Notes under the pieces: model-generated | Database searches by the model: none | The model's input: the letters and a program-made list of their open reading frames with translations, nothing else | What the model was told of the DNA's origin: nothing | Assembly (NCBI GenBank): GCA_005879535.1 | Contig: VBKI01000057.1 | Location: forward strand, 10,951 to 70,984 | Direction of reading: 5' to 3' | DNA length: 60,034 nucleotides | DNA from: Deltaproteobacteria bacterium | GTDB lineage: Bacteria > Myxococcota > Myxococcia > Myxococcales > 40CM-4-68-19 | Translations under genes and position numbers: made by a program | In this document: piece after piece, positions 1 to 60,034 of the stretch | Position numbering within the stretch: the stretch's first letter is position 1 | How the letters are laid out: every line of letters begins with the position of its first letter

Positions 1-35
1 TAGCAAGTGCGCTCGCGCTGGCCGTTCCGGTCGCG

Positions 36-1325
36 ATGGCCCTCGGAATCGTCGTGCTGTACGTACGGGCGGCGAACGCGCACGAGTTCAAGCTCGAGAG
101 CTTGATGAACGCGTTCGTCAAGGTGGACGACCAGGAGCTGCACCTGGTCATCCGGCTGCCCTTGCACATCACCAGGACCGTCCGGTTTCCCGTCAAAGGT
201 GCCGAGATCGATCTCGCCAACGCTGGGCCGGCCACCCAACGGGTGGCGGAAGCCGTGGGCCACGACGTCATGATCTGGGAGGACACGCGGCTGCTGGTTC
301 CCAAGAGCGCCCTCGGCCGCCTCTCGCTGCCCTCGGATCGCTCTTTCGACAGTTATCAGGACGCGGTCGCGCACGTTGCGCAGCCGCCCGCCGCGGATGC
401 GGGCATCTACGTGGATCAGGGATACGTGGACGCGCACGTCACGTACGCCATCCAGTCGCCGCACTCGCGGTTCACGATCCGGACCACGATCGCTCCGGAG
501 CTGAAGGACTACTTGAAGCTCGCCGTCCGCTACCTGCCGCTCGGCGAGCAAGGGCGAGCGATGGTGATCACCAGCCGCTCCGGCGTGGTCCGCCTCAATC
601 CGGCCTGGTACCAGGCCGCCAGCGGCTTCGTAGGGCTCGGGATCGGGCACATCCTGAGCGGATTCGATCACCTGCTCTTCCTGTTCTGCCTGATCATCCC
701 CTTCCTCCGTTTCCGGCAGGTCGTCGGTATCGTCACGGCTTTCACCGTCGCGCACTCGTTCACGCTGCTCGGCTCGGCGTACGGGCTCGCCCCCACCGGC
801 GACTGGTTCCCGCCCTTCGTCGAGACGGCGATCGCCGCGTCCATCGTCTACATGGCCCTGGAGAACATCGTCGGCGCTGATCTGAAGAGGCGCTGGCTGG
901 TGACCGGGCTTTTCGGGCTCGTGCACGGCTTCGGCTTCTCCTACGGCCTGAAGGAAAATCTCCAGTTCGCCGGCACCCACCTGCTCGTCTCGCTGTTTTC
1001 GTTCAACGTCGGGATCGAGATCGGACAGGTCGCGGTGCTGGCCGTGATGCTGCCCGCGCTCGCGCTCCTCCGCCGGTACGTCCTTGCGGGGCGGATCGGA
1101 GTCATCATCCTCTCCGCGCTCATCGCGCACACGGGTTGGCACTGGATGATCGACCGTGGCGACATCCTCTGGAAGACGGAGTGGCCGCGGCTCGACGCGG
1201 CTTCATTCGCGATCCTCGCGCGCTGGGTTGCCGGGTTGCTCATTGCGGCTGCGGCCGTCCGGTTCATTGGGCGGCGCGCCGGTGCGTTCCTCTCGCGGAA
1301 GCCGGCCGCCCAGCGTCCGTCCTGA
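36..1325 (+). CDS. HupE/UreJ-family membrane protein, possibly 5'-partial
   Basis: The 429-residue protein has two parts. A hydrophobic leader ends near residue 14 (ANA-HEF) and is followed by an exported soluble region to about residue 190. The rest is a membrane domain with roughly seven segments. The membrane part carries family hallmarks: GIGHILSGFDHLLFL near residue 202, FTVAHSFTLL and HGFGFSYGL. HupE/UreJ proteins are nickel or other transition-metal permeases, but this two-part version is common beside unrelated genes and its substrate is unproven. The frame stays open and hydrophobic back to base 3, so the signal peptide and true start may lie outside the window. The gene ends 8 bp from the convergent TPR gene. 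Family assignment is firm; substrate is unknown. Confidence 0.85.
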   Translation: MALGIVVLYVRAANAHEFKLESLMNAFVKVDDQELHLVIRLPLHITRTVRFPVKGAEIDLANAGPATQRVAEAVGHDVMIWEDTRLLVPKSALGRLSLPSDRSFDSYQDAVAHVAQPPAADAGIYVDQGYVDAHVTYAIQSPHSRFTIRTTIAPELKDYLKLAVRYLPLGEQGRAMVITSRSGVVRLNPAWYQAASGFVGLGIGHILSGFDHLLFLFCLIIPFLRFRQVVGIVTAFTVAHSFTLLGSAYGLAPTGDWFPPFVETAIAASIVYMALENIVGADLKRRWLVTGLFGLVHGFGFSYGLKENLQFAGTHLLVSLFSFNVGIEIGQVAVLAVMLPALALLRRYVLAGRIGVIILSALIAHTGWHWMIDRGDILWKTEWPRLDAASFAILARWVAGLLIAAAAVRFIGRRAGAFLSRKPAAQRPS

Positions 1326-1333
1326 TCTCGACC

Positions 1334-3127
1334 TCATCGTGGGTCATCTGCGCGGCGGCGACCGCCGAGCGCAACGTCGAGATTTTTGCGCACCTCTGGC
1401 GATCCGGGGGCGATCTCCAGCGCCTGCCGGAACTGCTCGATCGCCTCGTCCAGGCGCCCGCTGCGGGCGAGCAGGATCCCCAGGTTGTTGTGCGCCTCCA
1501 GGAAGTCCGGCTGCATCTCTACGGCGCGACGGAGATGGGACACGGCAGGGAGCACCTGCCCGCGCGCGACGAGCGCCATGGCCAGGTTGTAGTGGATCCC
1601 GGCGCGGCCGGGCTCGCTCTCCAGGGCCTTGCGGTACTGGAAGATCGCTTCATCGAGATCGCCGCGGGCTGCGAGCGCGAAGCCGAGGTTGTTGCGCGCC
1701 TCGGCATAACCAGGACTGAGCTCGATCGCCTGGCGATAGTGGACGATCGCCTCGTCGGACTGCCCGCGACGGGCGAGCGCCAGCGCGAGGTTGTTGTGGG
1801 CCTCCGGATAACCGGGTTTGAGCTTCAGGGCCGTGCGGGCGAGGCCTTCGGCCTCGTCGGCTGCATCGCGCGAGATCAGCAAGCCCGCGAGATTGTTGTA
1901 GGCCATCCAGCACGCCGGGTTGCCCCGGATGGTCGCGCGGTAGAGCGTCTCCGCGTCCGCGTACAGGTGGCTTTGCTTCCAGGTCAGCGCGGCGAGGATC
2001 GCGAGGACGGCCAGGGACACGCCCTGACCCGCGCGACGTCGCGGCATCGACGCGATTCCGGAAGCTGCTAGCGCGATGATGCCGATGCTCGCCAGGTACT
2101 GGAAGTGATCGGCGACGAACGAGAAGAGGAACGGGTAGACGTCGAAGAAGCCGAGGGCGGGAAACAGCGTACCAAGGAAGAAGAGCGCCGCGGCGAGCGC
2201 GCCGGGAAAGCGTTTGCGCCGCGCCCACAGTCCACCGACGGCTGCGACTGCCGCCGCAGGGTAGAGATATTGGGAGAGGGCCACCGCATCGACGTTCCAG
2301 CGCGGATAGATGAAGACGAGGTCGGCAGGCCACACGAGCTTGCCGAGATAGAACCAGGCGGCGCGGCCGGCGATCAGGCCCCGCTGCGCGGCGCTGAGAT
2401 CGAATGCCGCGCCTTCGGCGCCCACCAGGCGCCGCTCCACCCAGATGGTGAACAGACCTGCCACCGCGCCGAGGGCGAAGAACGGGAGGAGCGGGACGAC
2501 GTCGCGCCGCCACGACGGCCGTCCGCGGCGCCACCAGTGCACCAGCAGAAGCGCGGCGGGCAGCGTCGCCGTCACGGTCTTGCTGCAGAGGGCGAGCGCG
2601 AAGAGAAGCAGCGCCAGCAGCCATGTCCGAAGCTGCCGCCGCTCCTCGAAATGCAGCCAGGCCAGCGCCGCGCCCAGATAGAAGACGGCGGAGAGCGTGT
2701 TCTTCAGCTCGGTGATCCATGCCACCGATTCCACGTGCACCGGGTGCAGCGCGAAGATGGCGGCCGCGAGATACGCGCCGGGCACGGCGAGCTTGCGCAG
2801 GTTGAGCGCCACCAGCAGAGCCGCGCCGAAGTGCAGCAGCACGGTGACGAGGTGATAGCCGGTGGGATCGTTTCCCCACAGCCGCTGCTGCAGCCAGAAC
2901 GCGCTGTGCACCAGCGGGTAGTGCTGTTGGGTGGCTCCGGGGTCGAACCAGATCCGCCACAGGCCTTGCCAGGAGCGCAGATCGCCGCGGGTCAGGTGGG
3001 CCGCGTCGTCCCAGAGGAAGCCGCCGCTCCAGGCTGGCCTGTAGACGAGGAGAATCGCTGCCAGCAGCGCGGCGAGGAACAGCCCGTCCCGTGGGCCGAA
3101 GGAACGGGCCGTTCCGCCGTCGACCAC
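1334..3127 (-). CDS. TMTC-like multi-spanning protein with C-terminal TPR repeats
   Basis: The GTG-started protein has 597 residues. About 400 N-terminal residues are polytopic membrane sequence with features of GT-C/TMTC-type mannosyltransferases: the GGFLWDDAAHL loop after the first segment, then LHPVHVESVAWITELKNT. About five tandem TPR units follow, with the NNLAxxLxxxGxxDEAIxxYRxALxxxPGYxEA pattern, to the C-terminus. The architecture suggests a membrane glycosyltransferase or a protein-glycosylation-associated scaffold, but neither lipid donor nor acceptor can be read from the sequence. It lies 3 bp downstream of the VOC gene on the same strand, so the membrane protein, VOC protein and this gene probably form one transcript. 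Confidence 0.8.
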   Translation of the reverse strand: MVDGGTARSFGPRDGLFLAALLAAILLVYRPAWSGGFLWDDAAHLTRGDLRSWQGLWRIWFDPGATQQHYPLVHSAFWLQQRLWGNDPTGYHLVTVLLHFGAALLVALNLRKLAVPGAYLAAAIFALHPVHVESVAWITELKNTLSAVFYLGAALAWLHFEERRQLRTWLLALLLFALALCSKTVTATLPAALLLVHWWRRGRPSWRRDVVPLLPFFALGAVAGLFTIWVERRLVGAEGAAFDLSAAQRGLIAGRAAWFYLGKLVWPADLVFIYPRWNVDAVALSQYLYPAAAVAAVGGLWARRKRFPGALAAALFFLGTLFPALGFFDVYPFLFSFVADHFQYLASIGIIALAASGIASMPRRRAGQGVSLAVLAILAALTWKQSHLYADAETLYRATIRGNPACWMAYNNLAGLLISRDAADEAEGLARTALKLKPGYPEAHNNLALALARRGQSDEAIVHYRQAIELSPGYAEARNNLGFALAARGDLDEAIFQYRKALESEPGRAGIHYNLAMALVARGQVLPAVSHLRRAVEMQPDFLEAHNNLGILLARSGRLDEAIEQFRQALEIAPGSPEVRKNLDVALGGRRRADDPR

Positions 3128-3130
3128 GGG

Positions 3131-3586
3131 CTACTTCTTCGACATCTTCGCGACGAAGTCGTCCTGCGCCTTCTTCATCTCCGCCGGGCTCATGTCCTTC
3201 ACGTGCTGCGCCAGCACCCACTGGTTGCCCCAGCGGTCGTGCACTTCCGCGATGCGGTCGCCCCAGAACATGTCGCTTGGCGGCGTTGCCACCTTGAGAC
3301 CGGCCCCCTTTGCCCGCTCGAACGCGCGGTCCACGCCCTCGGTGTAGATCCACAGCCTGATCTGCTTCGGCGTCTGCGGCATCTCGGGCATCGCGTCGTT
3401 GCAGAAGATTGCCGAATCTCCGACGCGAAGCTCGGCGTGCCAGATCTTCTTCCCGCTCGGATCCGGGGCGCGGAACCGCTCCTCGGCGCCGAACGCTTTC
3501 TTCCAGGTTTCGATCGCCTCCGCGCAACCATCGACGGTGAGCGCTGGGGTGACGCTGTGCAGCCCCTCGGGGATTGCCTTCGGCAT
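3131..3586 (-). CDS. VOC-superfamily (PhnB/glyoxalase-like) protein
   Basis: The 151-residue product has the beta-alpha-beta-beta-beta layout of the vicinal oxygen chelate fold. ALTVDGCAEAIETWKKAFGA opens the first module, and IAEVHDRWGNQWVLAQ carries the typical D-x-x-GNxW end of a PhnB-type protein. The start at 3586 (MPKAIPEG) was chosen because a strong GGAGGT lies about 8 bp upstream; a longer frame reaches 3613 without support. The role is not determined: PhnB-like VOC proteins include bleomycin- or fosfomycin-resistance-like, lyase and unknown members. It sits between a small membrane protein and the TMTC-like gene. Confidence 0.88.
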   Translation of the reverse strand: MPKAIPEGLHSVTPALTVDGCAEAIETWKKAFGAEERFRAPDPSGKKIWHAELRVGDSAIFCNDAMPEMPQTPKQIRLWIYTEGVDRAFERAKGAGLKVATPPSDMFWGDRIAEVHDRWGNQWVLAQHVKDMSPAEMKKAQDDFVAKMSKK

Positions 3587-3614
3587 GCTTCCACCTCCGG
3601 TGAGGCGGCGCATC

Positions 3615-4103
3615 CTACTCCAAGGCGTTGGGCTCCGGATCCGGATACGCGCGCAGCGAGCGGGCGATCAGGCCCATTCCGCCGGCGAGCAGCCCGAACA
3701 TCAGAAGAGTGTTGAACAGGGTGGTCGGCGCCCACTGGATGGAGAGGCTCATCAGGACCGCAGCGAGGATGGTGAGCAGGCCACCGATGGAGAGGATCCA
3801 ACCCAGCTTGCTCTTGCCGTCGAAGAACAGGACACCGATGCCGATCAGGAGCGGCAGCATCGTCAGGCCGAAGCCCGCCGTCCGGTTTCCTCCCCAGAGA
3901 CCGAAGAAGGTGTACGAGGAAGTCACCTGCACCTGGTTCAGGATCAGGTAGCCGCCGAGCACCGTCAGGATCAGACCGACGAAGAACGTGCCGAAGCCGC
4001 CGGGCGTGCCACCGGCCCCACGGAGACGTCGACCGCGCACCAGCGCTTTCGCCTCTTCCAGCTCCGCGAGATCAGCCGCGCGCTTCTCGTCCGCCATCGC
4101 CAT
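3615..4103 (-). CDS. Four-segment integral membrane protein, function unknown
   Basis: The 162-residue protein starts with a charged cytoplasmic stretch (residues 1-30) that includes EELEEAKALVRGRR-like helix content and a short Gly-rich hinge. Four hydrophobic segments follow, near residues 37-55, 75-93, 98-118 and 128-147. It ends in a short acidic tail. I recognise no family motif. It is the first gene of a leftward group with the VOC and TMTC-like genes (28 bp to the VOC start). Divergent from the TRAP operon, it shares the 110-bp region 4104-4213 that should hold both promoters. Confidence 0.72.
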   Translation of the reverse strand: MAMADEKRAADLAELEEAKALVRGRRLRGAGGTPGGFGTFFVGLILTVLGGYLILNQVQVTSSYTFFGLWGGNRTAGFGLTMLPLLIGIGVLFFDGKSKLGWILSIGGLLTILAAVLMSLSIQWAPTTLFNTLLMFGLLAGGMGLIARSLRAYPDPEPNALE

Positions 4104-4213
4104 GGCGCCATCTTATCGTGGCGGCCGGGCTTGACTAATCCGCTGTGGAAGCGCGAGTTGGGGCGACGAAAGTCGGATGCAGGCCCACCGCAGGCCACAG
4201 CAAGGGGGAAAGC

Positions 4214-5380
4214 ATGAAGCAGCTCAAGACGGGGCAGGACAAACGCGTCTCTCGCCGCTCCCTCCTGAAAGGCAGCGCCGCCGCGGCGGCGGGAGCGGCA
4301 ACCCTGGGATTCCCGGCGATCGTCAAGGCCCAGGGGCCAATCGCCATGCGCTGGCAGAGCACCTGGCCGCAGAAGGACATCTTCCACGAGTACGCGCTCG
4401 ACTACGCCAAGAAGGTCAACGACATGACCGGCGGCGACCTCAAGATCGAGGTGCTGCCGGCGGGCGCGGTGGTCCCCGCGTTCGGACTGCTGGACGCGGT
4501 GTCCAAGGGCACGCTCGACGGCGGACACGGCGTGCTCGTGTACCACTACGGCAAGCAGCAGGCGCTGGCGCTCTGGGGATCGAGTCCCGCGTTCGGCATG
4601 GACGCGAACATGCTGCTCGCCTGGCACAAGTACGGCGGCGGCAAGGAGCTGCTCCAGAAGCTCTACAATTCCATCAACGCGAACGTCGTCTCCTTCCCGT
4701 ACGGCCCGATGCCCACGCAGCCGCTGGGCTGGTACAAGAAGCCGATCACCAAGCCCGACGACTTCAAGGGACTGAAATTCCGGACGGTGGGCATCTCCAT
4801 CGACCTGTTCACGGGAATGGGCGCCGCGGTCAATGCGCTTCCGGGCTCGGAGATCGTGCCGGCTTTGGACCGCGGCCTGATCGAGGCGGCCGAGTTCAAC
4901 AACGCGACCTCCGACCGCATCCTCGGTTTCCCCGACGTCTCCAAGACCTGCATGCTGCAGAGCTATCACCAGAGCGCGGAGCAGTTCGAGATCCTCTTCA
5001 ACAAGGGGAAATTCGACGCGCTGCCGGACAAGATGAAGGCGATCATCGCGAACGCGGTGGAGGCCGCGTCGGCGGACATGTCCTGGAAGGCCATCGACCG
5101 CTACTCCAAGGACTACGTCGAGCTGCAGACCAAGGACAAGGTCAAGTTCTTCCGGACCCCGGACTCAGTCCTGCAGAAGCAGCTCGAGGTGTTCGACACC
5201 GTCCAGGAGAAGAAGTCGGCCGAGAACCCGATCTTCAAGGAGATCGTCGAATCCCAGCGCAAGTTCGCCGAGCGCGCCGTGAAGTGGGACCTGGACACGA
5301 ACGTTCCACGGCGCATGGCCTACAACCACTACTTCGGAAAGGCGCCGAAGGCCGCGACCCCCGCCGGGAAGAAGACCTAG
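4214..5380 (+). CDS. dctP: TRAP transporter solute-binding protein (DctP family)
   Basis: This 388-residue periplasmic binding protein begins with a twin-arginine signal (SRRSLLKG, then an Ala-rich core and a KAQ cleavage site), so it is probably exported folded by Tat. The mature part has DctP features: MRWQSTWPQKD, the FKGLKFRTVG segment that supplies the substrate-carboxylate arginine, and an ALDRGLIEAAEFN motif. The relatives it resembles most bind carboxylates such as 2-oxoacids or mandelate-like compounds; the substrate here is not certain. The ATG at 4214 follows an AAGGGGGAA ribosome site. It is followed by a strong hairpin, then dctQ and dctM on the same strand. Confidence 0.93.
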   Translation: MKQLKTGQDKRVSRRSLLKGSAAAAAGAATLGFPAIVKAQGPIAMRWQSTWPQKDIFHEYALDYAKKVNDMTGGDLKIEVLPAGAVVPAFGLLDAVSKGTLDGGHGVLVYHYGKQQALALWGSSPAFGMDANMLLAWHKYGGGKELLQKLYNSINANVVSFPYGPMPTQPLGWYKKPITKPDDFKGLKFRTVGISIDLFTGMGAAVNALPGSEIVPALDRGLIEAAEFNNATSDRILGFPDVSKTCMLQSYHQSAEQFEILFNKGKFDALPDKMKAIIANAVEAASADMSWKAIDRYSKDYVELQTKDKVKFFRTPDSVLQKQLEVFDTVQEKKSAENPIFKEIVESQRKFAERAVKWDLDTNVPRRMAYNHYFGKAPKAATPAGKKT

Positions 5381-5407
5381 CGCTCCGTGACCTCGGCCCG
5401 CAAAGCC

Positions 5408-5433
5408 AGCCACCCGGTCCCCGCCGGGTGGCT
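5408..5433 (+). promoter_or_regulatory. Intercistronic hairpin between TRAP binding protein and dctQ
   Basis: A perfect 10-bp inverted repeat (AGCCACCCGG / CCGGGTGGCT) surrounds a 6-nt loop, 27 bases after the dctP stop and 18 bases before the dctQ start. No T-tract follows, so it is not a classical terminator. Such hairpins after binding-protein genes often protect the upstream mRNA and keep the binding protein more abundant than the permease. That role is inference here. Confidence 0.6.
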
Positions 5434-5451
5434 GCGATCTTCTGACCGCAG

Positions 5452-6114
5452 ATGAGCGCCCAGGCCGTGATCCGCGCGGTCGACCGCGTCAGCTATTTCT
5501 CCGGCAAGGCCTTCGCCTGGCTGATCGTCGCGCTCACCTTCGTGGTCTCGGTCGAAGTGTTCAAGCGATACATCCTCAACGCGCCCACAGCGTGGATCTT
5601 CGACTTCACCAACATGCTGTACGGCACGCTGTTCATGATGTGCGGCGCCTACACCCTGGCCCAGGGCGGGCACGTGCGCGCGGATTTCGTCTACACGTAT
5701 CTGCGGCCCCGGACGCAGGCGGCGCTCGACCTGGCCCTGTACTTCCTCTTCTTCATTCCGGGGATCCTCGGACTGATCTACGCGGGTTACGACTACGCGG
5801 CGCTGTCCTGGCGGATCGGGGAACATTCGACCGTCACGGCCGAGGGCCCGCCGGTCTACCACTTCAAAACGGTAATCCCGATCGCGGGCGCCCTGGTCAT
5901 GCTGCAAGGGTTGGCGGAGATCGTCCGGTGCTTCGAGTGCCTGCGGACGGGGGCGTGGCCTTCCCGGCTCTCCGACGTCGAGGAGATCGACGTGATCGAC
6001 ACGCAGCTGTCGAAGAGCGAGTACGTGGACGAGGAGTCGCGCCGCGTCGCCATGGACTCGGCGAAAGCGATCGACGAGGCCGCGCGCCACCGCACCGTAG
6101 GGAAGGCGCCGTGA
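5452..6114 (+). CDS. dctQ: TRAP transporter small permease (DctQ family)
   Basis: The 220-residue protein has four predicted membrane segments in the DctQ arrangement: residues about 18-38, 50-70, 90-110 and 138-158. It carries the family's FTNMLYGTLFMMCGAYTLAQ and GHVRADFVY signature around residues 48-85. A hydrophilic, acidic C-terminal tail of about 50 residues is longer than usual. Its TGA overlaps the GTG start of dctM (GTGA), which shows translational coupling. Together with DctM it forms the secondary, ion-gradient-driven TRAP permease. Confidence 0.92.
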   Translation: MSAQAVIRAVDRVSYFSGKAFAWLIVALTFVVSVEVFKRYILNAPTAWIFDFTNMLYGTLFMMCGAYTLAQGGHVRADFVYTYLRPRTQAALDLALYFLFFIPGILGLIYAGYDYAALSWRIGEHSTVTAEGPPVYHFKTVIPIAGALVMLQGLAEIVRCFECLRTGAWPSRLSDVEEIDVIDTQLSKSEYVDEESRRVAMDSAKAIDEAARHRTVGKAP

Positions 6115-8168
6115 GCAGCCCGGCGCTGGGCCTCACCATGCTGGGCCTCATCGTGATCGCGATCATGATGGGCTTTCCGACCGCCTTCACGCTGATGGGC
6201 CTGGGGATGATCTTCGGCTACATCGCGTTCCTCGCCCCCGGGTTGCCCTGGTACGACAACCGGATCTTCGATCTGATCGTGCAGCGGACCTATGGGGTGA
6301 TGACGAACGACACCCTGCTCTCGGTCCCGCTGTTCGTCTTCATGGGCTACATCATGGAAAGGGCCGCGCTGGTGGACAAGATGTTCCACAGCGTGCAGCT
6401 CGCGTTCCGGCGGATCCCCGCTTCGCTGGCGGTCACCACGCTCCTGGTCTGCGCCTTCTGGGGCATCGCCTCGGGCATCGTCGGCGCCGTCGTGGTCCTG
6501 ATGGGAGTGATCTCGCTGCGCCCGATGCTGCGCGCAGGCTACGACATCAAGCTCGCTTCGGGAGTGATCACGGCGGGCGGGACGCTCGGCATCCTCATTC
6601 CGCCCTCGGTGATGCTGATCGTCTACGCGGCGGTGGCCGGACAGTCCATCGTCAAGCTGTACGCGGCGGCCATGCTGCCCGGTTTCTTCCTCACCTTCCT
6701 GTACCTCGTGTACGTTCTCGGCTGGGCTGTCATCAATCCGAAGATCGCGCCCAAATTGCCGCCCGACCAGTACAAGATCGCCGTGCCGGAGTATCTCCGC
6801 CGGCTGGAGCGCGGCCCGTCGCGCCGCGTGGTTCCCGGCCTGATCGCGGCGGTGTTCCGTCCGAGCCTGGTGGACGGCGCCGTCCGGTCCGAGGGAAAGC
6901 CTGCCTCGTACGGGCTCATCTGGAAGAACGTGCTGGCGGTGCTGGTCCCGCTCGTCCTGGCTCTCGGCACGTTCGCGGCCGGGTGGTGGTACGTGGTCAT
7001 CCACAACGCCCCGCAGGAAGGTGTGGCGCGGCCTGCCGCCGTCGCCGCAGCGACGCGCAATCCTCCGGCCAATCCCGTGGGCCCCCCCGCCGACGAGCAG
7101 CTAGAGGAATTGGGCTCGGCGGCGCCAGCGGAAGCGGCCTCCTCTGCCACCCAGGACGGTCCGCCCGAGGAGATGACTTCCCTGGCCGAACCCGCCCCGA
7201 CGAAGGGCGGCAGCCACGTTCCCGAGCATTTCTACCAGTGGCTCTGGGGACTGGCGGCGCTGACGGCGCTGCTGCTCGCAATCTACTACTGGCGCATGGA
7301 CGGCGAGCAGCTCGAGATCCTGAAGGAGCTGATCGCGTCGGTGGTCCCCCTCGGAGTGCTGACGTTCGTGGTGCTGTCAGTGATCCTGTTCGGGATCACC
7401 ACCGCGACGGAGTCGGCGGCGATCGGCGCGCTCGGCGCCCTGTACCTGGCCGTGATGGCCCGGTACCCGCGCCAGGTGGGATGGTGGACGCTCGTCGGGG
7501 CCGTCTTCGGCGGCGGGCTCGCCGTCTTGCGGGGCGCGTGGGACAGATCCGACTTCCTCGATCATTTCATCACCATCCTGGTCTCGGCATTCATCGGAGC
7601 GACGTTCGTCGGCACCGTCGTGCCGGGTCTCAGCAATCTGCGCAGGTCGCCGGAGCTCCGCGAGAACCTCAAGCAGGCCACCTTCCTCACCGCGAAGACG
7701 ACGGCGATGGTTTGCTGGCTCTTCGTCGGCTCGGCGCTGTTCTCCGCCGTCTTCGCGCTGCACGGCGGCCAATCGCTGATCGAGCGTTGGGTGCTGGGGA
7801 TGAACCTGTCGCCGGTCGGGTTCCTGGTCATCGCCCAGCTGATCATCTTCCTTCTCGGCTGGCCGCTCGAATGGACGGAGATCATCGTGATCTTCTGCCC
7901 GATCTTCATCCCGCTTCTGACCCACTTCCAGATCGATCCGATTCTCTTCGGCACCATGGTCGCCGTGAACCTGCAGGCGGCGTTCCTTTCTCCCCCCGTT
8001 GCGATGTCCGCGTTCTACCTGAAAGGGGTCGCGCCAAAGCACGTCACGCTGAACCAGATCTTCGCCGGGATGATGCCGTACATGGTGATCGTCCTCATCT
8101 GCCTGGTGTTCATGTACGTCTGGCCGGGGATGACGCTCTGGCTTCCGGAATTCCTGTACGGCGGCTGA
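6111..8168 (+). CDS. dctM: TRAP transporter large permease (DctM family) with large internal insertions
   Basis: The GTG at 6111 overlaps the dctQ stop and gives 685 residues, against about 430 for an ordinary DctM. The N-terminal half (to about residue 220) has FVFMGYIMERAALVDKM, the GIASGIVGAVVV region and GGTLGILIPPSVMLIVYA. The C-terminal part has TTATESAAIGALGALYLAV, TAKTTAMVCWLFVGSALFS and LGWPLEWTEIIVIFCPIF. Between them lie two extra membrane spans flanking a Pro/Ala/Glu-rich linker (about residues 295-370). A second insertion, about residues 460-520, has further hydrophobic segments. It belongs to the ion-transporter superfamily and moves the DctP-delivered solute. The core motifs are intact, so it is probably functional. 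Confidence 0.9.
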   Translation: MSSPALGLTMLGLIVIAIMMGFPTAFTLMGLGMIFGYIAFLAPGLPWYDNRIFDLIVQRTYGVMTNDTLLSVPLFVFMGYIMERAALVDKMFHSVQLAFRRIPASLAVTTLLVCAFWGIASGIVGAVVVLMGVISLRPMLRAGYDIKLASGVITAGGTLGILIPPSVMLIVYAAVAGQSIVKLYAAAMLPGFFLTFLYLVYVLGWAVINPKIAPKLPPDQYKIAVPEYLRRLERGPSRRVVPGLIAAVFRPSLVDGAVRSEGKPASYGLIWKNVLAVLVPLVLALGTFAAGWWYVVIHNAPQEGVARPAAVAAATRNPPANPVGPPADEQLEELGSAAPAEAASSATQDGPPEEMTSLAEPAPTKGGSHVPEHFYQWLWGLAALTALLLAIYYWRMDGEQLEILKELIASVVPLGVLTFVVLSVILFGITTATESAAIGALGALYLAVMARYPRQVGWWTLVGAVFGGGLAVLRGAWDRSDFLDHFITILVSAFIGATFVGTVVPGLSNLRRSPELRENLKQATFLTAKTTAMVCWLFVGSALFSAVFALHGGQSLIERWVLGMNLSPVGFLVIAQLIIFLLGWPLEWTEIIVIFCPIFIPLLTHFQIDPILFGTMVAVNLQAAFLSPPVAMSAFYLKGVAPKHVTLNQIFAGMMPYMVIVLICLVFMYVWPGMTLWLPEFLYGG

Positions 8169-8179
8169 GCACTCGCCCG

Positions 8180-8947
8180 TCAGAAACCTGCGAGGAGCGC
8201 ATCGAGACGCCAGCGCGCCTGCACGAGCTCATCGTGCGAGAGCTCCTGATACATGTAGTACAGCTGCAGCACCTCGTGGGCTCGCTTCCGCAATGCCTTC
8301 GATGGACGCAGCGGGTTGCGCTTGCGCGGCGCGGGCAGCATCGCGGCGAGGATCGCCGACTCTTCGGGCAGCAGCTGCGAGGCCGGCTTCTCGAACCAGA
8401 CCCGCGCAGCGGCGTCTGCGCCGTAGATGCCGTCTCCCCATTCGGCGATGTTCAAGTACAGCTCGAGCACACGCAGCTTCCCCAGATTCTCCAGGCGGCG
8501 CGCCAGGATCACCTCCCGGACCTTCCTCCACAACGTCCGTTCCTCGCCGAGCCAGAGATTTTTCGCCAGCTGCTGGGTGATGGTCGACGCGCCGCGGTGG
8601 AAGTGGCCGTCCTCGACGGCGGTCGTCAGCGCGATCTTCGTCTGCTCGACGTCGATCCCGTCGTGCTCGAAAAAGCGGGCATCCTCGCTGTGAACTACGG
8701 CGAGCTGCAGCCAGGGGGAGATCCGGGTGAGCGGCACCCAATGCTGGTTGCGCCGCGCCGCGCGGCCCTGTTCGCGGGCCTCCTCCGCGCGTGCCTCGAT
8801 CAGGGCGGTGGTCGAAGGGTTCCCGCGCCGGAAAGGCGCGGCAGACGGAAGCGTGGTCCAGAGGGAACCAGCTCCTGCCAGCAGGCAAAAGAAGATGACG
8901 GCCGCCGTGCTGCCCGCAGGCCGTAGTGCCGATGCTTCGAACGCCAT
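8180..8947 (-). CDS. mtgA: Monofunctional biosynthetic peptidoglycan transglycosylase (GT51)
   Basis: The 255-residue protein has a single N-terminal membrane anchor (about residues 12-32) followed by a GT51 domain. Recognisable motifs are VHSEDARFFEHDGID with the catalytic glutamate, RGASTITQQLAKNLWL, and RRLENLGKLRVLELYLNIAEWG, then the GIYGADAAARVWFEKPA segment. It polymerises lipid II into glycan strands on the periplasmic face of the inner membrane. No transpeptidase domain is present, and the length fits MtgA. It ends 11 bp from the convergent dctM gene and is divergent from the MFS gene with only 24 bp between them. Confidence 0.94.
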   Translation of the reverse strand: MAFEASALRPAGSTAAVIFFCLLAGAGSLWTTLPSAAPFRRGNPSTTALIEARAEEAREQGRAARRNQHWVPLTRISPWLQLAVVHSEDARFFEHDGIDVEQTKIALTTAVEDGHFHRGASTITQQLAKNLWLGEERTLWRKVREVILARRLENLGKLRVLELYLNIAEWGDGIYGADAAARVWFEKPASQLLPEESAILAAMLPAPRKRNPLRPSKALRKRAHEVLQLYYMYQELSHDELVQARWRLDALLAGF

Positions 8948-8971
8948 CGCATCGAGTATAAACGCGACCCC

Positions 8972-10273
8972 TTGGCTGCCTCCTTTTCATTTCGACGCCT
9001 CGCCGGCGTTTTGCGGGACAACCGGAATTTCCGCACACTGTACGCAGCGAACGCGGTGTCCCAGCTGGGCGACTGGTTCAACGTGGTGGCGCTGTTCTCG
9101 TTGCTCCTGGAGTTGACCGGAAAAGGCGAGGCGGTCGCTTTCGCGCTCCTGACCCGGTTCGTGCCGATGTTCCTGGCGGGTCCGGCCGCGGGAATCGTGG
9201 CGGATCGGCTCTCCAGGCGCGCAATCATGATCGTGAGCGACGTTCTGCGCGCGGGTCTCGTGCTCTGCCTGCTGTTCATCCGCCGTCCTGACCAAGCCTG
9301 GATCGCCTACGGGGTGGTCACCGCTCATTCGCTGGTGAGCGCTTTCTTCGAGCCTGCCCAGCAGGCGATGTTGCCGAACCTCGTCAGCGAGGCCGACTAT
9401 CCGCTTGCGGCCACCCTGGAGAACTCGCTCTGGGCCGCGACGCTGGCCGTCGGCTCCGCCCTCGGCGGCGTCGCCCTCGCCGTGGTCGGGCGGGACCTGG
9501 CGTTCGCGGCCGACGCGGCCAGCTTTCTCGTCTCGGCCGCCCTGATCGCGCGGCTGCCCTCCGGATATGCGAACCGCGCCGATCGGCAGGCGATGGAGAT
9601 GGTGGAGGAGGCGCGGGCGCCTGGCTCGCAGATCGAGAACCTTCTCGGCGTTCGCGATCTGCGGGAAGGAGTCGCCTACGTCCGCTCGCACCGGCGCGTC
9701 CGCGCGCTGCTCGCGGTGAAGGCCAGCTTCGGGCTCACGCTCGGCGGCGTTCTCGTGTTGCTCGCCTGGTTCGGCGAGAAGGTGTTCGCGCAGGGAAACG
9801 GCGCGGGGATCGCGATCCTGTGGACGGCGCGCGGCGTAGGGAGCTTCGCCGGGCCTTTCGCGGCGTTCCGGATCTCCGGCACTGACGAGCGAGGCCTTCG
9901 GCGCGGCATCTCCGGCGCGTTCGCGCTGCTGGCGATCTGCTACGTCGGGTTCGCGCTCAGTTCCGCGATCGGGTACGCCGCGATCGCCCTCGCGGTCGCG
10001 AACGCCGGAGGGAGCATCCTCTGGACCAGCGGCTCGACGCTCCTGCAGCGCATCGTCCCGGATGCGGTGCGGGGACGGGTCGCCGCAGCGGAGATCGGCG
10101 GATTCATGCTGGCGCTGTCCGCCAGCACGCTCGCGACCGGACTGCTGCTCGACCGCGACGTTTCGCCGCGCGCCCTGATGGCGGGCTGCGGCCTGATCGC
10201 GCTCGTTCCGCTCGCGTACTGGGGCTTCGCGCAGAGGGCGTTCGAGGTGACAGGGCAGGGCGCAAGAGGGTAA
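8972..10273 (+). CDS. MFS exporter (MFS_3/EntS-like)
   Basis: The 433-residue protein has about twelve membrane segments. LYAANAVSQLGDWFNVVALF lies at the first helix, and a motif-A-like GIVADRLSRRAIMIVSD lies in the loop after helix 2, as in the major facilitator exporters related to EntS and macrolide-efflux proteins. LLQRIVPDAVRGRVAA near residue 360 is another mark of this subgroup. The start is TTG at 8972; a second TTG at about 9011 would drop thirteen residues. The cargo is unknown. lysS begins 13 bp downstream, so the two may share a transcript. Confidence 0.85.
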   Translation: MAASFSFRRLAGVLRDNRNFRTLYAANAVSQLGDWFNVVALFSLLLELTGKGEAVAFALLTRFVPMFLAGPAAGIVADRLSRRAIMIVSDVLRAGLVLCLLFIRRPDQAWIAYGVVTAHSLVSAFFEPAQQAMLPNLVSEADYPLAATLENSLWAATLAVGSALGGVALAVVGRDLAFAADAASFLVSAALIARLPSGYANRADRQAMEMVEEARAPGSQIENLLGVRDLREGVAYVRSHRRVRALLAVKASFGLTLGGVLVLLAWFGEKVFAQGNGAGIAILWTARGVGSFAGPFAAFRISGTDERGLRRGISGAFALLAICYVGFALSSAIGYAAIALAVANAGGSILWTSGSTLLQRIVPDAVRGRVAAAEIGGFMLALSASTLATGLLLDRDVSPRALMAGCGLIALVPLAYWGFAQRAFEVTGQGARG

Positions 10274-10286
10274 AGAGACGCTCCCC

Positions 10287-11846
10287 ATGGCCGACCTTCC
10301 CCAGGCTGGAGCGACCAGCTCGATCGAGGATCAGATCCGCCTCCGCGAGCAGAAGGCGCAGATGTTGCGGGAGAAGGGAGCGCATCCGTACGGAAACGGC
10401 GTTTCCGTTCCGCACACGACCGAGTTCGTGCGCGTCCGACACGCCGATGACGATGCCGGACGGCTGGAGCAGGACCAGAGCGAGCCGTACGGCGTGGCGG
10501 GGCGGGTCGTGGCTTTGCGCACCATGGGGAAAGCGAGCTTCCTCAGCCTGCGCGACCGGACCGGAGACCTGCAGATCTTCGTCAAGAAGGACAAGGTCGG
10601 CGACCCGGCGTACGAGCTGCTGAAGCTCACCGATCTGGGCGACATCGTCTTCGCGCGCGGTCGCGCCATGCGGACGAAGACCGGCGAGCTCTCGATCGAG
10701 GCGGCGGAATATCGCGTCCTCACCAAGGCGCTGCGTCCGCCGCCGGAGAAGTGGCACGGGCTGACCGATCACGAGACGCGCTACCGGCAGCGCTACGTCG
10801 ACCTGGCCGCGAGCCTTCAGGTGCGCGAGATCTTCCGGCGGCGGACGAGGCTGATCGCCGGCTTGCGGCAGTTCCTCGACGAGCGCGACTTCATCGAGGT
10901 GGAGACGCCGGTGCTGCACAAGCCAGAGGAGGCGGGGGGAGCGACGGCGAAGCCGTTCGAAACGCACCACAACGCGCTGGACCTCGATCTGAAATTGCGG
11001 ATCGCGCTCGAGCTGCACCTGAAGCGGCTGGTCGTCGGCGGCCTGGAACGGGTCTACGAGATCGGCCGCGTGTTCCGGAACGAGGGGATCGATCGCAGGC
11101 ACAATCCCGAGTTCACCATGCTCGAGTTCTACCAGGCGTACGCGACGTACGAAGACCTGATGGTGTTGACCGAGCAGATGATCGCGCGGCTCGCCACCGA
11201 GGTCACCGGCGCGGACGAGGTGACGTTCCAGGGGACGAAGATCAAGCTCGAGCCGCCCTGGCCGCGCATCTCGATGCTGGGCGAGGTGGCGAAGATCTAT
11301 CGCGCCGGCGGCACCGAGTCCGAGCAGCTGGACGCGCTGGCGAGGCTTTCCCCGGACCAGTGGCTGGGCCGCGTCGAGGACCGGGAGATGAGGGAGAAAT
11401 TCGCCAAGGCGCCGTCGGCGGGGGAAAAGATCGCCTGGGCGTTCGAAGCGTTGGTGGAACCCATGCTGCCGAAGGGCCGGGCCTGTTTCGTGGTGGACTT
11501 TCCGCTGGAGATCTCGCCGCTGGCGCGCAAGCGGGACTCCGAGCCGCGGCTCGTAGACAGGTTCGAGGCGTTTGCCGGCGGGATGGAGATCGCCAATGCC
11601 TTTTCCGAATTGAACGACCCGCGCGACCAGGAAGAGCGCTTTCGCGCCCAGGTGGAAGCGGCGACCCGTGGCGACGAGGAGACGATGCCCTGGGACCGCG
11701 ACTACGTCCGCGCGTTGGAGCACGGGATGCCGCCCACCGCCGGAGAAGGAGTGGGCATCGACCGGCTGGCAATGCTCTTCACCGACTCTCCCAGCATCCG
11801 CGACGTCGTCCTCTTCCCCCTGCTCAAGCCTGAGGAGAACAGTTGA
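10287..11846 (+). CDS. lysS: Lysyl-tRNA synthetase, class II
   Basis: The 519-residue enzyme charges tRNA-Lys. An OB-fold anticodon-binding domain spans about residues 65-170 (VAGRVVALRTMGKASFLSLRD). The class II catalytic core follows: motif 1 near FLDERDFIEVETPVL, motif 2 as FRNEGIDRRHNPEFTMLEF, and motif 3 as GEGVGIDRLAMLFTD. The length is typical for the family. Its stop overlaps the TTG start of the next gene by 4 bp, tying translation to the LolC/E-LolD export genes. This housekeeping neighbourhood supports a chromosomal origin. Confidence 0.97.
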   Translation: MADLPQAGATSSIEDQIRLREQKAQMLREKGAHPYGNGVSVPHTTEFVRVRHADDDAGRLEQDQSEPYGVAGRVVALRTMGKASFLSLRDRTGDLQIFVKKDKVGDPAYELLKLTDLGDIVFARGRAMRTKTGELSIEAAEYRVLTKALRPPPEKWHGLTDHETRYRQRYVDLAASLQVREIFRRRTRLIAGLRQFLDERDFIEVETPVLHKPEEAGGATAKPFETHHNALDLDLKLRIALELHLKRLVVGGLERVYEIGRVFRNEGIDRRHNPEFTMLEFYQAYATYEDLMVLTEQMIARLATEVTGADEVTFQGTKIKLEPPWPRISMLGEVAKIYRAGGTESEQLDALARLSPDQWLGRVEDREMREKFAKAPSAGEKIAWAFEALVEPMLPKGRACFVVDFPLEISPLARKRDSEPRLVDRFEAFAGGMEIANAFSELNDPRDQEERFRAQVEAATRGDEETMPWDRDYVRALEHGMPPTAGEGVGIDRLAMLFTDSPSIRDVVLFPLLKPEENS

Positions 11847-13915
11847 ACATCCGCTGGCGGCCGGGCCCGCGCGCGGACGAGCGCGGCGCGGCCAGGGCGG
11901 GCGCGCGCGCTTCGCTCGTCTCTCTCGCTGCGTTGATGCTGTTTCTGATCGGTGCGGCGATGCAGTACTCGCTGGCGCTCTGGCTCGGTTCGGCGTCGAC
12001 GCTGTCGCGCGACGCCGTGACCGCCATCTCGTTTGGCGCGGAAGGGCTCTGGTTCCTGCTTTCCGGCTTCGCCCTCAGCTTTCTCGGGCGCGGGTATCGG
12101 CCGGTGGAGAACGTGGTCGCCTCGTCGCTGTTCGGAGTCGCGACCTTCTTCCTGTTGCGTACGCTCAAGCCGCCTTCGTTCTCGTACGACCGGTTCTTCG
12201 CCAGCGGTGGGGAGCTGGTGGTGTGGGCGCTCTGCGCAGCCGCGGCGTCGTGGCTGCTGGCGATGTGGGGCGCGTCGTTCGGGATGCTGATCGGCGCGAA
12301 CGGACACGTCGACCCGCGCCTCGGCTACGAATGGGGCATCGCCCGCACGCATCTGAGGTTGAACCGCCGCACCGCATTCACGCTGGCGTTGCTTGCGGTC
12401 CTTCCGCCGGGGCTGTTCTACGCGCTCGGGATCGGCGCGTCGCTGCGCGATCCGCATCAGCGGGTCCTGATCCATCCGATGCACATCCTCTTCACGGTCG
12501 CGGTGGTTCTCGCCTCGCTGACCGCCGTGGGCAGGTGGATCCACCACCGCGCGCAGCTGGCGAGGCTACAGCCTGGGCAGCGGCGCAAGCGTCCCGCGAC
12601 CGTGGTGATGACGGGAATCTCCGTGGCCGGCGTCGCCGTCGGCGTCTGGGCGCTGACCGTGGTGCTCTCGGTGATGAGCGGATTCGAGTCGGATCTCAAG
12701 CGCAAGATCCTCGGCACCAATTCGCACGCGCTGCTGCTGAAGTATTCGGCGGACTTCTCGGAGTGGCGATCGGTGATGCCGAAGGTGTCCGCCGTTCCCG
12801 GCATCGTCGGGGTCTCGCCGTTCATCCTCAACGAGGTGATCCTCTCGCACGGACAGACCGTCACCGGCGCGGAGCTGAAAGGCATCGACGCGGGGACCGC
12901 GGGCTCGGTGAGCGAGCTGCCGCGGCAGGTGATCGCCGGCGAGCTGGGTTGGCTCTCCAAGCCGCAGGACATTCCCGGAAGCGAACGGGTGGTGGAGCCG
13001 CGCGGCGAGGCCGCGAAGCAGCTCGGGGGACCCGAGTACGAGCAGTACCTGGAGGACACGCTCAAGCGGCGCCAGGCGCATCCCGAGGAGGCGCCAAAGC
13101 TCGATCCGGAGGCGCTGCGCAACCTCGCGGGCATCTGCATCGGCAAGGAGATGTCGCACCAGCTCCGCGCCTGGGTGGGCGACGTGGTCAACGTGCTCAC
13201 GCCGCTCGGCGAGATGACGCCGACCGGGCCGGTGCCGCGCAGCCGTCCCTTCCGGGTGGCGTGCATCCTCTACTCGGGGATGTACGAATACGACTCGAAG
13301 TTCGTCTACATCGGCATCCCCGAGGCGCAGAAGTTCTTCCGCATGGGCGACAACGTCGTCGGGCTCGAGCTGAAGTTCGCCGACGTCGATGCCGCTCGCG
13401 CGCTCGGGCGCCGCGTGGTGGCGGCCCTCGGCGGATTTCCCTACCGCACCAAGGACTGGGCGGAGCTGAACCGCAACCTCTTCTCCGCGCTGAAGCTGGA
13501 GAAGCTGGCGATGGCCATCATCCTCACCTTCATCGTCCTGGTCGCGTGCTTCAACATCCTCAGCACGCTGATCATGCTGGTGCTGGAGAAGACCAAGGAG
13601 ATCTCCATCCTCAAGTCGATGGGCGCGCGCGATGCGAGCGTCATGAAGATCTTCGTGGTCGAGGGGCTGACCATCGGCGCCATCGGCACGGCGATGGGTC
13701 TTCTGTTGGGGCTCGCTTCCTGCTCGTTCATCGAAAAGTTCGGGCTCCAGCTCGACCCCGACGTCTATTACATCTCGAATCTGCCAGTGAACGTGGACGG
13801 CGGGCAGTTCGTGATGGTGGCCGCGATCTCGCTCGCGCTCAGCTATCTGGCGACGCTCTATCCCGCGACCAAGGCCAGCCGACTCTCGCCGGTGGACGGG
13901 CTGCGGGAGGAATGA
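11843..13915 (+). CDS. LolC/LolE-type lipoprotein-releasing permease with an extra N-terminal six-span domain
   Basis: The TTG start at 11843 gives 690 residues, about 280 more than E. coli LolC or LolE. Residues 1 to about 250 hold six hydrophobic segments with no family I recognise. The canonical part then begins (TGISVAGVAVGVWALTVVLSVMSGFE), followed by a periplasmic MacB-like domain (about 280-550) and the FtsX domain with ILTFIVLVACFNILSTLIML and EKTKEISILKSMGA. It should extract outer-membrane lipoproteins together with LolD, which starts one base after this stop. Only one permease gene is visible, so the complex may be a homodimer, as in LolF-type systems. That last point is inference. 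Confidence 0.88.
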   Translation: MNIRWRPGPRADERGAARAGARASLVSLAALMLFLIGAAMQYSLALWLGSASTLSRDAVTAISFGAEGLWFLLSGFALSFLGRGYRPVENVVASSLFGVATFFLLRTLKPPSFSYDRFFASGGELVVWALCAAAASWLLAMWGASFGMLIGANGHVDPRLGYEWGIARTHLRLNRRTAFTLALLAVLPPGLFYALGIGASLRDPHQRVLIHPMHILFTVAVVLASLTAVGRWIHHRAQLARLQPGQRRKRPATVVMTGISVAGVAVGVWALTVVLSVMSGFESDLKRKILGTNSHALLLKYSADFSEWRSVMPKVSAVPGIVGVSPFILNEVILSHGQTVTGAELKGIDAGTAGSVSELPRQVIAGELGWLSKPQDIPGSERVVEPRGEAAKQLGGPEYEQYLEDTLKRRQAHPEEAPKLDPEALRNLAGICIGKEMSHQLRAWVGDVVNVLTPLGEMTPTGPVPRSRPFRVACILYSGMYEYDSKFVYIGIPEAQKFFRMGDNVVGLELKFADVDAARALGRRVVAALGGFPYRTKDWAELNRNLFSALKLEKLAMAIILTFIVLVACFNILSTLIMLVLEKTKEISILKSMGARDASVMKIFVVEGLTIGAIGTAMGLLLGLASCSFIEKFGLQLDPDVYYISNLPVNVDGGQFVMVAAISLALSYLATLYPATKASRLSPVDGLREE

Positions 13916-13916
13916 C

Positions 13917-14594
13917 TTGGCTCCCCTCGTCGAAGCGCGGCAGGTGCACAAGTCGTACTGGCTCGGGGAGAAGGAGATCCATGTCCTGCGCGGCGCCAGC
14001 TTCTCGCTCGAGGGCGGCGAGATGGCCTCGCTGGTGGGACCGAGCGGAGTGGGCAAGAGCACCTTCCTGCACGTCATCGGCACGCTCGATCCGCCCACCG
14101 GCGGAGAGGTGCTGTTCGACGGGCGCGACGCCTTTGCCATGACCGAAGAGGAACTGGCGGCGTTCCGGAATCGCAGCGTCGGATTCGTCTTCCAGTTCCA
14201 CTACCTCCTGCCCGAATTCACCGCGCTGCAGAACGCGTCGATGCCCGGAATGATCAATCGGCTGTCGCGGGAGCAGGCGGAGACGCAGGCGGAGGAGATG
14301 CTCGAGATCGTGGGGCTCGGCCACCGGCTCGACCACAAGCCGGGCGAGCTTTCGGGCGGCGAGCAGCAGCGGGTTGCGCTCGCCCGGGCGTTGGTCCTGA
14401 AGCCACGGCTGCTGCTGGCCGACGAGCCGACCGGTAACCTCGACGAGGCCACCGGAGAAGGCATCCACCACCTCCTGGTCGAACTGAACCAGCGTCTGGG
14501 AATCGCGGCGATCGTCGTGACGCACAATCCCCGGCTGGCCGAGCGGATGCCACGACGGCTGCGGCTGTCCGAGGGCCTGGTTGCGGATGCTTAA
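13917..14594 (+). CDS. lolD: Lipoprotein-releasing ABC transporter ATPase LolD
   Basis: The 225-residue ATPase has Walker A GPSGVGKST, the Q-loop region FVFQFHYLLPEFTALQN (the phenylalanine-glutamine-phenylalanine context and LLPEF are LolD hallmarks), the signature LSGGEQQRVALARAL, and Walker B LLLADEPTGNLD. The H-loop histidine is in VVTHNPRLA. The start is a TTG at 13917 preceded by GGGAGGAA, one base after the stop of the permease gene. It powers release of lipoproteins from the inner membrane to the periplasmic carrier. Confidence 0.95.
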   Translation: MAPLVEARQVHKSYWLGEKEIHVLRGASFSLEGGEMASLVGPSGVGKSTFLHVIGTLDPPTGGEVLFDGRDAFAMTEEELAAFRNRSVGFVFQFHYLLPEFTALQNASMPGMINRLSREQAETQAEEMLEIVGLGHRLDHKPGELSGGEQQRVALARALVLKPRLLLADEPTGNLDEATGEGIHHLLVELNQRLGIAAIVVTHNPRLAERMPRRLRLSEGLVADA

Positions 14595-14650
14595 CCAGCG
14601 TTCCGTTCGCATCTTCGGCGCGGGAGGGAACAGCTCAGGAGATTTTCACG

Positions 14651-15313
14651 ATGCGAAACACGATGTGGGTCGCGGCGGTCGCGCTCAGCTTCGGCTGCGC
14701 GATGTTCGGCGGCGGCTCGGACAACGCCAAGAAGTCGGAGACGCGGACGCAGCAGGACCAGGCGCACCAGTCCCTCCAGGCGGCGGCCGACGCGCAGAAG
14801 AAGGCGTCCGACGAGCAGGCGAAGGCCGAGCAGGCGCAGCAGAACGTGACGAAGAAGCAGAAGGAGCTCGCGGATGCGCAGGCTCAGCTGCGCAGCCAGA
14901 CGGCCAAGGCGGAGCAGGCGCAGCGCGATGCGCAGCAGGCGACGAAGACGGCGCAGTCGGAGGCCAGCCAGCAGCAGACGCAGGCGATGCAGACGCAGCG
15001 CACCGAGTCGCAGCAGACGCAGAGCTCCATGCAGAAGAACCAGCAGACGTGGACGCAGGAGCAGAGCGCGCGCGGTACGGTGGTGCAGGCGGGCAGCGAT
15101 CAGCTGCAGATCCGGACGCAGGACAAGGATCTCCTACAGCTCCAGATCACCGACACCACGGCGGTGACGCTGAACGGCCAGACCTCGTCCGTCTCGCAGC
15201 TGCAGCCGGGCAGCGACGTCCGCGCTAGCTACCAGATGATCGATGGCAAGGCGAAGGCGCTGAAGATCGACGCTACCTCGAAGAGCTCGAGCTCGCAGGA
15301 CCAGCCGAAGTAG
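14651..15313 (+). CDS. Exported Gln/Ala-rich coiled-coil protein, possible lipoprotein
   Basis: The 220-residue protein starts with a short signal (MRNTMWVAAVALSFGCAMF) containing a cysteine in a weak lipobox. About 110 residues of uninterrupted coiled-coil sequence follow, unusually rich in Q, A, K and E (repeated QAQ, QQT and KAEQAQ words). The last 70 residues look like a small beta domain (GTVVQAGSDQLQIRT, TTAVTLNGQ). A GGAG ribosome site lies 10 bp before the ATG. Its 3' end overlaps the convergent amidohydrolase gene by 41 bp. I recognise no named family; a cell-envelope structural role is only a guess. Confidence 0.75.
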   Translation: MRNTMWVAAVALSFGCAMFGGGSDNAKKSETRTQQDQAHQSLQAAADAQKKASDEQAKAEQAQQNVTKKQKELADAQAQLRSQTAKAEQAQRDAQQATKTAQSEASQQQTQAMQTQRTESQQTQSSMQKNQQTWTQEQSARGTVVQAGSDQLQIRTQDKDLLQLQITDTTAVTLNGQTSSVSQLQPGSDVRASYQMIDGKAKALKIDATSKSSSSQDQPK

Positions 15314-16574
15314 CGGACAGCTCGTCCTTGATCACCGCGCCACCCTTCATCACGAAGGGCACGCGCTCGAGGACGCGCACGTCCTTCAAGGGATCGCCCG
15401 GCACCGCAATCAGGTCGGCGTAACGGCCGGCCTGGACGGTGCCGACGTCTTTCTGCCGATCGAGCAGCTCCGCGGCCCAGGCGGTGGCGGCGAGGATGGC
15501 GCGCGCCGGGGAGAGACCGAGGCGCACCATCCAGGCGAACTGCTTCGCGTTGTCGCCGTGCGGGTAGATGCCGGCGTCGGTCCCGAAGGCGACGCGGACT
15601 CCTGCCCTGACCGCCTTCGCCCAGTTGTCGCGCTGGATCTGGCCGATGGCGCGTTCCTTGTCGACGTACTCCCGCGGGATGCGCAAGTCCTCGGCGTGAG
15701 CGAGGATGTAGTCGTCGTTGTAGACGTCGCCGACCAGGAAGGTGCCGCGCTCCTTCATCAGGCGGATGCCTTCGTCGTCGATCAGGGTGCCGTGCTCGAT
15801 GGAGTCGATGCCGGCGCGTGTGGCGTCCTTGATGCTCTGGGTGCCATGGGCGTGCGCCGCGATGCGACGGCCGGCCTTGTGCGCTTCCTCCACTGCGACC
15901 CGCAGCTCCTCGTACGTGAATTGTGGGGCTCCGGGAGTGTCGCCGCGGGAGAACACGCCGCCGCTGGCCGCGACCTTGATCACGTCGACGCCGTGCTGGA
16001 CATGGGCGCGGATGACATGACGGAGCTGATCGGCGCCGTCGGCGACGTGGAAGTCGCGCTCGAGCGGGTAGAGGTCGACGCGCACGTTGGGAGGATAGTG
16101 GTTCAGATCGCAGTGACCTCCCGTGATGCTGATGCAGGGGCCGCTGGCCACGATGCGTGGCCCCGGGAAGTAGCCTTCGTTGATCAGGTCGCGAAGGTCG
16201 GCGGCAAGGAACGGCTCGGAGCCGACGTCGCGCACGGTGGTGAAGCCTGCTTCCAGCGTGCGCCTGGCGTGGACCACCGCCGTCATCGCGGGCGCGAGCG
16301 GCGAGGTCTTGAAGGTCCAGATGTCCTCGAAGTGGTCCGCGCGCGACTCGAGGTGCACGTGGCAGTCGATCAAGCCCGGCAGCACCGTCGCGTTGGAAAG
16401 ATCGATGACGCGCGCCCCCGGCGGGATGGAGACGTTCGTCGCGGCAATGCGGTCGTTCTCGATCTTCAGCGCGACGTTCTGTTTGTACGACTCGGAGAGA
16501 CCGTCGAAGAGCCGTCCCGCCTTCACGTAGACCACGCGAGGCGCGGCGGCGAGCAGCAGCGCGAGCAGGATCAT
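15273..16574 (-). CDS. Exported amidohydrolase (imidazolonepropionase/Xaa-Pro dipeptidase-like)
   Basis: The 433-residue protein has a short hydrophobic leader (LLALLLAAAPRV) and an amidohydrolase metal site. The HxH pair is in LIDCHVHLES, the probable carboxylated lysine is in VIKVAASGG, further metal histidines are in IAAHAHG and SIEHGT, and the catalytic aspartate is in AFGTDAG. C-terminal ADLIAVPGDPLKDV is typical of the imidazolonepropionase-like COG1228 group. This group includes dipeptidases acting on Xaa-Arg/Lys/Pro substrates; the substrate here is undetermined. It overlaps the upstream dam gene by 4 bp (ATGA), so both are probably on one transcript. Confidence 0.88.
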   Translation of the reverse strand: MILLALLLAAAPRVVYVKAGRLFDGLSESYKQNVALKIENDRIAATNVSIPPGARVIDLSNATVLPGLIDCHVHLESRADHFEDIWTFKTSPLAPAMTAVVHARRTLEAGFTTVRDVGSEPFLAADLRDLINEGYFPGPRIVASGPCISITGGHCDLNHYPPNVRVDLYPLERDFHVADGADQLRHVIRAHVQHGVDVIKVAASGGVFSRGDTPGAPQFTYEELRVAVEEAHKAGRRIAAHAHGTQSIKDATRAGIDSIEHGTLIDDEGIRLMKERGTFLVGDVYNDDYILAHAEDLRIPREYVDKERAIGQIQRDNWAKAVRAGVRVAFGTDAGIYPHGDNAKQFAWMVRLGLSPARAILAATAWAAELLDRQKDVGTVQAGRYADLIAVPGDPLKDVRVLERVPFVMKGGAVIKDELSATSAGPASSSSSR

Positions 16575-17434
16575 GCGTTGAAGACTAGCAGTTCATCGAC
16601 CCGCCCGCGGCACTCCGCTTTCGAATTGATGAACCGCGGCGCCCGGACCAGGCGCTGCTCGAAACCGCGATAGAGCTCCCGCACCCGATCGGTGGCGGAA
16701 TTGGAGAGCAGGAATCGGACTCCCCGCCGGTTCAAGGCGATGCAGGCGCGCGCGAGGCGCTTCTGATCGTCCCAGGTGAAGCCGTCGGCCGTGTAACTGG
16801 CGAAGCTGGAGGTGGCGGAGACGGGATCGTACGGCGGATCGAGGTAGACGAAATCGCCGGGCGCGGCCTTGAGGATCGCATCCTCGAACGGCGCGTGGAG
16901 GAGGTCCGTCCGCGCCAGCACGCTGCTGGCGGCGAGCAGCGCCCCCGGGTCGTAGAAGCGCGGATTCGTGTAGCGTCCGATGGGGACGTTGAAGCGCCCG
17001 GCGCGGTTCACGCGCCAGAGGCCGTTGAAGCATGTCTTGTTCAGGTAGATGAACCGGGCGGCGCGCTCGGCGGAAGAGAGGTGGAGCGGATCGAGGGCGC
17101 GGACGCCCTGGTAATGCTGCCGTTCGTAGACGTGCCGCGCGAGCGCTGCGAGGACGGCGTGGACGTCGTCGCGGACCTGGCGGTAACAGTGGACGAGCTC
17201 GGCGTTGTTGTCGCTGAGGACGGCGCGGCGGGGTACGACGGCGAAAAAGAGGGCGCCGCCGCCGACGAACGGCTCGTGATATCGGCGGATGCGCGGGGGG
17301 ACGTGGCGGAGCAGCTCGGGGAGGAGCGAGGTCTTGCCGCCGACCCATTTGAGGAACGGTGCCGCCCTGACGCCGTCCTCGGGAAACGAGGTGCGCAGAG
17401 CTGATTCCGGGCGGCGGAGCTGCACGACGGGCAT
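16571..17434 (-). CDS. dam: Dam-family DNA adenine-N6 methyltransferase
   Basis: The 287-residue enzyme has the alpha-class layout: the SAM-binding FLKWVGGKTSLLPEL motif near residue 25, YHEPFVGGGALFFAV, LSDNNAELVHCYRQV, then NKTCFNGLWRVN and the catalytic FVYLDPPYDP. It methylates adenine, by family precedent in GATC or a related site. The start at 17434 (MPVVQLRRPE) places the first motif at the usual distance; the frame is open to 17521, but that extension lacks homology. No restriction endonuclease gene is adjacent, so this looks like an orphan methylase. It is co-transcribed with the amidohydrolase downstream. Confidence 0.92.
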   Translation of the reverse strand: MPVVQLRRPESALRTSFPEDGVRAAPFLKWVGGKTSLLPELLRHVPPRIRRYHEPFVGGGALFFAVVPRRAVLSDNNAELVHCYRQVRDDVHAVLAALARHVYERQHYQGVRALDPLHLSSAERAARFIYLNKTCFNGLWRVNRAGRFNVPIGRYTNPRFYDPGALLAASSVLARTDLLHAPFEDAILKAAPGDFVYLDPPYDPVSATSSFASYTADGFTWDDQKRLARACIALNRRGVRFLLSNSATDRVRELYRGFEQRLVRAPRFINSKAECRGRVDELLVFNA

Positions 17435-17674
17435 GCGGGCGTGGGTAGCATGGGCGGATTTGGGCGCAAGAAAACGTGTTTTGAGATGGCAAAGTTGACA
17501 GCCGCGAGGCCCGCACGCCACAAAATGGAGCGAAGGCCAGCTATGAGAAGCCTCACCTGCGCGGCGGCCCGCGATTCCTCGCGAGACGGGGCGCCCGGGC
17601 CTGCACCTTCTCGCGGGCGCCCTGACACGCGCGCAATTTATCGATCTACGGCCGCATCGTACGCCTCGCTGCTC

Positions 17675-19525
17675 CTACTTATCGCGGCTGATCCTCCAGA
17701 TGACACCGGTCTGCGGGATCTGGACGAGCGGGCCGTTGTATCGGCAGGCCGGGTCCGAGGGCACGCAGTTTTCCGGCGCGCTACGGAACCCCGAGCGAGG
17801 ATCGCTCTGGCCGAAGTCGCGCACCGCGCCGTAATCGACGAGGTAGAGCGCGCCGTCGGGGCCGAACATCGCCGTGTTCGGCCGGTTGATCCCGCGCAGC
17901 GCGGGCGTCTCGACGAACGCCTGATCGTAGTCCCCCCTGCAGCGCGGCGTGCCGTCCGGGTCGTGGAACTGATCCGACTGCTTGCAGTTGAACGCGAACC
18001 TCGACTGCTCGAGATGGAAGGGCTCACCGGGCCGGCTGAAGTTCACCACCTCGATGTCGTGTCCCGCCGCGGGTTCACCGTTCTCCTTCGAGAACCCGAA
18101 ATCGCCCTCCCGGGAGACCAGCGAGGCTCCCTTTCGGACGACGCCGAACACGAAGGAGTCGGGGGCGAAGTCGAGGCCGACGGCCGCGACGTCGACGGGC
18201 TCGAGCGCCAGGGGAGCCGTGATCGGCTGCGGTGGGTGCGCGAGGATGGGTTGCACGGGGACATCGCCGGCCGGGGTGTGCGCCGTGACGAGCGAACTGC
18301 ACGCAGGGAACGGCGGATTCGGCGGCTGGCAGAGGTCATCGCCCGGCCCGCCCACCGGGTTGAACACCGCTGAGGTGGAGGCCAGGAAGCCGAACCGGTC
18401 CGGCCAGCCGTGATAGTCCGGGCTGCCGTCGGCGTTCTGCTGGGCGAGCTGGAGCCGATCCGGCGAGTTGTTCGTCGGGCGCGCGCCGCGCTCGTCCTCG
18501 CCGTTCTCGCTGGCGAAGAGCCCGCCCTTGAGCGCGTGATCATTGGGCGCGAAGCGGATGCCGTACGGGTTGCGATAGCCCCACGAGAAGGGCTCGATCG
18601 TGTCCTGCGGCTTCTTGGAGTGGAGCTTCGCTCTGAGAATCGCCCCGTCGCACATGCCGGCGCTCGTGGCGCTGTCGAACGCCTTCACGGTCGCACCGGG
18701 TCGTTGGACGCCGTGGGGTGAATAGCCGCTGGTGCGAACTCCACCGGGCGAGGGGAAAGTATGCTCGCTCAGCACGATGTCCTGACACGGAATGTCCTGC
18801 TGGTTGGCACCACCACCGTTGTCGAGGCCTACCACGCCGGAGTTGGTCGTCGAGCCCTGTGACCAGTAGATCCAGCCGTCCTTGAACTCGAGTTGCTCGG
18901 CGGGATGGTCACCGGTGGGCAGACCGACGATCCACGGGGTGACCGTGTTCGCCTTGAGGTCGACGGTGACGATCCGCGAGCTGTTGTTGTTACCGGACGT
19001 GCGGATGCTCTGGTTGGAGTCGGTCGCGAACAGGCTGCCGCCCTGCGCCTGGTTCTCGAAGGCGATATCGATCGCGGGACCGTCGGCTTGAAAGCCGTTC
19101 CCCGGCCCCGTGGGTTTTGCGAACGGTCCGGAGTTGAAGGTGCCATCCTTGTTCAGCACCAGGATGTCCGGGGTGAACGGATTGGTCGGCGAGAATGGCC
19201 CTCCATAGGCCGGGTCCGTACGGTCGTTGCAGCGGCTGGGCAAGCCGTGTCCCGACTCCAGCACCAGCACCTTGAAGTCGTTCTTGTTACCGGTGAATGC
19301 GATGCCGGTCGGGAAGTTCAGGTCGATCTTGCTGAAGCGCTCGACCTTGTAGCCTTTGGCCACGACGATGTCTTCGCCGTTGCCGGGATTGTAGTTGACC
19401 GTGTTTCCCGTACAGCCGGTGGTGTTGTTGGTTCTCATCTGGGCTTGCGCGGTGGCAGGTAGGAGCGTCGCGATCGAAACGAGCGCGACCAGCATGAACA
19501 GCGTCGCTCGGATTGGGTGATTCAT
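17675..19525 (-). CDS. Secreted PQQ-type sugar dehydrogenase-like beta-propeller protein
   Basis: The 616-residue protein starts with a clear signal peptide (LFMLVALVSIATLL, cleavage near AQA-QM). The start at 19525 is supported by GAGGGAAG about 5 bp upstream. The body resembles the glucose/sorbosone dehydrogenase propeller: GYKVERFSKIDLNFPTGIAF at the first blade, a GYRNPYGIRF motif, ENGEDERGARP, and GPDGALYLVDYG near the end. Members oxidise sugars with PQQ in the periplasm, but many uncharacterised secreted homologues exist and no PQQ genes are seen here. Loops rich in N, G and P are longer than in the basic fold. It stands alone, with 240 bp to the dam gene downstream. Confidence 0.82.
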   Translation of the reverse strand: MNHPIRATLFMLVALVSIATLLPATAQAQMRTNNTTGCTGNTVNYNPGNGEDIVVAKGYKVERFSKIDLNFPTGIAFTGNKNDFKVLVLESGHGLPSRCNDRTDPAYGGPFSPTNPFTPDILVLNKDGTFNSGPFAKPTGPGNGFQADGPAIDIAFENQAQGGSLFATDSNQSIRTSGNNNSSRIVTVDLKANTVTPWIVGLPTGDHPAEQLEFKDGWIYWSQGSTTNSGVVGLDNGGGANQQDIPCQDIVLSEHTFPSPGGVRTSGYSPHGVQRPGATVKAFDSATSAGMCDGAILRAKLHSKKPQDTIEPFSWGYRNPYGIRFAPNDHALKGGLFASENGEDERGARPTNNSPDRLQLAQQNADGSPDYHGWPDRFGFLASTSAVFNPVGGPGDDLCQPPNPPFPACSSLVTAHTPAGDVPVQPILAHPPQPITAPLALEPVDVAAVGLDFAPDSFVFGVVRKGASLVSREGDFGFSKENGEPAAGHDIEVVNFSRPGEPFHLEQSRFAFNCKQSDQFHDPDGTPRCRGDYDQAFVETPALRGINRPNTAMFGPDGALYLVDYGAVRDFGQSDPRSGFRSAPENCVPSDPACRYNGPLVQIPQTGVIWRISRDK

Positions 19526-20483
19526 TGATCTTCCCTCTCTCCAACCGTCAACAGGTTCCTGGGGCGCGCGGATTTGCGGATACGGTTCTGGCGTGCTGCT
19601 GCATCCGATGCGAAACCAACGTGACTGCAACTTGCGCGCATGGAACCGTGGTGCAGGCGCTCCCCGCGCACCTTCTGCGCGCGCACCCGACGGAGGTCAA
19701 GTCCGAGCGCGGCGCAACGGTGAGCCGTTGTGCCGGTCTGCTTGCGCGTCCTGTTGAAGAAGGATGGTCCCAGGGAGCGACGACTCGACTGACTGACTCG
19801 GGGCTCGATGGCTTCTCTGCTCGCCCCTTTGGCAGCTTGCGGGATCGAATGTCCGCGATGCCGCGACGATCGAGAACCGCGCGCGGCATACTCGCCAAAG
19901 CGGGCCGGATCCGCTGCTCGTCAATATTACCGGAGAATAATTCTCGCGCGAGCGGTCCCCTCCCATGCTCCCGCCACAACCTCACTTTGCGCCTGCCTGG
20001 CCCTTCAGCACCTTGCCCAGCGGGCTTCGCCTTCGCGTCGGCGTGTGTCTCGAAGCGATCACTGAGCTCGAAGGTCATCGCCGAGAACCAGCTCTCCATC
20101 GCGGCCGTTGTCGTGGGCGTTGCCGTGACTGCAGGTGATCCCGTGCGAAGGAACAGTCGTCGGGAGCAGGGACGCCGCGCGCGCCTTCTCGCGCGGCTTC
20201 GCGGCGGATGCGGAGAAGTCACATCGTAGCGGGGGGCTGACATGAAATCGGCGCGTGCGCGCAGCATGACAATGTCTGATCTTTCAAGATGCCGCGTGAA
20301 CGAGCGCGTGATGCCCCTCGTGCGGCACCTCGATTGAGCGGACATCGGTAGCGCGCCCGCGGCGCGGACATCGCTGCTCGCGGCGCGTGGCCGAATCCGC
20401 TGATGCGAAGGTCGGGTGCGAGTGACGATTCGCGACGGTGTTGCGCGCCACTTTTCGCCTTGCCGCGGCCCGGACCTTTCCCG
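19526..20483. other. Gene-free stretch of about 960 bp
   Basis: I see no credible gene between the divergent dehydrogenase and bamA genes. Open frames here lack ribosome sites, have Arg/Ser/Pro-biased compositions and show no motif. The stretch holds a perfect palindrome GAGAATAATTCTC at 19933-19945 inside an AT-richer patch, and a GC-only hairpin-prone run near 20177-20195. It should contain the promoter of the dehydrogenase gene. It may also be a decayed gene or a site for an unrecognised regulatory RNA. Confidence 0.6.
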
Positions 20484-20512
20484 TTGTCGCTCCAGAGGAA
20501 TTCGGTTAGGGT
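20484..20512 (+). promoter_or_regulatory. Predicted bamA promoter (TTGTCG-17-TAGGGT)
   Basis: TTGTCG at 20484-20489 and TAGGGT at 20507-20512 are separated by exactly 17 bp. The ATG at 20528 then leaves a leader of only about 9 nt with no ribosome site, so bamA may be nearly leaderless. The same -10 word and spacing occur before skp. Confidence 0.5.
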
Positions 20513-20527
20513 CCGCGCCCTCGCACC

Positions 20528-23056
<2,529 letters not shown>

Positions 23057-23088
23057 CCGCTCCCGCGCCGAAGCCGCGGGTTCCGCTG

Positions 23089-23109
23089 CCGTACCGAAGG
23101 TGCGGTTTT
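23089..23109 (+). terminator. Intrinsic terminator after bamA
   Basis: A 7-bp stem with one G-T pair (CCGTACC / GGTGCGG) closes a GAA loop and runs straight into TTTT, 33 bp after the bamA stop. It separates bamA from the skp-lpx operon, which has its own promoter. Confidence 0.6.
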
Positions 23110-23202
23110 GCGGGCTGCTCGAGGCTGTACACGCGAGCGTGAACCTTTTTCCCGTCCGCGCGTCCAGAGAGAAAACTGTGCTTGCCTGGCCGGCCTTCGG
23201 CC

Positions 23203-23231
23203 TTGACCCGCCGCCCCCGTCCCATTAGGGT
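23203..23231 (+). promoter_or_regulatory. Predicted skp-lpx operon promoter (TTGACC-17-TAGGGT)
   Basis: TTGACC at 23203-23208 and TAGGGT at 23226-23231 have a 17-bp spacer and lie 36 bp before the skp ATG. The identical -10 word and spacing upstream of bamA suggest that the same holoenzyme reads both. Confidence 0.55.
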
Positions 23232-23266
23232 GCGCCGGTTCCAAATACCGGAGAGAAGGACACAAG

Positions 23267-23839
23267 ATGCGTCGTTTCCTCGTTGCCCTAGCCTTGGTTG
23301 TCGCTGCCCGCGGTGCGCTCGCGCAGGGCATGAAGATCGGCTACGTCGACGTTCAGCGTGCCGTGCAGGAGGTGGAGGAAGGGAAGGCCGCGCGAGGCCG
23401 CCTCCAGGCGGAGCTCGCGCAGAAGCGCGGCGATCTGGAGAAGAAGCGCGGCGATCTGGAGAAGATGCGGGCCGACTACGACAAGCAAGCGCCGGTCCTT
23501 TCCGACGACGCGAAGCGCCAGCGGCAGGAGCAGCTGCAGAAGGCGTTCCTCGAGGCCCAGACCGCCGCCGGGCAGATGCAGGAAGAGCTCTCCGGCAAGG
23601 AGCAGGAAGCGATGCAGAGCATCTCCAAGCGGCTGCTGCAGGTGGTCGCGGAAATCAGCGACCGCGAGAATTTCACCTTCGTGCTCGACAAGGCCGCTCT
23701 GCTCTACGCTCCCGCTGCCTCCGACATGACCAACGAAGTGGTGCGCCGCTACAACGAGCGCTTCGGCAAGGGCGAGACGAAGGCGGCGAAGACGGCCACG
23801 CCCGCGAAGCCGCCGCCGCCGGCGCCGCCCAAGAAGTAA
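23267..23839 (+). CDS. skp: Periplasmic chaperone Skp/OmpH
   Basis: The 190-residue protein has a signal peptide (LVALALVVAARGALAQ) followed by MKIGYVDVQRAVQEV, the first strand and helix of the OmpH fold. Long charged helices form the tentacles, then FTFVLDKAALLYAPAASDMTNEVVRRYN, which returns to the trimerisation body. It ends with a Pro/Ala/Lys-rich tail (PAKPPPPAPPKK). The tentacle region contains an exact tandem heptad (KRGDLEK twice, 23422-23463). A GAGAAGGA ribosome site precedes the ATG. Skp carries unfolded outer membrane proteins to BamA, which fits its place between bamA and the lipid A genes. Confidence 0.93.
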   Translation: MRRFLVALALVVAARGALAQGMKIGYVDVQRAVQEVEEGKAARGRLQAELAQKRGDLEKKRGDLEKMRADYDKQAPVLSDDAKRQRQEQLQKAFLEAQTAAGQMQEELSGKEQEAMQSISKRLLQVVAEISDRENFTFVLDKAALLYAPAASDMTNEVVRRYNERFGKGETKAAKTATPAKPPPPAPPKK

Positions 23840-23850
23840 GTCGCGGTCCC

Positions 23851-24921
23851 GTGCGCACCGACGCGACGCAACTCTCGCTGGAGGAGCTCGCAAGGCGCAT
23901 CGGAGCGGAGCTGCGCGGCCCCGCCGCGAACGGCATGTCGGGCGTTGCCCCCCTGGAGTCGGCGGGTCCTTCGCAGATCGCTTTTTACGCGAATCCCCGG
24001 TACCGCAAGGAGCTTGCCGCGACCCGTGCCGGGGCGGTGATCGTCTCCGAGGACGACGTCCCTCACGTTCCCGCTTCCGCTGCCCGGCTGGTCGCGCCGC
24101 AGCCCTATGTCGCCTTCGCCAAGGCGAGCGCGCTGTTCCACGAGGAGCTGGTCGTCGAGCCCGGGATCCAGCGCGGCGCGCTGATCGACGAGACCGCCGA
24201 CGTCCATCCCACCGCCGCCATTTCCCCCGGCGCCTACGTGGGCCCGGGCGCGAAGATCGGCGCCCATACGACGCTGCATGCCGGGGCTCGCGTGCTCGAT
24301 TGCGCCCGCGTCGGCGAAGGCTGCCTGCTCTGGCCCGGCGCGGTGGTCCGCGAGCGCTGCATCGTCGGGGACCGCGTCATCCTCCAACCCAACGCGGTGG
24401 TGGGCAGCGACGGCTTCGGTTTCGCCTTCGACCTGGAGGGCGACGGCAACGGCCCCATCCACCGCAAGGTGCCGCAGGCGGGAATCGCGCGCGTCGAGGA
24501 CGACGTCGAGGTGGGCGCCTGCTCCTGCATCGACCGCGCCACCCTCGGCGAGACGGTGGTGGGGCGCGGCACCAAGATCGACAATCTGGTGCAGGTAGGC
24601 CACAACGTGCACGTCGGACCCCTCTGTCTGCTCGTCGCCCAATGCGGCATCAGCGGGTCGACGGAGCTGGGGCAAGGCGTCATCCTCGCCGGTCAGGTCG
24701 GCGTGGTCGGGCACTTGCGCATCGGCGACGGAGCGCGCATCGGTGCGCAATCGGGCGTCGCCCACGACGTGCAGGAAGGCGAAACGCTCAGCGGCTACCC
24801 GGCCATCGCCCACCGCGATTGGCTGCGCATGAGCGCTGCCCTCCCGCGCGTTCCCGACCTCTTGCGCGAAGTGCGCAAGCTGCAGCAGCGGGTGGAGCAG
24901 CTGGAGAAGGAGCGAAAGTGA
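23851..24921 (+). CDS. lpxD: UDP-3-O-acylglucosamine N-acyltransferase LpxD
   Basis: A GTG at 23851, 11 bp after the skp stop, gives 356 residues. The N-terminal nucleotide-binding domain (SLEELARRIGAELRGP, SQIAFYANPRYRKEL) leads into the left-handed parallel beta-helix of hexapeptide repeats (about residues 105-310). The catalytic histidine is in LVQVGHNVHVG. A C-terminal coiled helix (LREVRKLQQRVEQLEKE) completes the trimer. It adds the second hydroxyacyl chain in lipid A synthesis. Its TGA overlaps the fabZ ATG by one base. Confidence 0.97.
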   Translation: MRTDATQLSLEELARRIGAELRGPAANGMSGVAPLESAGPSQIAFYANPRYRKELAATRAGAVIVSEDDVPHVPASAARLVAPQPYVAFAKASALFHEELVVEPGIQRGALIDETADVHPTAAISPGAYVGPGAKIGAHTTLHAGARVLDCARVGEGCLLWPGAVVRERCIVGDRVILQPNAVVGSDGFGFAFDLEGDGNGPIHRKVPQAGIARVEDDVEVGACSCIDRATLGETVVGRGTKIDNLVQVGHNVHVGPLCLLVAQCGISGSTELGQGVILAGQVGVVGHLRIGDGARIGAQSGVAHDVQEGETLSGYPAIAHRDWLRMSAALPRVPDLLREVRKLQQRVEQLEKERK

Positions 24922-25358
24922 TGGACTTCGAGAAAATCCTGTCCGCGCTGCCGCACCGCTACCCTTTTCTGCTCGTCGACCGCGTCGTCGAAGTGGTGAA
25001 GGGCCAGCGGATCCACGCCTACAAGAACCTCACCTTCAACGAGCTCTTCTTCCAGGGGCACTTTCCCGGCAAACCGGTGATGCCCGGCGTGCTCCAGCTC
25101 GAGGCCCTGGCGCAGGCGGGAGCGCTGCTCGCGTACGAGGGCGCGCCCTTCGATCCTTCGCAGAAGGTGATCTACCTGATGTCCTTCGACGCGGTGAAGT
25201 TCAGGCGGCCGGTGGTTCCCGGGGACCGCCTCGATCTCTACGTGCGCATCGAGCGGCAGAAGGGAGCGATCTGGCGCCTCGCCGGAGAGGCGAAAGTGGA
25301 CGGCCAGCCCGCGAGCGAGGCACAGATGATGGCGATGATCGCGGACAGAAAGGACTGA
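24921..25358 (+). CDS. fabZ: 3-hydroxyacyl-ACP dehydratase FabZ
   Basis: The 145-residue hot-dog-fold enzyme has ILSALPHRYPFLLVDRVVE at the N-terminus. The active-site helix GHFPGKPVMPGVLQLEALAQ supplies the catalytic histidine and glutamate. Its length matches FabZ. It dehydrates hydroxyacyl-ACP for fatty acid elongation and competes with LpxA and LpxD for the same hydroxyacyl-ACP pool, which explains its constant place inside lpx operons. The ATG shares one base with the lpxD stop; lpxA starts 3 bp after its TGA. Confidence 0.97.
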   Translation: MDFEKILSALPHRYPFLLVDRVVEVVKGQRIHAYKNLTFNELFFQGHFPGKPVMPGVLQLEALAQAGALLAYEGAPFDPSQKVIYLMSFDAVKFRRPVVPGDRLDLYVRIERQKGAIWRLAGEAKVDGQPASEAQMMAMIADRKD

Positions 25359-25360
25359 CG

Positions 25361-26134
25361 TTGGCCATCCATCCGACGGCGATCGTGGACAGGCACGCCG
25401 AGCTCGACTCCAGCGTCGAGGTCGGCCCCTACGCGGTGATCGGACCCAAGGTGAAGATCGGCGCGCGCACGCGGGTGGGCCCGCACGCGGTGATCGAGGG
25501 TGACACGACCATCGGCGAGGAGAACGTCATCTTCCAGTTCGCCTCCGTCGGCGCCATTCCGCAGGACCTCAAGTACGCAGGAGAGCCGACCCGTCTGGTG
25601 ATCGGCAAGGCCAACCGGATCCGCGAGTTCTCGACGGTGCACATCGGCACCGCCGGGGGCGGAGGAGTGACGCGGATCGCGAACGGATGCCTCTTGATGG
25701 CTCAGAGCCACGTAGCGCACGACGTCCAGCTCGGCGACGGCTGCATCCTCGCCAACTCCGTCGCCCTCGCCGGCCACGTGGTGGTGGAAGACCACGTGAT
25801 CTTCGGCGGCCTGGCGGCCGTGCACCAGTTCACCCGCATCGGGCGCCTGGCGTTCGTCAGCGGCGGCGCGATGGTCACGCAGGACGTGCCGCCCTACGTC
25901 ACCGTACAGGGTGACCGCGCGGAGGTCGTCGGCCTCAACACGGTAGGTCTCACCCGCGCGCATTTCGACGAACATGCCCAGGCGCGGGTGAAGGGCGCGT
26001 ACAAGATCGTCTACCGCAGCAAGATGGGTTTGCGCGAGGCCGTCGCGCACGTGAAGGCCGAGTACGGCGGCCATCCGGAGATCGACCACTTCGTCGCGTT
26101 CCTCGACGGAACCGAGCGGGGCATCGCGCGGTGA
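25361..26134 (+). CDS. lpxA: UDP-N-acetylglucosamine O-acyltransferase LpxA
   Basis: A TTG start at 25361 gives 257 residues, the usual LpxA size. A beta-helix of hexapeptide repeats runs from IHPTAIVDRHAEL to about residue 185. It contains IPQDLKYAGEPTRLVIG, the catalytic histidine region LMAQSHVAHDVQLG, and GLAAVHQFTRIGRLAFVSGG. The C-terminal helical domain follows (VGLNTVGLTRAHF). It catalyses the first, reversible acylation of UDP-GlcNAc. Its stop overlaps the GTG of lpxI (GTGA). Confidence 0.97.
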   Translation: MAIHPTAIVDRHAELDSSVEVGPYAVIGPKVKIGARTRVGPHAVIEGDTTIGEENVIFQFASVGAIPQDLKYAGEPTRLVIGKANRIREFSTVHIGTAGGGGVTRIANGCLLMAQSHVAHDVQLGDGCILANSVALAGHVVVEDHVIFGGLAAVHQFTRIGRLAFVSGGAMVTQDVPPYVTVQGDRAEVVGLNTVGLTRAHFDEHAQARVKGAYKIVYRSKMGLREAVAHVKAEYGGHPEIDHFVAFLDGTERGIAR

Positions 26135-26919
26135 CCGCCGCGCCGATCGGGCTCATCGCCGGATCGGGGCGCCTGCCTGTCCTGTTCGCCGAAGCCGCCG
26201 GGCGCGCCGGCCGCAGCGTCGTCACCGTGGCGCACGAAGGCGAGACCGATCCGTCCGTCACCGCCGCGGCCTGGGTGAAGGTCGGCCAGCTCGGCCGTAT
26301 CGTCGAGGTGCTCCGAAGGGCAGGCGTCACCGAGGCGGTGCTCGTCGGCGGCATCCGCAAGCCGAAGCTCTTCGATCTGCGCCCCGACTGGCTCGGCCTC
26401 AAAGTGCTGGCCCGCCTGCGGGGCGCCGGCGACGACGCGGGCCTGAGGGCGATCGCCGATGCGCTGGAGGAAGAGGGGCTGCGCATCGTCTCGCCGCTCC
26501 CGCTGGTGCCCGAGTTGCTGGTTCCGCGTGGACCGCTGGGAAAGCGCAGGTTGACCGACGAGCAGCGCGCGGATGCCCTGGTCGGGCTCGCCGCGGCGCG
26601 CGCGTTGGGCCAGGCCGACGTCGGGCAGACGGTGGTGGTGAAGCGGGGCGTCGTGCTCGCGGCCGAAGCGGTCGAGGGAACCGACGCCTGCATCGCCCGC
26701 GGAGGCGCCTTCGCTCCTGGCGCCGTGGTGGTGAAGGCGCGCAAGCCGCAGCAGGACGATCGATTCGACGTGCCCACCGTCGGACCCGCAACCATCGACG
26801 CCTGCGCGGTGGCGAGGTGCGCTGCCTTGGCCGTCGAAGCCGGGACCACGCTCGTACTCGATCGATCCGAGCTGGTTGCCCGTGCGGACCAGGCCGGCAT
26901 CGCGGTGGAAGGAATCTGA
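26131..26919 (+). CDS. lpxI: UDP-2,3-diacylglucosamine pyrophosphatase LpxI
   Basis: The GTG-started 262-residue protein belongs to the LpxI (former DUF1009) family, which replaces LpxH in many alpha- and deltaproteobacteria. GLIAGSGRLPVLFAEAA opens the N-terminal domain, and VGGIRKPKLFDLRPDW follows the hinge. The C-terminal catalytic region has VVVKARKPQQDDRFDVPTVG, with the conserved acidic residues. It cleaves UDP-2,3-diacylglucosamine to lipid X in the cytoplasm. It overlaps lpxA by 4 bp; the next gene starts 2 bp after its TGA. Confidence 0.95.
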   Translation: MTAAPIGLIAGSGRLPVLFAEAAGRAGRSVVTVAHEGETDPSVTAAAWVKVGQLGRIVEVLRRAGVTEAVLVGGIRKPKLFDLRPDWLGLKVLARLRGAGDDAGLRAIADALEEEGLRIVSPLPLVPELLVPRGPLGKRRLTDEQRADALVGLAAARALGQADVGQTVVVKRGVVLAAEAVEGTDACIARGGAFAPGAVVVKARKPQQDDRFDVPTVGPATIDACAVARCAALAVEAGTTLVLDRSELVARADQAGIAVEGI

Positions 26920-26921
26920 AA

Positions 26922-27242
26922 GTGCTGGCGACGACGGCGGAGATCGACGAGATCCGCAAGGAAGCCGGCGAGCGCGAGCTCCGGCTGTACATCGACATCG
27001 ACCGCGGCGAGTGGCTCCTGCCGCGCGCGGTCTGGCTCCTGCAGGAGAAGCTCAACGCGTACGCCAGCTTCGTTTTGGACGGGAAGATGCGCGAGCTCTA
27101 TCCCTACGCGCAGGCTCACGACGTCCGCATCGTCATCCGCTCGCGCGGTCAGCCGCCGCAGGATGCGCTGCGGCTGGTCGGCCTGGTACGCGAGGCGCTG
27201 GAGAAGGACGGCCCGAAGCTCGATCTCGAGCAGGTCGCTTGA
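26922..27242 (+). CDS. Small conserved protein of the lpx operon, DUF6572-like
   Basis: The GTG at 26922 gives a 106-residue soluble protein with no signal or membrane segment. Its plan is a short strand pair (ELRLYIDIDRGEW), then a helix LLQEKLNAYASFVLDGKMREL, then YPYAQAHDVRIVIRSRGQPP and a C-terminal amphipathic helix. The LQEKxNAYxxFxxxGxxxxxYP pattern resembles the small uncharacterised DUF6572 proteins; this match is from memory, without a search. It starts 2 bp after lpxI and its TGA overlaps the lpxB TTG, so it is translated as part of the lipid A operon. Function is unknown. Confidence 0.72.
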   Translation: MLATTAEIDEIRKEAGERELRLYIDIDRGEWLLPRAVWLLQEKLNAYASFVLDGKMRELYPYAQAHDVRIVIRSRGQPPQDALRLVGLVREALEKDGPKLDLEQVA

Positions 27243-28354
27243 GCGCGCCGGAGCTGCTCGTCGTCGCCCTGGAAGCGTCCGCCGATCTGCACGGCGCGGC
27301 GGTGCTGCGCGAGCTGCGCGCGCTCCAGCCTGAGCTGCGTGTTTTTGGGGCCGGCGGACCGCGGATGCGCCAGGAAGGGTTGGAGGCGCTGGTCCACGCC
27401 GAAGACATCTCGGTGATGGGCATCGCGGAGGTGATCCCCGCGCTGCCCCGGATCCTGGACGCGATGGACATGCTCTACGACGCCGCTCGCGAGCGGCGTC
27501 CTCGCGCCGCGCTGCTGATCGACAGCCCGGACTTCAATCTGCGCCTGGCGCGACGCTTGCGGATGCACCGCATTCCCGTCGCATACTTCATCGGCCCGAG
27601 CGTCTGGGCATGGCGAACCCGACGGGTCCGGCAGATCGCGCGCGACGTCGCGCGCATGCTGGTCATCCTGCCGTTCGAGGCGCGTTTCTACGAGGCGCAT
27701 CACGTACCCGCCGTCTACGTCGGGAACCCGCTGGCCGACGGGCTGCGGCCGCCCGTTCCGGAGCGCGCCCTCAACGGCGTGCTTGCGCTTCTCCCCGGCT
27801 CCCGCGCGCAGGAGATCCGGCGTATCTGGCCGTCGATGCTGGAGGCGGCGCGGCGCCTCAAGGCACGTCGTCGGGGTCTGCAGCTGATCGTCCCGGTCGC
27901 GCCTACCATCGATCGTTCGCTATTCGGGACTCCCCGGGATGTCGAGCTCGTCGACGGCGGCGCGCCCCAGGTCCTGGCGCGCGCCGACGCCGCCATCATC
28001 ACCAGCGGGACCGCCACGCTCGAGTCAGCCCTGCAACTCACCCCGATGGTCGTCGTGTACAGGACGAGCTGGCTGACGTGGTGGATCGGGCGCATGCTCG
28101 TGCGCGTGAAGTTCATCTCCCTGGTCAATCTCATCTGTGGACGTGCCGCGGTCCCGGAGCTCCTGCAGGCCGAATGCACGCCCGACCGCATGACCGCCGC
28201 GCTGGAGCCGTTGCTCTCCAGGACGCCGGAGCGGGCGGCGCAGCTCGAGGCGCTGAACGAAGTGCGAGCCGAGCTGGCGCCGCAGGGATCGACGCGAGCG
28301 GCGCGCCGCGCGGCGGAAGAGGTCCTCGGCTTGTTGGAGAGCTCGCCGCCGTGA
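27239..28354 (+). CDS. lpxB: Lipid-A-disaccharide synthase LpxB
   Basis: The TTG at 27239 overlaps the previous stop and gives 371 residues, typical for this GT19 enzyme. Motifs include LLVVALEASADLHGA at the N-terminus (usually GEASGD), FGAGGPRMRQEGLEALV, ISVMGIAEVIPALPRI, LIDSPDFNLRLARRLR, YFIGPSVWAWR, VYVGNPLADG, LLPGSRAQEIRRIWP, and the acceptor-side SGTATLESAL. It condenses lipid X with UDP-diacylglucosamine. Its TGA overlaps the GTG of the mannosyltransferase-like gene, so the run of coupled starts continues. Confidence 0.96.
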   Translation: MSAPELLVVALEASADLHGAAVLRELRALQPELRVFGAGGPRMRQEGLEALVHAEDISVMGIAEVIPALPRILDAMDMLYDAARERRPRAALLIDSPDFNLRLARRLRMHRIPVAYFIGPSVWAWRTRRVRQIARDVARMLVILPFEARFYEAHHVPAVYVGNPLADGLRPPVPERALNGVLALLPGSRAQEIRRIWPSMLEAARRLKARRRGLQLIVPVAPTIDRSLFGTPRDVELVDGGAPQVLARADAAIITSGTATLESALQLTPMVVVYRTSWLTWWIGRMLVRVKFISLVNLICGRAAVPELLQAECTPDRMTAALEPLLSRTPERAAQLEALNEVRAELAPQGSTRAARRAAEEVLGLLESSPP

Positions 28355-29076
28355 ACGAGAACCGCGCCTGCGTGGTCCTGCCGACCTACAACGAGCGCGA
28401 GAACGTGCCGCAGATCGTTCCCGTCATCCTCGCCGCTTCGCCGGCGCTCGACGTCCTCGTGGTCGACGACAACTCGCCGGACGGCACGGGAGCGCTCGCC
28501 GACGAGCTGGCGGCCCGCGATCCCCGCGTGCGCGTGCTGCACCGCCAGCGCAAGGAAGGTCTTGGCCGGGCCTATCTCGCCGGATTCGCCGAGGCGCTCC
28601 GGGCCGGCTACGGCCGCATCCTGGAGATGGATGCCGACTTCTCGCACGACCCCGCGCGGCTGCCCGTCCTGCTGGGCACCGACGCCGACCTGGTGCTCGG
28701 CAGTCGTTACGTCCCTGGAGGCAGCACGGTGAACTGGGGAGCGGGACGGCGGCTCTTGAGCCGCGGCGGCAGCTTCTATGCGCGCACGATCCTGGGGCTG
28801 CCGATCCGCGACCTGACGGGAGGCTTCAAGTGCTTCCGGCGCAAGGTGCTGGAAGCGATGGATCTCGCGTCGGTGCGCTCCAGCGGATACGCCTTCCAGA
28901 TCGAGCTCACCTACCGGACCATTCGCCGCGGCTTCAAGGTCGTCGAGGTGCCCATCACGTTCGTCGACCGGAGGGTAGGCAAGAGCAAGATGAGCCGCGG
29001 CATCGTCGCCGAAGCGCTCTGGATGGTGTGGAAGATCCGTTTCGACGCAAAGGCGAACCAGCGTTCCGCGGCCTAA
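28351..29076 (+). CDS. Polyprenol-phosphate mannosyltransferase-like GT2 enzyme (DPM1 type)
   Basis: The 241-residue GT-A enzyme has LPTYNERENVPQIVP and LVVDDNSPDGTG at the nucleotide site, RILEMDADFSHDPARLP as the DXD region, and LTGGFKCFRRKVLEAMD plus VPITFVDRRVGKSKMS, as in soluble dolichol/polyprenol-phosphate mannose synthases. There is no C-terminal membrane domain, only a short basic tail. It would load a sugar onto polyprenol phosphate for periplasmic glycosyltransferases, for example lipid A or protein modification. The TMTC-like protein at 1334-3127 is the kind of enzyme that uses such donors. It is the last gene of the lpx operon and overlaps the convergent ATPase gene by 4 bp. Confidence 0.88.
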   Translation: MNENRACVVLPTYNERENVPQIVPVILAASPALDVLVVDDNSPDGTGALADELAARDPRVRVLHRQRKEGLGRAYLAGFAEALRAGYGRILEMDADFSHDPARLPVLLGTDADLVLGSRYVPGGSTVNWGAGRRLLSRGGSFYARTILGLPIRDLTGGFKCFRRKVLEAMDLASVRSSGYAFQIELTYRTIRRGFKVVEVPITFVDRRVGKSKMSRGIVAEALWMVWKIRFDAKANQRSAA

Positions 29077-29807
29077 CGAACGGCGCGGAAGAAGGCGCGG
29101 GCGCGGTCGCTGCGCGGGTGCTCCGTCACTTGCGACGGCGTCCCGTCTTCGACCAGCTTCCCGTCGTCGAACACCCAGATTCGCGAGGCGACGTTGCGCG
29201 CAAACGACATCTCGTGCGTCACCACCAGCATGGTGCAGGTGCCCGAGAGATCGCGCAGCACCGCGAGCACCTCGCCGCGCATCTCGGGATCGAGCGCGCT
29301 CGTCGGCTCGTCGAGCATCAGCAGCTCGGGGTCCATTGCGAGCGCCCGGGCGATGGCAACGCGCTGCTGCTGTCCGCCCGATAGCTGCGCCGGGCGCGCT
29401 CGGCTCCGATCACCCAGGCCCACGCGCTTGAGGAGCGCCCGCGCCTTCTCCTCGACGGCGTCGCGCGGCTCGCGCTTCACGTGCAGCGGCGCGACGCAGA
29501 TGTTCTGCAGCGCTGTCAGGTGCGGAAAGAGGTGAAATCCCTGGAACACCAGTCCCACTCGCGCACGCAGCGGGCGCAGCGCCGCCGCATCGGGAGGAGT
29601 CTTTGGGGCCAGCGTCAACCCGGCGACTTCCACCGTCCCGGCGTCGAAGGAGGTGAGCCCGTTGAGGCAGCGCAGGAGCGTGCTCTTCCCGCCGCCCGAC
29701 GGCCCGACCACCGCAATGGTCTCGCCGCGCGCCACTTCCGCGTCGATTCCGCGGAGGACCTGGCGCGTCCCGAACGACTTCTGCAGCCCGCGCACGCGGA
29801 CGATCAT
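29073..29807 (-). CDS. Polar amino-acid ABC transporter ATPase (GlnQ/HisP type)
   Basis: The 244-residue ATPase has Walker A GPSGGGKSTLLRCLNGL, Q-loop VGLVFQGFHLFPHLTALQN, signature LSGGQQQRVAIARALAMDP, Walker B LLMLDEPTSALDPEM, and H-loop VVTHEMSFARNVASR. This set is typical of the polar amino-acid uptake subfamily. The ATG at 29807 overlaps the stop of the fused binding-protein/permease gene (ATGA). The two genes together would make a complete importer. Confidence 0.93.
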   Translation of the reverse strand: MIVRVRGLQKSFGTRQVLRGIDAEVARGETIAVVGPSGGGKSTLLRCLNGLTSFDAGTVEVAGLTLAPKTPPDAAALRPLRARVGLVFQGFHLFPHLTALQNICVAPLHVKREPRDAVEEKARALLKRVGLGDRSRARPAQLSGGQQQRVAIARALAMDPELLMLDEPTSALDPEMRGEVLAVLRDLSGTCTMLVVTHEMSFARNVASRIWVFDDGKLVEDGTPSQVTEHPRSDRARAFFRAVR

Positions 29808-31252
29808 GTGGCCGGCGCCACGACGGGTTCTTCGCCCGCCGCTTCGAGTCTGGCTTCCAGCCGCGCCGCCAGCCGGGCCAGCGGATAGCTCATGGCGAAG
29901 TAGAGCGTCGCACACAGCGCGCCGGGCAACGCCCACGAGCGCACGTCCACGGCGGTGATCGTCATCTGTTTGGTCAGCTCCACGACCGTGATCACCGACA
30001 CGAGCGAGCTGTCTTTCAAGAGCGCGATGAGATCGTTGGTCATCGCGGGCAAGGCGGTGCGCAACGCCTGTGGGAGCAGCACCAGCCGCAGTGACTGCCA
30101 GCGCGAGAGGCCGAGCGCCGCCGCGGCCTCGCTCTGCCCGGCGGGAACGGCGAGAAGGGCGGCGCGATGCACCTCCGCCTCGTAGGCGCCGTAATTCAAC
30201 GCCAACCCCAGGATCGCCGCCTCGAGCGCAGACAGGTGCACGATGGGCGCCATCCCGTAATAGAGGATGAAGAGCTGCAGCAAGACCGGTGTGCCGCGAA
30301 ACAGCTCGATGTAGGCGTGCGCCAGCCAACGCACGGGAGCGCGGCCGTACAGACGGGCGAGGGCGAGCATCAAGCCGAGAGGCACGGCCAGCGCCATCGA
30401 CAACAGGGAGATCGACAGCGTCACCGCGGCGCCGACGAGGAAGAGCATGACCTGGGCGCGGTCGAACGTCGCTTGTGGAGGCGTCGTGACCTGAATCGAA
30501 GGCGTGGTGTTGGGCACCTCTGGCAGGTGCCAGCGCGTGTAGATGCGGCGAAGCTCTCCCTCCGCGTCGAGTTTGGCAAGCGCCGCGTTCAGCGCATCCC
30601 TCAAGTCCGAGTCGCCCTTGCGCAGCCCGATGACGTACGATCCTCGGGCGACGTCGGCGTCGGCGAGCTCGAGATCCGGCTTGGTGAGCCCGTAGCGCTG
30701 CGCGATGACCGAGTCCAGCAGCACGGCGTCCGTCCGCTCGAGCTGCAGGTCGCGGTAGGGTTCCTCCTGGCCGCCGTAGAGCACCACCTCGATGGCGCGT
30801 TTCGAGCGCAGGATCTGGTGCGCGAGCGACGAGGCGAGCGTCCCGACGCGATGTCCGCGCAAAGCATCCAGCGTGCGCAGCTTGGAGCCGCGCCGGACCA
30901 CGAGCTGCTCCGTGAAGTCGAAATACGGGCGGGAGAGCAGTATGCGGCCGCGCAGCGCCGGCGTGTCCTCCAGCCCGTTGACGATGATGTCGAAATCGCC
31001 GCGCTCGAGCGAGGGCACGAGGTTGGACCAGTCGTTCTGGAAAAAGCGCTCACGCACGCCGAGCTTCGCCGCGAGCGCGCGCACCAGGTCGACCTCGAAG
31101 CCGACCAGCTTGTCCGGGTCGCGGGGATCGCGAAAGACGTAAGGCTCGCCGCCCTGCAAGTCTCCCCCCCAGCGGATCTCGCCGTGCGCACGCACCCGGG
31201 AGAGGCCGGAAGCCGCGAGGAGCAGGGCCAGCGGCAAGGCGCCGATCGGCAT
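29804..31252 (-). CDS. Polar amino-acid ABC importer: binding protein fused to permease
   Basis: The 482-residue protein joins two usually separate parts. Residues 1-22 are a signal peptide. About 25-245 form a family-3 periplasmic binding domain (VGFEVDLVRALAAKLGV, FDIIVNGLEDTPALRGRI, GKYVIG-like GSYVIGLRKGD). About 265-475 form a HisM/GlnP permease domain (YIELFRGTPVLLQLFILYYG, then EAAAALGLSRWQSLRLVLLPQ, the EAA loop). Such fusions tether the receptor to the channel, as in lactococcal GlnP and some proteobacterial systems. Substrate is probably a polar amino acid. The gene is divergent from the TPR protein, with 45 bp between. Confidence 0.91.
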   Translation of the reverse strand: MPIGALPLALLLAASGLSRVRAHGEIRWGGDLQGGEPYVFRDPRDPDKLVGFEVDLVRALAAKLGVRERFFQNDWSNLVPSLERGDFDIIVNGLEDTPALRGRILLSRPYFDFTEQLVVRRGSKLRTLDALRGHRVGTLASSLAHQILRSKRAIEVVLYGGQEEPYRDLQLERTDAVLLDSVIAQRYGLTKPDLELADADVARGSYVIGLRKGDSDLRDALNAALAKLDAEGELRRIYTRWHLPEVPNTTPSIQVTTPPQATFDRAQVMLFLVGAAVTLSISLLSMALAVPLGLMLALARLYGRAPVRWLAHAYIELFRGTPVLLQLFILYYGMAPIVHLSALEAAILGLALNYGAYEAEVHRAALLAVPAGQSEAAAALGLSRWQSLRLVLLPQALRTALPAMTNDLIALLKDSSLVSVITVVELTKQMTITAVDVRSWALPGALCATLYFAMSYPLARLAARLEARLEAAGEEPVVAPAT

Positions 31253-31297
31253 CGCCGGAAATTACCTCGGCCGCGGACTCGCTGGTAGCATTTGACC

Positions 31298-32755
31298 ATG
31301 GGCGTGCTGCTCGCCTTGTTGCTCGCGTCGGAGACCGTCCTGGTGGTGCCGTTCGTGCCCAGGGGCGACGCTCCACCGGCCGCCGGAATCGCGGTCGCCG
31401 AAGCGATCGTCGATGTGTTGGTGCAGGCAAACAGGGACGATTTCCTTACCTTGAAACAGCTCGACGCGGTGCTGCGCCGCCGTGACCTGCGGCTCGACGA
31501 CGCCGCCGTCGCCGCGCGCGCTCTCGAGCTTGCGCGCCCGCTCGGGGCGTCGGACGTGGTCACTGGCGAGGTGTGGCTGGAAGAAGGGCAGTGGCGGATT
31601 GCCGCGCGCCGGACGAAGGTCGCGGAAGCCAAGGCGGTCGTGGAAGCGAAGGAGGAAGGACCGCGCTCCGCGTTTCCGGCGCTGGCGCACAAGATCGGCG
31701 TCGATCTGTTCGGCGCGCAGGGTCTGGCCCTGGGCCCCTTGACGGGAAGCGCGGCGGCGCTCGAGCAGGCCGCGCTGTGCTGGAAGCATCTGGCGCGCCA
31801 GTCGCTCGGAGCGCATGCGCGGATCACCCTGCAGCCCGATCACCTCGCGGCGGCCGAAAGAGCATGCAGGGCGGCGCTCCAGGCAGATCCGAGGCTCGGT
31901 CTGGCGCGCGCCGGTCTGGCGGTGACGCTCGCTGCGCGAGGGAAGTTCGCACTGGCCCGCAAGCAGGCGCGACGGGCGCAGGCGCGCAGATTCGTGCCGC
32001 TGGCGGTGCTCGCCGAATCGTTCGCGGCGTGGAAGATGCGGGATGCCGCCGGATGGCGAGCGGTCCTCGAGGCGGCAGTGATCGCGCGGCGCGGCTTCCT
32101 GCACGCGCTCGGATATCTGGCCGAGGACCGGATGGAGCAGGGGGACGACGAGGCGGCGCTCGCCATCTTCGATCGATACCTGCAGCTCTCGCCGAACCAT
32201 CCCTGGGCGATGGGGAAGAAGGGCCGGCAGCTTGCCCGGGTGGGCAAGATGGACGAGGCGATCGAGATCTCGGAGAAGGCGCTCGGCCTCGATCCGGGAA
32301 ATCCGGAGCTGCTGATCGAGACGGCGTCCCGCTACATCGACGCGGGTCGCGACGCGAAGGCGTTGCCGCTGCTCGAGCAGGCGCTGAAGGCAAGTCCGCC
32401 GCGGCCAACGGCGGCGCTCCGGCTCGGTTACGTCTATCTGAGGAGCGGCAATCTGCCGTTGGCGCGGCAGGCGCTCGAGCAATGCCTTCAGCTCGCGACG
32501 CGCGAGGACGAGGCGCGCACGCGGGGCATCGCGCACGCGGACCTCGCGATCCTCAGCGCCAGGGAGGAACAGTACGCGGAGACGGTCACCGAGCTACAGA
32601 AGGCGCGCGGGGAAGGGAACAACCATCTTCCCTGCGAGGAGCCAGAGCTGCGCCGCTGGAAGGAGCGGCCGGAGCTGCGCGAAGTGTGCGTGGCGGCGGA
32701 GGCCGCGCTGGCGAACACCGCGAAGGACGAAGACCCAGTTCCGGTCGAGCTGTAG
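31298..32755 (+). CDS. Exported TPR-repeat protein
   Basis: The 485-residue protein begins with a short hydrophobic leader (GVLLALLLASETVLVVPF). Residues about 20-140 resemble the beta-alpha domain seen before TPRs in envelope proteins that make a FlgO/TolB-N-like module (PPAAGIAVAEAIVDVLVQ, ASDVVTGEVWLEEGQWRI). From about residue 170 to 460 there are TPR-like helical repeats, for instance NHPWAMGKKGRQLARVGKMD and NPELLIETASRYIDAGRD. The ATG at 31298 is preferred to the in-frame TTG two codons upstream. Probably periplasmic and involved in protein-protein contacts; the partner is unknown. Confidence 0.78.
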   Translation: MGVLLALLLASETVLVVPFVPRGDAPPAAGIAVAEAIVDVLVQANRDDFLTLKQLDAVLRRRDLRLDDAAVAARALELARPLGASDVVTGEVWLEEGQWRIAARRTKVAEAKAVVEAKEEGPRSAFPALAHKIGVDLFGAQGLALGPLTGSAAALEQAALCWKHLARQSLGAHARITLQPDHLAAAERACRAALQADPRLGLARAGLAVTLAARGKFALARKQARRAQARRFVPLAVLAESFAAWKMRDAAGWRAVLEAAVIARRGFLHALGYLAEDRMEQGDDEAALAIFDRYLQLSPNHPWAMGKKGRQLARVGKMDEAIEISEKALGLDPGNPELLIETASRYIDAGRDAKALPLLEQALKASPPRPTAALRLGYVYLRSGNLPLARQALEQCLQLATREDEARTRGIAHADLAILSAREEQYAETVTELQKARGEGNNHLPCEEPELRRWKERPELREVCVAAEAALANTAKDEDPVPVEL

Positions 32756-32793
32756 GCGCGGCTAGCGACGGACAGGTTTGCGGATTCGCATCT

Positions 32794-34152
32794 TCAAGGC
32801 AGTTTCCTCAAGGCGAGAGCGCCGCCGTACGTCGCGACGTAGAGCGTCGGCGGATCGACCATCCGATCCAGCTTGAGCCGGAAAACGTGATCGTCCGGCA
32901 GGTCCCCGCCTGCGCGCAACGCGGTGCGCGCGCCGGTCTGAGGATTCCAGAACACGAGGCCGGTATTGGCTCCGGCGAGCACCAGCCGTCCGTCGGGAAG
33001 CGCCACCATGTCGCGGATGTCGCTCTCGGCCATCCCCGCGTCCTTCTGCGGATCGAAATACCGGAACGACTTGCCGTCCCAGGCGGCGAGCCCGCGGGAA
33101 ACGTCGGAGCTGGTCGTTCGCCCGCTCGCAAACCAGACGCGTCCGTCCGTCGCGACGGCGACAGCTTGCACCGAGATGACGTCGCCCTCCGCCGGCACCA
33201 TGAACACCGGCTGGTTGCAGAAGGCCGAGCCGCAGGGCCCTTTGTACGGGTCGCCGAAGGCGACGCTGAAGATCTCGTTTCCCGGCCGGTTCACCCACCG
33301 GCCGAGATCGGACGTCCAGCGGATCTGCCCGCCGGTCCAACGGCCGCCGACCCAAAGGTTGCCATCGGTCGAGAGCGCCAGCCCTTTCCAGTCGCCGAGC
33401 CGCAGGTTGCTCTCGGAGCTGTCGCAGGCGCGGTGGTAGCAGACCTGCGGATGCAGGTGGTCCGCGAGCCAGTCGTGCGTGGCGGCGAGGAACCACTCGC
33501 CCTGATTTGGGGGGCGGTACTTGTCCGGAAGCACGCGGTCGACGCCGTGGTTGGTGCCGACGTACAGCTCGTGCGGATGCAGGGAATGATCGTAGAGAAG
33601 CCGCTGCACGGTGCGGTTGTGCCAGTACTGCGCGCTGTCGCTGAAGACCAGATCGAAGCGGTCCACCTGCAGCGCTCCGTTCGCGCCCAGCCGGACGCGG
33701 TCGAGCTTGCCGGTGTGCCGGTTCGGATCGCTCCAGTCCGCGCTGCCGTCGTCGGTGCCGAAGTAGCCGACGAAGACCTCGCCCGCGGCCCCGCCCTCGA
33801 TCTCGCTGATGCCCGGGTCCGCGGCGGCGCCGTAGATGGGACATTTGCGGTCGCCACCGGCGATGTCCGCGTCGCAGTACCGGACCGGGTTCCCCTGTAG
33901 ATGCAGCCCGTCACGCGCGTCGAATCGGCGGAACGCGCTCTCCCCGGGCTTCATCACGTAGAGCGCGGCGTGCGTGGCCACCCAGAGGTTCTGCGCCTCG
34001 TCGGTCGTGGCGCCGATCACCGGCCGCTCGAGGATCCCTTGCGCGCCGCCGTACGTCGCGTCGCCGGTGCCCCAGGGACTCGGCCCGCCGAACCGGGAGC
34101 TCGCGCCGCCGCACGCCGCTGCGAGCAGGGCGGCGGCGAGCGCGCGTCTCAA
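32794..34152 (-). CDS. Propeller-type lipoprotein, paralogue of the upstream gene
   Basis: The TTG at 34152 overlaps the upstream stop and gives 452 residues with a lipoprotein-like signal (ALAAALLAAACGG). The mature protein has repeated propeller-blade words of the two-component-regulator type: NLWVATHAALYVM, LSTDGNLWVGGRW, ATDGRVWFASGR, LPDGRLVLAGA. It shares long stretches with its neighbour: RFDxRDGLHLQGNP, DPGISEIxGG, RHTGKLDRVR, WHNRTV, DHxxHxHELYxGT, a DHLHP segment, and a Cys-x4-Cys pair. Many conserved His and Cys suggest metal binding, which is inference. No C-terminal signalling domain is present, so it is a free surface or periplasmic propeller of unknown function. Confidence 0.78.
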   Translation of the reverse strand: MRRALAAALLAAACGGASSRFGGPSPWGTGDATYGGAQGILERPVIGATTDEAQNLWVATHAALYVMKPGESAFRRFDARDGLHLQGNPVRYCDADIAGGDRKCPIYGAAADPGISEIEGGAAGEVFVGYFGTDDGSADWSDPNRHTGKLDRVRLGANGALQVDRFDLVFSDSAQYWHNRTVQRLLYDHSLHPHELYVGTNHGVDRVLPDKYRPPNQGEWFLAATHDWLADHLHPQVCYHRACDSSESNLRLGDWKGLALSTDGNLWVGGRWTGGQIRWTSDLGRWVNRPGNEIFSVAFGDPYKGPCGSAFCNQPVFMVPAEGDVISVQAVAVATDGRVWFASGRTTSSDVSRGLAAWDGKSFRYFDPQKDAGMAESDIRDMVALPDGRLVLAGANTGLVFWNPQTGARTALRAGGDLPDDHVFRLKLDRMVDPPTLYVATYGGALALRKLP

Positions 34153-35819
34153 GGGAGCACTCTCAGCACGGCCGCGCCTCCCCGCGTGGCCACGTGCAGC
34201 GCGGGCGGATTCACCATCGTATCCAGCTCCAGCCCCATGATCTGATCGTCGGGGATTCCCTGGCCCGCGCGAATGGAGACGTGCTTCTTCTTGTCGGGAT
34301 CCCAGATGGTCAGGCCGGTGCTCTGGGAGGCGAGCACGAGGCGCCCGTCGGGCAGCGCGACCATGTCGACGACGTGGTACTCGAGCATTCCGGCGTCGTT
34401 GATCGGGTCGAAGTATTTGAACTTGTGCCCGTCGAACACAGCGAGGCCATAGGCGGGATCGCCACCGAAGGGGCCGCTCGCCCACCAGCTCTTTCCGTCT
34501 GGCGTTTCGGTGACAGCGCTGATGCCCACCGGGTCGCCCGGAGCCGGCGGCCAGAAGACGGGCGGTGTGCCTGACATCGGCGAGCAAGACTGCGTCTGCC
34601 AGGAGCTGCCGTTCCAGACATTGACGATGCCATTCGTGCCGCAGAAGACGTTGCCGAAGGCGTAGCTGAGTCCGGTTTTTTGATCCTTGAAGGCGTCGCC
34701 GCCACGCTGGAACCAACCCGTCTTTCCTTCCGGATCGGGAGTGCCGTCGGCCTTCAACTCCGCGTTGAGCGGCGCGTAGAAGATCTTTCCCGCGCTCCAC
34801 TTCCCACCGACCCAGAGGTCTCCTGCGGCGGACAGGGCGAGGCCGCGCCATTCGCCCATCATCTGCAGGTTCAGGTTCTCATTGTCCGTGCAAAGCTGGT
34901 GCTTGCAGGTCACCGGGTGCAGGTGGTCGGACATCCAGTAGAGGTTGGCGACGAACGGCCAGTTGTCGGGCGGTGGGAAGTAGAGATCGGGAGAGAACTT
35001 CACGACCCCGTGCTCGGTCCCCGCGTACAGCTCGTGCTTGTGGACGAAGTGGTCGTAGACCATCCGGAACACGGTGCGGTTGTGCCAGAACTGCGGGCTG
35101 TTGCCGGACACCATGTCGAAGCGGGCTACGTCCAGGACGATGTTGCCGCTCTTGTCGAGCACCGGATTTCCGCTGGAATCCGTCTTGATGCGGACGCGGT
35201 CGAGCTTGCCGGTGTGGCGGTAGACGTCGAACCACTCGCCGTCGAACGTGAGATCCGCCCAGTTGTGATTGCCCCAGTATCCGACGAAGACTTCGTTCGG
35301 GCCGCCGCCGACGATCTCGCTGATGCCGGGATCCCATGCGGCGCCGTTCCGGCAGCTCTTGTCCCCGCTCGCGAAGTACTGGTCGGCGCAGTATGTGACC
35401 GGGTTGCCCTGGAGATGGAGACCGTCGCGCTCGTCGAATCGGTGGATGGACTTGTCCGGGCGGACCAGGTACAGCGCCGAGTTCGTCGCGATCCAGCGGT
35501 TCTGCGCCACTCCGCCGTCGGTCGTCTGGATCGGCTCGTCCGTCGAGACGCCGACCACCGGCGCCTCCTGGATTCCGTCGGCGAATCCGTAGGTGACGTT
35601 CGCCACTGGCCACGGACCCGGCGTCCCGAAGATCGCGGTCGGTCCCGCATCCGAAGGTCCGGCGTCACCGGCGTCAGGAGGACCGGCATCGGGCGGGCCC
35701 GCGTCGACGCCGCCATCGGGCTTCACCACGATCGGATCCCCGGTTTCCACCACATGGCTCTTCGCGCACGCCCCAACCACCACCGCAGCCGCAAGCGCCC
35801 ACTTCCAGACTTTCGCCAC
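34149..35819 (-). CDS. Propeller-type lipoprotein with Pro-Asp-Ala-Gly linker
   Basis: The GTG at 35819 was chosen because GGGGGGAGG lies 5 bp upstream and a lipoprotein signal follows directly (ALAAAVVVGACAKS). A low-complexity linker (repeats of PPDAG, residues about 37-58), typical of myxobacterial lipoproteins, precedes a propeller of about 490 residues. Blade words include NRWIATNSALYLVRPD, LSAAGDLWVGGKW, ETPDGKSWWASG and LPDGRLVLASQS. It is about 100 residues longer than its downstream paralogue, chiefly from the linker and an extra loop (FCGTNGIVNVWNG). Both genes are coupled by TTGA. Function unknown. Confidence 0.8.
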   Translation of the reverse strand: MAKVWKWALAAAVVVGACAKSHVVETGDPIVVKPDGGVDAGPPDAGPPDAGDAGPSDAGPTAIFGTPGPWPVANVTYGFADGIQEAPVVGVSTDEPIQTTDGGVAQNRWIATNSALYLVRPDKSIHRFDERDGLHLQGNPVTYCADQYFASGDKSCRNGAAWDPGISEIVGGGPNEVFVGYWGNHNWADLTFDGEWFDVYRHTGKLDRVRIKTDSSGNPVLDKSGNIVLDVARFDMVSGNSPQFWHNRTVFRMVYDHFVHKHELYAGTEHGVVKFSPDLYFPPPDNWPFVANLYWMSDHLHPVTCKHQLCTDNENLNLQMMGEWRGLALSAAGDLWVGGKWSAGKIFYAPLNAELKADGTPDPEGKTGWFQRGGDAFKDQKTGLSYAFGNVFCGTNGIVNVWNGSSWQTQSCSPMSGTPPVFWPPAPGDPVGISAVTETPDGKSWWASGPFGGDPAYGLAVFDGHKFKYFDPINDAGMLEYHVVDMVALPDGRLVLASQSTGLTIWDPDKKKHVSIRAGQGIPDDQIMGLELDTMVNPPALHVATRGGAAVLRVLP

Positions 35820-35962
35820 GACGCCTCCCCCCAACCCCACCTGCGCGGGGCCCCGCTTCTTTGCGAGTGGCGGGCCAACGCCCAACCCGCTGCGGGACAT
35901 TGGGGGGAAAGGGGAAACGGCTTTCCCACTCCAGGGGCGTCTGCTACTTCTGGGTCCCTCGG

Positions 35963-36703
35963 ATGGCGACCGGAATTCCCTTCGGTTCCCGCGCAGATCG
36001 CGCCGCTCAGACTCAGGTCCTGGGGGCCGCCCTGGCCGCCATCAGCCCCAGCCGGCCGGTTGCTGCCTTCGATCTGGACAGCACCATCCTGGTGAACAAG
36101 GTCCGGCAGGCGCGCATCGTTCGCGAGTTCGGGACCCTGCGCGGCGACCGGCGGCTCGAGGGGTGCCAGCCCGAAGCGGTGATCTCCTGGGACCTGCGCG
36201 ACACGCTCCGGCTCTGCGGCGCGACCGCGGCCGAGATCGCGGCGATGGTGCCCGAGCTGCGGGGCTTCTGGCTCGATCGGTTCTTCACCAGCGAGTACTG
36301 CAAGGACGACACGCCGGTCGCGGGAGCGCGGGAATATTTATCCGAAGTGCTCTCGGCCGGCGGCGAGATCCTCTACATCACCGGACGCCACCAGGAGATG
36401 GAGCGGGGAACGCTGGAGAGCTTCCAGCGAGCGGGGTTCCCCATGCCGGACGGCGAGCGCGTCCAGCTCTGGCTCAAGCCACAGCTAGCCGACGACGACG
36501 ATCGCTGGAAGGAGATCTGCCACGCGCGGCTGCGCGAGCTGCGCGCGCTGGCCTGCGCCTTCGACAACGAGCCCACGCACGTGAATGCGTACAAGCTCGC
36601 CTTCCCCGACGCCCAGGTCGTCCACCTCGACACCGACCACTCGCGACGGCCGGTCGAGGTGCTCCCCGAGATTCCGTCGATTCACGACTTCTTGATGGAC
36701 TGA
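35963..36703 (+). CDS. HAD-superfamily hydrolase
   Basis: The 246-residue soluble protein shows the HAD motifs in order: motif I AAFDLDSTIL near residue 35 (nucleophile and general acid aspartates), motif II ILYITGRHQEM near 135, a lysine region LKPQL, and motif IV CAFDNEPTHVNAYK near 200, followed by VVHLDTDHS. The long alpha-helical cap between motifs I and II includes CGATAAEIAAMVPELRGFW. It is a phosphatase or phosphotransferase of unknown substrate. The ATG at 35963 lacks a good ribosome site; the frame opens at 35861. It ends one base before the convergent KimA-like gene. Confidence 0.83.
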   Translation: MATGIPFGSRADRAAQTQVLGAALAAISPSRPVAAFDLDSTILVNKVRQARIVREFGTLRGDRRLEGCQPEAVISWDLRDTLRLCGATAAEIAAMVPELRGFWLDRFFTSEYCKDDTPVAGAREYLSEVLSAGGEILYITGRHQEMERGTLESFQRAGFPMPDGERVQLWLKPQLADDDDRWKEICHARLRELRALACAFDNEPTHVNAYKLAFPDAQVVHLDTDHSRRPVEVLPEIPSIHDFLMD

Positions 36704-36704
36704 C

Positions 36705-38765
36705 CTACTCCAGCACGCGAACCGGCAGCACGACCATCGGCAACCCCGCGAACTGCAAGCGCCGCTGGATCTGGTACGCCGTCTCGTTGTGCAGCACGCG
36801 GTCCCACCAACGCTCGCGCTCGAAGATGAGCTTTCCCGCGAAGAAGATGCTCCGCTCGTACTCCTTCGCCACCTCGCCCGCGAGCCTCTCGCACTCGCTC
36901 ACCGCTTCGGTCCCCATCGACATGCGGTAGTCGGCGGGGATGCCCATCCCGCGCGCGAGGTCGACATACTTGCGCAGCGCCTCTTCCGTCTGCTCGCGCA
37001 CGCGGTCGACCTCCTCGATGCCGTGGAAGGTCGCGCTGTCCACCACCGCCACCGACATGAAGACGACGTTCACGAAGTAGCGGGGAAAGAGCTTCATGAT
37101 GGTGAGCAGCGAGTGGATGCCCAGGCCGGAGAAGCCTCCCACCAGCAACACGGCGGTCGGCTTGTTCTTCTGGACGACCAGCGGCTTCGTCGGCGTCACC
37201 GTGGGGAGCGCCCCGAGGATCTGATCGAGCCGCTTCAACCTCGCGTACACGCCGTTGTAGTGCCGCTTGATCAGCATGCAGATGCCGACCAGCGTGCCGG
37301 TGACCACGACGGTCAGCCACGCGCCCTCGGTGAACTTCTCGAACAGGTTCACCACCAGGATGAAGCTGCAGACGACGAAGCAGATGACGGCGATGGCAAG
37401 CGGCCGGCGCCACTCCGCGTGGCGCTTCTGCGTCTCGGCGCGGCGCCAGTACCGGATCATGCCCAGCTGGCTGAGCGCGAAGGTGACGAAGACGTTGATC
37501 GCGTACATCACCACCAGCGCGTCGACCGAGCCGCGGGTGTAGAGCAGCATCAGGAACGACGCGCCGCCCATCAGCAGCACGCCGTTCTGCATGGTGAGTC
37601 GATCGCTGAGCGCGCCGAACCGGTGCGGCAGGAAGGAATCCTGCGCCAGGTTCGCCATCACGCGCGGACCTGCGATGAACCCGGCCTGGGCGGCGACGAA
37701 GAGGAGCAAGGCCTCGGAGGCGATGGTGATGAAGACGTACCATTGCCCCACCGGAAGCGGTCCGAGGTGGAACGCGCCCGCCATCATCTCGGCGAGGCGG
37801 TAGTTCATCGTCTTCCCCGGGACGGGCTGGACGCCCATCAGCAGGTACCCGAGGATGATCCCGCCGGCGGTGACGGCGAGGCTCGTCGACATGTAGACCA
37901 TCGTCCGTTTGCCGGTGAGCACGCGCGGCTCGCGCATGATCGAGAGCCCGTTCGAGACAGCCTCGATTCCGGTGTACGTGCCGGCGCCCAGCGAGTACGC
38001 GCGCAGGAACAGCAGAGCCAGGGCGAGGAAGCCCATGGTGCCGAGGTCGTGCGAGAGGCCGTTGGCGACGCTGTGCGCCACCTCGCCGGTCCGGCCGAGA
38101 TGGAATCCGATGCTCCCGGTGATGAGCAGCACGTGCGTGACGAGGAAGGTGAGGAAGATGGGCATCAGCACCCGGATCGATTCCTTCACCCCGCGCAGGT
38201 TGAGCACCGTGAGCACGGCGATGGCGGCGAGCTCCACCGGCAGCTTCCAGGAGTGCCATTCCGCGGGGAAGTTGCTGAAGATGGCCTCCCCGCCAGCCGC
38301 GACCGAGGTGGTGCAGGTGAGGACGTAATCGATCAGCAGCGCCGCGCCGCTCACCACGCCGGCACGCGGCCCGATCAGGCGGGCGGTGACGATGTATCCG
38401 CCGCCGCCGAACGGAAAATGCTCGATGATCTTCGTGTAGGCGGCGGAGATGATGAGGACGGTGAAGCCGGTCGCCAGCGCGAGAAAGATGGCGAGATACT
38501 GGTGCTCACCGAGGTTCTTGAACGCCTCCTCCGGTCCGTACGAGCTGGAGGACAGACCGTCCGCACCCAGGCCGACCCAGGCGAGAAAAGCCGCCAGCGA
38601 AAGCGTATGGAAGAGCTGCGGATCCTGGATGTCCTTCGGGCCACCCAGCAGGACCCGCTTGAATCGTTGCCACCTGGATCGCCGCCCACCCTCCGGAGGC
38701 GGCTCGGAGCTCGGCTGCGGCGCAGGCACGGTGCTCGGCGCCGGCAGAGGCGCGGGTTGCTCCAT
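36705..38765 (-). CDS. KimA-like APC-superfamily potassium transporter
   Basis: The 686-residue protein has a Pro-rich cytoplasmic N-terminus (about 50 residues), about twelve membrane segments and a cytosolic C-terminal domain of about 180 residues. It parallels Bacillus KimA (YdaO) along its length: GLSSSSYGPEEAF, PFGGGGYIVTARLIG with LLIDYVLTCTTSVAAG, LTVLNLRGVKES, YTGIEAVSNGLSIM, and at the end RVLHNETAYQIQRRL. KimA imports K+ with protons and is inhibited by c-di-AMP in Gram-positives; a diadenylate cyclase gene lies 2.9 kb away. The start at 38765 has GGAAGG upstream. K+ as substrate is inferred from the resemblance; an amino-acid permease role remains possible. Confidence 0.8.
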   Translation of the reverse strand: MEQPAPLPAPSTVPAPQPSSEPPPEGGRRSRWQRFKRVLLGGPKDIQDPQLFHTLSLAAFLAWVGLGADGLSSSSYGPEEAFKNLGEHQYLAIFLALATGFTVLIISAAYTKIIEHFPFGGGGYIVTARLIGPRAGVVSGAALLIDYVLTCTTSVAAGGEAIFSNFPAEWHSWKLPVELAAIAVLTVLNLRGVKESIRVLMPIFLTFLVTHVLLITGSIGFHLGRTGEVAHSVANGLSHDLGTMGFLALALLFLRAYSLGAGTYTGIEAVSNGLSIMREPRVLTGKRTMVYMSTSLAVTAGGIILGYLLMGVQPVPGKTMNYRLAEMMAGAFHLGPLPVGQWYVFITIASEALLLFVAAQAGFIAGPRVMANLAQDSFLPHRFGALSDRLTMQNGVLLMGGASFLMLLYTRGSVDALVVMYAINVFVTFALSQLGMIRYWRRAETQKRHAEWRRPLAIAVICFVVCSFILVVNLFEKFTEGAWLTVVVTGTLVGICMLIKRHYNGVYARLKRLDQILGALPTVTPTKPLVVQKNKPTAVLLVGGFSGLGIHSLLTIMKLFPRYFVNVVFMSVAVVDSATFHGIEEVDRVREQTEEALRKYVDLARGMGIPADYRMSMGTEAVSECERLAGEVAKEYERSIFFAGKLIFERERWWDRVLHNETAYQIQRRLQFAGLPMVVLPVRVLE

Positions 38766-38802
38766 GAGCGGCCTTCCGTAGCACGAATCCGCGACCGCCG
38801 AT

Positions 38803-39813
38803 TCAACGCCCTGCAGGGACTTTGAAAACCGGCGTCGAATCGAGCGCCTGGCGCACCAGCCGAGCGAGCGCCCGCGCATAGAGGCGGCAGTCGTTGATCG
38901 CGTTCGCGACCTCGTACCGCGCGATGCCGGCCTCTGCCGCGACGCCGCGAAGCAGGATCCGCTGCTCGTGCAGCGTCTCGACGTGATCGGAGACGAACGC
39001 CACCGGAACGACGAGCACCTCCCGCACTCCCTGCCGCGCCAGGCCGGGAATGTGATCGATCGTCGCCGGCTGCAGCCACTTCACCGGACCGACCTTGCTC
39101 TGGTAGCTGAGCGACCACTTCTGCCCCGGCGGCAGCCGCCGGACGACGCCGGCGACGGTTGCGTGGATCTCGCGCTCGTAGGGATCCCCGCGGCGGATCA
39201 GGCTGATCGGCACGCCGTGGGCGCTGAAGAGGACGTGCACGCGCGCAGGGTCGGGAAAGCGCCGCAGCGCGACCTGCACCGTGCTGGTCAGCGCGTCGAG
39301 GTAGCCGGCGTCCTCGGGATATCGATCGACGGCCGCTACGGGCATCGATCCGGCGACTGCCTTGCGCAGATCGAAGAAGGCGGACTCCGTCGTCGCGGAG
39401 CACCATTGCGGATACAGCGATACGCCGACGAGCCGGGTGCACCCATCGGCGCGCGCCCTCGCCACCGCGTCGCGGATGTACGGCGTCCACGCGGAGAAGG
39501 CGACGTAGCAGCGGAACCCCGGACCGAGCTCCTCCTCGAGCTTCCGGGCCTGCGCTTCCGTCAGGGGAAGGATCGGCGAGCGGCCGCCGATCTCGGCGTA
39601 GAGCTGTCGCGCGTGTGGCGCGCGGCGGCGGGCGACTGCGCGCGCGAACCAGCGGCGCAGCGGTCCTTTGAGCAGCGGGATGCGGATGAGGAACGGATCG
39701 CGGAAGAGGTTCTCCAGGTACGGTTCGACCGCGTCGAGCGAGTCCGGGCCGCCCAGGTTCAGCAGCAGGACGCCGGTGTGCGGCGCTGTCGAGGGACGCC
39801 GGAGCGGGATCAC
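38803..39813 (-). CDS. hemH: Ferrochelatase
   Basis: The 336-residue enzyme inserts iron into a porphyrin at the end of haem synthesis. Family motifs are GVLLLNLGGPDSLDAVEPYL at the N-terminus, LFRDPFLIRIP, VLFSAHGVP with the catalytic histidine, SYQSKVGPVKWLQP, and VPVAFVSDHVETLHE. It starts with GTG at 39813. A DUF4142 gene separates it from hemE on the same strand. The spacing (27 bp to the DUF4142 gene, then 78 bp) is compatible with one transcript. Confidence 0.96.
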   Translation of the reverse strand: MIPLRRPSTAPHTGVLLLNLGGPDSLDAVEPYLENLFRDPFLIRIPLLKGPLRRWFARAVARRRAPHARQLYAEIGGRSPILPLTEAQARKLEEELGPGFRCYVAFSAWTPYIRDAVARARADGCTRLVGVSLYPQWCSATTESAFFDLRKAVAGSMPVAAVDRYPEDAGYLDALTSTVQVALRRFPDPARVHVLFSAHGVPISLIRRGDPYEREIHATVAGVVRRLPPGQKWSLSYQSKVGPVKWLQPATIDHIPGLARQGVREVLVVPVAFVSDHVETLHEQRILLRGVAAEAGIARYEVANAINDCRLYARALARLVRQALDSTPVFKVPAGR

Positions 39814-39840
39814 CCGCGGTGGTTTAGCAGGTCGCCGCGG

Positions 39841-40518
39841 CTATCGCTGCTGCGGCCTCTCGGGCGCGGGCGAACGACCCTGGGGCTGAGGCGTGTTGCG
39901 CCCGGCCTTCTCCGCCATGTCCTTGTGCTGCTCGAGCACTGGAATGGTGTTGTCGACGAGCTGCTTCAGCTCGGGCGATTTTAGATCTTCCTTGTGGTCG
40001 CGCAGCATCGACACCATGTGGTCGTGATCCTTGGCCAGCACCTGCGCGAAGGTCTTGTCGAACTCGGCGCCGCTCATCTTCTTGAGCTGGTCCATCTTGT
40101 TCTTGTCGGTGCGCATCATCTCGCGATCGTGCGCCGTCAGCGCCGTCTCGCTCGGCGAGATCCCCGCCTTCTTCGCCGCCGCCTTCACGTCCGCGTCGGA
40201 CTTGGTGTGATCCTCGACGAGCTGCTTTCCGTACTTCTGGATGTCCGCGCTCTGGCCGTTCTGCTGCGCGAGCTTGCCCGCGGCGATCTCGTCCTGGTTG
40301 ACGTGATGGAGCAGGGTGACCAGCCGCGCATCGGTCATCTTCTCGTCCGCGGCGGCGGACTTCTTTCCCGGCTTGTCAGTGTCCGGCGTGTTCATCGGGT
40401 TCGCGTCGGTACGCGCCGCGTCCTTCGAAGTGGTCTTCGTCGTCGACTTGTCCTCGGCATGCGCAAGCGCCGGCGCCACGGCCAGCGCGCATGCCATTCC
40501 GCGTGCGATCATCTTCAT
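39841..40518 (-). CDS. DUF4142 exported protein
   Basis: The 225-residue protein has a signal peptide (ACALAVAPALAHA-ED) and a Lys/Thr/Asp-rich spacer to about residue 55. A DUF4142 helical-bundle domain follows, with LVTLLHHVNQDEIAAGKLAQ, DIQKYGKQLVEDHTKSDADV and a second half around FDKTFAQVLAKDHDHMVSML. The fold is ferritin-like, and the domain is annotated as a putative outer-membrane or stress protein. It ends in a Pro/Gln/Arg tail. The ATG at 40518 follows AAGGAGACG. It sits between hemH and hemE; a link with haem handling is only suggested by position. Confidence 0.88.
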   Translation of the reverse strand: MKMIARGMACALAVAPALAHAEDKSTTKTTSKDAARTDANPMNTPDTDKPGKKSAAADEKMTDARLVTLLHHVNQDEIAAGKLAQQNGQSADIQKYGKQLVEDHTKSDADVKAAAKKAGISPSETALTAHDREMMRTDKNKMDQLKKMSGAEFDKTFAQVLAKDHDHMVSMLRDHKEDLKSPELKQLVDNTIPVLEQHKDMAEKAGRNTPQPQGRSPAPERPQQR

Positions 40519-40596
40519 GTCCCGTCTCCTTTTGACTGAAGCTGTGCAGCGGGCGCCGGGACGCAACAGAACGGGCGGGCGCGGCCTCGCCGCCGC

Positions 40597-41637
40597 TCAG
40601 CGAAGGGGCGTGTGGGCGTGCACCTGCCGGACCAGCGCTTTCACGCTCTCTACCGGCGTCCCAACCATCACACCGTGCCCGAGGTTGAAGACGTGCCCGG
40701 GTCCCGCCTGGTCGGCGAGCTCGAGGACGCGCGCAACGCGCTTCTCCTGCTCGCGCAGAGGCAGGAAGAGCGTCGCGGGATCGAGATTTCCTTGCAGCGC
40801 GACGCCGGGTCCGACCCGCCCGCGCGCTTCATCGAGCGGCACGCGCCAATCCACGCCGACGACGTCCGCGGCCGTCGCCGCGAGCTGCCCCAACAGCTCC
40901 CCGGTCTCGACGCCGAAGACGATCACCGGCTGCGGTTCAGAGCGGTCGCGCTTCAGGCCGGCGATCAGCCGCGCGACGTACGGCGCGCCGAACCTCGCGT
41001 AGTCCTCCGGGCCGAGCGCGCCGGCCCAGGAATCGAAGATCTGCAGGGCGTGCGCTCCCGCCGCGAGCTGCGCGTTGAGGTACGCGATCAGCGCGTCGGT
41101 GATCTTGCCCAGCAGCGTGTGCGCCAGCTTCTCGTCGGAGAAGATCGCCGCCTTCGCCTTCTCGAAGCCGCGCGAGGTCTTCCCCTCGATCATGTAGGCG
41201 GCCAGCGTCCAAGGCGCGCCGCAGAATCCGATCACCGGGACGCGGCCTCTGAGCGCCTTCAGGGTCCGGCGGATCGCCTCCATCACGAAGCCGAGCTTCT
41301 CCTCGGGGTCGGGCACGCGGAGCTTCTCGACGTCGGCCTGCGTCCCCAGCGGAGAGGGAAACTGCGGCCCCTGATCCTCCAGGATCAGCTCCATTCCCAT
41401 CGCCTCGCAGAGCACGAGGATGTCGCTGAAGAGGATTGCGGCGTCGACCCCCAGGATGTCGACCGGCTGCAGCGTCACTTCCGCCGCCAGGTCCGGCGTC
41501 TTGCACAGCTCGAGGAAAGAGACCTTCGCGCGGACGGCCCGATACTCCGGCAGGTAACGCCCCGCCTGGCGCATCAACCAGATCGGCGTCTTGTCGACGG
41601 GACGCCGGCGGCAGGCATCGAGGAAACGATGCGACAC
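40597..41637 (-). CDS. hemE: Uroporphyrinogen decarboxylase
   Basis: The 346-residue enzyme converts uroporphyrinogen III to coproporphyrinogen III. Diagnostic motifs are the N-terminal PIWLMRQAGRYLPEYR, then AAILFSDILVLCEAMGM with the essential aspartate, VIGFCGAPWTLAAYMIEG, QIFDSWAGALGPEDY, and GVDWRVPLDEAR. It starts with GTG at 41637. The diadenylate cyclase gene ends 21 bp upstream on the same strand, so both may be co-transcribed. Confidence 0.97.
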   Translation of the reverse strand: MSHRFLDACRRRPVDKTPIWLMRQAGRYLPEYRAVRAKVSFLELCKTPDLAAEVTLQPVDILGVDAAILFSDILVLCEAMGMELILEDQGPQFPSPLGTQADVEKLRVPDPEEKLGFVMEAIRRTLKALRGRVPVIGFCGAPWTLAAYMIEGKTSRGFEKAKAAIFSDEKLAHTLLGKITDALIAYLNAQLAAGAHALQIFDSWAGALGPEDYARFGAPYVARLIAGLKRDRSEPQPVIVFGVETGELLGQLAATAADVVGVDWRVPLDEARGRVGPGVALQGNLDPATLFLPLREQEKRVARVLELADQAGPGHVFNLGHGVMVGTPVESVKALVRQVHAHTPLR

Positions 41638-41658
41638 GGGCCGCGATGTATCACGGGA

Positions 41659-42540
41659 TCAGGACCGCCGTGCGACCTGCTGCAGCTCGAGGACCGACTG
41701 GCCGCCCTTCCAGACCCGGACGGCGCCGCTCGACTGCGACACGGAGATGGCCACCGCGTTGGTTTCGACGGTGATGGCCGCGGCGGCGGCGTGGCGGGCG
41801 CCGAGGCCCAGCGGGAGCTCGACGTTGCCTTCGCCGACCTGCAGATACCGTCCTGCAGCGAGCACGACGCCGTCCTCGCGGATCACGAACGCGCCGTCCA
41901 GCACCGCGAAGTTCTTGATCGCCTCGCGGATCTTCGGGTCGAGGACGTTCCGCTCCGCCTCGGAAATCCCCTGGAACGGATTGATGGTGAGCTGCTTGCT
42001 CTGCTCCATCACCGCCGTCGAGTCGCCGAGCACGAAGATGGTGCCGATCGGGTGGCCTTCGAAGCCTTCGTGCCCGATGGCCATCGCCAGCGAGACCAGC
42101 GCCTCCACCACCTGGGGGCTGAACTCGTCGCCGAGCCCCGACGTGTCGATGGATGCCTTCTCCTCGAACCCACGCCCGATCTGCAGGCGCACCACCGTGT
42201 CCGGCAGGCGCGACCCGGTGCGGCCGGTCAGGCAGATCACGTCCTCGCCATCGCGCAGTGCGTCAGCGGTGACCGCGGCGACCAGCGCTACTTTCACCTT
42301 CTCGATGCGCGAATAGTCGTAGGGTGGAACCGTGACGCAGACGTATCCTTGCTTCCGCAGGGTGAGCGCGAGTTGCTCCTCGCTCACGGCGTAGATGATC
42401 TTTTTCTTGATAGGCCGGCCGCGGATGTCATCCTTGGAGAGCGGAAGGTCGGTGACCAGCAGCAGATGGTCCACCGCGGGCTTGGCCGCGAGCGTCAGGA
42501 TGCTGCGGAGAAACTCCCGATCGAGCTTGCTGTCGGCCAT
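41659..42540 (-). CDS. Diadenylate cyclase (DisA_N domain) with N-terminal regulatory domain
   Basis: The 293-residue protein ends with a DAC/DisA_N domain that makes c-di-AMP from two ATP. The catalytic DGA motif is at residues 215-217 (FAVLDGAFVI) and the GARH motif at 247-250 (GLGARHAAAAA), followed by TNAVAISVSQSSGAVRVW. Residues 1 to about 165 form an alpha/beta domain with a pyruvate-kinase-like look (DHLLLVTDLPLS, VICLTGRTGSRLPDTVVRL), as in archaeal DacZ-type enzymes rather than CdaA or DisA. No membrane segment is present, so it is cytosolic. It is divergent from the dksA-like gene, with a shared 80-bp region. Confidence 0.85.
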   Translation of the reverse strand: MADSKLDREFLRSILTLAAKPAVDHLLLVTDLPLSKDDIRGRPIKKKIIYAVSEEQLALTLRKQGYVCVTVPPYDYSRIEKVKVALVAAVTADALRDGEDVICLTGRTGSRLPDTVVRLQIGRGFEEKASIDTSGLGDEFSPQVVEALVSLAMAIGHEGFEGHPIGTIFVLGDSTAVMEQSKQLTINPFQGISEAERNVLDPKIREAIKNFAVLDGAFVIREDGVVLAAGRYLQVGEGNVELPLGLGARHAAAAAITVETNAVAISVSQSSGAVRVWKGGQSVLELQQVARRS

Positions 42541-42551
42541 GAACGTTCGCC

Positions 42552-42580
42552 TTGACGGGACCCTACCGGGTTCCTAGTAT
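42552..42580 (+). promoter_or_regulatory. Predicted promoter of the dksA-like gene (TTGACG-17-TAGTAT)
   Basis: TTGACG at 42552-42557 and TAGTAT at 42575-42580 are separated by exactly 17 bp and lie 40 bp before the ATG at 42621. The spacer contains the inverted repeat ACCC-TA-CCGGGT, a possible operator. It is one of the best sigma-70-like matches in the window. Confidence 0.65.
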
Positions 42581-42620
42581 CTCGCCTCTTTTTTACCGGC
42601 GGCTTTCGGAGCGACGATCG

Positions 42621-43025
42621 ATGGCACCCAGTCGGGCAGCAGCGTTGCGCGGGGGCAGCACCTTGAACCAGAAGGACTTGAAGCGCTTCCGGAAGATCCT
42701 CGAGGAATCGAAGAAGAACCTCCTCCTCAGCGCGCGCAAGACGCTCAGCGAGGAAGCGGCCTTCGATACCGACGATCTGCCCGACGAGATCGATCTCGCT
42801 TCGTCGGAGTACACGCAGAGCATGGTCTTCCGGCTGCGGGACCGCGAGAAGTTCCTGCTGAAGAAGATCGACGACGCGCTGGCGCGCATCGAGAACGGCA
42901 CCTTCGGGATCTGCGAGATCTGCGAGGAAGAGGTCTCCGTGAAGCGCCTGGAGGCGCGGCCGGTCACGACGATGTGCATCCGGTGCAAGGAAGAGCAGGA
43001 AAAGCAGGAAAAAAGCTATGGCTAG
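42621..43025 (+). CDS. dksA: DksA/TraR-family zinc-finger transcription factor
   Basis: The 134-residue protein has a coiled-coil N-terminal region (KRFRKILEESKKNLLLSARK), the acidic tip-like DDLPDEIDLASSEYTQ stretch, and RIENGTFGICEICEEEVSVKRLEARP. The zinc finger has the Cys pairs CEIC and CIRC. It should bind in the RNA polymerase secondary channel and modulate rRNA and amino-acid promoters with ppGpp. The ATG at 42621 follows CGGAG; an in-frame TTG at 42663 is an alternative. It has its own promoter and terminator. Confidence 0.92.
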   Translation: MAPSRAAALRGGSTLNQKDLKRFRKILEESKKNLLLSARKTLSEEAAFDTDDLPDEIDLASSEYTQSMVFRLRDREKFLLKKIDDALARIENGTFGICEICEEEVSVKRLEARPVTTMCIRCKEEQEKQEKSYG

Positions 43026-43029
43026 CACC

Positions 43030-43060
43030 TTGCCGTCCGCAGGACGGCAAGGAGGCTTTT
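43030..43060 (+). terminator. Intrinsic terminator after the dksA-like gene
   Basis: A perfect 9-bp stem (TTGCCGTCC / GGACGGCAA) closes a 3-nt GCA loop, 5 bases after the stop; GGAGGC and TTTT follow. The T-tract is short and offset. It lies between convergent genes and may serve as a barrier in both directions. Confidence 0.65.
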
Positions 43061-43070
43061 AGACTCAACG

Positions 43071-44288
43071 CTACGCCTGCGCCGTCACATTGTGCTGGCC
43101 GGGGCCGCCAGTAATCCGCCGCGGCGCAATCGCGCAGCTCGCTTCCGTGTACTCCGGCAGCAGCTCCCGCATCGGATGATCCCCGCACGAGGGGCAATTC
43201 GGGTCCCGCGCGTACTTCACTTCGCGGAACTTCTGCTCGAGCGCGTCGTATAGGAGCAGCCTGCCGACCAGAGGCTCGCCCTTGCCGAGCACCAGCTTCA
43301 CCGCTTCGACTGCCTGCACCAGCCCGATGATCCCCGGCAGCACGCCGAGGACACCGGCTTCCTGGCATGAGGGCGCGAGCTCCGGCGGCGGCGGCTCGGG
43401 GAAGAGGCAGCGATAGCACGGCCTTCCTCCGCCGGGGATGAACGTCGTCGCCTGTCCGTCGAAGCGGAAGATCGACCCGTGGACGTTGGGCTTCCCAAGG
43501 AGGACGCAGGCGTCGTTCACCAGATAGCGCGTCCCGAAGTTGTCCGAGCCGTCGACGATCACGTCGTACTTGGAGAACAGCTCGAGCGCGTTGTCGCGGG
43601 TCAGCCGCGTCCGGTGCTCGTCGACCGCGACGTCCGGGTTGAGCGCCTGCAACGTCTTCCGCGCCGACTCCGTCTTCGGCATCCCCACGCGATCGGTCGT
43701 GTGCAGGATCTGGCGCTGCAAGTTGGATTCATCGACGACGTCGTCGTCGACGATTCCCAGCCGCCCGACTCCCGCCGCCGCGAGATAGAGCGCGGTGGGC
43801 GAACCGAGACCGCCGGCGCCGATGAGCAGGACCTTCGCCTTGAGAAGCCTGGCCTGTCCTGCCTCGCCGACTTCAGGGATGAGCAGATGGCGGCTGTAGC
43901 GCGCGCGCTGCGCATCGGTGAGCCGCACCGGCGTCTCCAGCGGCAGGCCGGCGTCCTTCCACGCCGAGAACCCACCCGCCATGCTGCGCACGCGGGTGTA
44001 TCCCATCTCCGCGAGCGTCTTCGCCGCCAGCAGCGAGCGGGTGCCGCCGGCGCAATAGAGGACCACGTCCGCGCCGCGGTCCGGCACCGTCTCTTCGATG
44101 CGCAGCTCGAGGTACCCGCGCGGAACGTGCTTGGCCCCCGGCAACATGCCGGCGTCGGTCTCCTGCTTCTCGCGGACGTCCAGGATGACCGGCTTGGGCG
44201 ACTGGCGCGACAGCTCGAGGGGCTGGACTTCCGGCACCCGCGAGCGCGCGTCCTTGAGCAACTCCGATTTCGTCTTCATGGGCGACAT
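43071..44288 (-). CDS. moeB: Rhodanese-ThiF/MoeB fusion: sulfur-carrier adenylyltransferase/sulfurtransferase
   Basis: The 405-residue protein has an N-terminal rhodanese domain (about residues 20-120) whose active loop is VVLYCAGGTRSLLAA with the sulfur-accepting cysteine. A ThiF/E1 domain follows: RYSRHLLIPEVGEAGQARL, VLLIGAGGLGSPTALYLAAAGVG for ATP, VDESNLQRQILH, VIVDGSDNFGTRYLVND. Zinc Cys pairs are CYRC and CPSC. It adenylates and probably thiolates the C-terminal Gly-Gly of MoaD/ThiS-like carriers for molybdopterin or thiamine. The usual fusion order is MoeB then rhodanese, so the reversed order is notable. A second ATG three codons in (44279) is an alternative start. Confidence 0.92.
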   Translation of the reverse strand: MSPMKTKSELLKDARSRVPEVQPLELSRQSPKPVILDVREKQETDAGMLPGAKHVPRGYLELRIEETVPDRGADVVLYCAGGTRSLLAAKTLAEMGYTRVRSMAGGFSAWKDAGLPLETPVRLTDAQRARYSRHLLIPEVGEAGQARLLKAKVLLIGAGGLGSPTALYLAAAGVGRLGIVDDDVVDESNLQRQILHTTDRVGMPKTESARKTLQALNPDVAVDEHRTRLTRDNALELFSKYDVIVDGSDNFGTRYLVNDACVLLGKPNVHGSIFRFDGQATTFIPGGGRPCYRCLFPEPPPPELAPSCQEAGVLGVLPGIIGLVQAVEAVKLVLGKGEPLVGRLLLYDALEQKFREVKYARDPNCPSCGDHPMRELLPEYTEASCAIAPRRITGGPGQHNVTAQA

Positions 44289-44298
44289 CTTAGCTCAC

Positions 44299-44345
44299 TG
44301 TGCAGCGCGTCAAGCCGGGCTTGTCCGGTACCGGACGACTGCACA
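44299..44345. promoter_or_regulatory. Nested inverted repeats between moeB and the flippase gene
   Basis: Outer arms TGTGCAG (44299-44305) and CTGCACA (44339-44345) enclose two adjacent perfect palindromes: CAAGCC-G-GGCTTG (44311-44323) and TCCGGTACCGGA (44324-44335). As RNA or cruciform DNA this would be a compact three-way junction; as DNA the palindromes could be operators. It lies in the 79-bp divergent region and ends 22 bp before the flippase ATG. Confidence 0.5.
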
Positions 44346-44367
44346 TCGTGTTCCACACGGAGGGGGG

Positions 44368-45840
44368 ATGCACGACAGGCCGCATGGTTCCATCCTGCGA
44401 CGCGCCGGACCGTTGATGCTCGCCCGGCTGGGGGTCGCGGCGCTGACCTTCGCCATCCCTCTGGTGCTGGCGCGGGTGCTGCTGCCGGAGAGCTATGGGA
44501 CGTTCAAGCAGGCGTGGCTCCTCTCGAACACGCTCTTTCTCGTGTTGCCGCTGGGGCTCAACCAGAGCCTCGTCTACTTCGTCCCCCGCGAGCCCGGAAA
44601 GAAGCGCCTCTGGCAGTCGCACGCGTTGATCCTCACGACGGTCCTGGGGGCGGTCGCCGCCGCCCTGCTGCTGGGCTTCGGACCGCTCGTCGCCTCGGCG
44701 TTTCACAACCCCGAGCTGGCGGCCGTGATGCCGTACGTCGCCGCCTTCACGGCCTTCAAGCTGGCGGCGTCCTGCTTCGATCTGGCCTGGATGGCGGAAG
44801 GACGCATCAAGGCGAGCGCCATCGTACGGGTCGCGTCGGAAGGCTTCTATACCGCGTGCATGCTCGCAGGAGCGGTGTGGACGCGCAGCGTGGAAGGCGC
44901 GTTCGCTGGGGTGGTGATCGCCACGTTCGCCAAGGCGGCGGCCTGCTGGATGGCGCTTTCCGCCGGCGGCCTGCGCATCTCGCCGCGTGAACTCCGCCGC
45001 CAGCTCGCCTACGCGCTCCCGTTCGGCGCTGCCTTCGCGCTGATCATTCCGCAGCAGCAGTTCCACAGCTATCTGGTAAGCGCGAGCGTGACGGCGGCGG
45101 CGTTCGCCGTGTACGCGGTCGGCTGTTTCCAGCTGCCGGTCGTCGACATGCTCTATACGCCGGTCTCCGAAATCCTCCAGCTCGGGATCGCGGAGCACGA
45201 GGCCAAGGGCGACAACGAAGGCGCGCTCCGCCTGTTCCGGGAGGCGGTGGCCCGGCTGTCATTCGTATTCGTGCCCACCATGGTGCTCCTGGCCATCTCC
45301 GCACCGACGCTGATCAGCTTCCTCTTCACCGATCGATACCTCGCGGCGGTCCCCGTCTTCCGGCTGTCGATCATCTCCATCCCCATGGCGGCGCTCCCGC
45401 TCGACGGGGTCATGCGGGCGTGTGCCCAGAACAAGTTCATGTTCCGCATCAGCGTCCTGAAGCTGGGATTGACGGTGCCTCTGGCGTGGCTCGGGTTCCA
45501 CGCGTTGGGTCCCATCGGCGCGCTGGGCGGCTGGATCTGCGCCGAGGAGACGTGCAGGTTCCTGCTCCTGCGCCGTGCGGCCCATCTCTTCGGCACCACC
45601 ATCCTGGGCGCGCTGCCGCGGGAGCTCTGGTGCCAAACTGCGGCGGCCGTCCTCGCCGCGGTGCCGGGCGCCGTTGCGCTGCATCTGGCGGGTGGACCGC
45701 TTCTGGTCCAGTTGTGCACCGGTGGAATCGTCTTCGCCGTCGCCTACCTGGCGATCCTTCGCGCCCTGGGCGTGCTTCCGCCGGTGCGCGCGTGGATTCC
45801 GCAGAAGGCGCCCCTCGTCCTCATCCGCGAGGCGGCCTGA
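44368..45840 (+). CDS. wzx: Wzx-type polysaccharide flippase (MATE/MOP superfamily)
   Basis: The 490-residue protein has about 12-14 membrane segments and a typical Wzx start: GPLMLARLGVAALTFAIPLVLARVLLPESYGTFKQAW. A central PFGAAFALIIPQQQFHSYLVS and a late VFRLSIISIPMAALPLDGVM follow. The ATG at 44368 directly follows GGAGGGGGG, so earlier starts in the open frame are rejected. It would flip lipid-linked oligosaccharide units across the inner membrane. The next gene, a GT4 glycosyltransferase, overlaps its stop by one base; a Wzy-like gene is 3.7 kb downstream. Confidence 0.87.
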   Translation: MHDRPHGSILRRAGPLMLARLGVAALTFAIPLVLARVLLPESYGTFKQAWLLSNTLFLVLPLGLNQSLVYFVPREPGKKRLWQSHALILTTVLGAVAAALLLGFGPLVASAFHNPELAAVMPYVAAFTAFKLAASCFDLAWMAEGRIKASAIVRVASEGFYTACMLAGAVWTRSVEGAFAGVVIATFAKAAACWMALSAGGLRISPRELRRQLAYALPFGAAFALIIPQQQFHSYLVSASVTAAAFAVYAVGCFQLPVVDMLYTPVSEILQLGIAEHEAKGDNEGALRLFREAVARLSFVFVPTMVLLAISAPTLISFLFTDRYLAAVPVFRLSIISIPMAALPLDGVMRACAQNKFMFRISVLKLGLTVPLAWLGFHALGPIGALGGWICAEETCRFLLLRRAAHLFGTTILGALPRELWCQTAAAVLAAVPGAVALHLAGGPLLVQLCTGGIVFAVAYLAILRALGVLPPVRAWIPQKAPLVLIREAA

Positions 45841-46988
45841 TGCGAATCGCGTACGTCAACTACGGCAGACAGAGCGGGGTGACTCCCAACGTCACGCAGG
45901 TGTTGACGGCGCTCGGCCACCAGGTCGTTCCAGTGGATCCCACCGGCGTGCTCGCGCTGCGCAACGCCCGCACTCGTCTGCCGCGACCGACGCCGCGCGT
46001 GCTGATGTCCCTGGCGGCGAGCGCGCTGCGGCACGGGCCGCAGCTCATGCATCACCGCTGGAACACGGTCTATGCGTTCGACCAGCACTCGCGGCAGGCG
46101 GGCGAGCTGCTCGAGGCGCTGGCCCAGCCTCCCGACGTCGTGTTGCAGAACGGTGCGCTCTTCTCGCCTGGCCGATCGGCGAAGTTCTCCTACGTGTTGC
46201 TGCTCGACAACACCTGCCTTCTCGCCGAGCGGCAGCCGCCCGTGCCCGAGGCCGACATCGGCGCGCACATCCAGTTCGGCACCGCGTGGCTCCATCGCGA
46301 GCGCGACACGTACGAGCGGGCGATGGCGATCGCGACGTTCTCGGATCTCGTCCGGCGGTCGCTCATCGACGATTACGGCATCGATCCTTCCCGAGTGCAC
46401 GTGGTGGGAGCCGGCGCGAACATCGTGCCGAAGGCGGAGGAGCCGCGGCGCAATGATGACGGGCGCACGCTGGTGTTCGTCGGGAAGGACGGCTGGCGGC
46501 GCAAGGGCGGGCCGGTCCTGTTGCGCGCGTTCGCGATCCTGCGGCAGTCGCGCCCCGATCTGCGTCTGCTGATCGCGGGACCGACCGAGCCGATCGAAAC
46601 CGGTCCCGGAGTGACGAACCTCGGGCTCGTGCCGTTCGACGCCGTGGAGCGTCTGCTCTCGCAAGCGACGCTGTTCGTGCTCCCGACGCTGCGGGAGCCG
46701 TTCGGAATCGCGTTTCTCGACGCGATGCTCTGGAAGGTGCCGTGCGTGGGCACGCAGGTCGGCGCGGTCCCGGAGATCCTCGGCGACGCGGGAGTCTGGG
46801 TGCCGCCAGCCGATGCCGAAGCGCTCGCGGCGGCCGTCGGTGCTCTCCTCGACGATCCGCCGCGGCGCGCCGCGATGGGAGAAGCCGGCCGCCGGCGCGT
46901 CCTCGAGCGCGGGTACCTCTGGCCGGAGGTGGGAAAGCGCCTCTCGGCCATTCTCTCCCGCGCCGGCACCCGAAAGCGCGCCGCGTAA
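45840..46988 (+). CDS. GT4-family glycosyltransferase
   Basis: The 382-residue GT-B enzyme starts at an ATG sharing its A with the flippase TGA. The N-terminal acceptor domain begins MRIAYVNYGRQSGVTPNVTQ. The C-terminal half carries the GT4 set: LVFVGKDGWRRKGGPVLLRA, LLIAGPTEP, LGLVPFDAVERLLSQATLFVLPTLREPFGIAFLDAM with the E-x7-E-type nucleotide-sugar site, then VPCVGTQVGAVPEIL. It transfers a sugar during surface-polysaccharide unit assembly; donor and acceptor are unknown. Confidence 0.9.
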   Translation: MRIAYVNYGRQSGVTPNVTQVLTALGHQVVPVDPTGVLALRNARTRLPRPTPRVLMSLAASALRHGPQLMHHRWNTVYAFDQHSRQAGELLEALAQPPDVVLQNGALFSPGRSAKFSYVLLLDNTCLLAERQPPVPEADIGAHIQFGTAWLHRERDTYERAMAIATFSDLVRRSLIDDYGIDPSRVHVVGAGANIVPKAEEPRRNDDGRTLVFVGKDGWRRKGGPVLLRAFAILRQSRPDLRLLIAGPTEPIETGPGVTNLGLVPFDAVERLLSQATLFVLPTLREPFGIAFLDAMLWKVPCVGTQVGAVPEILGDAGVWVPPADAEALAAAVGALLDDPPRRAAMGEAGRRRVLERGYLWPEVGKRLSAILSRAGTRKRAA

Positions 46989-46991
46989 GGG

Positions 46992-47096
46992 CTACATCAC
47001 CCACGAGCCGGCGACGAGCGAGAGGGTGTACGCCGCGGTGAGCGTCCAGGCGGAGAAGAGCGAGATGGGGAACAACCAATCGCGGAGGGTCTCCAT
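46992..47096 (-). CDS. 34-residue single-span membrane miniprotein
   Basis: A 35-codon frame on the minus strand starts with ATG at 47096 and ends at TAG at 46992. AAAGGAG lies 8 bp before the ATG, one of the better ribosome sites in the window. The peptide begins METLRDWLFPI and contains one hydrophobic helix (ISLFSAWTLTAAYTLSLVAG), ending SWVM. Its charge pattern and single span suit a small membrane regulator. It lies directly against the 3' end of the GT4 gene, antisense to nothing important, with 186 bp to the DUF4091 gene upstream on the same strand. Function unknown. Confidence 0.6.
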   Translation of the reverse strand: METLRDWLFPISLFSAWTLTAAYTLSLVAGSWVM

Positions 47097-47212
47097 GTTG
47101 AGACTCCTTTCGCCGTGGCATCAGAGCGAACTCCGTGCCAACGCGCTGCGAGGGAGAACGGCGCGCGCGCTGGGCTGACTGCGGGAAAGTCGGTCCCAGA
47201 AACGAACAGGGC

Positions 47213-47234
47213 TTGCGATCGCGAAGGATCGCAA
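47213..47234. other. Perfect 8-bp hairpin downstream of the DUF4091 gene
   Basis: TTGCGATC and GATCGCAA flank the 6-nt loop GCGAAG. It lies 49 bp past the DUF4091 stop in that gene's direction and upstream of the miniprotein. No T-tract follows on either strand, so it could be an mRNA-stabilising hairpin or a weak terminator. Confidence 0.4.
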
Positions 47235-47282
47235 ACCCCGGTACAGCCCAAGCCGCAAGGCCTTTCCTGCGTCCGGCAGCGG

Positions 47283-49103
47283 CTATGCCGTCCGGCGGCG
47301 CCGGAAGACGAACAGCGCGAGGACGGGCACCGCCAGCCAGAGCGACTGCATGCCGGTGGTCGAGCATCCGCCACTGTTGGAGTTGGCGTCCAGCGTCGTC
47401 ACGACCGGGTCGCTGCTGCAGGCGGTGGTGCCGCACGCGTTCTCCGCGCCCTTTCCGAGCGCGTGCAGGATCAGCGCGGCCAGCTCGGCGCGGGCGCTGT
47501 CCAAAGCCGCGGCGCTCGCCGTCGCCTGGTACGTCTTGGGGAACACGCCCGCCGCGATGGCCTTCGCCTGGGCGCCGACGCCGAGCGTCTTCGCCAGGTT
47601 CATCAGCTCGTAGTCCTCCATGCCGTCGCGGATGCCCTTCAGGCGGAGCGACTCCACCGGGATCTCCGTCTGGCCGCCGATCTTCGCGGGCGTGCCCGGG
47701 TAGAAGAGCGTTCCGTCGCCCGTGCCGCCGAACGCGCTCTGGCTCACCCACGGGTCGCCGTTGTTGAAGTACGACATGGTGACCTCGTAGTAGAGCTCGC
47801 CGGTCATGTCGTAGGTGAACGACATCCACTCCATGGCCCGGTTACGGGTGGCGTCGGAGTCGACCGCGTACGTGGGCCAGCCGGTCTCGCCGGAGCCGTC
47901 CAGGCCGCCGCCGACGCCGCTGCAGCCGAACGACATACAGCTCTGGTACCACCAGGTGTTCGCTCCGAACTTCGCGCGCTGGTTGCCGGCCTGAGCGCTG
48001 CCCGGCTTGCCTTCCACGTAGTTGACCACCGGGACGAACAGGTCGATGCCGCTGACGCCGTGGCTCTGCGCGTCCCACGTCGTGGTGGTGACCAGCGTGG
48101 GCATGCTCGAGTCGCCGGCGCGGACCTGCGAGACGCGGCCGGGGATGTCCGACCACTGGCAGGTGAGGGGCGGCTCGTCGCAGACGTAGTCGAACAGCGT
48201 CGTCGAGGTCCAACCCTTGCTCTTGAAGTGGTTCGACCAGGCCTTCACCACCGCCGCCGTCGTCGCGCCGTTCACGCTGACGGAGGTCAGCTTGGCGCCC
48301 TTCAGGCGGGTGTCGGCCGTGCCGTCCAGGAACGGGCTGACGTACTGATCGAAGATTCCCCAGTTCTCGTTGCCGGAGCTGTCCACCGTCGAGGTGAAGT
48401 ACGGCTGGTGGATCGAGACGTGGTTGTCGAGCGCCGCCTGCACGTAGCGCGCGCGCAGCCGGTGATCGGAGTCGCCGCCGCCGCAGCTCCCGTCGCCGTG
48501 ACCGATGCAGGGGCCGTTCCACGCCATGCCGAACGCCGTGCGCAACGTCGAGGTGGATGGCACCTCGAAGTCCCACACCGCCAGCTCGACGCGCACGTCC
48601 TGCGTCACGCCGCCGGTCACGTGCAGCGTGCCCGTGTACTTGCCGGCCGGCGTCGCCTGCGGAGCGTGCACGTCGACGAGGACCGCGCGGCTCTCGTTCG
48701 CCGGAACGCTGAAGGGGAACGCGTTGCGCTTCTCGCCCGCGATCGGATCGACGTCCGGGACCAGCGCGTCCGGCCACATGCCCGTCGCGCCGTCGCCGCC
48801 GGACTGCGCCGTCACGTTCAGCAGCGCCTCGCGGTAGAGGACCACGTCACGCCCGGAGATGGTGTGTCCGGCGCTGTCGCGGAGGGCGTCAAGGCTCATC
48901 GAGACGCTGTCGGCCTGGCCGGTGACGACCACCTGGAATGCTTCGAATTCGTTCTTCGCGGCGGCGATCTTCGCGGCTGCGGTGGCGCCGGCCGGGGGCT
49001 GCGCGCTGGGGCGGATCTTCTGCGCGGCCGGCGCGACCCAGACCTGGGCGGCGGATGCGGAACCGGCGGCGAGCAAAGCGACGAACAGGGGGAGCGACTT
49101 CAC
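47283..49103 (-). CDS. Secreted DUF4091 glycoside-hydrolase-like protein with MYXO-CTERM-like tail
   Basis: The GTG at 49103 (AAGGAGG 5 bp upstream) gives 606 residues with a signal peptide (LFVALLAAGSASA). The N-terminal beta-domain of about 170 residues leads to a large alpha/beta region and the DUF4091 hallmark SLRLKGIRDGMEDYELM. Catalytic-type acidic clusters (DYVCDEPP, YAVDSD) fit a TIM-barrel hydrolase, although no activity is proven. The C-terminus has NSGGCSTTG, one membrane helix (LWLAVPVLALFVF) and RRRR. This resembles the MYXO-CTERM sorting signal of myxobacteria, where the cysteine is lipidated and the protein displayed on the surface. It is oriented against the polysaccharide genes that surround it. 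Confidence 0.84.
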   Translation of the reverse strand: MKSLPLFVALLAAGSASAAQVWVAPAAQKIRPSAQPPAGATAAAKIAAAKNEFEAFQVVVTGQADSVSMSLDALRDSAGHTISGRDVVLYREALLNVTAQSGGDGATGMWPDALVPDVDPIAGEKRNAFPFSVPANESRAVLVDVHAPQATPAGKYTGTLHVTGGVTQDVRVELAVWDFEVPSTSTLRTAFGMAWNGPCIGHGDGSCGGGDSDHRLRARYVQAALDNHVSIHQPYFTSTVDSSGNENWGIFDQYVSPFLDGTADTRLKGAKLTSVSVNGATTAAVVKAWSNHFKSKGWTSTTLFDYVCDEPPLTCQWSDIPGRVSQVRAGDSSMPTLVTTTTWDAQSHGVSGIDLFVPVVNYVEGKPGSAQAGNQRAKFGANTWWYQSCMSFGCSGVGGGLDGSGETGWPTYAVDSDATRNRAMEWMSFTYDMTGELYYEVTMSYFNNGDPWVSQSAFGGTGDGTLFYPGTPAKIGGQTEIPVESLRLKGIRDGMEDYELMNLAKTLGVGAQAKAIAAGVFPKTYQATASAAALDSARAELAALILHALGKGAENACGTTACSSDPVVTTLDANSNSGGCSTTGMQSLWLAVPVLALFVFRRRRTA

Positions 49104-49549
49104 GGAGCCTCCTTGGTTGGCTGCTTCCCGGAACGGCGGGGGTTCCTCGTTCCGGCTGGCCAACTCAGGGGGCTTGCCGCTTATTGCACGTCAGGTGTGC
49201 TGCTCCATGCCCAAAGCAGGGCGATTCTCGGGTGGGCGGGGACTGGTGAGCACGTGTGCCTACAGGGCGGCACCTCTGCTGCTGCGCAGAGCACAGCGAG
49301 CGTATCGCGTCTGAATCGCGACCTGCGCCGGTTTCGTCGGACTTCAGGCGGTGGAGCGGTTCTGGCCTCGTGGAGCAGGCGGGGGAGCAGGCGCCACTCC
49401 GTTCGCCAGCTCGACGACACGAAGCGTCACCGCGAGGGGCTCCTCTCCGTCCGCGGGAGCGCATTGCGCCCTGCCTGGAGACGTCTCGTACCGGACGCTT
49501 CCGGCGTCCTTTACCAAACGCTGCCGGGGGTCGTCGGAGCGGCCGGGCG
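49104..49549. other. Divergent intergenic region, no gene seen
   Basis: This 446-bp stretch lies between the starts of the DUF4091 gene and the polymerase/ligase gene and should contain both promoters. I find no convincing sigma-70 pair and no small gene with a ribosome site. It is GC-rich, with many CGGTGGAGC/GGAGCAGGC-like G-rich words around 49350-49410. Confidence 0.5.
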
Positions 49550-50827
49550 ATGCATAGGTTGGCCGGCGTGCAGACCGCAACGTTGCAGGGCGTTCCCGAG
49601 GTCGCGGCGCGCAGGTGGCAAGCGGAAAAGGCGGCCCAGCTCGCCTTCTTCGCGACCGCGCTGTTCGCCGCCCAGCTCTATCTCTCGCCGGCCAGTTGGT
49701 TTCCGGTGCTCGAGCCGCTGCATCACGCGGCGATCCTCTCGGTGGTGGGGCTCGCTGCGCTCTTCTTGCGGCGCGTGCTCACCAACCGGCCGATCTGGAT
49801 GGGATGGCGGACGGCGCTTCTGGCGGTCTACGCCGGCGCGGCGGTGCTCTCGCCGATGTGGTCGATCTCGCCCGCGGCCTCGACGGCGGGCGCGCTCGAG
49901 GTGGTCAAGCACTTCCTCTTCTTCCTGGCGGTCGCGAACGCGATTGACACACCCCGCCGGCTCCGCATCGCGCTCGGGATGTACGCCCTGGCGGCAATCG
50001 TGCCGGGGTGGGGCACTTTCAACAACTGGATCCACGACGAGCTCCTGGTGGACGGGTTCCGCGGCCGCTGGCTCGGGGTGCTCGGCGATCCGAACCACGA
50101 CTCGATGGCGCTGGTCGGCGCGCTTCCCCTCCTGCTCTTCTTCATCATCGGTCGCGGGCACAAGTGGCCGCTGCGCATCGTGGCGGCGGTGGGCTCCGCG
50201 GGGTGCATCGCCGGGATCATCGCCACCCACTCGCGCGGCGGTTCGATCGGGCTCGCCGCCGTCGTGGTGATGTTCGCGCTGCTCTCGCGCCGCAAAGCGC
50301 TGGCGGCGGTCGCGGTGATGATCGCGGCGGCGGGAATGATGCTGTTCGCGCCGGCGAGCTTCTGGCAACGGAACGAGACCACCGCGCTGGGCGCGGAGGA
50401 CCTCTCCATCGAGGGACGGCTGCAGGCATGGCAGGTGGCGGAACGCGCCTTCCAGGAGCGGCCGCTGCTGGGTGTGGGCGAGAGCGCCTTCCTCGACGCG
50501 TGGAACCAGTACGCGCCCATCGACTCGAATCGGGTGTTCGGGCACCGGTACGTGGCCCACAACCTCGTGCTCGAGGTCCTCGCCCAGCTCGGTGTGATTG
50601 GCCTCTTCGGCCTGCTGGGCTTCATCTTCGCTTGTCTCTGGTCGGCGTGGAGCGCGCGAAACGGCGAGCTGGGGGGCGAGGCGCGCGCGGTGCTCGCCGC
50701 CTTGCTCGGCTATCTCATCTGCCAGATGTTCTCCGGCTACTCGACGAGCTGGTTCCTGTACGCGCTCTGCGGCTTCGCGACGTGCTGCCAGGCGTGGGCG
50801 ACGCGGCAGCCGCAGGAGACGGTGTGA
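49550..50827 (+). CDS. wzy: O-antigen polymerase/ligase (Wzy/WaaL family)
   Basis: The 425-residue protein has about eleven membrane segments and a long periplasmic loop before the last ones. The Wzy_C signature is present: GRWLGVLGDPNHDSMALVGA, IIATHSRGGSIGLAAVVV, LQAWQVAERAFQERPLLGVGE, and HNLVLEVLAQLGVIGLFGLL. The ATG at 49550 has a CGGAG upstream; a GTG at 49568 is the alternative. It polymerises or ligates repeat units delivered by the flippase. Wzy and WaaL cannot be told apart by sequence alone. Its stop overlaps the next GT4 gene. Confidence 0.87.
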   Translation: MHRLAGVQTATLQGVPEVAARRWQAEKAAQLAFFATALFAAQLYLSPASWFPVLEPLHHAAILSVVGLAALFLRRVLTNRPIWMGWRTALLAVYAGAAVLSPMWSISPAASTAGALEVVKHFLFFLAVANAIDTPRRLRIALGMYALAAIVPGWGTFNNWIHDELLVDGFRGRWLGVLGDPNHDSMALVGALPLLLFFIIGRGHKWPLRIVAAVGSAGCIAGIIATHSRGGSIGLAAVVVMFALLSRRKALAAVAVMIAAAGMMLFAPASFWQRNETTALGAEDLSIEGRLQAWQVAERAFQERPLLGVGESAFLDAWNQYAPIDSNRVFGHRYVAHNLVLEVLAQLGVIGLFGLLGFIFACLWSAWSARNGELGGEARAVLAALLGYLICQMFSGYSTSWFLYALCGFATCCQAWATRQPQETV

Positions 50828-51762
50828 ACGAACCGGTCGGGATCCTCCGGCTGGTCGATCCGTTCCGGGCGGCCGACGCTTGGGTCCGGGTGGCGCCGCG
50901 CGGATACAGGGTCGCGGTCGAGCAGATTTCCTGGCCTCCTCGGGCGGCCGACGTGACGCGGATCGCGGCGGTGGCGGCCCGCGAAGGCGCGCGCATCGTC
51001 CATGCGCACGGGCATTGGGCGAACCTGCTCGCGGTTCCGGCGGCGCGCGCCGTCCGGGCGCGGGTCGTCTGCACGCGCGGCGCAGGCGCGACGCTGGCAG
51101 AGTCGCTCGCGATCCGGGCGGCGGACGCGGTGATGTGCCATTCGCGCGAAGAGCGCGACCGCTGCGTGCGCCGCGAAGCGATCGCGGCGGACAGGGTCTG
51201 CGTGGTGCATCCCGGCGTGGACGTGTCGCGGTTTGCGGCGCGGGCACCTGAGGCGACGCCGCTCCTCGTCGCCGTGGGCGCGCTCTTCGCCCGCAACGGC
51301 CACCTCGATCTCCTGGAGGCCGTCGCGCGCGTGCGCGTGCTGGTGCCGCATCTGCGGGTGATCTGCGCGGGCGAGGGGCCGATGCGTCCCGCCCTGCAGC
51401 AGCGCGTCGCTTTCTTCGGCCTGGGCGAGGCGGTGCAGCTCGCCGGACACGTCACCGACATCCCATCCCTGCTGGCCCGGGCGCACGTCGCCTGGACTCC
51501 CGGCATCCGGTCGACGATCGAAGCGATGGCCGCGGGTATCCCCACCGTGTCGCCCTGGCTTGAATTGATTGGGGCAGACATCGCCACGCCGCGCGGCGAC
51601 GGGACCGCGATCGCCGACCGGCTGTTCGCCTTCCTGAAGGACCGGAAGATCGGACCGTCGCTGCGGAAGCGGGCGGAGAAGGAGTTCTCGCTGGACGCCG
51701 TCCGTGCGCGTCTGGGCGCGCTCTACGACGCGTTGCTTGGTGCCCAGCGCGCCGCGGCGTGA
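50824..51762 (+). CDS. Short GT4-family glycosyltransferase
   Basis: The GTG at 50824 overlaps the previous stop and gives 312 residues, about 50-80 shorter than usual for GT4; the N-terminal domain is compact. Motifs include IVHAHGHWANLLAVPAAR, VVCTRGAG, CVVHPGVDVSRF, LVAVGALFARNGHLDLLEAV, VICAGEGPMRPALQQ, LAGHVTDIPSLLARAHVAWTP and STIEAMAAGIPTV, where the usual EG.P glutamate position reads IRSTIEA. It probably adds a sugar to the cell-surface polysaccharide. The tRNA promoter begins 15 bp after its stop. Confidence 0.85.
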   Translation: MNEPVGILRLVDPFRAADAWVRVAPRGYRVAVEQISWPPRAADVTRIAAVAAREGARIVHAHGHWANLLAVPAARAVRARVVCTRGAGATLAESLAIRAADAVMCHSREERDRCVRREAIAADRVCVVHPGVDVSRFAARAPEATPLLVAVGALFARNGHLDLLEAVARVRVLVPHLRVICAGEGPMRPALQQRVAFFGLGEAVQLAGHVTDIPSLLARAHVAWTPGIRSTIEAMAAGIPTVSPWLELIGADIATPRGDGTAIADRLFAFLKDRKIGPSLRKRAEKEFSLDAVRARLGALYDALLGAQRAAA

Positions 51763-51777
51763 AGGCCGCGGGTTGAA

Positions 51778-51806
51778 TTGACACTGGCAGTCGATCGCGC
51801 TACATC
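51778..51806 (+). promoter_or_regulatory. Predicted tRNA-Ala promoter (TTGACA-17-TACATC)
   Basis: A consensus -35 TTGACA (51778-51783), a 17-bp spacer and TACATC (51801-51806) lie 46 bp before the tRNA. It is the strongest -35 box in the window, which fits a stable-RNA promoter. Confidence 0.7.
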
Positions 51807-51852
51807 GCGGCGCCGCCTCGGGCTCCCAGGCCCTTCGGGCGCGTCGAAAATC

Positions 51853-51928
51853 GGGGCATTAGCTCAGCTGGGAGAGCGCCGCAATGGCATTGCGGAGGTC
51901 GCCGGTTCGATCCCGGCATGCTCCACCA
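51853..51928 (+). tRNA. tRNA-Ala (anticodon GGC)
   Basis: The 76-nt cloverleaf includes an encoded CCA. The acceptor stem GGGGCAT/ATGCTCC has the G3-T70 pair that identifies alanine tRNAs. The anticodon stem CCGCA/TGCGG encloses the loop ATGGCAT with anticodon GGC. The T-arm is GCCGG-TTCGATC-CCGGC, and the discriminator is A. It is intact although it forms the left junction of an integrated element: its 3' 45 bp recur at 57506-57550. Confidence 0.97.
51884..51928 (+). repeat. Left attachment-site copy (attL), inside tRNA-Ala
   Basis: The 45 bp runs from the anticodon loop to the CCA end. It matches 57506-57550 except at base 51894 (G here, C there). This copy keeps the tRNA functional. Confidence 0.85.
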
Positions 51929-51997
51929 ACAAAAGCTCCGGATAACAGCTGGTTCTGGTTGCGAGCGTATCGCTTGAGTGGATCTATGCAGCGGGCC

Positions 51998-52014
51998 GGC
52001 TAAAGCCTGGCTAA
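51998..52014 (+). repeat. Left 17-bp arm-type repeat
   Basis: GGCTAAAGCCTGGCTAA occurs here, 70 bp from the att core, and again at 57340-57356 in the same orientation. It contains two GGCTAA hexamers 11 bp apart, about one helical turn, as expected for integrase arm-binding sites. It overlaps the stop of the excisionase-like gene. Confidence 0.6.
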
Positions 52015-52224
52015 CGAACTTCTTTCGTTCGGACCGGCAGCGCCAATCGCGACGTGCCACCGGCCGCCGATACGCACGGCGCCGGCGACTGAACCGCGCT
52101 CGATGCGGGAACGAAGAGCCTTCGGCGTGAGACCGAGCCGCTGAGCCGCTTGTGCGAGCGGCATCAATCTCGTGCTCTGACGAGAACGCAGCTCGGCTCG
52201 ATGATCGGCGAAGGCGGCGTACAA
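52000..52224 (-). CDS. Small helix-turn-helix protein, excisionase-like
   Basis: Residues 21-60 (MPLAQAAQRLGLTPKALRSR, then IERGSVAGAVRIGGRWHV) form a MerR/excisionase-type winged helix-turn-helix, as found in small recombination-directionality factors. The upstream coding-like part reads LVRGVIREELYAAFADHR, but I find no good start codon: TTG at 52224 follows GAGGAG with no spacing, and an ATG at 52164 has no ribosome site. The gene may therefore be decayed at its 5' end. Its position against the attL core and over an arm repeat is where xis genes usually lie. It could also be a plain transcription regulator. Confidence 0.5.
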   Translation of the reverse strand: MYAAFADHRAELRSRQSTRLMPLAQAAQRLGLTPKALRSRIERGSVAGAVRIGGRWHVAIGAAGPNERSSLARL

Positions 52225-52564
52225 CTCCTCGCGGATGACGCCGCGGACGAGATCGCCAAATGCCGCCGCGAGATTCTTACCGGCTCGGTCGGCGCGGTTT
52301 ACGGCAGGACCGGCGCTTTCAGCTGTGCCACGCGAGCCGGAAAGCTCGCCCCGGCGCCGGCCGACGTCCCCGACAGCAAAGACGGCGGCGTCTTGAGAAG
52401 CCGTCCGGCTTCCTCGGCGCCGGCGGTGCGCTCAGTTCTCGCGTTCCGCCCGCCGGCCCCCTTCATGAGCTCGGCGACCGCGGCCGCGAGAGTCGTCATG
52501 GGGACGGGCGCGACAGAGCGTCTCCGTTCGCCTGCGCTCTTGTACGTCCACCGCAGCCTCCAGC

Positions 52565-52873
52565 TCAGCCGCGCTTAGCTGGTCCCTTCTTCGCTACGGC
52601 CAGCGCCTGTGTCGCGATCAGCTGCCGGTACCGTGCGTCGAGCAGCGATCGGAAGTAGTCCTCGCGGTTGAGCCCGAGCTCCTTCATGTCGTCGGTCATC
52701 GTCTGCGCCATCTCGCGCGCGACATTGTGGAAGAAGAAGATCTCCAGGGCGGCCCGGATCGAATGCGCGAAGGGACGGCCGCGTTCCTCGCTGTCCTTGC
52801 GGGCGCGGTCGAGTAGAGGCGAAGGAAGCCTCATGGTTACGACCTCGAGCTCCTCCGTCGGCGTCTTGGACAT
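52565..52873 (-). CDS. Ribbon-helix-helix-like DNA-binding protein
   Basis: The 102-residue protein has an N-terminal beta strand and two helices with RHH character (VVTMRLPSPLLDRARKDSEE, then RPFAHSIRAALEIFF). A helical C-terminal half (DDMKELGLNREDYFRSLLDA) and a basic tail follow. GAGGGAG lies just before the ATG. Upstream (52880-52915) is the most AT-rich patch of the element, with a TACAAT -10-like box on the minus strand (52892-52897), a likely autoregulated promoter. Such proteins act as antitoxins, plasmid regulators or relaxase accessory factors; no toxin is adjacent. Confidence 0.72.
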   Translation of the reverse strand: MSKTPTEELEVVTMRLPSPLLDRARKDSEERGRPFAHSIRAALEIFFFHNVAREMAQTMTDDMKELGLNREDYFRSLLDARYRQLIATQALAVAKKGPAKRG

Positions 52874-53025
52874 TGAGCTCCCTCGAATACGATTGTATGT
52901 ACTATTAGCATGCAGTTCAGATGCACACGGCAGAGCCGCGACACATGCTCCCTTCGCATGGATTGCGTCGCACGCGGCCGGCTGACCTCCCTTCGTGGGA
53001 GGAGCTCAACGTGGGGAGGAGTCGC

Positions 53026-53490
53026 GTGGAGAAGCGACGACTTTCGCCGGACGCCATCGTCGAGCTGCGCGCCGAGAGGACGCGCGTCTTCGTCGACGAT
53101 GAAATGGGCTTTGGGTCGCTCCCGAGGAGCGCCGAAAACGCGCGCGCCTGGGCATTCGCGAGACTGACGCGGTACGCATCGTTCATGGTGCGAGGGGGCA
53201 ATCGCACGCTCTACGCGCAGAAGTATCCAGTCCGCTGGAAGGCAAAGCTCGTTCTGCTCACTCCCTCCGAAGAGCGCGCGTCAACCCTCACCGAGGTCAT
53301 CACCGAGTGGCAAGAGGTCAACCGCTCCGTACCGCTCGTCGCGAGGGCGCTCACGATGCGGCACGCTGCAGGCGATGGAGCAGACGCCTGCCTGCGATCA
53401 GCTGCCGTCCTGGCGGTCGCTCGCCGGTGCTCGACAAGAGCCAGCCAGGGTCCTGCTCGCCTCACTTCCGCCGGGTGCACGAGCGCTTAA
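53026..53490 (+). CDS. Truncated replication-relaxation-like protein
   Basis: The GTG at 53026 follows GGGAGGAG. The 154-residue frame opens with RRLSPDAIVELRAERTRVFV and continues with DDEMGFGSLP, LTRYASFMVRGGNRT and AKLVLLTPSEERASTLTEV. This series (PDA..L, acidic E/D-x-D/E-G, LxRY, VLxxxPSExR) resembles the C-terminal nuclease-like half of replication-relaxation proteins found on plasmids and conjugative elements. The usual N-terminal winged-helix domain is absent, so it is probably truncated. The last 35 residues are of low quality and may be out of frame. The frame is open from 52921. Confidence 0.5.
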   Translation: MEKRRLSPDAIVELRAERTRVFVDDEMGFGSLPRSAENARAWAFARLTRYASFMVRGGNRTLYAQKYPVRWKAKLVLLTPSEERASTLTEVITEWQEVNRSVPLVARALTMRHAAGDGADACLRSAAVLAVARRCSTRASQGPARLTSAGCTSA

Positions 53491-53559
53491 TTTAATTTCC
53501 TGATCGAGGCCGGAGACGCGACGTCGCCCGGCCCCGCGTCCATGGGGGGGAGGGCCGCG

Positions 53560-54759
53560 GTGAAGAGATGGCGGGAGCGCCTGGGGCGCTTCTTCGAGTT
53601 CGAGGGCACTCGGGACCGCATCCGTTCCATGGAGGGGCTCCGCGGGCTGGCGGTCGCGCTGGTGTTCTTCGTGCACTACGAAGGGCTGTTTGGCGGGTGG
53701 GTCGCGCCAGGCACCGCCTCGGCGAAGGCGGCGACGTTCCTCGCGACCGTCGGCCACACGGGCGTCGATCTGTTCTTCGTGCTGAGCGGCTACCTGATCT
53801 ACGGCGCGGTCATCAAGATGCGCGAGAACCGCGGCGGGTACGCGAGCTTCATGCGCCGCCGCGTGCGCCGGATCCATCCCACGTTCCTGGTGATGCTCGC
53901 CGTCTACGTCGCCTTGTCGATCTTCGCCCCGGGCGAGAGCAGGCTGCCGGTAGGTCGTGGCGCCGCGCTGGTCTACGTGATCGAGAACGCGCTGTTGCTG
54001 CCGATCCTGTTCGACGTGACGCCGCTGATCACGGTGTCGTGGTCGCTCAGTTACGAGATCTTCTACTACGCGATGCTCCCCCTGCTGGTCGGCGTTTTCG
54101 GAATGCGCCGGTGGCAGCCGCGCACCCGTGTGCTGGCGTTCGGGGGTCTCGCGGCCGGTTACGTCGTCGCCTGCTTCCTCGGCGCGAGGCACGTCCAGCT
54201 CATCCTCTTCGTCTCTGGCATCTTCGTGTACGAAGCCTGCCACTCCGAGCGCTTCGCCCGGCTCCTGTCGCGAGCCGGCGCGCAGTGGATCGGCGCGGGC
54301 GCGCTGGCGGCGTTCCTGCCCATCGCGTTCGTCGTCGTCACTGGCCAGGTGCTAGGCCTTCCCACGTCGGTCGCGGGGCGGTACATCGCTTGCGCGATCT
54401 GGCTGTTCGTCGCGCTCTTCGTCGTGACCCTGGTGGTGTTCCGCGCGTCCGGGCCGCTGCGCGGGTTGTTCTCCGTGGCTCCCCTGCGCTGGCTCGGGAA
54501 CATGAGCTACTCGTACTACCTGATGCACAGCCTCGCCCTGAAGGGTCTCGCGCTCGCGATCGCCCGCGCGCGCCCCGGCTGGAATCCCGGCAGCGCTGGG
54601 CATTGGGTGTTCGTCCCGATCGCGTTCGCGGTGACGCTCGTCAGCTCCGCCGTGCTGTTCGCGGCGGTCGAGAAGCGCTTCAGCCTGGCTGCGCCACGGC
54701 CCGCTCCGGCCGGGGCGCAGCCCACAGTCCTGGCGCTAGAGGCTGCTCCCGCGCGCTGA
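53560..54759 (+). CDS. Acyltransferase-3 family membrane O-acyltransferase (OafA-like)
   Basis: The 399-residue protein has about ten membrane segments. The family start RIRSMEGLRGLAVALVFFVHY is followed by GHTGVDLFFVLSGYLIYGAV, MRRRVRRIHPTFLVML, and VSWSLSYEIFYYAMLPLL. The conserved RxxR-type basic and histidine positions are present. It would O-acetylate or otherwise acylate a surface polysaccharide; the flippase/polymerase cluster ends 1.8 kb upstream. The GTG at 53560 is chosen because GGGGGGAGG lies 6 bp before it; an ATG at 53542 precedes that site. It is the best-preserved cargo gene of the element. Confidence 0.88.
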   Translation: MKRWRERLGRFFEFEGTRDRIRSMEGLRGLAVALVFFVHYEGLFGGWVAPGTASAKAATFLATVGHTGVDLFFVLSGYLIYGAVIKMRENRGGYASFMRRRVRRIHPTFLVMLAVYVALSIFAPGESRLPVGRGAALVYVIENALLLPILFDVTPLITVSWSLSYEIFYYAMLPLLVGVFGMRRWQPRTRVLAFGGLAAGYVVACFLGARHVQLILFVSGIFVYEACHSERFARLLSRAGAQWIGAGALAAFLPIAFVVVTGQVLGLPTSVAGRYIACAIWLFVALFVVTLVVFRASGPLRGLFSVAPLRWLGNMSYSYYLMHSLALKGLALAIARARPGWNPGSAGHWVFVPIAFAVTLVSSAVLFAAVEKRFSLAAPRPAPAGAQPTVLALEAAPAR

Positions 54760-55208
54760 GGCACGGCACGACAGCACCGGCACTACTTGTCGTGCCCCTC
54801 GTGCTCTCGTCGCGGAGGAGCCCTCTGATCTCTCCATTGGGCCACCGGGTGGAGTGGAGGTTCACGTACGTGACCCCTCCGCGGATGGCGTTGACCAATT
54901 CTGCGAATTGCCCTGGCTCGATTCCTTGAGCCGTGGGACCGACGACGTTCATGGCGCGGATGGTGCCTTCGACAGTGGCCGACTTCCCAGGCGCCGGCTG
55001 CGGGCAGACCGGAGTCCCAGCGGGCCCATTGCCCAGATTGGTGCAGAGGAACGCGGCGATTCCGCCGTTGACCGATGGCTGCCCGAAATGGATGTGCGAT
55101 TGCAGCACGGAGCCGCCCTCGATGTCTCTGTAGGCGAGCTTGTAAACGATCTTGGGTCCGTCGACGTGCCTGCCCTGCGAGCAGTGACAATGCGGCGATC
55201 AGAACCAA
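54680..55208 (-). pseudogene. Decayed CHRD-domain secreted protein
   Basis: One minus-strand frame holds a good CHRD-domain core: LQSHIHFGQPSVNGGIAAFL, GQFAELVNAIRGGVTYVNLH and PNGEIRGLL. The signal-peptide-like start (LVLIAALSLLAGQA from 55208) is in another frame, and the CHRD frame has a stop just upstream, near 55205. The N-terminal third of the domain is also short. A third frame ends cleanly at 54783 (EHEGHDK). At least one frameshift is therefore needed. The open CHRD frame overlaps the 3' end of the acyltransferase gene. CHRD proteins are secreted, of unknown biochemical role. Confidence 0.55.
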
Positions 55209-55423
55209 TCCACCCAGGCGCGACCAAGGCGACCAAACGGACCTTATCTGTCCTTCACCACTCGCCTCGCTCGCACTGCTCCCGCGTATCCGATACGTGT
55301 TCTAGGCGCGACCGCCTTTCAAACGCGCCCTCGTCCGAGCGCCCGCTCTCCGCAAGCGCCGCGACGGTTGCAAGGGCCCGCACGCCGTGTCCAGATTGCC
55401 TTCGACCCGCGTCGGAGGCGCCC

Positions 55424-56815
55424 ATGCGCCGAATCCAGCTCGCGCTCGCAGCGTTGATGCCAGCCCTCTTCGTCGGAGCCTTGCGGTGCGGCTCGAGCCA
55501 TTCCGGCTCGCCGTCTGTCGGTCCCGCAGTAGATGGTGGCGGCGCCGGCGGGGGCGGTGGGGGCGGAGGCGCCCCGGATGCCGGAGGTGGCGGTGGGGGT
55601 GGAGGCGACCAGCCGGATGCCGGAGGTGGCGGCGGAGGTGGGGGCGGCGAGCCGGATGCCGGAGGTGGCGGCGGGGGTGGGGGCGGCGAGCCGGATGCGG
55701 GAGGTGGCGGCGGCGGCGGCTCACCAGACGAATGCGCGGGGCTCTCACCGGCCGCCGTAGGGGCGCCATCGGCATCGGTGGGGCTCAGTGCTGGTCGATT
55801 CGAGATATGTCGGACGGGATCGAGCGATGGGTTCGGCGTCGTCGCGCTGATCGTCGACAGCCGGTTTGATGTGATTCCACGCCGCAGTAGCGTGTTTCTG
55901 TTCGACTCGTCCGGTAACAGCCGGGGCACGTACTCCGGACCGGACCAGCGGAGCCCAGGCGATCCGGCGTTCACGTTTCTTACCGAGCAGCTCGCCGGCT
56001 TCGAGCTGAGAAACTGGGACCCCGATACGGGTAGTGAGGTGGTAGCGATCGACGGCACAGGATCAGTCGTGGGCAGCACGAGAACGATCAATGCGGTATT
56101 TGTGCTCGTGGCGATCGATCCATTGGGCGGAGTCGTCGTCTCCTCGGTGCCGCGCGATTCGTCGCCTACGCGAGCCATCGCCGCGTACGACGATCGCGCC
56201 CGGCTCCGCTGGCGAACCGAACTCCCCTCGTCCGACGCGATCGTCGCGGTCGGCGTCGATCGGCAGGGGAACACGCTTGCGCTGGTGGACGGCTCCAGCC
56301 GCTACGGGAGCGGCAAGCTCGCGGGCGTCTGGCTGGACCATTCCGGGCGCGCGGGGAGCGTATTCGAGGCTGCCGACATTGGAGATTCGCCGCGAGGAGC
56401 TCTCCTGCTCACGCCCCGCGTCGAGAGCGGTCTGTTCTTGCGCCGGAGCGACGGCGCATGGATACGGCAGTTCGACGCGTTCGGTCCGGGCCAGCCGCCC
56501 CCGAGCTGGCTCGAGGCGCGCGCCTCCACGACGCTGCACATGGCGCGGGGCGGCCGGGCCTACGCGGTGATTTCGCCCCCGCCCCCGACATCGGGCGGCG
56601 CGTGCCAGGCCACGATCGAAGTCGTCGCGCCCTCGGGAAAGACCTGTGGCACCGCGGTATTCCCGGGCGAGCAGAACGCCTTTAACGGCTTTTGCACCGC
56701 CTCGTTGACGGTCGGCTACGACGGGACGGTGATCGAGAAGCTGGACGAGCGGTCCACGGGGGCCGGCGGCGGCAGGGTCTGCGGGTTCAGCTGGTGGACC
56801 GGCTTCCTCCAGTGA
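55424..56815 (+). CDS. Exported protein with poly-Gly/PDAG tandem repeats and a propeller-like domain
   Basis: The 463-residue protein begins with a signal peptide (LALAALMPALFVGALRCGSS); a cysteine is present but the lipobox is poor. A linker of about 85 residues consists of tandem 13-residue units (E-PDA followed by nine Gly). The remainder, about residues 105-463, is beta-rich with blade-like words (FEICRTGSSDGFGVVAL, VDRQGNTLALVDGSS, GGRAYAVIS) and cysteines at CQATI, CGTAVF, FCTASL and VCGF. The start has GGAGG 6 bp upstream. Gly/PDAG linkers of this kind are usual in myxobacterial lipoproteins. Function is unknown. Confidence 0.78.
   Translation: MRRIQLALAALMPALFVGALRCGSSHSGSPSVGPAVDGGGAGGGGGGGGAPDAGGGGGGGGDQPDAGGGGGGGGGEPDAGGGGGGGGGEPDAGGGGGGGSPDECAGLSPAAVGAPSASVGLSAGRFEICRTGSSDGFGVVALIVDSRFDVIPRRSSVFLFDSSGNSRGTYSGPDQRSPGDPAFTFLTEQLAGFELRNWDPDTGSEVVAIDGTGSVVGSTRTINAVFVLVAIDPLGGVVVSSVPRDSSPTRAIAAYDDRARLRWRTELPSSDAIVAVGVDRQGNTLALVDGSSRYGSGKLAGVWLDHSGRAGSVFEAADIGDSPRGALLLTPRVESGLFLRRSDGAWIRQFDAFGPGQPPPSWLEARASTTLHMARGGRAYAVISPPPPTSGGACQATIEVVAPSGKTCGTAVFPGEQNAFNGFCTASLTVGYDGTVIEKLDERSTGAGGGRVCGFSWWTGFLQ
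55574..55720 (+). repeat. 39-bp tandem repeat, about 3.8 units
   Basis: Units begin with CCGGATG at 55574, 55613, 55652 and 55691, an exact 39-bp period; the last is partial. It encodes the PDA-Gly linker and keeps the frame, so copy number could vary without breaking the gene. Confidence 0.9.
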
Positions 56816-56837
56816 ACCTCCGCCGCGACCTCGCGCG

Positions 56838-57294
56838 CTAACGCTCCTTGCCACGCATGGAGCGGAAGAGCTCTTTCAGATTTTCGCGGTCCTAGTCGGT
56901 CGCGTCGGTGAACTCACCGCCGCTCTTCAGCCACTCGCCGCCGTCGATGCGATCCGATGCGCCTCGACGTGCGTAGTGAGCGCGGAGCGCGCACCGTATC
57001 GGTAGGCGTCGATGTCCTTCGCCTGAGGGTTCGTGTACTCGGCGCAGAAGCGGTCGATGAGCGCGCTTAGCGTGATCCGCTTCGCTCTGATCGTTTCGCC
57101 GGTCGGCTTCGCCGCGATGCCGACCTTGCCGTTCGCGACATTGGTCTCCGCGGCCGCCAGTTGGATCTTCGCCTGCCCCATCGTCGTGCCGTTCGGACAA
57201 GCGACCCACTTCTGCCGCCCGTCGAGACCTTGAAGACGATGTAACGGCGAACCTTGCCGCCCTCGGTCCGCTTCCGACCGACGATGCTGCCCAT
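56838..57294 (-). pseudogene. Tyrosine-integrase N-terminal remnant with frameshifts
   Basis: The ATG at 57294 has GGAGGG upstream and starts MGSIVGRKRTEGGKVRRYIV, the arm-binding N-terminus of phage-type integrases. Near 57220 the reading must shift by one base to give DGRQKWVACPNGTTMGQAKI, then the core-binding region TLSALIDRFCAEYTNPQA and DAYRYGARSAL. A second shift near 56945 leads to DGGEWLKSGGEF, an in-frame TAG at 56892-56894, then ENLKELFRSMRGKER and a final stop at 56838. The whole catalytic domain (R-K-H-R-Y) is missing. It reads away from attR, and without a helper the element could not move. Confidence 0.72.
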
Positions 57295-57339
57295 CACCCT
57301 CCGCGCACGTCGAGGCGCGGCGGCATGATAGCGGCTCGT

Positions 57340-57356
57340 GGCTAAAGCCTGGCTAA
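57340..57356 (+). repeat. Right 17-bp arm-type repeat
   Basis: An identical copy of the left repeat, in the same orientation, lies 45 bp upstream of the integrase start and 149 bp from the att core. It is followed by an A-rich run. Confidence 0.6.
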
Positions 57357-57505
57357 AAAAAGTTGCGACTTCGCGGGGTGCGGACCGCCCTGGCCATCCT
57401 GCGTCAATCAGGCGCGAATTTGAGAGTGATGACGATGTTCTTCCGGCAGATTTGGTGGGGCGAGATGGGACGCGGATCGCCCCGTCACACCCCATGCCTT
57501 CCAAG

Positions 57506-57550
57506 ATGGCATTGCCGAGGTCGCCGGTTCGATCCCGGCATGCTCCACCA
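57506..57550 (+). repeat. Right attachment-site copy (attR), tRNA-Ala 3' fragment
   Basis: It repeats the last 45 bp of the tRNA including CCA, with one change at 57516 that would break an anticodon-stem pair. It has no 5' half and is not a tRNA gene. It marks the right end of the element. Confidence 0.85.
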
Positions 57551-57736
57551 CTCTAGAAAACCCTTTGTCGCGCGAGTCGCTGATCGTGCCAGTGGGTCAG
57601 TTAGTGGATCAGTTTGGACACAACGCGCCTAGAGATACTCCTGGAAAACGCGCACACTGAACTGATCTCTGAACGAGGAAAGCTCAGGCTCCGCCGCGCA
57701 GTGCTCGACCGCGAGCTTGGCTGCGGAGACGTGCGG

Positions 57737-58471
57737 CTACTCGTCGGGAACTGTCAAGACAGGACACGGCTGCCCGCCATCAGGAAGCCACGCGGCCGTT
57801 CCTCCGTCGCCCTGCCTGCAACTCCAACCCATGTCGAGTCTTCCGATGCCTCCGTCCGATGAACGGTCGGAAGGATAGAAGATGTAGTGGCGGGGTCCGG
57901 GCGCGTCGTACCCAAACTGCACCGTCGCGCCATCTGGAACGCCCATGTCCTCGCTCAGCTGCGACTCCACTCGGAACTCGGTAGGACCATCGCTACAACT
58001 ACTCCCAAAAATGATTTGGGCGTGTCCTTTCGCCCCGAACCGCTTGCGGAGATCGCCGATAGAGTAGTGGCCATCCAACGTGTCGCCACCGCCCTCGCCT
58101 TCGAGCAACGTCACGAATATACGTGGCCGCACCTTCGCGCGGTAGCGGCACAATTGGCTTTCGAGAATGTTCGAGCGTGCCACTGGTACGACCGTCAGCG
58201 TTCTGCCGTCTGCGAGCGAGAGCGTCGTCGCAACGCCCGGTCGCGACGCAGCGACCGCGTCCTGCATCTCGTCGATGCGCGACACCTTCTCGGCGCCGAC
58301 GTGTGTGACACATTCCCCCTGCCTCAGACCGGCCTGGGCGGCGGGTCCATCAGGGAGAACGAGGAGCGCCCTGACGCAGCCCTCGCCATCCTCCAAACCG
58401 ATTCCCAAGAAGCTCTGTCCTGCTTCATGCGTCACGGCGAGAAGAATGAGAAGGGGTAGCAAGGGTTTCAT
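57737..58471 (-). CDS. Exported PDZ-domain protein
   Basis: The 244-residue protein starts with a signal peptide (LLPLLILLAVTHEAGQS). A PDZ domain spans about residues 20-95: FLGIGLEDGEGCVRALLVLP, DGPAAQAGLRQGECVTHVG and IDEMQDAVAASRPGVAT. The C-terminal 140 residues are beta-rich with three cysteines (LCRYRAKV, SSCSDGP, WSCRQG) and match no family I know. No protease domain is attached, so it is probably a binding or scaffold protein. The ATG at 58471 lacks a good ribosome site. It lies just outside the element. Confidence 0.76.
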   Translation of the reverse strand: MKPLLPLLILLAVTHEAGQSFLGIGLEDGEGCVRALLVLPDGPAAQAGLRQGECVTHVGAEKVSRIDEMQDAVAASRPGVATTLSLADGRTLTVVPVARSNILESQLCRYRAKVRPRIFVTLLEGEGGGDTLDGHYSIGDLRKRFGAKGHAQIIFGSSCSDGPTEFRVESQLSEDMGVPDGATVQFGYDAPGPRHYIFYPSDRSSDGGIGRLDMGWSCRQGDGGTAAWLPDGGQPCPVLTVPDE

Positions 58472-58531
58472 CGACGCAGCGATGATTCTGCACGGAATAG
58501 CAACTTCGTGTCACGCCAGCGCGGTGTGCTG

Positions 58532-58557
58532 TGTAACGGCGGGAACCCGGTGTTACA
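58532..58557. other. Hairpin between the lipoprotein and PDZ genes
   Basis: TGTAAC/GTTACA arms enclose an inner CGGG-AA-CCCG stem separated by a 2x2 internal loop. It is located after the lipoprotein gene in that gene's direction. No T-tract follows on the minus strand; it is a possible transcription or stability element. Confidence 0.4.
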
Positions 58558-58611
58558 GCTAACATCTCCGAAGGACCCCGATGCTTGCACCAGGAGCAAC
58601 GACGCCTGCTT

Positions 58612-59307
58612 CTATCGACTGGAATCGGTGACGAAGAGCGGGCGGTCGTCCGTGAAGCTGAGGCTTTTCAGGAACGGCGCTACCTCGCTACTGTCGAGAT
58701 GAAACGCATGCTCGCCGGCGACGTACCGCTCGCTGTAGCTCACGTCGATGAGGTATTGCGGCCAGCGCGGGTGCAAGCAGCGATATCCGCGCACCTCCAG
58801 CGTAACCGACTTTCCGGGCGCGTCGGGGACGATGTTCTCGACGCCGAATTCGTATTTCACGCACTGAGCGCCGAGAATCGTGTCGAGCATCGTGCTCTTC
58901 GCCAGCACCCGGTGACGCCCGTCTACGTACGAGTCGGCCAAGCGTTCCGCCTGCTCCTTCTCGAATTGCAGGAAGTCGTCCGCGCCGGCAAACATTCTCC
59001 ACCCCACGTCCCAAATGTGAACCTCGGCTTCAGTCGTGTGAACGTCGGGTGTATCAGCGTGATCGACCACTTTTGCGAATCGCGCGACGAGGTAGATCGG
59101 TGCCGGATCTGCCGGAACCGGCGGCATGGCGAACCAGCCAGGACCAGTCGGCGGCAGCACCGAGAAGCCACGGAACTGAATCCGCCGCGTCGGATCCGTG
59201 ATCCTCACCGGCTGCGATCCAGGCCACGTCCGACTCGATGCGGCCGCGCAAGCGGCAATCGAAAGTGCGGCGGCGACCATCGGGAGGGCGCGAGGAAATG
59301 GTGGCAT
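58612..59307 (-). CDS. Lipoprotein of unknown function
   Basis: The start at 59307 gives 231 residues with a lipoprotein signal (MVAAALSIAACAAASS, lipobox SIAAC). The mature part is a mixed alpha/beta domain: IQFRGFSVLPPTGPGWFAMP, APIYLVARFAKVVDH, TEAEVHIWDVG, a helix DFLQFEKEQAERLADSY, and EFGVENIVPDAPGK with a Cys (GYRCLHP). It ends with a helix-strand AFHLDSSEVAPFLKSLSF. It looks like many single-domain envelope lipoproteins seen in soil proteobacteria; no named family is recognised. The frame is open upstream to 59457 but only the inner ATG has a signal. Confidence 0.74.
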   Translation of the reverse strand: MPPFPRALPMVAAALSIAACAAASSRTWPGSQPVRITDPTRRIQFRGFSVLPPTGPGWFAMPPVPADPAPIYLVARFAKVVDHADTPDVHTTEAEVHIWDVGWRMFAGADDFLQFEKEQAERLADSYVDGRHRVLAKSTMLDTILGAQCVKYEFGVENIVPDAPGKSVTLEVRGYRCLHPRWPQYLIDVSYSERYVAGEHAFHLDSSEVAPFLKSLSFTDDRPLFVTDSSR

Positions 59308-59349
59308 GGGGTGCGTGGACTCTACCCGAGGTCGCCGTACCGCGAGCGT

Positions 59350-59598
59350 GTCGTGGCGCCCATGGAGCGCGATAGGCTGATCGAGCCGACGAAGGCGGGG
59401 CTGGCTCGGACGCGCGCGCAAGGACGTGTTGGAGGCCGTCCCCGGAAGCACTCCCACTGGTCAAGGCGGCTTTGAAGAGCTCGACCAGGGCGCCAGCTAC
59501 GACAGGACGTGTGGAAGCGATATGGCGTGCCGGCATCGACGTTGCGCCGGTACAGGGCGGCGCTCAGGATAAACGGGCCGGTAGGACCTACAATCTAG
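59350..59598 (+). pseudogene. Serine recombinase (resolvase/invertase) C-terminal remnant
   Basis: The frame from about 59362 reads MERDRLIEPTKAGLARTRAQ and GRVGGRPRK, a close relative of the resolvase hinge (E-R-D-L-I-R-E-R-T-K-A-G-L-A-R-A-R-A-Q-G-R-x-G-G-R-P-R-K). It then hits a stop at about 59475. After a frame change, LRQDVWKRYGVPASTLRRYR resembles the recombinase's terminal helix-turn-helix and ends at 59598. The catalytic domain is absent. This is a second, unrelated recombinase relic within 2 kb of the tRNA-borne element. Confidence 0.65.
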
Positions 59599-59905
59599 AC
59601 CAGGGCAGCGGGAAGAGCGCGAGCCCTACCAGGAGCGCAACCGCCACGGCCATGGGCAAGACTGCTCGACGGCGGCGCCCGGCGGGTCCTCGCGCAAGTT
59701 GCACTGCTCCCCCGACAATCAAGAACAGGGACGCCGCGGGTAGAAGGACGAAATGGCAAGTCACGTACAAGAATCCCCAGTCTCCTGTTGCCCTCTCGCC
59801 AGTACCGAAGGCGAGTGGAAGAACCTCGGGTACGAAGCCCAGCGCAAGCAGGCCGACAAATCCCGGCCAGTCAACCCACTTATCGAGGAACGTTCGCCCC
59901 TCCAT
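59588..59905 (-). CDS. Small integral membrane protein
   Basis: The 105-residue protein (start at 59905, MEGRTFLDKW) has three hydrophobic segments near residues 15-35, 45-68 and 84-102, with a basic loop GPAGRRRRAVLP between the last two. No motif is recognised. The longer start at 59977 adds a charged stretch without a ribosome site. Its last bases overlap the recombinase remnant. Coding probability rests on hydrophobic organisation only. Confidence 0.55.
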   Translation of the reverse strand: MEGRTFLDKWVDWPGFVGLLALGFVPEVLPLAFGTGERATGDWGFLYVTCHFVLLPAASLFLIVGGAVQLARGPAGRRRRAVLPMAVAVALLVGLALFPLPWSRL

Positions 59906-60034
59906 CTTGCTGACTCTATCTTTTCGGGCGCGGATGGTGCGCTCAAAGAGTTCGCCAGGAGCAATCCGCCGCGCCAACGTGGAAGCAGGACCCGGAGAAG
60001 CGGCGGTTTCTGAGCGCCGGCGAGAAGCCGGTCA

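Follow-up and report, generated by a model that had tools for sequence, protein, structure and literature searches.

A pair of paralogous, predicted lipoprotein propellers with three invariant histidines in a member of the Myxococcales

Two overlapping genes, A and B, in a 60,034-nucleotide stretch of Deltaproteobacteria DNA (the window) encode paralogous lipoproteins that are each predicted to form a stand-alone, seven-bladed propeller of the Reg_prop type, probably anchored in the outer membrane. Three histidines (H182, H212 and H214, in the model numbering of B, which is used throughout) and one tyrosine (Y110) are invariant in 55/55 proteins aligned. We favour a role as ligand-capture or sensing propellers, at a little under even odds: a small ligand would be captured or sensed on the entry face, at a putative site in blades 2 and 3 around H182, H212, H214 and Y110, next to the Glu/His position 158. 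A metal ion may be held in the H182/H212/H214 site, an addition that is possible but on balance doubtful. A and B could have different ligands or could act as partners.

Results and discussion

The gene pair

The genes and the features that define the pair are:

34149-35819, minus strand: gene A, GTG start, 556 aa; lipoprotein with an Asp/Pro/Gly-rich linker and one seven-bladed propeller (predicted)
32794-34152, minus strand: gene B, TTG start, 452 aa; lipoprotein with one seven-bladed propeller (predicted)
34149-34152, minus strand: TTGA overlap between the stop of A (TGA) and the start of B (TTG), 4 bases shared
35766-35768, minus strand: predicted lipidated Cys of A, lipobox VGAC, flagged by the lipobox rule and by eye
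34111-34113, minus strand: predicted lipidated Cys of B, lipobox AAAC, recognized by eye, with the script rule silent on B

A and B are 46% identical over 502 columns (BLASTP, E 3e-135), and the motifs RFDxRDGLHLQGNP, DPGISEI, RHTGKLDRVR, WHNRTV, HxHELYxGT, DHLHP and Cys-x4-Cys, which the original prediction had quoted as shared, were each found in both. In the five genomes in which the tandem was read directly, the A-B junction is TTGA, GTGA, GTGA, GTGA and ATGA, i.e. NTGA in 5/5 with three different start codons. Chance is excluded by this recurrent overlap together with the 43 proteins that align over the domain. From the overlap we infer translational coupling, with A and B probably made together from one message. 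Two coupled lipoprotein paralogues at 32794-35819 on the minus strand, as originally predicted, are thus borne out by the sequence identity, a lipobox Cys in each protein and the conserved overlap, and their assignment to an unnamed family of paralogous lipoprotein propellers is supported. A and B are old duplicates, and B evolves more slowly than A (dN/dS of 0.14-0.28 versus 0.39-0.48, three comparisons each); this constraint is in line with the favoured ligand-capture or sensing role.

Both proteins start with an N-terminal hydrophobic stretch ending in a lipobox Cys, as is characteristic of bacterial lipoproteins; the lipobox pattern was recognized in A both by the script rule and on inspection, and in B on inspection. 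Of 36 rows, the script rule flagged a lipobox in 29, including that of A, and Lys or Asp occupies position +2 in none of these 29. In Myxococcus xanthus, inner-membrane lipoproteins go with a Lys at +2, according to PMC3222651. The N-terminal sequences thereby suggest that A and B are probably anchored in the outer membrane.

Occurrence of the family

Strong matches were obtained in 33 of the 195 phylum genomes searched, all within the window's own order. The alignment over the domain comprises 43 close homologues (A and B included, two of the proteins being cut by contig ends), and conservation was counted in these and in 12 distant homologues, giving the total of 55. A third paralogue type (C-type) exists beside A and B. 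The tandem with its 4-base overlap is not obligatory: the question raised with the prediction, whether the two always occur as a pair, is answered in the negative, as no tandem was found among the matches outside the window's own family. Plasmid spread was not detected (a search of 72,556 plasmid records gave no match to B), and none of the publications listed by literature searches was recognizable as treating this propeller family.

Predicted fold and related propellers

B matches Reg_prop (PF07494) with 24.1 bits against the Pfam gathering cut-off of 20.4, which is reached by B only; for A, neither Pfam (E up to 1) nor NCBIfam returned a family. When A, B and ten relatives were scanned, NCBIfam gave sub-threshold matches only. 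Kinase, regulator and other signalling domains are absent from A and B in both the Pfam and NCBIfam scans, in agreement with what had been predicted. Both proteins were modelled as a single seven-bladed propeller (pLDDT 73.7 and pTM 0.81 for A; pLDDT 80.7 and pTM 0.87 for B) from stretches of 493 residues (A) and 432 residues (B) that each run to the C-terminus, and the last propeller strand stops 4 residues short of the C-terminus. Two long open frames (L042, 1204 aa, and L048, 1267 aa; 53% identical) were considered as fusions to a larger protein and rejected, their first 600-700 codons being antisense-like (first position most G+C rich).

The top solved relative is 4a2l (profile E 7.1e-16; Foldseek E 6.5e-12), while PorZ ranks 18th in the Foldseek list and the nearest folds by Z are WD40 propellers. 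A single-sequence search gave no solved-structure match to A. The fold matches listed are filled by sensor and WD40 rows; they include neither a propeller enzyme nor nitrous oxide reductase nor BtuG, which does not exclude a relationship to any of these.

The sensor domains of Bacteroides hybrid two-component systems (HTCS; BT4663, 4a2l; PF07494) have the same Reg_prop-type blades and an entry-face ligand site, which would be expected in A and B as well. According to PMC5121618, ligand coordination or catalysis takes place close to the central shaft, on the entry side, in the majority of known propellers, and BT4663 binds disaccharides at that location. HTCS sensors are described there as transmembrane histidine kinases with two propellers and a Y_Y_Y domain, whereas A and B are single-propeller lipoproteins in which neither kinase or regulator domains nor two tandem propellers with Y_Y_Y were found. 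By the same text PorZ is, like A and B, a kinase-free surface protein of Reg_prop-like propellers. Unlike A and B, it consists of two propellers followed by a secretion domain at the C-terminus; we found neither a PorZ equivalog score nor such a T9SS secretion domain in A or B, and the NCBIfam PorZ model returned no row for either at E up to 10, in a list from which most matches above 0.1 had been filtered out. The vitamin B12 capture lipoprotein BtuG resembles A and B in way of working only, which is not a comparison of sequence or fold: it is a seven-bladed surface propeller that binds its ligand at the central cavity of one face (PMC10404256). BtuG2 shares an operon with the BtuB2 transporter according to the same paper, whereas no TonB-dependent transporter, BtuB-type or other, adjoins A or B.

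A conserved histidine site in blades 2 and 3

The positions that make up the putative site, and the Cys pair close to it in sequence, are:

33547-33549, minus strand: H182 of B (NHG; b-c turn of blade 3, entry face), kept in 43/43 close and 12/12 distant homologues; equivalent to H207 of A, 35010-35012
33451-33459, minus strand: H212-L-H214 of B (DHLHP; end of strand d, blade 3), kept in 43/43 and 12/12; equivalent to H236-L-H238 of A, 34917-34925
33763-33765, minus strand: Y110 of B (VFVGY; end of strand b, blade 2), kept in 43/43 and 12/12; equivalent to Y118 of A, 35277-35279
33619-33621, minus strand: H158 of B (WHNR; just before strand a, blade 3), His in 28/43 and Glu in 15/43; equivalent to H183 of A, 35082-35084
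33424-33441, minus strand: C218-x4-C223 of B, probable disulfide; equivalent to C242-x4-C247 of A, 34890-34907

The conserved His/Cys sites of the original prediction hold for the invariant H182, H212 and H214, but conservation is unequal overall, with His at position 158 as listed, at 174 in 23/43 and at 220 in 21/43. The predicted strand order places H182, H212, H214 and Y110 on or near the entry face of blades 2 and 3, either within d-a and b-c connections or where a strand ends, which points to a clustering of these four residues on that face; H169 and H172 fall on the opposite face, and most of the 12 distant homologues lack them. The clustering that had been expected in the model is therefore retained for this subset but not for the whole set, which is split between two faces: the nine conserved His/Cys together are not significantly clustered in an idealised geometry (9.5% of random sets are equally tight). 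The clustering of the subset follows from strand order and from this geometry, for which the core set was picked after the topology had been seen and in which H212 sits at mid-height. The model of B is weak at the site (mean pLDDT of 53 for residues 151-160, 58 for 201-210 and 50 for 211-220), and the low confidence falls exactly on H158, H212 and H214.

The three invariant His suggest a grip on a small molecule or metal, and a position that alternates between Glu and His, such as 158, is what a ligand-binding or metal-binding residue could show. Conserved His in propellers may also be purely structural. A scaffold propeller that docks envelope proteins, with the His and Asp engaged in a hydrogen-bond network of blade 3 and its long loops, is unlikely but keeps some weight: the HG...[DE]HxHP motif is confined to one blade, it is accompanied by constant Gly and Trp, and WD40 propellers are the closest folds by Z. 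The structural tetrad of WD40 propellers is, however, repeated across several blades, whereas the three His of A and B occur in one blade only and at loop or strand ends.

Some propeller lyases use a metal-dependent site. The three-His site with Y110 and E/H158 might constitute a surface lyase or hydrolase that acts on a sugar or peptide polymer with a divalent metal; this we consider decidedly unlikely. Such an enzyme would agree with the three constant His and the constant Tyr, which the topology puts on or near one face, and with the adjacent Glu/His exchange, but no propeller-enzyme family occurs among the sequence and fold matches listed (these lists are filled by WD40 rows and do not exclude one), and the genes immediately next to A and B include no polymer-degradation locus.

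Of the 43 close homologues, 39 have the Cys pair and the same 4 lack both Cys. Among the 12 distant homologues, a single protein has Cys in the first column and none has it in the second. Kept or lost jointly, the pair behaves like a probable disulfide.

Gene neighbourhood

Pfam scans covered 7 proteins of the window locus, counting A and B, and then sets of 10, 10 and 6 neighbours. The genes next to the pair in the window encode a TPR protein and a HAD phosphatase-like product; farther out lie genes for an ABC transporter, an amino acid permease and a ferrochelatase. Two haem-synthesis genes lie a few kb from A and B:

38803-39813: ferrochelatase
40597-41637: uroporphyrinogen decarboxylase

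These genes bear on a redox role, in which Cys-x4-Cys and His would carry electrons, haem or copper at the surface. Besides the haem genes of the window, a ferrochelatase occurs near the propeller in two further loci (L006 and L030), a haem-oxygenase-like gene is located two genes away from a C-type propeller (L049), four genomes of one genus (L035-L038) have a DsbA-like gene, scanned in three of them, that adjoins the single propeller gene or is one gene away from it, and the Cys and His are near each other in idealised geometry. Against this, other genes stand between the haem-synthesis genes and A, such proximity is restricted to three loci, the haem motif CxxCH was not found in A or B, and the two Cys are missing from 4/43 close homologues and almost entirely from the distant ones. 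The DsbA-like neighbour fits disulfide formation better than electron transfer. The redox component of the original prediction thus finds little support and is very improbable.

Neither gene clustering over 28 sources (the window and 27 loci) nor the Pfam scans revealed a metal, haem or electron-transfer partner shared across the family. Transport genes near A and B are conserved within one family only and share no operon with A and B. Two signalling partners were considered and rejected: a receiver-kinase gene two genes upstream (L045 and L046) and a chemoreceptor gene directly after the propeller (L037 and L038) are both absent from the other clustered sources.

An EamA permease gene lies at most 3.2 kb from the third paralogue in 7/7 family genomes that have this paralogue, a linkage that went from 6/6 to 7/7 when six further family genomes were added and unplaced C-type copies were typed. 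This link to transport counts in favour of ligand capture. On the other side, three genomes (G007, G009 and G011) encode the EamA permease without the third paralogue, and A and B themselves were not seen to have an EamA gene as neighbour. In an extended form of the ligand-capture reading, A, B and their relatives would found an as yet unnamed family of surface propellers that bind metal through the three-His motif HG...[DE]HxHP of blade 3 and serve to capture or process a metal-dependent ligand, with the third paralogue working beside the EamA permease; this proposal is tentative and rather doubtful.

Significance

Reg_prop propellers that lack a kinase are widespread among bacteria, and few have a known function. 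The constant site of A and B could be removed by three point mutations, which would offer a clean route to what such propellers bind, metal or not. The family is present as a single copy in Anaeromyxobacteraceae-like genomes, Anaeromyxobacteraceae being a family with cultured members, and as a coupled pair in relatives, which makes it tractable for the ligand question.

Gene organization and pairing

A and B are adjacent paralogous lipoprotein genes in the window.

34149..35819, minus strand: gene A, lipoprotein, GTG start
32794..34152, minus strand: gene B, lipoprotein, TTG start overlapping the stop of A as TTGA

The two proteins are 46% identical over 502 columns, and all motifs quoted for them in the original prediction are present in both. 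B reaches the Reg_prop family (24.1 bits vs a Pfam cut-off of 20.4), Pfam returns nothing for A at E up to 1, and no NCBIfam family scores above its cut-off with either.

Genes other than A and B were called with a purpose-written script. A HAD acid phosphatase-like gene is divergent from A and a TPR protein gene converges on B. Farther out, ferrochelatase and uroporphyrinogen decarboxylase are encoded along with an amino acid permease and a fused amino acid ABC transporter plus its ATPase. This order is largely repeated in the other genomes of the window's family that were read; several have an extra nucleobase permease and Ppx/GppA phosphatase, and the TPR gene is missing from some. We take the shared neighbourhood for inherited synteny rather than a pathway. 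The ferrochelatase (38803-39813, minus strand) and uroporphyrinogen decarboxylase (40597-41637, minus strand) genes lie a few kb from A in the window; both also occur in locus L030, and ferrochelatase in L006. The window also holds an open frame at 17675-19630 (minus strand; 651 aa, coding-like base pattern, no Pfam family) and a polysaccharide locus in which a GH123-like glycosidase gene stands beside polysaccharide flippase-like and O-antigen ligase-like genes.

47283-49163, minus strand: gene of the polysaccharide locus
44098-45840, plus strand: gene of the polysaccharide locus
49256-50827, plus strand: gene of the polysaccharide locus

Pairing was surveyed in 12 genomes of the window's own family (G000-G011, G000 being the window's genome). 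A complete A-B tandem on one contig was found in five (G000, G001, G004, G006 and G007), in all of which the A stop codon shares bases with the B start codon (TTGA, ATGA, GTGA, GTGA and GTGA). G005 has a broken second gene: its B copy (L010, contig C191) is reduced to about the first 80 and last 55 residues, by either assembly collapse or a real deletion. A contig end splits the pair in G010, where the tail of an A gene lies upstream of a B-like gene; G008 carries the A and B types on different contigs, the B-like one inside part of the common neighbourhood; A was found and B was not in G002; and G003 (61% complete), G009 and G011 gave no strong match. No tandem was present among the matches outside the family; G015 has two propeller copies, on different contigs. 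The two genes thus do not always occur together: their pairing is old but not obligatory.

Distribution and phylogeny

A 20-member family profile, searched against 195 genomes of the phylum, matched 88 at E 1e-20 or better: in 33 the best E is under 1e-100, and in the other 55 it is about 1e-21 to 1e-30. All 33 strong-match genomes fall within the window's own order, and none of the 14 genomes outside this order (among 28 re-searched) matched at 1e-10. Family f6, to which the strong-match genome of L009 (Anaeromyxobacter sp.) belongs, is taken to be Anaeromyxobacteraceae. A named genome collection, scanned once with B as sole query, yielded five loci, so coverage outside the phylum is thin; a plasmid search returned no match.

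The tree comprised 43 proteins, A and B included, two of them cut by contig ends; the broken G005 copy, G080, fragmentary G032, G010:C29 (later typed by BLAST) and repeat reads of the same gene were left out. Distinct clades were the A type (8 rows, support 100/99), the B type (5 rows, 100/99), the C type, which is a third paralogue (6 rows including G000:C3, 100/100), and f6 together with two rows from f4 (14 rows, 95/96); two B-like rows of genus g3 formed their own clade. Among the A, B and single-copy clades the tree fixes no branching order. Against G006, G004 and G007, dN/dS was 0.14, 0.28 and 0.23 for B vs 0.39, 0.46 and 0.48 for A; B is the more constrained member of the pair.

The C-type gene occurs in seven genomes of the window's family, typed by the tree (G000, G001, G002, G004 and G008) or by BLAST (G010 and two G005 fragments).

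G000 contig C3, L039 10736-13054, minus strand: C-type paralogue in the window's genome, followed co-directionally by an EamA permease gene after 49 bases

In all seven, the C-type gene is no more than 3.2 kb away from an EamA permease gene, which in five (G000, G001, G004, G005 and G010) is directly downstream on the same strand. Three genomes have the permease without a C-type gene (G007, with an internal stop, G009 and G011), G003 and G006 lack it, and A and B themselves have no EamA gene next to them. Of the 11 f6 genomes searched, nine carry the permease: six, all of one genus, have it about 3.3 kb from their single propeller gene, and the other three, two of them of that same genus, have it elsewhere. 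This proximity to C-type and f6 single propeller genes weakly suggests a link with small-molecule transport.

Other neighbours of the single propeller gene were also recorded. A DsbA-like gene adjoins it in L035 and L036 (f6) and lies one gene beyond it, across a chemoreceptor gene, in L037 and L038 of the same genus. L045 (7017-10788) and L046 (2136-6025), two loci from one genus, carry a gene for a receiver-histidine kinase and one of 286-287 aa directly upstream of their single propeller gene and on its strand; the L045 copy of the latter has no Pfam family.

Conserved residues

Residues are numbered on the B model, residue 1 being the F of FGGPSPW. Y110, D168, H182, D211, H212 and H214 are unchanged in all 43 proteins. 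The other histidines are kept in 42 (H169), 40 (H64), 39 (H172), 37 (H126), 23 (H174) and 21 (H220), and position 158 is His in 28 and Glu in 15. C218 is present in 39 and C223 in 36; with three further f9 rows in which the second Cys is one place nearer, the pair is counted in 39/43, both Cys missing from the same four. C73 (25/43) and C84 (26/43) likewise behave as a pair; C84 is listed for A, B, B-like rows and the single-copy f6/f4 group.

Twelve distant homologues from f1, f3, f4 and f8 (family-profile E 1e-25 to 1e-38) were compared, a 13th hit being left out as a fragment ending before the site. All 12 keep Y110, H182, H212 and H214; D211 is Glu in ten; position 158, where the alignment is uncertain, is Glu in eight and His in one. 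H64 is kept in four, H169 in three, H172 in one, H126 in none, C218 in one and C223 in none. Judged by this constancy across 43/43 and 12/12 sequences, Y110, H182 and H212-x-H214 form the deep core. The larger distant homologues (L066, L067, L071-L075, L077, and L068 and L076) apparently constitute a sister family; they retain EHxHP and have in common the motif [GH]REK[LVI]C, located ahead of strand a of blade 3, and a scan of seven distant homologues found no Pfam model of its own for it.

Predicted fold and site

Models were built with nine sequences, from the window and L006-L009 only (B: mean pLDDT 80.7, pTM 0.87; A: 73.7, 0.81). In our own division, the predicted strands of B give seven blades, the last of which is completed by the strand at residues 12-14. 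The BT4663 sensor domain ranked first in Foldseek for both B and A (E 6.5e-12 and 7.2e-12), with PorZ at rank 18 for B; the best VIA-align score (Z 27.6, rmsd 2.7, 281 residues aligned, many rows tied) was to a WD40 propeller, and a profile search of solved sequences returned 4a2l (E 7.1e-16) and 3v9f (E 3.9e-11). What these matches show is a predicted propeller that is related to Reg_prop sensors; they do not show function.

Such propellers have their d-a and b-c connections on the same face. Clustering was judged from predicted strand topology and an idealised geometry built on the predicted strands. H64, Y110, H126, H158, H182, H214, C218 and C223 are predicted on the d-a/b-c face, H212 at mid-height just under it, and H169, H172 and H174 on the opposite face. 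The proposed clustering of the conserved His/Cys held in part: H158, H182, H212 and H214, a set picked after the topology was seen, have a mean idealised spacing of 11.1 Å vs 21.7 for random sets of four drawn from 70 conserved positions (0.8% as tight), whereas all nine conserved His/Cys (64, 126, 169, 172, 182, 212, 214, 218 and 223) are not significantly clustered in this geometry (19.0 vs 21.7; 9.5% as tight). The model is of low local confidence around the site, with pLDDT of 50-58 in blocks 151-160 and 201-220.

Proposed role

A lipobox was flagged in 29/36 rows, none of the 29 with Lys or Asp at +2, which argues for an outer-membrane location of A and B. For Myxococcus xanthus lipoproteins, PMC3222651 links +2 Lys to the inner membrane and +7 Ala to the extracellular matrix; the +7 residue is Val in A and Arg in B. 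Ligand binding is suggested by the kinship to glycan sensors, by constant residues directed towards the predicted entry face and by the statement in PMC5121618 that propellers usually bind or catalyse on the entry side. Literature searches recognised no paper on this propeller family. Kinase-free Reg_prop propellers are a known kind; those described here have a constant three-His blade and an old coupled duplication. A and B would most likely be outer-membrane ligand binders, and a metal at the predicted site is a fair guess from the three constant His and the nearby His/Glu exchange.

Follow-up and report, generated by a model that had tools for sequence, protein, structure and literature searches.

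The only tRNA gene in this stretch of DNA raises the question whether it bounds an integrated element and, if so, what kind of element this is and how far it reaches. The stretch analysed, referred to as the window, comprises 60,034 nucleotides of contig C57 from G000, the source genome of a soil myxobacterium (5.16 Mb, 118 contigs), and its right end is the end of that contig. The gene was identified by ARAGORN as tRNA-Ala(GGC) at 51853-51928 on the plus strand. Its last 45 bp, 51884-51928 (att1, taken as attL), recur in the same orientation at 57506-57550 on the plus strand (att2), as revealed by a repeat scan and by local BLAST (44 of 45 positions identical, E ~1e-14). The repeated part extends from tRNA position 32, located in the anticodon loop, to the CCA. 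An integrative element borne by tRNA-Ala and flanked by attL and attR, as proposed in the original prediction, is thus supported by a repeat lying base for base where it had been placed. This segment of about 5.6 kb between the tRNA-Ala 3′ end and its displaced copy, positions 51929-57550, is called element 1 here; att2 represents its attR and at the same time the left end of a second element. An intact tRNA at one end and a displaced 3′ fragment at the other, as expected for a tRNA-borne element, were therefore both present.

The sole difference between the two copies is G at 51894 versus C at 57516, corresponding to tRNA position 42. It had been suggested that this change breaks the anticodon stem; it would indeed disrupt pair 28-42 in a complete tRNA, but att2 has no 5′ half and hence no partner at position 28, so that there is no stem to break. 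Base composition, considered as a sign of foreign origin, did not mark the element: the GC content of the element is 67.3% compared to 67.7%, and the tetranucleotide distance lies inside the range of the backbone. The extent of the element was correctly given for the 5.6-kb unit but incompletely for the locus, since further att copies exist on another contig of G000. Contig C51 (L033) carries two more tRNA-Ala 3′ ends, 1741-1785 and 5130-5174, which have the same orientation, differ from att1 by one mismatch each and bound a 3.4-kb segment. All three displaced copies start in or near the anticodon loop and end with CCA.

The gene content of element 1 agrees largely with what had been listed. 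A weakly excisionase-like HTH gene (52000-52224, minus strand; PHROG excisionase E = 0.0015; Pfam HTH_17 E = 0.009, below the cut-off), a weakly RHH-like gene of the CopG/Arc type (52565-52873, minus strand; Pfam CopG_antitoxin E = 0.005, below the cut-off; PHROG E = 0.03), a broken integrase gene and an O-acyltransferase gene were recovered, whereas the replication-relaxation-like gene found no support in Pfam or PHROGs. The open reading frame at 52921-53490 (plus strand) had no family match in either collection. The cargo consists of the membrane O-acyltransferase (53542-54759, plus strand; Acyl_transf_3, Pfam E = 7.7e-30), a CHRD-domain fragment (54821-55102, minus strand; Pfam E = 2.5e-7) and a Gly-rich lipoprotein-like gene (55424-56815, plus strand), which holds a 39-bp tandem repeat at 55547-55741 encoding a Gly-rich spacer. 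In Pfam and PHROG scans of the ORFs, no structural or packaging gene of a prophage and no relaxase or transfer gene was recognised.

Of the integrase gene, just an N-terminal remnant was found, frameshifted into two frames and truncated (56954-57294, minus strand; PHROG integrase E = 0.0011 on read-through), and a functional site-specific integrase gene is absent from element 1. Searches of 147 and 195 genomes, a phylum sample included, yielded no convincing intact relative of this remnant; of three weak matches (L044-L046), two (L044 and L045) were discarded as their ORFs looked unrelated. Element 1 is a relic of a tRNA-borne integrative element or genomic island, not a functional one, and as such a decayed example of an already known kind which the original prediction had spotted correctly.

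Comparison with related genomes revealed the same tRNA-Ala gene with other content. The polysaccharide genes to its left (O-antigen-ligase-like, glycosyltransferase) adjoin tRNA-Ala also in G001, G006, G007 and G010, and a PiT gene is conserved in 11 of the 12 genomes, though more weakly in G008 and G010. Between tRNA-Ala and the PiT gene, almost nothing is common to the genomes compared; this interval appears to be an integration hotspot. An intact tRNA-Ala with a single att and none of the element 1 genes was found in G001, G007, G009 and G011. Their right flanks are variable, and no site that is strictly empty and keeps the same right flank was seen, which counts against the explanation we favour. 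No relative compared carried the same genes in the same order, a finding named beforehand as one that would refute the original prediction. After tRNA-Ala of G007, G009 and G011, inspection by eye showed a hairpin resembling a terminator together with a T-run, and the first 27-30 bases past att1 (51929-51958) resemble the tRNA terminator region of G009 as well as the flank in G010; possibly, they are an element-borne replacement of the terminator.

The original prediction had also offered a rationale, namely that the element carried a polysaccharide-modifying gene and landed beside a polysaccharide cluster. This was not upheld by the relatives. G010, which belongs to another genus, contains at the same tRNA a stretch with 84% DNA identity (L035) to 52395-52658, at the end of the RHH gene, and keeps part of the 52921-53490 ORF at 59% protein identity, beyond which similarity ends; between this part and a lipoprotein 39% identical to that of element 1 there is no acyltransferase. 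G006, a member of the same genus, has the same upstream genes and tRNA-Ala with different cargo, among it a DUF4143 protein. Because the related element in G010 does without the acyltransferase and the same cluster adjoins the tRNA in relatives with unrelated cargo, the acyltransferase looks like incidental cargo, and the polysaccharide cluster is simply the neighbour of tRNA-Ala.

Just inside both att copies we found an identical 17-mer, GGCTAAAGCCTGGCTAA, composed of a word of six to seven bases that occurs twice at an 11-bp spacing. The proximal arm-like site (51998-52014, plus strand), identified by genome search and supported by the layout test in relatives described below, lies 69 bp past the tRNA and is overlapped by the 3′ end of the xis-like gene. 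The distal arm-like site (57340-57356, plus strand), identified by repeat scan and genome search, has the same orientation and starts 167 bp before att2, counting the preceding T. Even when two mismatches were allowed, these were the only two sites in G000, and among 145 genomes of the order the sole other exact site is located in G006, 67 bp past tRNA-Ala. A site with one mismatch in G029 looked unrelated and was dismissed. As a database probe the 17-mer was of no use: it gave 3 matches in a collection of viral contigs and 33 in one of genome contigs, none beside a tRNA except the G006 record, and many of these matches are palindromic REP-like repeats. As one copy lies on each side of the core and inside the element, which is the layout expected of integrase arms, the two sites are probably integrase arm sites.

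The same features speak against a partial tandem duplication of the tRNA gene as the source of the second att. Such an event, without any integration, would be equally expected to leave a tRNA fragment in direct orientation. However, the copies are 5.6 kb apart and enclose an integrase fragment and a repeat pair unique to their inner sides, the three displaced copies begin in or near the anticodon loop and end with CCA, and relatives have one att copy. A duplication, which had been named as a possible refutation of the element, is therefore rejected as highly improbable on account of the foreign genes and matching arm-like repeats between the copies and the other content in relatives.

The doubled repeat of the window led to a layout test, which was devised after that repeat had been seen; the rule was first noticed within G000 and then tried on other genomes. 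In G000, the tRNA genes beside integrase genes (Val, Lys, Pro, Arg-CCG and Arg-TCG) each have a doubled repeat of their own at +70 to +72, always spaced by 11 bp, and each integrase examined adjoins a different arm sequence. A search with one of these integrases gave matches in 79 of 142 genomes of the order and, with a stricter cut-off, in 70 of 195 genomes of the phylum. A four-cysteine insert just before the HxLRH box was present in 25 of 28 aligned integrases. The test set comprised 59 loci with the tRNA end at most 600 bp from the integrase C-terminus, a doubled repeat being defined by at least six identical bases; 18 integrase loci with no tRNA in reach were left out of the offset test. 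A doubled repeat with a spacing of 11 was found at +66 to +80 (median 71) in 54 of the 59 loci, which are related by descent, so that this and the other counts do not represent independent trials. With at least seven identical bases, spacing 11 occurred in 51 of 59 loci, spacings 7 and 8 once each, and spacings 9, 10 and 12-16 never.

The same spacing and offset from the tRNA were shared by 40 distinct arm sequences at 8 tRNA types. As the distance from the tRNA to the integrase end varies between 90 and 527 bp, the repeat is placed relative to the tRNA, and as 11 is not a multiple of three, so that the halves of repeats inside int are read in different frames, it should be a feature of the DNA. 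Random stretches showed such a doubled repeat in 0.4-0.45% of cases. Among 52 distinct flanks of tRNAs not classed as adjacent to an integrase, three carried the signature, namely the window tRNA-Ala, the G006 tRNA-Ala and a viral contig with a related integrase; minus these three, which were set aside after viewing, the count was 0 of 49. The plan is not universal, as the four E. coli K-12 islands looked at (thrW, argW, leuX and ssrA) displayed no doubled repeat at +65 to +80. An earlier description of the 11-bp arm layout was not found in the open-access literature.

One may ask whether the doubled repeats are operators of an excisionase or repressor, or REP-like repeats, rather than arms. 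They do lie inside or beside int or xis genes, and GGCTAAAGCC-type repeats were found in unrelated genomes. Operators would hardly be expected, though, to keep an 11-bp spacing and a fixed tRNA offset across 8 tRNA types and 40 arm sequences when the integrase end itself lies anywhere from 90 to 527 bp away, nor to occur at both ends and to be absent from tRNAs with no integrase; moreover, the database matches elsewhere are not located beside tRNAs, G006 excepted. We consider this explanation unlikely and retain the assignment as putative arm sites.

The far ends were inspected in 18 islands, each covered over up to 20 kb. A distal att was located in eight islands, and all eight have a second arm copy (0-3 mismatches) whose start precedes that att by 131-147 bp; the remaining ten yielded no distal att and no arm copy within up to 20 kb. 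The tRNA-Pro island of G000, a sister of element 1, was recovered in full over 4.1 kb, with a distal att matching at 27/29 positions and a distal arm lying 136 bp ahead of it; the order of its int and xis genes differs from that of element 1, which speaks against the explanation we favour. These results suggest, with somewhat better than even confidence, that tyrosine integrases with the four-Cys insert, which is zinc-ribbon-like and precedes the HxLRH box, define a phylum-wide tRNA-targeting family with one rigid attP plan. The doubled arm, its halves one helical turn apart, would lie about 71 bp from the tRNA and the other would start 131-147 bp before the far att; arm sequences would vary while the spacing is fixed, and the plan would mark both ends of an island even after loss of the integrase, as here.

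Element 1 itself conforms to this plan in part. Its doubled repeat with spacing 11 at +69 agrees with the four-Cys group (background 0.45%), whereas its identical second copy starts 167 bp before the distal att and thus outside the 131-147 bp of the intact islands, which counts against the explanation we favour. For this reason, element 1 is said to work like the four-Cys group rather than to belong to it. An assignment of the integrase remnant itself to the family was likewise unsupported: it scored 3.9 bits, like shuffled sequences, and the catalytic part that would bear the insert is missing. This, too, together with the lack of any relative of the remnant in the phylum sample, counts against our explanation.

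Further islands of this kind were noted in passing. A tRNA-Gly(CCC) gene of G000 (L155, contig C68, c15006-15081) is followed at about 5.06 kb by another att copy (58/60), together with a repeated integrase 3′ end, which represents a further tandem array in this genome. On contig C108 (L151), a tRNA-Lys island combines an integrase gene broken in frame with a gene for a HicA toxin (Pfam E = 1.7e-12), and an ORF resembling a transposase lies where the contig stops. C53, C64, C65 and C108 all end within tRNA islands that carry an integrase, and it seems that the G000 assembly breaks inside such islands. At a tRNA-Met gene of another genome (L197, G088 contig C7), a tandem array shows distal att copies 8.3 and 11.0 kb away, each preceded by an identical arm copy.

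Arm pairs at both ends of an island predict that they are separated by about 250 bp in the circular attP. Phage Mx4, of which 5.9 kb were examined, encodes a distantly related integrase and contains only two such doubled repeats, which are copies of each other with one mismatch and lie 251 bp apart, the first of them inside the int 3′ end; a tRNA core was not recognised in Mx4. Phage Mx9 revealed no doubled-repeat pair, and its similarity to tRNA-Gly concerns the 5′ half. The phages thus gave one result for the layout and one against it. In Mx8, attP lies within the int coding sequence (PMC6070905), and similarly the arm pair of many islands studied here sits in the int 3′ end; unlike these phages, most of these islands are small segments borne by tRNA genes.

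Arm-binding domains of mobile-element recombinases have been described (PMC8138268). Lambda Int works on an attP with P and P′ arms (PMC4880445). The layout found here resembles this type of attP in that arm repeats flank the core on either side, span roughly 250 bp altogether and include repeats that adjoin each other on one arm (PMC4880445); it differs in having one direct-orientation pair per side with exactly 11-bp spacing. A similar organisation is known from ICEMlSymR7A with its 283-bp attP, repeated arm-type sites, tyrosine integrase and wHTH excision factor (PMC11963761), but its five sites share one consensus, while here two pairs are present whose sequence varies between elements.

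According to the att copies on C51, element 1 opens an array in which att copies delimit three or more segments. Element 2 begins with its left part at 57551-60034 (no strand assigned), runs off the contig end and appears to continue on C51 up to att3. Its proximal arm-like site, the 23-bp sequence TGGGTCAGTTAGTGGATCAGTTT at 57593-57615 (plus strand), has its partner at C51:1646-1668, before att3; among 12 genomes these are just two sites, both in G000, the one on C57 beginning 42 bp past att2 and the one on C51 preceding att3 by 95 bp from start to start. Furthermore, the PiT gene present on C51 shares a contig with tRNA-Ala in G001 (10.6 kb apart) and in G007 (17.7 kb), and in G004 with a tRNA-Ala att remnant (15.9 kb). 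On the basis of PiT synteny and the split repeat pair we place C51 to the right of C57, which suggests the order att1-E1-att2-E2-att3-E3-att4. Since the contig ends show no overlap and adjacency is deduced, C51 might instead lie elsewhere, its att copies stemming from a separate remnant and element 1 standing alone. This is improbable given the joint occurrence of PiT and tRNA-Ala, or its att remnant, on one contig in G001, G007 and G004, the restriction of the 23-bp pair to C57 and C51 and the equally lowered GC content of both element 2 flanks (62.8% and 61.4%).

The remainder of the array is less regular. Element 3 possesses a doubled repeat 135 bp before att4, the partner of which is absent after att3. 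Another doubled repeat, TGGCAGAGCCGTGGCAGAG (L033 5190-5208), occurs 15 bp past att4 as a single copy in G000 and may be the near arm belonging to a fourth element that has lost its other end. Both this repeat, with its distance of 15 bp, and element 2 (+42, 95, spacing 12) depart from the layout rule. No match to the tyrosine integrase catalytic domain (PF00589) was obtained on C57 or C51, although the gap between them could hide one. Within element 2, the stretch 59362-59475 resembles by eye the C-terminal end of a serine resolvase (EPTKAGLARTRAQGRVGGRPRK) and had no Pfam match; a possible piece of an integrase gene at the window's rightmost edge was judged unconvincing. Beyond att4, L033 5335-6625 is about 72% identical in DNA to window 17662-19033, the genes being paralogous.

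Both cores (44/45) and both arm 17-mers of element 1 are intact, raising the issue of whether it could still be mobilized, in trans or in cis, by a related integrase elsewhere or by an array neighbour. G000 has other integrases of an arm-using family, and tandem arrays as well as transfer of CIMEs have been described (PMC5704250). No matching integrase is in sight, however, because no other G000 site matches GGCTAAAGCCTGGCTAA and each integrase examined stands beside a different arm sequence; the arms of elements 2 and 3 differ too. Mobilizability thus appears a minor but real possibility, and element 1 would presently be immobile.

With high confidence, we interpret element 1 as a decayed integrative element at tRNA-Ala(GGC) which has lost its integrase and become part of an accreted array. 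It would have entered when its attP recombined with the half of tRNA-Ala(GGC) reaching from the anticodon loop to CCA, the tRNA being rebuilt on the left (att1) and the displaced 3′ copy remaining on the right (att2). The integrase presumably docked with its N-terminal arm-binding domain on the doubled arm sites flanking the core, each with its two repeats spaced by roughly one helical turn, and bridged them to the core, while the small HTH protein is a probable excision factor. Later the integrase was destroyed, whereas the cargo, the two att cores and the arm pair at either end survived, and other elements with the same target but other arm sequences may subsequently have accreted to yield att1-E1-att2-E2-att3-E3-att4, an array of the CIME form. 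The sequence itself shows the att junctions, the paired repeats, the loss of the integrase gene, the additional att copies and the variable interval in relatives; contacts between integrase and arms, the function of the HTH gene, the order in which elements inserted, present immobility and any mobilization in cis are deduced. CIMEs keep attL and attR, have lost their integration genes, accrete at the same site and originate from decay of ICEs or IMEs (PMC5704250). The array begun by element 1 is alike in its retained attL and attR, its lost integration genes and the presence of more elements at the same site (PMC5704250); it differs in that no transfer gene was recognised and the array neighbours carry different arm sequences, and its cis-mobilization is putative. 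A rebuilt tRNA gene and a displaced fragment also mark the ends of the tDNA islands collected in Islander (PMC4383910), from which element 1 differs by the loss of its integrase and by paired repeats as extra evidence for its ends.

In summary, the original prediction was right about the element, saw less than its full extent and over-read its purpose. The locus is an ordinary relic; its att layout is the interesting part and the lead to a testable, rigid attP plan.

Islands in tRNA genes are usually found via an integrase and a tRNA fragment. An arm-site spacing rule would give independent, base-level evidence for both island ends, would serve relics and arrays devoid of an integrase, and could match up contig ends, as here with C57 and C51. 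It also opens to testing by what means related integrases maintain a single arm geometry when arm sequences vary from element to element; such differing arm sequences may keep array neighbours from cross-reacting.
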